The notes beneath the pieces were generated by a model. The model saw only the letters and a program-made list of their open reading frames with translations. It searched no databases and was not told the origin of the DNA. Source: Saccoglossus kowalevskii (Eukaryota; Hemichordata; Enteropneusta; Harrimaniidae). Taken from it: a stretch of 23,669 bases of DNA. The stretch covers positions 317,251 to 340,919 of the forward strand of contig NW_003124897.1 in NCBI RefSeq assembly GCF_000003605.2, given 5' to 3'. Shown in pieces: positions 1-23,669 of the stretch (position 1 is the first letter of the stretch; every line of letters begins with the position of its first letter). The position numbers and the translations under genes are program-made.

Positions 1-746
1 CCCCAGGTAGTACAGCACCCTAGTCTAGCTTACCCCAGGTGGTACAGCACCCTGGTCTAGCTTACCCCAGGTGGTACAATGCCCTGGTCTAGCTTACCCA
101 AGGTGGTACAGCACCCTGGTCTAGCTTACCCCAGGTGGTACAGCACCCTAGTCTAGCTTACCCCAGGTGATACAATGCCCTGGTCTAGCTTACCCCAGGT
201 GATACCATGCCCTGGTCTAGCTTACCCCAGGTGATACCATGCCCTGGTCTAGCTTACCCCAGGTGATACCATGCCCTGGTCTAGCTTACCCCAGGTGGTA
301 CAGCACCCTGGTCTAGCTTACCCCAGGTGGTACAATGCCCTGGTCTAGCTTACCCCAGGTGGTACAATGCCCTGGTCTGGCTTACCCGGTTGGTACAGCA
401 CCCTGGTCTAGCTTACCCGGTTGGTAAAATGGCCTGGTCTAGCTTACCTCGTTGGTAAAATGCCCTGGTCTAGCTTGCCCAGTTGGTACCATACCCTGGT
501 CTAGCTTGCCCAGTTGGTACCATACCCTGGTCTAGCTTACCCAGTTGGTACCATACCCTGGTCTAGCTTAGCCGGTTGGTACCATACCCTGGTCTAGGTT
601 ACCCGGTTGGTACCATACCCTGGTCTAGCTTACCCCGAGTGGTACAACACCCTGGTCTGGCTTACCCAGGTGGTAGCAGATCCTGGTCTAGCTTACCGCA
701 GGTGGTACAACACCCTGGTCTAGCTTACCCCAGGTGGTACAACACC
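1..746. repeat. 32-bp minisatellite, truncated by left window edge
   Basis: About 23 tandem copies of a 31-32 bp unit, typified by CCCCAGGTGGTACAGCACCC followed by TGGTCTAGCTTA. The first copies are exactly 32 bp apart. Variants cluster in blocks: GTGATACCATG units at about 167-290 and CCAGTTGGTACCATA units at about 479-615, some of 31 bp. Clustering indicates local spread of variants by slippage or unequal exchange. Each unit has CTAG and a partial CCAGG...CCTGG dyad. The array starts before base 1, so its full size is unknown. If the CaMKII gene continues leftward, the array is intronic. Confidence 0.97.
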
Positions 747-1227
747 CGCTAAGATTTCCTCAGGTGCTAGGATTATTGAGGTTTTACACCAGGAAGTAAA
801 GAAATTAAAATCATCTGACTATTATTTAAATACCATAACTTTTCCAAAATATCAAATATGACAAAAATTGATTGGGCAGTTTAATAAATAGACTTCTATG
901 ACTGTCCAATCAGAGACATTTTCTTATAATCACAGAAATTATTATTGTTAACATAAAAGCAACCATCTACATGTAGGTATTCAAAAAAGGAAGTTCTGAC
1001 AGTTATTTCATTATAATTTGTTTGTGTGGAAGGGTGTTTGAGTTTTCATGTTTACTTAAACACTCAAAAAAGAAAGCAAAAATTAAACTGAAACTATGAT
1101 TTTAAATAGTTGTTTTGTTTTTATTTCCATATCAACAGAAGAAGTGTTATAGCAAAAACCAATAAAAAATTCAAGATATTAATGTTACAAACTAAAAATA
1201 ATACATCAGTTTCAGTATATTTAAAAG
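747..1227. other. AT-rich intronic sequence, nothing recognised
   Basis: Unique AT-rich sequence lies between the minisatellite and the first-family element. I see no CaMKII exon (no PENLLL-type exon on the minus strand), no long reading frame and no clear repeat. It probably belongs to the intron downstream of exon 6b. Confidence 0.6.
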
Positions 1228-2386
1228 TAAACAAGCAGCCTGTCGGCTGAGATAGCTCCGCTGTTAGCAATGCACATTTCAATTAAAGAACTGAAGATAT
1301 CATTAGAAAATGAACAATATGTATAGTATCAAAGCAAAGGACCTTGCTGTTTTCAACAAGAATTCAAAAATATCACTTTTCACCAAAAATGACAAAAATA
1401 ATCATCAAAATTAAGTAATTGAAGATATCACCACGAAATTAACAAGGTCCACATGTAATACCTATATATGTAATATAAAAGCAATCAGACTTGCAGTTTT
1501 TAACAAGAAGTCGAAAATCTCACTTTTTACCAAAAATGACAAAAATATTTACCAAAATTAGAGAATTGAAGATATCATTACAAAATGAACAAATCTGAGA
1601 GAGGTCCACATGTAGTACCTATATATGTACTATCAAAGCAATTGAACTTGCGGTTTTTAACAAGAAGTCGAAAATATCACTTTTTACTAAAAATGACAAA
1701 AATATTCACCAAAATTAGAGAACAAAAAATATCATTACAAAATGAACAAATCTGAGAGAGTTCCACATGTAGTACCTATATATGTAATATAAAAGCAATC
1801 AGACTTGCAGTTTTTAACAAGAAGTCGAAAATCTCACTTTTTACCAAAAATGACAAAAATATTTACCAAAATTAGAGAATTGAAGATATCATTACAAAAT
1901 GAACAAATCTGAGAGAGGTCCACATGTAGTACCTATATATGTACTATCAAAGCAATTGAACTTGCGGTTTTTAACAAGAAGTCGAAAATATCACTTTTTA
2001 CTAAAAATGACAAAAATATTCACCAAAATTAGAGAACTAAAAATATCATTACAAAATGAACAAATCTGAGAGAGTTCCACATGTAGTACCTATATATGTA
2101 ATATCAAAGCAATTGGACTTGCGGTTTTTAACAAGAAGTCGAAAATATCACTTTTTACTAAAAATTACAAAAATATTCACCAAAATTAGAGAATTAAAGA
2201 TATCATTACAAAATGAACAAATCTAAGAGAGGTCTACCCAAGGTACATATACACCAAGTATCAAAGCATTCAGGCTTGTAGTTTTCAAGAAGTCAAAAAA
2301 GTAAAACATTGACACAAGACGACGGACGCCGCCGGACAATCACTCATATGATAAGCTCCGCTCGACAAAGTCGACAGCGGAGCTAA
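1228..2386 (+). mobile_element. Tandem-repeat-cored non-autonomous transposon (pearl/Helentron-like), family A copy 1
   Basis: The element opens with CAAGCAGCCTGTCGGCTGAG and, near its left end, AGCTCCGCTGT (1254-1264). The exact inverted copy ACAGCGGAGCT is at 2374-2384, giving an 11-bp inverted terminal repeat. Between them lies a core of about five 157-bp repeats (the CAAGAAGTCG marker is at 1504, 1661, 1818, 1975 and 2132). A short ACGACGGACGCCG tail follows, then a hairpin at 2354-2384 (AGCTCCGCTCGAC, loop AAA, GTCGACAGCGGAGCT with a 2-base bulge). No protein is encoded. Short inverted ends, a 150-160 bp tandem core, an ACGG-like tail and a terminal hairpin fit the bivalve pearl elements and Helentron-associated elements. 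A truncated second copy is at 21846-22137. Exact termini and target site are uncertain. Confidence 0.8.
1461..2088 (+). repeat. 314-bp higher-order duplication inside the 157-bp array
   Basis: Bases 1461-1774 and 1775-2088 are two copies of a 314-bp block, itself made of two alternating 157-bp variants. By hand comparison they differ at a single base (GAACAAAAAAT versus GAACTAAAAAT near 1721 and 2035). Adjacent 157-bp units differ at many more positions, for example TTTACC/TTCACC, GAGGTCC/GAGTTCC and CTTGCAG/CTTGCGG. The dimer was therefore duplicated recently as a unit. Confidence 0.93.
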
Positions 2387-2533
2387 AAATTCCAATCTCA
2401 GATATTTAAAAGATTGTACCTGATTGGCTACCTAACTCTAACACGTAACAGTTAGACCAATCGGAGAGCAGCTTGTTTGTCAACTGAAATTTCTGATATT
2501 TATCACTGTAAAAGCGTAAAGTAACCCCCTTAC
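2387..2533 (-). other. Intron immediately downstream of exon 6b, with an inverted repeat
   Basis: This is 147 bp between the element and the 6b donor. It contains an inverted repeat at 2422-2462: GATTGG with CCAATC as outer arms and TAACT with AGTTA as inner arms, around a 12-base loop. In the transcript it would sit about 70-110 nt after the 6b donor. A splicing role is only a guess. Confidence 0.5.
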
Positions 2534-2606
2534 CTTCAAGTCTCGATGAATGACACAGCTTTTATGGATGTATTCTACTGCCTCAAGTATCTGCTGAATG
2601 CAGTGA
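2534..2606 (-). CDS. CaMKII: CaMKII exon 6b, divergent alternative of the catalytic-loop exon
   Basis: This second 73-bp copy of the helix E/catalytic-loop exon reads HCIQQIL, then [17 protein letters not shown]. It has the same length and phases as exon 6a, an acceptor gtagcag beside 2607 and a strong gtaagg donor beside 2533. By hand count it differs from 6a at 19 of 73 bases and 7 of 24 residues (S/A, D/E, H/Y, C/I, N/S, G/C, V/I). Eight of the 17 unchanged residues use a different third base. This pattern suggests selection on the protein rather than a decaying copy. The acceptors share a TGCTTGT...CAGTCACTG context, so flanking intron was duplicated too. Including both exons would shift the frame, so I infer mutually exclusive use. 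Transcription of this copy is not shown by DNA alone. Confidence 0.92.
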
Positions 2607-2661
2607 CTGCTACAAGCAAGAGAAAACTGATGCTAAAAAATAACATCTAAAAAACACCCAC
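2607..2661 (-). other. 55-bp spacer intron between alternative exons 6a and 6b
   Basis: This short spacer runs from the gtgggt donor of exon 6a to the gtagcag acceptor of exon 6b. On the minus strand it is T-rich, with a pyrimidine stretch just before the 6b acceptor. It holds no stop-free coding sequence of note. A 55-nt spacer leaves little room for U1 and U2 snRNPs to assemble together. This is a known steric mechanism for mutually exclusive exons, although some invertebrate introns are this short. Confidence 0.8.
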
Positions 2662-2734
2662 CTTTAAATCACGATGAACAACCCCGTTTTTATGGCAATG
2701 GTCCACGGATTCAAGGATCTGCTGAATACAGTGA
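2662..2734 (-). CDS. CaMKII: CaMKII exon 6a, canonical-type helix E and HRDLK catalytic loop
   Basis: This 73-bp exon carries T (completing Ser) and 24 codons. It reads HCIQQIL, then [17 protein letters not shown]. It supplies helix E and the start of the catalytic loop; HRD contains the catalytic base Asp (about Asp135 in vertebrate CaMKII alpha). The [12 protein letters not shown] form is like the usual invertebrate CaMKII, so I take this as the ancestral version. The acceptor is gtcttgcag beside 2735 and the donor is gtgggt beside 2661. It enters in phase 2 and leaves in phase 0. It lies only 55 bp upstream, in transcript sense, of a second version of the same exon. The 83-codon minus-strand ORF overlapping it is in another frame and is not the gene. 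Confidence 0.96.
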
Positions 2735-3794
2735 CTGCAAGACAAGCAAACATGAACACAAGATCAAAACGACACAAAAAGCACGTTACATCACCACGTG
2801 GCGAGCGAGCTTGGGAAGGATACCAGGATGAGGAAAAAGAATGTTTCAGGAAACCAGGAGACACAGTGGATGGGAAATAAACATCAAATCCTTGATATAC
2901 AAGTAGTAAAAACAAGAATCAACTTATTTTCTGAGCATGTTGAAGCCATTTCAATTCTTTAATTGCTAAGGGCAAAATAAAAAAAAATCTTGGTCAAAAT
3001 TGTTTTCTAAAATCAATGTATGCAGACAGGTTCTTATTTTATTTTAAAACTGTCACCGAATTTGTGATTTGTTTGAGATTTACTTACATATTTACTAAAA
3101 TTCATGCACAAAAAAGCTGCGACACATGTGGTTACCAAAAATATTTTGTTTATCTGACCCAAAAAAGATTACATATTCTGTCACTTAAACAAGTTTGATA
3201 GATTCAGCATCAGTGTTGCTGGTCACGCTCAAGATTGATCCTCATCAAAACACAATTTAATTTTCATGGAATACATTGTATAATCATTCGGTAGCGAGAT
3301 GCAGTGGGGTATAAATCACCATGACAACCATTTGACATGCACGTGATACAGTAAAACAGCATGCAATAATATTGTATAACCACAAATATTGCCATAGACT
3401 AGGAAATCAGTTGCTTGTACAACATTTGATTGAAAAAAAAACCCAGTGATGTGACAGAAATTCACTGGTTGCGAAACGTGCTGGGTTGTTGTCTGTTAAC
3501 GCAACTAGGAAGGAATTGGGACCAACAGTGTACTTATTTAAGCTTTGAAATACCATACTTCAAAAATACCATGACCCCTTAACTGTTAGATAATTGTTGT
3601 AAGTCAGTCCCTAGCTGTTACTATTGGTACATGGTTAGGGTGCCTTATGTTGAAATGTATTATGTCCCTTAGATCAGAGAAACTTTGTAACAATGCTTGT
3701 GACCCCTTAGGTTTGAGATATTGGCACTCTGATATGACCCCTTAGGTCAGTAGAATTAGTGATTATACACATAGATAGACATGTAAATACTAAC
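2735..3794 (-). other. Intron between CaMKII exons 5 and 6a
   Basis: A 1,060-bp intron with acceptor gtcttgcag at 2735 and donor gttagt at 3794. It contains no third copy of the catalytic-loop exon that I can find. At about 3570-3750 the phrase TGACCCCTTA recurs (3571, 3700, 3736), each time in similar context, suggesting an old degenerate repeat. Small plus-strand ORFs here (2674-2880, 3016-3198) have no recognisable product. Confidence 0.7.
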
Positions 3795-3860
3795 CTAGCG
3801 TCTGCTTCACTATAGTACTCCCTGGCTACTATGTCTTCAAATAGCTCACCTCCGGTTACC
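3795..3860 (-). CDS. CaMKII: CaMKII exon (vertebrate exon 5 equivalent), helix D region
   Basis: This 66-bp exon reads [16 protein letters not shown] followed by SEADA and the first two bases of a Ser codon. This is the CaMKII signature just after the hinge, covering helix D and its approach; Glu of GGELF contacts the ATP ribose in kinases of this group (family knowledge). The first base, G, completes Leu of FDL from the previous exon. The last bases, AG, are completed by T at the start of either alternative next exon. The acceptor is ttttgcag next to 3861 and the donor is gttagt next to 3794. A run of about 18 T on the minus strand (3871-3888) forms the polypyrimidine tract. The intron to the nearer alternative exon is 1,060 bp. 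Confidence 0.97.
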
Positions 3861-4898
3861 CTGCAAAATAAAAAAAAAAAAAAAAACGATAATTATTAAA
3901 TTCAGTTCAGTCCACTTTTGTGAGCTTCCCTAAGAGGAAATGAGAATATTAAAATCAACAATATTCAAATGACGAAAAAGGAAGTCCCAGAAGAGATATG
4001 TACCAATAATGTATGTGAGTGACACTTTTTTAAATTTTAATAACATAACGATAAATACTCCCAAATATCATCAGACACATGAAACTTAAATAAACCTATA
4101 TTACTTTTCGTAAGTGTACCCTCTAAACAGAACTGATTTTGTAGGGTTCGTAGGTCACAATGCAATTTCATAAATCAAGTTGGGTCACCTTGGTAACTGC
4201 TGGGGAAAGAGGTACATTTAGTCAATAAAAAACAAGCCATGCATGTCACAGTCCCCATTAGTTATAAAATTTAAGCTATATAGTTTTGTATATAGTAATA
4301 CACTTTGAACATAAACAACTTGGAGACATGGACCCAGAAACTGATGCTTCAATATGATGATTTTTTTGACATGATTTGATTGACTTTCAGTCATCTTGCT
4401 CTGGAACAGCACCAATTAAAAAAAAATGGCCACCAGTAGGCCATTTTGAATCCAGTCTCTGAACGGAGACTAATAAAGATTGAATCTGGCAAGAGTGAAA
4501 TTCTGAATGCATAAACACTAGATAGATATGATACTTTACTTTCTTCATTTTCACACTTATTTTTTTTATAAAATGTGAAATCTATAATTACCAAATTATG
4601 CAACTATAGTAAGTTGTTTTTGAAGATTACTATATCAATGTACGATTTTCTGTTGAGTCAACGACGGACCACTTAATGAGCACACATGAAACTATTTGTG
4701 TCATTAAAAAATCTCTGGCCTCACTGAAGTGTCATATTGGTTCAGAGGATACAAGCCAAGATGACAAGTCACTGACTCAAGATTGTACAGTTAATCATAA
4801 CTATGGTCAATTTTTTTTTTAACTGTTGATGAAAAAAATTGGTGAAATTTTTTCTCAATTAAACAAAGTTATAAACTCATAAAGTTGGATATACTTAC
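3861..4898 (-). other. Intron between CaMKII exons 4 and 5
   Basis: A 1,038-bp intron with donor gtaag at 4898 and acceptor ttttgcag at 3861. It carries a poly(T) tract on the minus strand next to the acceptor (3871-3888), an X-box-like palindrome at 4184-4197 and a 222-bp second-family transposon remnant at 4250-4471. The rest is AT-rich with no coding signal. Confidence 0.75.
4250..4471 (+). mobile_element. Short non-autonomous element, family B copy 2, in CaMKII intron
   Basis: It begins TCACAGTCCCCATT and ends GAACGGAGACTAATAAAG, matching the ends of the large element at 17072-18190 (ACAGTCCCCGTT and GAACGGGGACTTAAAAG). AGTCCCCATT (4250-4259) and AACGGAGACT (4462-4471) are imperfect inverted repeats. 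Inside, GGCCATTTTGAATCCAG at about 4439-4455 matches the GGCCATTTTGAAT motif of the large copy. It lacks the tandem core and is best read as an old, internally deleted copy. Confidence 0.65.
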
Positions 4899-4953
4899 AG
4901 ATCAAAGACTAAGTAGTGGAATCCTTCCTCAGCAATACTATCATGTAGTCGAA
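4899..4953 (-). CDS. CaMKII: CaMKII exon (vertebrate exon 4 equivalent), end of N-lobe and hinge
   Basis: This 55-bp internal exon reads (V)[18 protein letters not shown] on the minus strand. That is the beta4-beta5 segment and hinge of the CaMKII catalytic domain, around residues 73-91 of the family; Phe-Asp-Leu is the hinge that lines the ATP pocket. The acceptor ends in cttcag just right of 4953 and the donor is gtaag just left of 4899. It enters in phase 1, completing a Val codon, and leaves in phase 2, with CT completed to CTG by the next exon. The acceptor is preceded by a (GTTT)n microsatellite at 4964-4993. The match to CaMKII is nearly complete, and I see no in-frame stop or damage. 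Confidence 0.96.
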
Positions 4954-4963
4954 CTGAAGTTGA

Positions 4964-4993
4964 AACAAACAAACAAACAAACAAATAAATAAT
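4964..4993 (-). repeat. (GTTT)n microsatellite at the CaMKII exon 4 acceptor
   Basis: The plus strand reads CAAA repeated about six times, then TAAATAA. On the transcribed strand this is a run of GTTT ending about 10 nt before the exon 4 acceptor AG, so it occupies the place of the polypyrimidine tract. Its length is likely to vary between individuals. Confidence 0.9.
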
Positions 4994-6907
4994 TGATCAT
5001 TTCAGAACATTCAATGCCCAATAAATTTGCTGATCTACTCATATATGAAACGTATACATGGCGTCTGATCTGTCAAAATACCACCTGTGAGCATGAATAA
5101 CATGTCAATAAATGATGCGTTGCTAGGAGACAACTAATGTATTGGATTATGTTGGGGAAAATACAGTCAATTTTAGACAAAATCAATCGTCTAATGTTGA
5201 TATGATGGAATATTTTGAGAAAAATATAATTAATTATATTTAATTTTGATTTGTTAAAATATGTAGAAAATAAGTTTCAATGCACCATTTGTGAACTTTC
5301 TTTGGTAAGACCATAACTAATGCACTGTTTTGTATTTCAAATTATTGTTTATATATGTATGCGATATGTGTGTGATGAACATATTGAATAAATTAAACTA
5401 AAAAATTACAGTCAGCATCCTTCATGATTGTTATCTTGTTGGAATATGTCGAGTAAAATACAATCGACAACTATTTTTGAATATTCAATTGTTAGAAAAC
5501 ATTGAAGAATTTCCGCAAAATAAATTTGAGCTTGATAAAATCCACTAGACTAGACAAACATATTGTTGTTCTCATTTTCACATAATATATTCATGAAGTC
5601 ATGATGGCAAATCATGAATTATTAATGCAATCATGGATTATTAAATATCAATAAATCTGATGAAATTATACAAGATAAAAAGATAATGAGACAGGATTCA
5701 TGCACTTCAATAGACTGTCAGTTTTCTATCAAGTCTCTGTTCAGGAGAAAGGGTTTTCTTCGTAATAGTGAATTACGACACCACTCAATCTCTCCAATTC
5801 AAGTCAAACTAATTACCAGGCATTCACCAGAACGTTGACTGATTGTTAACTTGTCTCAGAGTTGGTACAAAGAATCGCAAATAATTATTATTAGTAAATT
5901 ATCAATTATGAAGGCAAGCATCGATAATCGGAATGCCAGGTGGCTGCCAATATAAATAAGGCCAGAGAATTAAATTGTTTGTTTCGCACAGATAAAAATA
6001 CCTTTAAATGAATAGTTTCCCAACAACTAAAATGGCACAGGACGTCATCAGCAACTAAAAGATCATCATCTCCGTTGCTATGCCTACAGGGTCTGTGTAT
6101 TACCGTATGTTTCATTATGCACATGTACATTTGCCAGTCGACGGGCATACTGTTAATTCTACATCTTGCATTGCAAAGTTTGGCTTCTGTGGCAGTGTTA
6201 AACAGGGTTGATGTACGGCCTAGTTTTTATGAATTGAAGACAGATACCAAGGAGGTCTGTGAATTTGGAATTTGACTCTTAGTAGATGTAACTTTGAAGC
6301 AAATCAAACTTCATGAATAGCTGTCGCTAAGCATATCTGAAGACGTTAGATTCAGGTAAACAAAAAGTAAAATATCGACGGACACATTAATAACAGCTGT
6401 GGCATGGAAATAATTTCTCAAGGGCTTTGTACAGGCAATAAACTTCGTTGGAATACAGAACAAGTCATCAAAAATCACAGCAAAGTATAAACCCAGTTGG
6501 GATTGAAAACGTCTTTATCGTCTGTGCACGCTGTCCTCGTTTGATCTCGTTCACACGCTGTACCACGTTCTATGATTACATCAGACCTAATTTTAGGATA
6601 ATCTTGTAATCGTGTCAAATACGATTAGCTGAGTGTCTCTTTCTGCCTGTAGCGGTACCTGACATAACACAAAGTCAGAACGACAGCCTGTGGCTATTTC
6701 CTTTCTCAGTTGTACAGTGAATGATGAATGATACATATGTAAGAACTTTCCAACAAACTAATTGGATTAGAAACCTTTTGAACTATGAAAAATATACTGT
6801 ATATCTTGCTTCCAGTACGGGGATTACTCCTAGGCCAAATTATTTTTTCCGACAAAATGAATTATTAGAATGCATTAATACATCAACCTATGACAGATCT
6901 GTTGATC
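4994..6907. other. AT-rich intronic sequence, no gene recognised
   Basis: No kinase exon, RNA gene or clear repeat is visible. Small frames at 5906-6148 (minus) and 6075-6275 and 6721-6915 (plus) lack recognisable domains. The stretch at about 6505-6690 has more CpG than its surroundings, but I cannot assign a function to it. Confidence 0.5.
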
Positions 6908-7092
6908 TACTGTAAAATACTTTATTTTAGATGGAATCAATTTTTGCTGAAAAAAATGTTGGGCGTTTTGTACATAATTTATTTTCCCCGATTTTTGATG
7001 TAAAATATAGAAAAACATGTATTATGGCTGGATTTTATTTTCACTGAATCATCCCTTCCGCATAAATAGCAAAAATAAGGTATTTTACAGTA
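6908..7092 (-). mobile_element. Palindromic MITE, copy 1
   Basis: A 185-bp element with inverted ends TACTGTAAAATACTTTATTT (left) and the reverse complement of TACTGTAAAATACCTTATTT (right). The outermost TA on both sides in all three copies fits a TA target duplication, as in Tc1/mariner-type MITEs. An internal CATCCCTTCCG near the right end is the reverse of GAAGGGATGAT in copy 2, so this copy is inverted relative to copies 2 and 3. No coding capacity. Confidence 0.88.
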
Positions 7093-7582
7093 TGACAGAA
7101 CCGTTGACCTACAAAAGATCTGTTGGACAGATTTGTTGAACTACGACAGATCTGTTGAATTTTCAACCATCCCTGATAAGTCTACAATTCATGCTACACG
7201 GAAAAGGATAGACAACATGGTAATGCGGAGTTTACATCATCATACATTTGTATTTACTGAAAAAATCCTCATGCTTACTTGAGCATAACAACAAACGTAA
7301 TCTGCATGTCCCACCAGTGCAGGATTTCCATAGGGAATTACCAAACTAAGAATACCCTCCATCCATAATCAGCAATAATAATGAATCAAGTGTCACATGA
7401 CAATTTGGGGTAGGAAATCCAGTTGTTAAAAATATTGCTAAAAAATCATTTTTATGGACAACTCTTTGCATAATTTATCAAAAGCAGAGAGGTTGTCACC
7501 TGCACAAATGCAAGAGTTGGGTCCTAGTCAATGATAACGACACTAAAAATGCAAAGGCTCATGGGTAGGCAGAGACAGACAA
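7093..7582. other. AT-rich spacer, nothing recognised
   Basis: This is unique sequence between the MITE and the 22-bp minisatellite. GACAGATCTGTTG-like phrases recur at about 6892-6905, 7118-7133 and 7144-7157, a short degenerate repeat on both sides of the MITE. No gene is seen. Confidence 0.5.
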
Positions 7583-8319
7583 TAGCCAGGTGGGGGCAGG
7601 CTGCTGCATAGCCAGGTGGGTGGCAGGTGGGGGCAGGCTGCCACATAGCCAGGTGGGCAGCAGGTGGCAGCCCAGCCAGGATAGCTGGGTGGGTAACACT
7701 AGACAGCCGGGTGGGTGGGTTGCACTAGACAACCAGGAAGGTGGCACGAGACAGCCAGGTGGGTGGCACTAGATAGCCAGGTGGGTGGCACTAGACAGCC
7801 AGGTGGGTGGCACGAGACAGCCAGGTGGGTGGCACGAGACAGCCAGGTGGGTGGCACGAGACAGCCAGGTGGGTGGCACTAGACAGCCAGGTGGGTGGCA
7901 CTAGACAGCCAGGTGGGTGGCACGAGATAGCCAGGTGGGTGGCACGAGATAGCCAGGTGGGTGGCACGAGATAGCCAGGTGGGTGGCACGAGACAGCCAG
8001 GTGGGTGGCACGAGATAGCCAGGTGGGTGGCACTAGATAGCCAGGTGGGTGGCACGAGATAGCCAGGTGGGTGGCACTAGATAGCCAGGTGGGTGGCACT
8101 AGATAGCCAGGTGGGTGGCACTAGATAGCCAGGTGGGTAGCACTAGATAGCCAGGTGGGTGGCACTAGATAGTCAGGTGGGTGGCACTAGATAGCCAGGT
8201 GGGTGGCACTAGATAGCCAGGTGGGTGGCACTAGATAGGCAGGTGGGTGGCACTAGATAGCCAGGTGGGTGGCACTAGATAGACAGGTGGGTGGCACTAG
8301 ATAGACAGGTGGGTGGCAC
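7583..8319. repeat. 22-bp GC-rich minisatellite
   Basis: About 26 regular copies of TAGCCAGGTGGGTGGCACTA plus GA occupy 7751-8319, preceded by diverged copies from 7583. Variants CACGAGAC, CACGAGAT and CACTAGAT are interspersed, with CACTAGAT dominating on the right. Purines are concentrated on the plus strand. Because 22 is not a multiple of 3, the array reads open for up to 102 codons on the minus strand with a 22-residue period; that frame is a by-product and not a protein. Confidence 0.97.
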
Positions 8320-8574
8320 CGAGGATGTAAACAATTTTCATAGGTAACAACAGTGGGGATATAATTTTCATGATATGTACATTTAAACAAATGCCTCAGG
8401 ATGGCATATTTTTATGTACCCATTGTAATTATATAGTACATGTACATTTTTATCTGTCTTGGAGTCACAGTTCAATCTGTCAAAACAGGATACCTCATTT
8501 ATGTAAATGATATACTAATGTTTTTTTTATGTTTGGCAATTCAGAACAAACATGCACATTTTTTAATAGGTGAT
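8320..8574. other. AT-rich spacer, nothing recognised
   Basis: Unique AT-rich sequence between the minisatellite and the CpG-rich block. No coding or repeat signal. Confidence 0.5.
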
Positions 8575-8910
8575 TTTCCGTACAATTACGAGATCTCGCG
8601 AGATGCATGAAAGACGCGCGTCGAACGTCTGCCGCAAAAATCGAACGATTTGATTTTGAACTCAAATTTCCTTATTTCATAGCTCACACCGACCAGCCGA
8701 TCTTCGACAGAGGAATATTGCTTCCGAATACCCTTACTTAATCGAAATTGCCTATCATCAAATGTGGACAGCACATTATTAAGCATGGAAATGTCCCCAA
8801 AATACTTTCGCGTTTGTCGAATCCCACGCGATGTTTGACGCCACTACGACGCTATGACCTTTGTTTGTCCTGTTTTTACGTTCGATTTCACGCATAACGC
8901 GTGATTCTCG
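8575..8910. promoter_or_regulatory. CpG-rich block with TCTCGCGAGA palindrome, candidate promoter or enhancer
   Basis: About 30 CpG dinucleotides fall in roughly 335 bp, whereas flanking kilobases have very few. The block contains TCTCGCGAGA (8594-8603), the consensus of a promoter element bound by BANP in vertebrates. In animals with partly methylated genomes, CpG-rich patches inside CpG-poor DNA often mark unmethylated regulatory DNA. A 66-codon minus-strand frame (8586-8786) lies here without a known domain; a noncoding or 5' exon is possible. It could be an internal CaMKII promoter, since it lies upstream of exon 4 in transcript sense, or unrelated. Confidence 0.4.
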
Positions 8911-10056
8911 CAGTGTATGGAAAATGGTCTATTTCTTGATCATTTCTCATCATTACTTTCCGCTGCCTTAATTTACATCATTTGACATGAATACTGAAGT
9001 ATGAAATAATGATGAATTGTTCGTGTGTTTCAATTAAAAACTGTAAAACGACAACACTTCAATTTGTAATCTGCTAATTAAAACATTTCCGGATTTCACA
9101 GCAAGAGGGCACACAGCAATAAAACACTTGGTATATTATTTGTGGGTTTCTGTTAAATAAATATGAGCCAATGACATTCTTTGATTTGAAAATGGTGTTG
9201 GTACATGCACATTATCATATTTTACAAACACCAATTAAATTCAAATAACTTGATATGCGATAAAATCAATTTTTAAGCTCTACTGTTTGGCGCTTAATAT
9301 AAGTTTTTGAAATGGCATCAAAGAGAAAATCAGAATGAGAATAAAATATTTTATTTGGTGAACAAAACAACTAAATTGTCAATCAGTTAATTGATTATAT
9401 TTCAGCATTTTTGATTGCAACTTACAGTAACCTGGGGAACCAAAGAGGCATTTTTCAATTCAAACCTTTTCAATCAGAATTCGGTCTCTGAAATTCTCAC
9501 TTATACAGAAGTATGAATGGTAGCTATGTTACTAGAATTTCAATCAAAATACAGGCTGAATGCAAGCCTTCAAATATTGAAATAAATATGATCTAAATTC
9601 ACAGAAATGAAAAACCATAATAGTGATCAAATGTCATACAAGAGCAATTCTACACTGCTCGTCTTTGTTGTCTTGAATTGAACAGACAATCTCAGTTCTG
9701 TTTCCATTAATCAAACGTTTCTGTGGTTATAATGAGTGTTCATGACATTCTGTGATGTTAGTGGTCAAGTTTGGAACTCAAAATAGCCACAAACTTTAAG
9801 CTCTGGCGACAGTGTTTGATTGAATTAAACAAATTACCTCAAAACAGTTAATGCAGAGTCAGTCCAGTTGGAATATAATTTTTAAATAAAGAATATAATT
9901 GCAATTAATTTTAATTAACTTAGTGATTAATCAGATGCGTATTATCTACCAATGAGGGAGAATTATATATAAATTGGGGACATTATTGAATAACTGTAAA
10001 TGTTTCATACCAACAATATATAAATTTACAATCTCATTGTATATTGATCCCGAACA

Positions 10057-10070
10057 GCGCCCTCTAGTGT
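10057..10070 (-). promoter_or_regulatory. CTCF-like site
   Basis: On the minus strand the site reads ACACTAGAGGGCGC, followed by TG. It matches the vertebrate/bilaterian CTCF core CCASYAGRKGGCRS at all but the first position. It stands out in AT-rich DNA. One motif match is weak evidence of binding. Confidence 0.3.
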
Positions 10071-10303
10071 CCACATACACATTTGTTTTAACATTTTGTA
10101 CATTTTTAAAACTCGTTATATTTCCGCCAAATACAGTTTAGTTTGCTTTTATTACTAGAATAAATTCCCTTTTTGACATTAAAAATCCTCACTTTAAATG
10201 AGACATACGATTGCACAGACATTGCATTACTGTAAATTACACTGACAATCCAAACTTATTTTACAGCATTGTACGGATATTAGCATACTGCCGACTGATG
10301 CTG

Positions 10304-10381
10304 CCCCCCCCCCCCATTCATTTTGACTATCCATAGAGGCTCTGGTGATCTGTTAATGTAAGGAGACCCCCCCCCCCCCCC
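10304..10381. repeat. Pair of poly(C) runs
   Basis: Runs of 12 C (10304-10315) and 15 C (10367-10381) are separated by 51 bp of ordinary sequence. The minus strand is poly(G), able in principle to form quadruplexes. Run lengths may be imprecise because homopolymers are error-prone. Confidence 0.9.
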
Positions 10382-11335
10382 GATTTTACTTGAGTGATAT
10401 CAGTTCTGTTTCCAAGAAAAACAATTTTATCACAAAGCTAGGTAATATAACATTGTTTGTTGTAATTATTTCAAACATGAGAAGTTAATAATATTATCAA
10501 GTAAAGCTTAAAACTAATTCACAAATTTGTGGTTAACAGGGAAAACGAAGAATGACGTCATTGCAGACGACAGTCATCAATCACACAAATTAACCGCAAC
10601 CCACATAATCAATCACAATATGCTGTTTTCTTACAAAGTTCAAATATTTTTAGACAAATGTTGAGTAATTGATTAAGAAAACATCCGCAATTGATGATTG
10701 TTTATTTTAAGATAATGACATCAAACCAGAATAATTTAAGAATCTGTGACTACAGAATGATGATTTCTTTCAGCCTCAACAGGTTTAACTTAGAACTGAG
10801 TCCATCTATTGACAGTGCGAGATTCAGAATATAAAAATGTTCTAAAAAGAAAATACACAACGGAAGTATTTTAAATATTGACATAAAATCAATTCAGAAA
10901 TTGATTGATCAACTCGCAACAAATTTTCAAACAATGTTTATTCTAACGTACATATATAATGTATTTATTTTTGACATGAAATGAACAAAGCTTAACTGTT
11001 AAAGCATTATAAATTCTGAAGATACTAGAGCATAGATCAAACAGTTTCTATTACAAACATTTTTCATCATCAAAATTATTTCCACCAATTGTGAATTAAA
11101 TTGTTCGGCATTTTTATATATTTTTACTTTGCACCAAACAGAAAAAATTTCCCATTTAAAAAAAAATTGAAAAAATAATACAAGTTAAATTGGTGAAAAT
11201 TGACGAAAGTTTACTTAAAAGTTTAAAAACAATGAAACAACAATATTTCCAAATTTTGAAAAAAACAAATGATTTTTTTTTACTAAAACCAAATTTCCTC
11301 CTGGAAGATAAAATTGCAATAAGAACTTCCAAACC

Positions 11336-11530
11336 TTGATTTAATAATCACCATTGGTCACCATGGTAACTCAAATGCATCTTCAGGTGGTTGGCAACCA
11401 CCGAGACTGATTTGTGGTTTTATTTTACATGTCATGGAACTACTTTCCACACCAAAAGAATCAAACATCCACAATACCGTTGATTTGGAAGCAAATCACC
11501 ATTGGTTGCTATGGTAAACATATATCTCAA
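11336..11530. repeat. Imperfect direct repeats with X-box-like cores
   Basis: TTGATTTAATAATCACCATT...GGTAACTCAAAT at 11336-11377 resembles TTGATTTGGAAGCAAATCACC...GGTAAACATATATCTCAAAT at 11480-11530, about 144 bp later. The first contains GTCACCATGGTAAC (11357-11370), an RFX X-box-type palindrome; the second is degenerate. Probably an old repeat. Confidence 0.5.
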
Positions 11531-12039
11531 ATTTTTTGCTTGGCATTCAGATATTGAATATTTAGTTTTTACGAAAATAATTTTTGAACCATCGATAGAT
11601 TCATAAAGTATTTTTCTCTAAAGAAAAAAAGTTTGAGTAATAAATACCAAAAGTTGATTTACTGGTACTTGTGACCTGATTATTAAATGATTGTAAAAAT
11701 TTTGAAAAAAACAACAAAAAACAGTGATTTATAGCCCTCTTTTTAACATGTATAAAGCCCTTGAATGACCTTTATATACCAGTTATCTACTGAGTGCAAT
11801 GTAACACTAGTCATAGCTAATGTGTTATTGACACTTATAAAGCAGCCAAGCATCACATTCAATACATGTAATTGCTTTGAGTAGGTGCATTTATATGACA
11901 AGCCATTCTTCAAAAACTACATTGGAAGCAATTTACTTATCTTTTTTAATATACAACTTGAGAATATTACAAGGGTATAATTACAGAAAACCTGATGTAA
12001 CTACCGAGTAAAGACATTATTCCATGCATTTTTTTCAAC

Positions 12040-12185
12040 AACATTTTATGACATCACAACATCCTATGACATCATCATTGGTGAAATCATCACAACAATC
12101 TACGACATCATCCCAATATTCCCTGAATGATATAACATTCAATGACATCATCATCATCATAATCATGATTATGATTATGATTATA
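12040..12185. repeat. Degenerate TGACATCA repeats and ATGATT simple repeat
   Basis: TGACATCA occurs at 12049, 12067 and 12143, with a further CGACATCA near 12103, within degenerate CATCA-rich sequence. It is followed by ATCATCATCAT and then GATTATGATTATGATTAT. TGACATCA is a CRE-like octamer, but simple-sequence origin is the easier explanation. Confidence 0.7.
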
Positions 12186-13210
12186 AATTCATAGATTTTA
12201 ATCAATACTATCTATCAGCGAGAGTAAAGTGTGCAAGATACAGATAAAATTGCTGATACTGAGTGTACTGATACTATAGAAATTTTAATTTGCCCAATTG
12301 TCCTTTTCTGCATTTTTTACATAATACTCTTCAATATTTCTAGAAATGAACCCTAATTTTAGAGCCAAGAGACAAAATTTGAGTCAATTTTCAGTTTTTA
12401 CTCAAAAAATTTTCAAATTATTTTTTTATGAATCTTCTGAAGGAAAGTGCAGACTATAACAGGACTATTTTGTGAAATTGTGATGAAAACAGAGAACTGG
12501 TGGTGATAAGGTTAAGCACTCACCATGGCATATTGATCATTGTTAGCAGCTCTTAGTTCCACTGACTGACAACCAATCACTCAGTAGTAAAGTATTACTA
12601 TTTATTTCATTATCGTCAGGTTACACACATACAGGTTACACACATAAAGTTGAGAAGTTTAGTGAGAGTTCACCATGAATGCTTGGATTGAAATGTTTAT
12701 GTTAATTTAAGATTAGTATAGAATATGTATTAATATCGATATTATCAACACCATGAATAAAATTGATCAATATTTAAATTGGCTATTATTCAGTACATCA
12801 TGCCACATCAGAAATAAATATACGTTTCCAATTCTAGCGAAAAATGTGTGCGTAGTTTAGACTTTTGAACTACTGCAGTTTTCCAAAAATAAACTCGCGT
12901 CATCTAATCACAAATTGGCAGGCTTCCTATTTTTTTTTTTTGCGTGATGCAAGGAACCAATAGAAAAAATGTACAGCACTACAGTCTATTAGCAATGGGA
13001 ACGTGTAATGTGTCTCTGGTTAAAAGCTGAGAATGAAATGAACAAATATGAAATATCACATTCATATTTTTTTAATTGAAAAAAATATATTCATGTATTT
13101 TGCCTATTTTTTTTTTAATAAAAATGATTATCACGCTGAAAAACCAAAATTATTAACGTCTCAAAACAGGAATATTGGTTCAAAATCAAACAAAACAATA
13201 CATATTGGTG

Positions 13211-13422
13211 TACTGTAGAATACTTTATTTTCGCTTGGAATTTATTTTCGCTATCTTGGCTGAAGGGATGATATCGTGAAAATAAAATCCAGCGAATATA
13301 CTTTTTTTCCTATATTTCATATTAAACTCATCAAAAATCAGTGAAAATAAATTCCATACAAAACGCCCAAACAGCCTTTTCATAAAAAATTAATTCCAGC
13401 GAAAATAAAGTATTCCACAGTA
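13211..13422 (+). mobile_element. Palindromic MITE, copy 2
   Basis: A 212-bp element. The left end TACTGTAGAATACTTTATTT and the right end (reverse complement TACTGTGGAATACTTTATTT) differ at one base over 24. The similarity continues imperfectly through GGAATT motifs to about 42 bp. Internal GAAGGGATGAT and CTCATCAAAAATCAGTGAAA are shared with copy 3. Best-preserved copy in the window. Confidence 0.9.
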
Positions 13423-13664
13423 TCATTTTACATACATGTAAGTTATGAACACAAATTGATATTTCTTTTACGTCTGATGCTTGTCAAGTTTGATTTATTG
13501 GTTACATAATCAATTGTAGTGAGTGGGAAATCTATTGGAAAGGACAGACTATCATGAGATTGATAGTACTATTTTTTGATATCGTTTTTTCTTTAGCTAA
13601 TGAACAGAAAATCAACATGTGCACATATCATAAATGTACGGTAGTTGGACAATGAAGCCTTGGC

Positions 13665-13860
13665 CAACTTAGTTGAGAACTAATTTGTACCTAAAAAATG
13701 GCTGCCAATACCAATGTGACATCATAGCCCACTTAGTTGAGAACTAATTTGTACCTAAAAAATGGCTGCCAATACCAATGTGACATCATGGCCGCCTTAG
13801 TTGGGCATTAATTTGTATTCAAAATATTGCTATCAACATTGCTGTGACAAAGGTAAATGC
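13665..13860. repeat. 64-bp tandem repeat, about three copies
   Basis: The phrase CTTAGTTGAGAACTAATTTG starts near 13668 and 13732, and a diverged form starts near 13796, exactly 64 bp apart. The first two copies are almost identical through ATGGCTGCCAATACCAATG; the third is diverged. ATGGCTGCCA also occurs in the family B core, so an origin from that family is possible. Confidence 0.85.
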
Positions 13861-16084
13861 TTAAAAAAAAGCATGCTGGGGATCTCCCCCCCTAAAATCA
13901 AGCTGAACCCCTTTGTCTCAGCAAAGATGTGTATTTGCCAATTTTTCTGATAAATCAATCAATGATGCAAATCAGTGAATAAAATCTAACAGGAAGTACT
14001 GAAAAATCAAAACAAAATTTACCACATTGCAATCAGTGGTTGTGTGAGATTGAAGCTAATTCATCGGTTCCATTAACAGAATCAATCCCATTGAGCTGCT
14101 AGAACAGGAAATTAATTTGAAGCCTATGAAGTACAACATTTCCTGCGAGTGTGAATATTTGAATAGCTATGGATGGTCTGATATAGTGAAGAAAACTTCT
14201 ATTGCATATGACACACTGTTTTCTTACATTCTTAATTTTACTTATGAAACTAGTGAGCATAACCCACCACTGTGTGGACACATACTAAGGTACAAGCAAT
14301 AGAGTATTCAAATGATAATTAACACAAATTTAATGAGTTAACGAGTAAATTCAGATAAGATAGTCGTTTATTGTGAAAGAAAAAAAAGACGATGATAATC
14401 CTAAATCATATGGTTAATGCAGTTCAGGCCGAACTAAAACTTTGCATTATAGAATAGAATAGAACCTCCCATTGTATATAATAGAAAACTAATATCACCA
14501 TGGAAACTCATTAAATTATATGTCTATTTTGTTTTCACAATATTAGGATTCATATTGATAATATTAGTTGACCTTTTCATCTCATATTCACAAGCAAATT
14601 TTGAGATATGAAGAAATAATCTCACCATAGTAACTTGTGTAAAAATGCCTATTTTTACCATTTTCCCCATGACATTTCTGACTCTTATAACATTGTCTGG
14701 TGACCCCAATTTTTTTTTTTTTTTCATTTTTGCTATCCTGATCGCATGAACACATAATAATAAACGTATGATGACGATTACATATACTTCCCAGCTCGTA
14801 CCATAGACAAATGGTTGTAAACATAGATGAGGCCAAAATGTGTTGAAGAAAAGCATACTACAAAGATTTGTTTCCCTGAATGCCCAGACAGAAGGGCATA
14901 TGTACTAAACAATACGTTACATGTCAATATGCGTGACATAGCTAAAATTTGTTGGTCTGAATGTCTAGATTAAGGGCTCATACAACCAGTTAAGTCTATA
15001 GACAGCATCCATATCCCTCAAATCATATGGTGTTTGTTAGTCAATGGGCTCTCCCAATAGTTTATCTAAAACATGATGTTTACGTCAGCTGTTAGAATCA
15101 GGAGGGAATCTTTGGTTTATTGACTAGTATCAGTTACCTGTGTATGGGTATCTCTTGATTAGACATCGGACAAATCTGTTATTTGTTTACATCCACTTTG
15201 TACATGTTTGAGCTGGGAAAGATGTTTTTCTGGCCAGGAAATTAGAACAAACTTTTAATCTTTGTAACTTAATTTTTTTTTAGAAACTCACTAAAACGCT
15301 AACATTGTCGTCCATAGAAATGTACTTGTTAGATGTAGTTTGAGCTTGACATGAGAATATATGAACTAGCAGTGTTAGTACATATGAATATGGGTACAAC
15401 CAATGCCTTCTTGATATTTATAGTTAGTTATTTATTTATTTAGTTATTATTTATTTAGTTAGTTAGTTAGTTAATATTTCCAAGAAAACTGTTCTTCACA
15501 TGATAGTACAAAAGATAGAAACAATATTTAACTGCACTCTTATGTGTGAACCTACTAGTTGAGCTGCTCTAATCTGTCACAAATTTTGGCACAGATGTCT
15601 GCTGTCAAAAAAAACAAACTCATCATTTGTATTTTGTGACTAATATAGTTATACCCGTAGTACGCCTAGGGATACGAAAGTTGCAGTAATTGCCTTAAAA
15701 ACACTTCAAAATGTTAGATAATTTCACTCACCAACTACACAAAGCAGAAAGTAGCACAAAAATAGCTGTCAATTTTGATTACGAGATCAAAGTTCAGACA
15801 TAAATGTACTCTACAAATAGGTATATTGATGTATCCTACTTCATATACAATCACGAGGATGCCTATCAAACACTGGATAAAATGATTACGTAAAATATAA
15901 TATAGGTTACATTTTATATTATAAAATATTTTCACATGCATACAAGTCAGCTAAAATTATTTTTGTTTTTAACTACACCACCATACTATCTGAATTAACA
16001 TTTTTTTCAAACAAAATCTCCTCCCAATATTCTTTGTAGTCCAATAACAGTATACCCTTAATTCAGAGGTATAACATCAGTTCC
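13861..16084. other. AT-rich non-coding stretch
   Basis: No recognised gene. A run of about 16 T lies near 14709-14725 and creates a lysine run in a 110-codon minus-strand frame (14524-14856) that I do not accept as a gene. A TTAG/TTTA tetranucleotide repeat is at 15421-15474. Small frames at 14099-14302 and 15735-15941 lack known domains. Confidence 0.5.
15421..15474. repeat. TTAG/TTTA tetranucleotide microsatellite
   Basis: TAGT, TTAT and TTAG units alternate in tandem, ending in five TTAG copies. Confidence 0.9.
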
Positions 16085-16640
16085 TAAAAAACAAGTAGTC
16101 TATTGAAAATACCTTTTTACCAAAAATGACAAAAATGGTCAGTGAATCAAAAAATTAAACTCATTATCACAAACAAAAACAAATCTGTCAGAGGTTCATT
16201 CAAGGTGTCTACATATAAATATCAAAGCATTTTGGCTGGTCGTTTTAAAGAAAAATTTGAAAATAGCATTTTTTACCAATAATGACAAAAATATCCATTG
16301 AAATTAGAGAAGTGAAGGTATCTTAACAAAATTAACAAGTCTGACTAATATCCACCCAAAGTGTCTACATATAAAATATCAACTTAAAGAAATTAGCCTA
16401 GCCATTTTTAAGGAGAAGCCAAAAATAGCATTTTTTACCCCAAAAATCCACTGAGATAAGAGAAATGAAGATATTGCCAATAAAGTATAGAGAAGCAATA
16501 TTAAAAAAAAAGTCAAAACTAGCATTTCTTACCAGAAATGACAAAAATATTTGATGACATCAGAACAAATCTGAGCGAGGTCCACCCAAGGTACAGGCGG
16601 ATTCGTCGTTTTTAAAAAGTTGAAAATATAAAGTCGATGA
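16085..16640 (+). repeat. Decayed array of the family A 157-bp repeat
   Basis: ACCAAAAATGACAAAAAT-type phrases recur at about 16120, 16276, 16436 and 16533. Each is followed by AGAGAA.TGAAG, AACAAATCTG, GGTCCACCCAAG and TATCAAAGCA phrases in the same order as the core units at 1461-2230. Spacing is near 157 bp for the first two intervals, then irregular. No intact termini are seen, so this is an old fragment of the same family. Confidence 0.75.
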
Positions 16641-17071
16641 CTAACAATAATGAACAATCAGTATTACATGTATGTACATTGTCGACATAGCAGGGCTAAA
16701 AACCATTAGATAGCAAAATGTCAAATTATATTTAAAATAGTTTTATGGAAACAATTACCCTTTTGCGGCAGAAAAGTAAGCAGTAATTCCAAGATAACAG
16801 ATCAATCAAACACTCTCAAAATGCCGTTTCATATGAAAACTCATTAGTATGACCAAAAATATCTATCAGTCAGATAAAGTACATTTGACATTTTGAATTT
16901 ACTTTATCATTTTTCTTTTCTTCAGTAAAAGATATGGGACAATGGTGCAGGGCTTTGCAGATAGGAGACACTATCAAGAAAGTCCCAATGATGTTCCTTA
17001 ATAGAAGCCAAGACATTGGTGCAGGACTTTGCTGATGGGAAACACTAAAAACAAGTCATTGAAAATGACAC
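16641..17071. other. Spacer with a short direct repeat
   Basis: AT-rich sequence. GGTGCAGGGCTTTGCAGAT (from 16944) and GGTGCAGGACTTTGCTGAT (from 17018) repeat at 74-bp spacing with similar flanks, just before the family B terminus. No gene is seen. Confidence 0.6.
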
Positions 17072-18190
17072 AGTCCCCGTTAAATTTTGGAAAGTTCACT
17101 TTGTGCTCGTCATATTAAAGCAGAGCGGTTGTCGCGAGCCTGTCCTTGAAACTTGAGTTCCAAGTGGCGTATACAACAGATTGTTTATTTACATCAAAAC
17201 ACGTGTTCCGTGTAGTAGTATGGCCAAAAAAACAGCCGCTATTCGTCCATGTTTGATCTGATTATGAAACACACTGATATGTATGATGTATGTGCCAATA
17301 CCAATGAAAATGGTACATAAATTGTGGAAATATAGTAGTAAGGCCAAAAACTCAGATGGCTATCAATCAGCCATCCTTGACCAGATTTTGAAACAAATTG
17401 TCATGGACATGCATCCTAACATGTATAAAGTACATGTATGTGCCAAATTTGAATGAAAACTGACAGAGCACGCATTAAGAGATACCGCATAAAAAAAACA
17501 AAAAACAAGATGCCTGCCAGTTGACCACCTTTGATTCAATTGCGAAATAAATCGTCATAAACATGTATAATCTATGTACCAAGTTTGAATGACAACTGAC
17601 AAAACATGTCTAAAATACAACATTTTCAAAAAATAAGAGGGCTGCTAGTTGGCCATTTTGAATCGAATCGTTAAATCACTGCATGTGTATATGTCCCACA
17701 TAAGGTACTAGGCACATGCAAGGAATGAACAAAATCGGTCCACAGGATTCTGAAATATGACTCTGGACAGAATGAGGAACTCACGGATGGCCAGGGATAT
17801 GTATCCTAACATGCATGATCTATGTACTAAATTTGAATGAAAACTGACGAAGCATGTCCAAAATACAACATTTTCAAAAAACAAGATGGCTGCCAGTCGA
17901 CCATCTTTGATCCAATTGTGAAATAAATCGTCATGGACATGTATCCTAACATGTATAATCTATGTACCAAGTTTGAAATAAAACTGCCAAAGCATGTTCA
18001 AAATACACTATTTTCAAAAAACAAGATGGTTGCCAGTCGGCCATTTTGAATAAAATCGCTAAACCACTCCATGTGCATATGTCCCACATAAAGTACTAGG
18101 CACATGCAAAGAATGAACGGAATCGGTCCAGGGGATTCTGAGATATGACTCCAGACGGACGCACGGACGGACGGAGACCGAACGGGGACT
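17072..18190 (+). mobile_element. Tandem-repeat-cored non-autonomous transposon, family B copy 1
   Basis: AGTCCCCGTT (17072-17081) and AACGGGGACT (18181-18190) form a perfect 10-bp inverted repeat bounding 1,119 bp. The interior has diverged repeats of about 140 bp marked by ACAAGATGGCTGCCAGT, CATCCTAACATGTATAA and GGCCATTTTGAAT. A tail with GTCCCACATAAGGTACTAGG (17693) and its near copy (18081) repeats 388 bp apart. The right end carries ACGGACGCACGGACGGACGG. No protein is encoded. The plan (short inverted ends, tandem core, ACGG tail) parallels family A with unrelated sequence. A 222-bp deleted copy is at 4250-4471. Confidence 0.8.
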
Positions 18191-21100
18191 TAAAAGTACC
18201 CTGACAATTGTGACATGAGTGCATACGGTGAGTGTCGTGCCATGCTAATAAATGTATCACTGAATGTGATACCCCCTGCTGTGGTTACAACAATGGAAAA
18301 TCTTCATTTGCAAAAAAAAATTGTTACACTGTTTCTGATTTTGTTGAAAACTTTGATAAGGTCCAAGGCAATTGCTAAAAATTTTACAACCAATAAGCAA
18401 ACAAAAACCACAAGTGTGTCAATGTTTATATGAAAAAAATCACTTCAAGAATAATTGAAATGATTATATAATAGCATAGCTTATATAATGAGTTACATTA
18501 CTGTGTCCATATCAACGGCAAGGCCTGCACTGTATCAATCAGTGTGTCACACACAACAGCCAACTTTGCTAAAAATCACATTTTGACACCCAAGTACTTT
18601 CATTTAGGAATACCATGGTAATTTATTCATATTGTTATCAAAATTATAGTTGTATTGCAGACTAAAAACAAATCAACTTCAAACAATAATTTATCATCAA
18701 TAATTGATGTGAATGTACTAAAATATTAAAATATTTTTTTTTTTAGTTCACCACAGTATAGATACAAATATATACTTAGCATATGGATTTAGTCACTGTA
18801 TTGTACAGTACAGTACTACTAGATGTAATATATACTTCGGCAAAAGGCAAAAGGGGTGGTTGCCATGGCAACAAATAAGCTTGTGAAATGTCAAGCTTCC
18901 CAGAGGAATAAGACACAGCCAAGCCATTCATCAGCGATTATATAATTGTAAATTGGGCTTTTTAGATGAAAATACATTTATCTAGTACAGTATACACAGA
19001 AAGATAAAATCTTTTGTGACAGGCAAGACCTTCTAGATCCTCGCAGAGCTGCCTGACAACAAAGAGAAGAGATCTTTATTTCAAGGGATCTGTCCTATCT
19101 AATTAGTTGGGAATGTGAGAAACATAACGTTTATATGGATTGTAAGGTTTTGAAGACAGAATAAACATCTGTGATAAATATAGGCTAAATAAACACCTGT
19201 GTTAAGGGAAGATCAAATAAGAACCTAACAGTATAGGTAAAAGTCTATGTATATGTGAGCCCCCTAGGTTAATCATTAAAAGACCTTAGTACAACCTGCA
19301 TAATGTACTACAAAAGAGACAGTTTTCCCAGAGTTCAATTTTGGTGATTTTATGTTGCAGGAATATTCACTAGGTTTGTGAAAGAAACAACACATTTTAT
19401 TCTAAAATGTCAAGTATTCACTAGGTTTTTATAATTCAGCTGTTTTTATAGCGAAATAAGCAAACTTAAAATCCAATCCATTAAATAATTCAACCCTAGA
19501 TAGTTAGATTCACCACCTATTTTGAAGACATCTCAGTTTACTTACACTAGAAAGCCAATAATACAGATGTCTGTTTCCCTGATTTGTTATCTAAGAACAA
19601 ATCCATAAGCAGTGATGAAAATAAAATTTGGTATGATGTTGATGCGAGTCAAAAGTATGGAATATTTAAATGATTGATAATAATTAACAAATTGATCTCT
19701 TTAAACTGAACACTTGGAACATAGTTTCATTCTATTCTACAGTTCCACCCATAAGACTGTTAGTATAAAGACAAGAAACACAAAAGCACCAAAAAATCCA
19801 AAAAATCCCTATCCTAATTTTTTTTAAACTTTGCAGGTTATATAACTTGCGTAGCAAAATATAGTTATGTTACCCAAATACCTTGGCAACTTTTGTGTTA
19901 ACCCTTTGTCGACTTTCGGCACCACCAACAAACTGATTGTGTACAGTCTGCTGCTCTTCACATGAAATGTTGATAAAAATCAAATCTTTTGATCAAAAAC
20001 TAAAAGCAACATGTGAAATTGACTGAAAAGTGTACAAAATATGAAAATATTTGCACTGAATTTTGAGCCAGAACATATCTGGGCACTCAAAATGGTTGAA
20101 GCGGGGAAGTAGCCACATTCGCTTGCAACAGATGGCCATAGCACAATGTTGTTTACAAATAAGTATCTACCATGAGCCTTTGCATTTGTTCGCGCAAGTT
20201 GCTATCGAAGCTTAGAATAAAATCCTTGTCCGTGCGTGCACTGGTGATGACCCCTCCATTTTGAGGACAAATGTAAAAATACAATTACTTGAAAAAAAAC
20301 TTGAAAGATGCGCTTCTGCTGAACTGATATTGATATCTTGTAATGGCATTATCATAATTACTATGACAAAGATGAATCCTCAACCTATTAAAAAAATACA
20401 AAGTGAATCAGAGATTTAATCTGAAGTTGCGGATTAAATAACGGCAAATATATAACAAGGGAAAAAAAAAAAGATTATTTTACTAGCTGAAGAGTTCCAT
20501 TAGTGTTGGAAATGCAAACATTGTCGTCAGCGTAAATATGAGGACCCGGGGGAGCGACTGTATCTTTATCGCTCAGTGATTGATGATAGATTCTAAATAT
20601 TTTAATAGTAACATGTAGCATCCTTGATAACATCTTTTGTAATTTCAAGACAGATATCTTCCTCTTCAAATATATTACAATTCTCATCACATCCTACCGG
20701 ATATTATTATTATAATAATTTTTTATCTAAAACAAAATATGACTACAACTGATAAAATGTTTGAAAAAACAACTTTTTTCTCCACCAAAATTATGTTCAA
20801 CATTTTCAAGCATTTTACTATGAATTTTCAGTTACCAGTAATTTTGAACCAAATTTACATAATTTTCCATTGTTTACAGGCCCTGATACAAATTTGTGAA
20901 AATATGGATATGGAACACCAAGAGTGACAAATAAAAAATATGCACTGTAAAGCAAACAAAGTATTCCTAGAATAAAATGATCATTTCACAAATACTTTTT
21001 TCATTTTATTATTATACTTCCAACATCTGCATCCTTTGGAACTAAAGTCTTTGATTAATGAGGTCACATGACGCTGACATTGCCCTTATGAATACATGAA

Positions 21101-21845
21101 ACCAATATAGCTAATAGATTCTAGATTTCTGAATTCATACAACAATCTTTTTTGCATGCAAAGAGAAATAATTGGTTAATAATAAACTATGCCTACTTTC
21201 AGCATTTCCTAAATGAAGCGTTTTGGTCAGAAATTTCTATTCTAAGTGTAAGTGTTTCTAACACTTGTAAGTGTATAGTAGGTTGGTTGAAATATCTTCA
21301 TCTAAAAGTTTGAGGTGCAGAAAGTAAAAAGATGCTATTTCAAAGGCATTAGGCAACAACTATGAAATCATTAGTGCAATTAAAACATTTTTGTGGTACT
21401 TCCACAAATTATGCAAGCAAGTCAAGTTTAGGTAAACAGTTTTGTGAGCTCAGATCAACTGTGGAATACAGAGCCTATGTAGATCATTCATGAGAAATAG
21501 AGAAAACCTCACGTATCCACAACAAGAAGTGAATGAGCACTGACTTCACCAAGAGAAGAAATTCATTGTAAATAAAAATCATCATGAATTATAAATACTA
21601 CAAAGAATAGGTGTGATGCATCGTGAGTAACAAGATTGTGATGTGATGCATTGTGGGAATATGGTATTAGTCAATATGGATAACTTCTAATGATACAGTG
21701 TGGGTAATAGGTAGAAATGGTATATGTTTTGCAATTTGGGGTAATAAGTGTTCTTACGCATTTAACAGGACAACAAAAGACTACAATACATCAGTATTTC
21801 TTGACAATGATGTAATCTAAAATGAAAAGTAAGAGTTTAGAAGAT
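18191..21845. other. AT-rich non-coding stretch
   Basis: About 3.65 kb with no recognised exon. Small frames (18215-18433 plus, 20475-20690 minus, 20739-20927 plus) have no known domain or splice context. A perfect X-box palindrome is at 18859-18872. TATTCACTAGGTTT occurs twice, at about 19363 and 19413. TGATGCAT.GTG.G phrases recur at about 21614-21660. The missing 5' CaMKII exons were not found here. Confidence 0.5.
18859..18872. promoter_or_regulatory. Perfect RFX X-box palindrome
   Basis: GTTGCCATGGCAAC is a perfect 14-bp palindrome and matches the RFX consensus GTNRCC-N2-RGYAAC. RFX factors drive ciliary genes in animals. No nearby gene start is visible, so function is uncertain. Confidence 0.35.
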
Positions 21846-22137
21846 TAAACAAGCAGCCTGTCGGCTGAGATAGCTCCACTGTTAGCAATGCACATTTCAA
21901 TTAAAGAACAGAAGATATCATTAGAAAATGAACAATTTGTATAGTATCAAAGCAATTGGACTTGCTGTTTTCAACTATTCAAAAATATCACTTTTCACCA
22001 AAAATATTCACTAAAATTAGATAATTGAAGATATTATCATGAAATGAACAAATCTGAGAGAGGTCTACCCAAGTATCAAAATATTCAGGCTTGTAGTTTT
22101 CAAGAAGAAGTCGAAAAACTTAGACGACAGACGCCAA
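21846..22137 (+). mobile_element. Family A element, truncated copy 2
   Basis: Starts TAAACAAGCAGCCTGTCGGC and follows 1228-1420 closely through GTTAGCAATGCACATTTCAA. It has roughly one core repeat with an internal deletion, and reaches GACGACAGACGCC. It then stops, without the terminal hairpin and right inverted repeat. Same orientation as copy 1. The left end is nearly identical to copy 1, so the family was active fairly recently. Confidence 0.85.
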
Positions 22138-22460
22138 ATAAATTGCAGTGACAATGAACAACACCATGTTCAACTTATCACATAATGTGCCAACATACTA
22201 ATTCCCGATTGTGGCGAAACACATCATGATCTTTCTTTGATTTTTCCATACACAAAATAAACCAGATTACTTATTTGATATTAATTATTTTCATATATTT
22301 AAAAAAAAAAAAAATTGTAATCCAGACATGTAGCCAAAATTATATTATTTTGTCCAAATGAAAAAAACAAACAAACAAAACAGGAAAAACTAGTATTTAA
22401 AGAGTGTAATGATGATTCCCTTGCTGTCAGGATCAATGAAAGCAATAGGATGGACCTATA
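22138..22460. other. AT-rich spacer, nothing recognised
   Basis: Contains A-rich runs near 22301-22314 and a short (CAAA)n near 22368-22380. No gene is seen. Confidence 0.5.
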
Positions 22461-22663
22461 TACTGTAAAATACTTTATTTTTGCTTGGAATTGATTTTCG
22501 CTATTTTCGCTGAAGGAATAATTCAGTGAAAATAAAATCCAGGAGATATACCTTTTTTCCTATATTTTAAATTCAACTCATCAAAAATAAGTGATTAAAT
22601 TCATGAGAAACACCTAAAAAGTCTTTTCAGCGAAAATTTATTCCAGCTAAGTATTTTACAGTA
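22461..22663 (+). mobile_element. Palindromic MITE, copy 3
   Basis: A 203-bp element in the same orientation as copy 2. TACTGTAAAATACTTTATTT is at the left end and GTATTTTACAGTA at the right. It shares CTCATCAAAAAT, GAAAATAAAATCCAG and TTTTTTCCTATATTT with copy 2. The right arm has a small deletion before GTATTTTACAG. Confidence 0.9.
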
Positions 22664-23149
22664 TGCTGCGAGGTAAATAATTTATACGAATTCATAATGA
22701 AGGGCAGTGCTTTGACATTATGCAATGTATCAATTATTATAATTTATTCATATTTTATACAAATATGACACTTTTATAATAACACCCTTTGGCAGCTAAG
22801 AAGAATAGGATTACTGTCACATTATACGGTTGTTTTTACACAACATTAAACTATATTGATATTAATATTTCTCATTAACTGGTGCATTAATATTGAATAC
22901 CATCTTTGATGCTATTGTCATAGATCATCTTAGATAACAGACTGCAAATGTAAGTTATTAATATGATTCTCAATTTCCAACAGGTTATGATGTAAATGTT
23001 AAAAAGAATTTCTGAAAAAATTACATAATTTATCCAAGTTCACAAAATGCCTTGACGCCTTCCAAAATAATGAAATATTTTCTTCAAACTTTAAATGTGT
23101 CTAGAATTTTTTTTAAATGTTTGCCTTGAAATTGGGTGCAACTAGAACA
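22664..23149. other. AT-rich spacer, nothing recognised
   Basis: Unique AT-rich sequence between MITE copy 3 and the 28-bp minisatellite. No coding or repeat signal. Confidence 0.5.
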
Positions 23150-23669
23150 CTGTGCTACAGACACCATATAGACACATGTGTAATTTGTACACCACCAGGC
23201 CCCTGTGTAATACAGACACCATATATGGACATGTTAAGGAAACCTGTGTAATATGGACACCATAAGGAAACCTGTGTAATATGGACACCATAAGAACACC
23301 TGTGTAATATGGACACCATAAGAACACCTGTGTAATATGGACACCATAAGAACACCTGTGTAATATGGACAGCAAAAGGACACCTGTGTAATATGGACAA
23401 CATAAGGATACCTGTGTAATATGGACACCATGAGGACACCTGTGTAATATGGACACCATAAGGACACCCGTGTAATATGGACACCATAAGAACACCTGTG
23501 TATTTAAATATGGACAGCAAAAGGATACCTGTTTTGTATGAACACATTAGGTAAATCTGTGTAATATAGACACCATAGGGACACCTGTGTAATATGGACA
23601 CCTGTGTAATATGGACACCATTAGGACACCTGTTTAGTACAAACGCATTAAGGAAACCTGTGCTCATGT
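23150..23669. repeat. 28-bp minisatellite, truncated by right window edge
   Basis: About 18 copies of TGTGTAATATGGACACCATA plus AGGACACC. Central copies are exactly 28 bp apart (for example at 23245 and 23273); outer copies are diverged. It reads open in several minus-strand frames for up to 170 codons (HITQVS, YYTGVL and VSILHRC phrases), because the unit lacks minus-strand stops and 28 is not a multiple of 3. These frames are by-products. Confidence 0.95.

Follow-up and report, generated by a model that had tools for sequence, protein, structure and literature searches.

Candidate mutually exclusive exons for the catalytic loop of CaMKII in the acorn worm Saccoglossus kowalevskii

The CaMKII gene of the acorn worm Saccoglossus kowalevskii, a hemichordate and deuterostome, contains two adjacent versions of the exon that encodes helix E and the catalytic loop. 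As judged from genomic sequence, these versions, here called exons 6a and 6b, are probably a tandem duplicate whose members are spliced in a mutually exclusive manner. Both lie on one N-free stretch of the analyzed window, by which we mean the whole stretch of 23,669 nucleotides. A chance origin of a second 24-residue CaMKII helix-E and catalytic-loop exon with the same phase is not credible. Positions below are those of the window, and all exons are on the minus strand.

Two upstream exons lead into the pair. Exon 4 (4899..4953) starts with (V), is flanked by splice sites, and matches the S. kowalevskii gene model P0031 at 19 of 19 residues; exon 5 (3795..3860) ends in GCT AG/GTTAGT, where the slash marks the exon boundary, with (S) as the last residue. 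Exon 6a (2662..2734), the version present in the NCBI models P0030 and P0031, and exon 6b (2534..2606) both have 73 nt and 24 residues, and they are separated by a spacer of 55 nt, GTGGGT...TAGCAG (2607..2661). The acceptors read TCTTGCAG/TCACTG for 6a and CTTGTAGCAG/TCACTG for 6b. The latter is of the NAGNAG type (TAG CAG, 2607..2612), a feature absent from the preliminary description of this DNA, and use of its upstream AG would add one in-frame Ser. The donors are AAG/GTGGGT for 6a and AAG/GTAAGG for 6b (GTAAGG at 2528..2533), the second being, by eye, nearer to the consensus. Length and phase are equal and the splice sites of both copies are of the consensus kind, in agreement with the initial account of two 73-bp exons, 55 bp apart, with the same phases and intact splice sites. 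Exons 4 and 5 read in frame into 6a or 6b alike. Either copy can link exon 5 to the exon that follows, because each restores the codon AG/T and ends on a full AAG.

The two copies are identical at 17 of 24 residues and at 54 of 73 nucleotides. Eight of the 17 shared residues are encoded by different codons, so that direct comparison bears out the numbers given in the preliminary description. The differing residues occupy positions 9, 11, 12, 13, 16, 17, and 19 of 24 and are, in this order and with the 6a residue first, S-A, D-E, H-Y, C-I, N-S, G-C, and V-I. The HRDLK motif and H14 are the same in both copies.

The host gene occupies the stretch between about 377 and 276 kb of contig C1732, which is 775 kb long and belongs to the 572-Mb assembly. 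Kinase, linker, and C-terminal hub exons all lie on this contig, which identifies the gene as CaMKII. Exon 6a agrees with P0031 at 25 of 25 residues, the leading Ser counted, as does the linker exon SGQVANKAKVANITNVTNRVQQDPL (25/25); the values for the second linker exon and the hub end are 29/30 and 40/41, respectively. Over the exon proper, the exons of the contig equal the model, and the mismatches are at exon edges. S. kowalevskii also ranked first among the matches listed when the exons of the window were used to search a protein collection, and the agreement with its models led us to reject an origin in a mollusc, annelid, or brachiopod, the groups to which the preliminary description pointed for comparison. 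In the 123 kb searched by tblastn, of which 35 kb are N, no match is listed for P0031 residues 146-301, 316-332, and 387-495; residues 139-301 gave none beyond the exon edge. The same 123 kb, with its 35 kb of N, yielded neither a third copy of exon 6 nor the following PENLLL exon, which is outside the window; a run of 7,906 N (C1732:309345-317250) lies directly beyond the low end of the window.

The window is a scaffold stretch bounded by N runs, as might suit an assembly artefact in which the second copy came from a misplaced haplotype or from another gene. Such an origin is extremely improbable. Nineteen of 73 nucleotides distinguish the copies, which share one N-free stretch, and in a six-frame protein search of the genome (82 of 135 candidates scored) exons 6a and 6b of this contig are the only CaMKII-type exon-6 matches listed. 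A second CaMKII locus or haplotype copy was also considered and rejected, none being listed among the scored candidates of the protein search (82 of 135).

Several repeats accompany the gene. Minisatellites are found at positions 1-747 (32-bp unit, 23.6 copies, 89% matches), at 7680-8319 within a CaMKII intron (22-bp unit, 28.9 copies, 93% matches), and at the high end, where positions 23223-23602 (28-bp unit, 13.4 copies) adjoin a 13.7-kb N run. The segment 1343-2234, just downstream of exon 6b, is a tandem repeat with a 157-bp unit present in 5.0 copies at 1445-2234. By eye, the text at about 21870-22150 resembles this segment and has a near-identical ending; the two stretches may be copies of one interspersed element. 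No RNA families or tRNAs were detected in the window (the tRNA tool was used on bacterial settings).

Exon 6b looks to be under constraint at the protein level. Between 6a and 6b, pS is 0.78 (dS is saturated) and pN is 0.145, and 12 of the 19 substitutions fall at third codon positions. We simulated neutral evolution with the 6a protein held constant and 6b drifting, using 24 codons and no outgroup, and counted outcomes with no stop, at most seven amino-acid differences, and at least eight synonymous codons. The probability of this observed pattern did not exceed 0.008 at any of eight branch lengths. The result hinges on the eight synonymous codons, because with the synonymous condition removed the probability is 0.71 on the shortest branch (0.1 per site).

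A similar indication comes from the kinase domain. With both sequences cut at HRDLK, the Pfam Pkinase score is 116.4 bits with 6b and 115.7 bits with 6a. The seven residues by which 6b departs from 6a are each seen singly, at their own positions, in at least two of 39 distinct exon peptides, drawn from 307 single-exon CaMKII proteins (A9 in 6, E11 in 8, Y12 in 6, I13 in 5, S16 in 4, C17 in 2, and I19 in 2). Exon 6b is thus not a decayed catalytic loop, since the kinase score is kept and its residues occur in other CaMKIIs.

These data bear on the alternative that exon 6b is a dead duplicate, that is, a relic that is seldom or never spliced and has not yet been destroyed. The gene models are consistent with it: P0030 and P0031, each a cluster of one sequence, carry 6a exactly, and the 328 distinct proteins among the matches listed in three protein searches all lack the diagnostic 6b stretch YIHKSC. 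This absence says little, because each search covered the best 120 of 8,000 scored candidates and the entries are 90%-identity clusters. The other hemichordates among the matches listed, Ptychodera and Glandiceps, likewise have the 6a-like exon only, although further versions could be concealed in the larger clusters P0126 (15 members) and P0052 (4). The saturation of synonymous sites, set against few amino-acid changes, and the low probability in the neutral simulation speak against a relic, as does the retention of the open frame, the exact 73-nt length, a good donor, and HRDLK. On these features the dead-duplicate reading is disfavoured, and we regard it as unlikely.

Under mutually exclusive splicing, exon 5 would be joined to the PENLLL exon through 6a or through 6b, with the frame kept in both cases. 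The frame is lost if both copies are included or both are skipped, because 73 is not divisible by three. The preliminary description had noted that using both copies would do so, and indeed in-silico joining of 6a to 6b yields SLHSADT* after HRDLK, a stop after seven codons. The spacer appears to fall below the general length limit for splicing as an intron, and at 55 nt the 6a donor and the 6b branch point would be too close for the two copies to be spliced together. Because the spacer is too short for a donor and a well-spaced branch point, 6a and 6b would compete for splicing to exon 5 and to the exon that follows. A transcript with both copies or with neither would be out of frame and would probably be degraded, so that errors would be removed. 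In alpha-Tropomyosin, exclusive exons are enforced by the closeness of donor and branch point, and the mechanism was tested there; that gene encodes a structural protein, and for the worm CaMKII we infer the same mechanism of exclusion. The earlier statement that one or the other copy must be chosen is strengthened by the frame break and by the sequence constraint, in the softer form that exclusive use is probable.

The stop in the joined form could also have a regulatory role. In this scenario 6b would be a poison exon: joining of 6a and 6b would give a frameshifted, degraded message, and the exon would serve mainly to tune the amount of CaMKII and not to provide a second enzyme. A possible parallel is a cassette exon of unc-43 in Caenorhabditis elegans, which has a length not divisible by three, changes during development, and is listed with a premature stop in a text that does not specify which exon it is (PMC2265522). 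Amino-acid-level constraint on 6b is needless for such a role, and the 55-nt spacer would disfavour joining both copies; a poison exon is therefore a highly improbable explanation.

The mutually exclusive use of 6a and 6b would result in two active kinases that are seven residues apart in helix E and in the segment leading into HRDLK. Position 12 of the exon is presumably equivalent to Tyr156 of protein kinase A, a residue that we take to contact and brace the alphaC-beta4 loop. The change of His to Tyr at this position, together with that of Cys to Ile beside it, would alter the coupling between the lobes. Most likely, the swap tunes activation dynamics or autoinhibition and does not switch catalysis off, and we expect two active forms, not a pair of an active and a dead enzyme. 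The preliminary description spoke of enzymes with different catalytic cores. Seven residues do differ, but the expression is too strong: HRDLK and H14 are the same, the kinase scores are alike up to HRDLK, and each of the 6b residues occurs singly in other CaMKIIs.

Tandem copies of exon 6 are not restricted to the acorn worm. They are present in 20 of the 328 distinct proteins among the matches listed. These 20 belong to 11 fish, one skink (Lerista), one annelid (Owenia, P0012), and one nematode (Steinernema, P0128), 14 species in all. In this count 21 rows were flagged and P0234 was dropped, as its repeat covers only nine residues. We accordingly reject the possibility that the swap is unique to the acorn-worm lineage, pairs being found in fish, skink, annelid, and nematode models. 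The annelid pair is of the kind that the preliminary description proposed to look for, whereas its impression that vertebrates lack such a swap is contradicted by the fish and skink models with tandem copies and by a human CAMK2D swap described in the text of PMC9741552.

The paired models look like gene-prediction fusions. Two of them read through from one copy to the other, which, provided that all of the intervening DNA is kept, puts the copies 50 nt apart in Dunckerocampus and 140 nt apart in Silurus; if genuine, these lengths indicate close spacing like the 55 nt observed here. All six listed Dunckerocampus isoforms, X1-X6 (P0003-P0008), fuse both copies via the apparent 50-nt retained spacer, which is likely an annotation error. 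The Salvelinus delta-chain models P0196 and P0199 have the downstream version alone. In the Steinernema carpocapsae CaMKII model P0128, one copy of the pair reads NCIQQVLEGVHFCHRSNVLHRDLK.

As far as can be seen from protein models, the vertebrate pairs are at the same place of the protein, from helix E to HRDLK. The order of the copies differs between lineages. In the vertebrate models the downstream copy is of the HCHQMGVV type, and the upstream copy is NHIHQHDIV-like or NHCHLNGIV-like; in the acorn worm, by contrast, the standard type is upstream and an unusual EYIHKSCVI type is downstream. Solved structures, which we take to be human, also differ at this exon, with NHIHQHDIV in gamma (2v7o), LHCHQMGVV in beta (3bhh), and NHCHLNGIV in delta (9blh, 2vn9, and the sequence common to 5vlo and 6ayw).

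We compared the pairs of the worm, of three vertebrate types, of Owenia, and of Steinernema. Within pairs, most differences concern positions 9, 11-13, and 15-19, and a few lie at 1, 4, 6, and 10; H14 and HRDLK are invariant. The shared residue pattern was considered as a sign of common selection and dropped, since these positions also vary among the 39 distinct peptides of the 307 single-exon proteins; the pattern of the pairs reflects general tolerance. In every compared pair, position 9 is Ser in one partner and Ala or Gly in the other. The Ser-9 copy is upstream in the worm and vertebrates and downstream in Owenia and Steinernema, and therefore separate origins in protostomes and deuterostomes are mildly favoured. 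Over the 24 residues, comparison of the worm pair with the delta-type pair gives identities of 21+17 when matched, 20+15 when crossed, and 17+19 within lineages, so that the matched order leads by a very small margin; for the gamma-type pair the respective values are 17+17, 20+15, and 17+17, with no preference.

One tentative scenario, to which we give rather little credence, is that the catalytic-loop pair dates back to early deuterostomes, or perhaps to early bilaterians. The ancestral CaMKII would already have chosen between two exons, hemichordates would have kept the choice, and the vertebrate paralogues would have partly divided it. After genome duplications, beta would have fixed LHCHQMGVV, and gamma and delta NHIHQHDIV and NHCHLNGIV. 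A hardly less striking alternative is that the exon was tandemly duplicated repeatedly in different phyla.

Substitution of tandem-duplicated exons has been described for CaMKII itself. In the text of PMC9741552 (2022), human CAMK2D has such an event within the kinase domain, with residues beside the ATP site, drawn on 6ayw. From that description, and because fish pairs have a delta-type upstream copy (P0002, P0014, and P0015), this event appears to be the catalytic-loop exon. CAMK2D is a CaMKII gene like that of the acorn worm, and the likeness does not imply common ancestry with the worm pair. According to the same text, over 90% of these events in human have bony-fish orthologues, 21 have an orthologous invertebrate event, and convergence is widespread among human, fly, and nematode genes; in the sections covered here, CaMKII is not named among the convergent cases. 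CAMK2D is also listed, in the text of PMC5740500, among the human genes in which exclusive exons form four clusters. The Mapk14, Mapk9, and Mapk10 genes have mutually exclusive exons in the catalytic domain, as reported in the text of PMC1431701; there, as in the worm CaMKII, an exon of the kinase core is swapped, but the kinase family differs. By term search, CAMK2 is absent from the main text of Abascal 2015 (PMC4465641). A CaMKII swap of this kind was not found in the main texts of PMC9013439, PMC2265522, PMC12925949, PMC1431701, and PMC4465641, mostly by term search.

In summary, a one-or-other swap in the acorn-worm CaMKII, of a kind already known in CaMKII, is the best reading of the sequence features and a probable one. 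What is new is a hemichordate exon missing from the gene models, together with tandem pairs at one exon in the gene models of several phyla.

The diversity of CaMKII is mostly ascribed to splicing of the linker. If the choice of the catalytic-loop exon is used, one gene would give two kinases with different core dynamics. In the acorn worm, with one CaMKII locus found (82 of 135 candidates scored), this choice could be tested without vertebrate paralogues. Closely spaced exclusive exons can be missed or fused by gene models. The recurrence of such pairs, seen in vertebrate, annelid, and nematode gene models and now in a hemichordate, suggests that this part of the kinase core is tunable, with activity retained.
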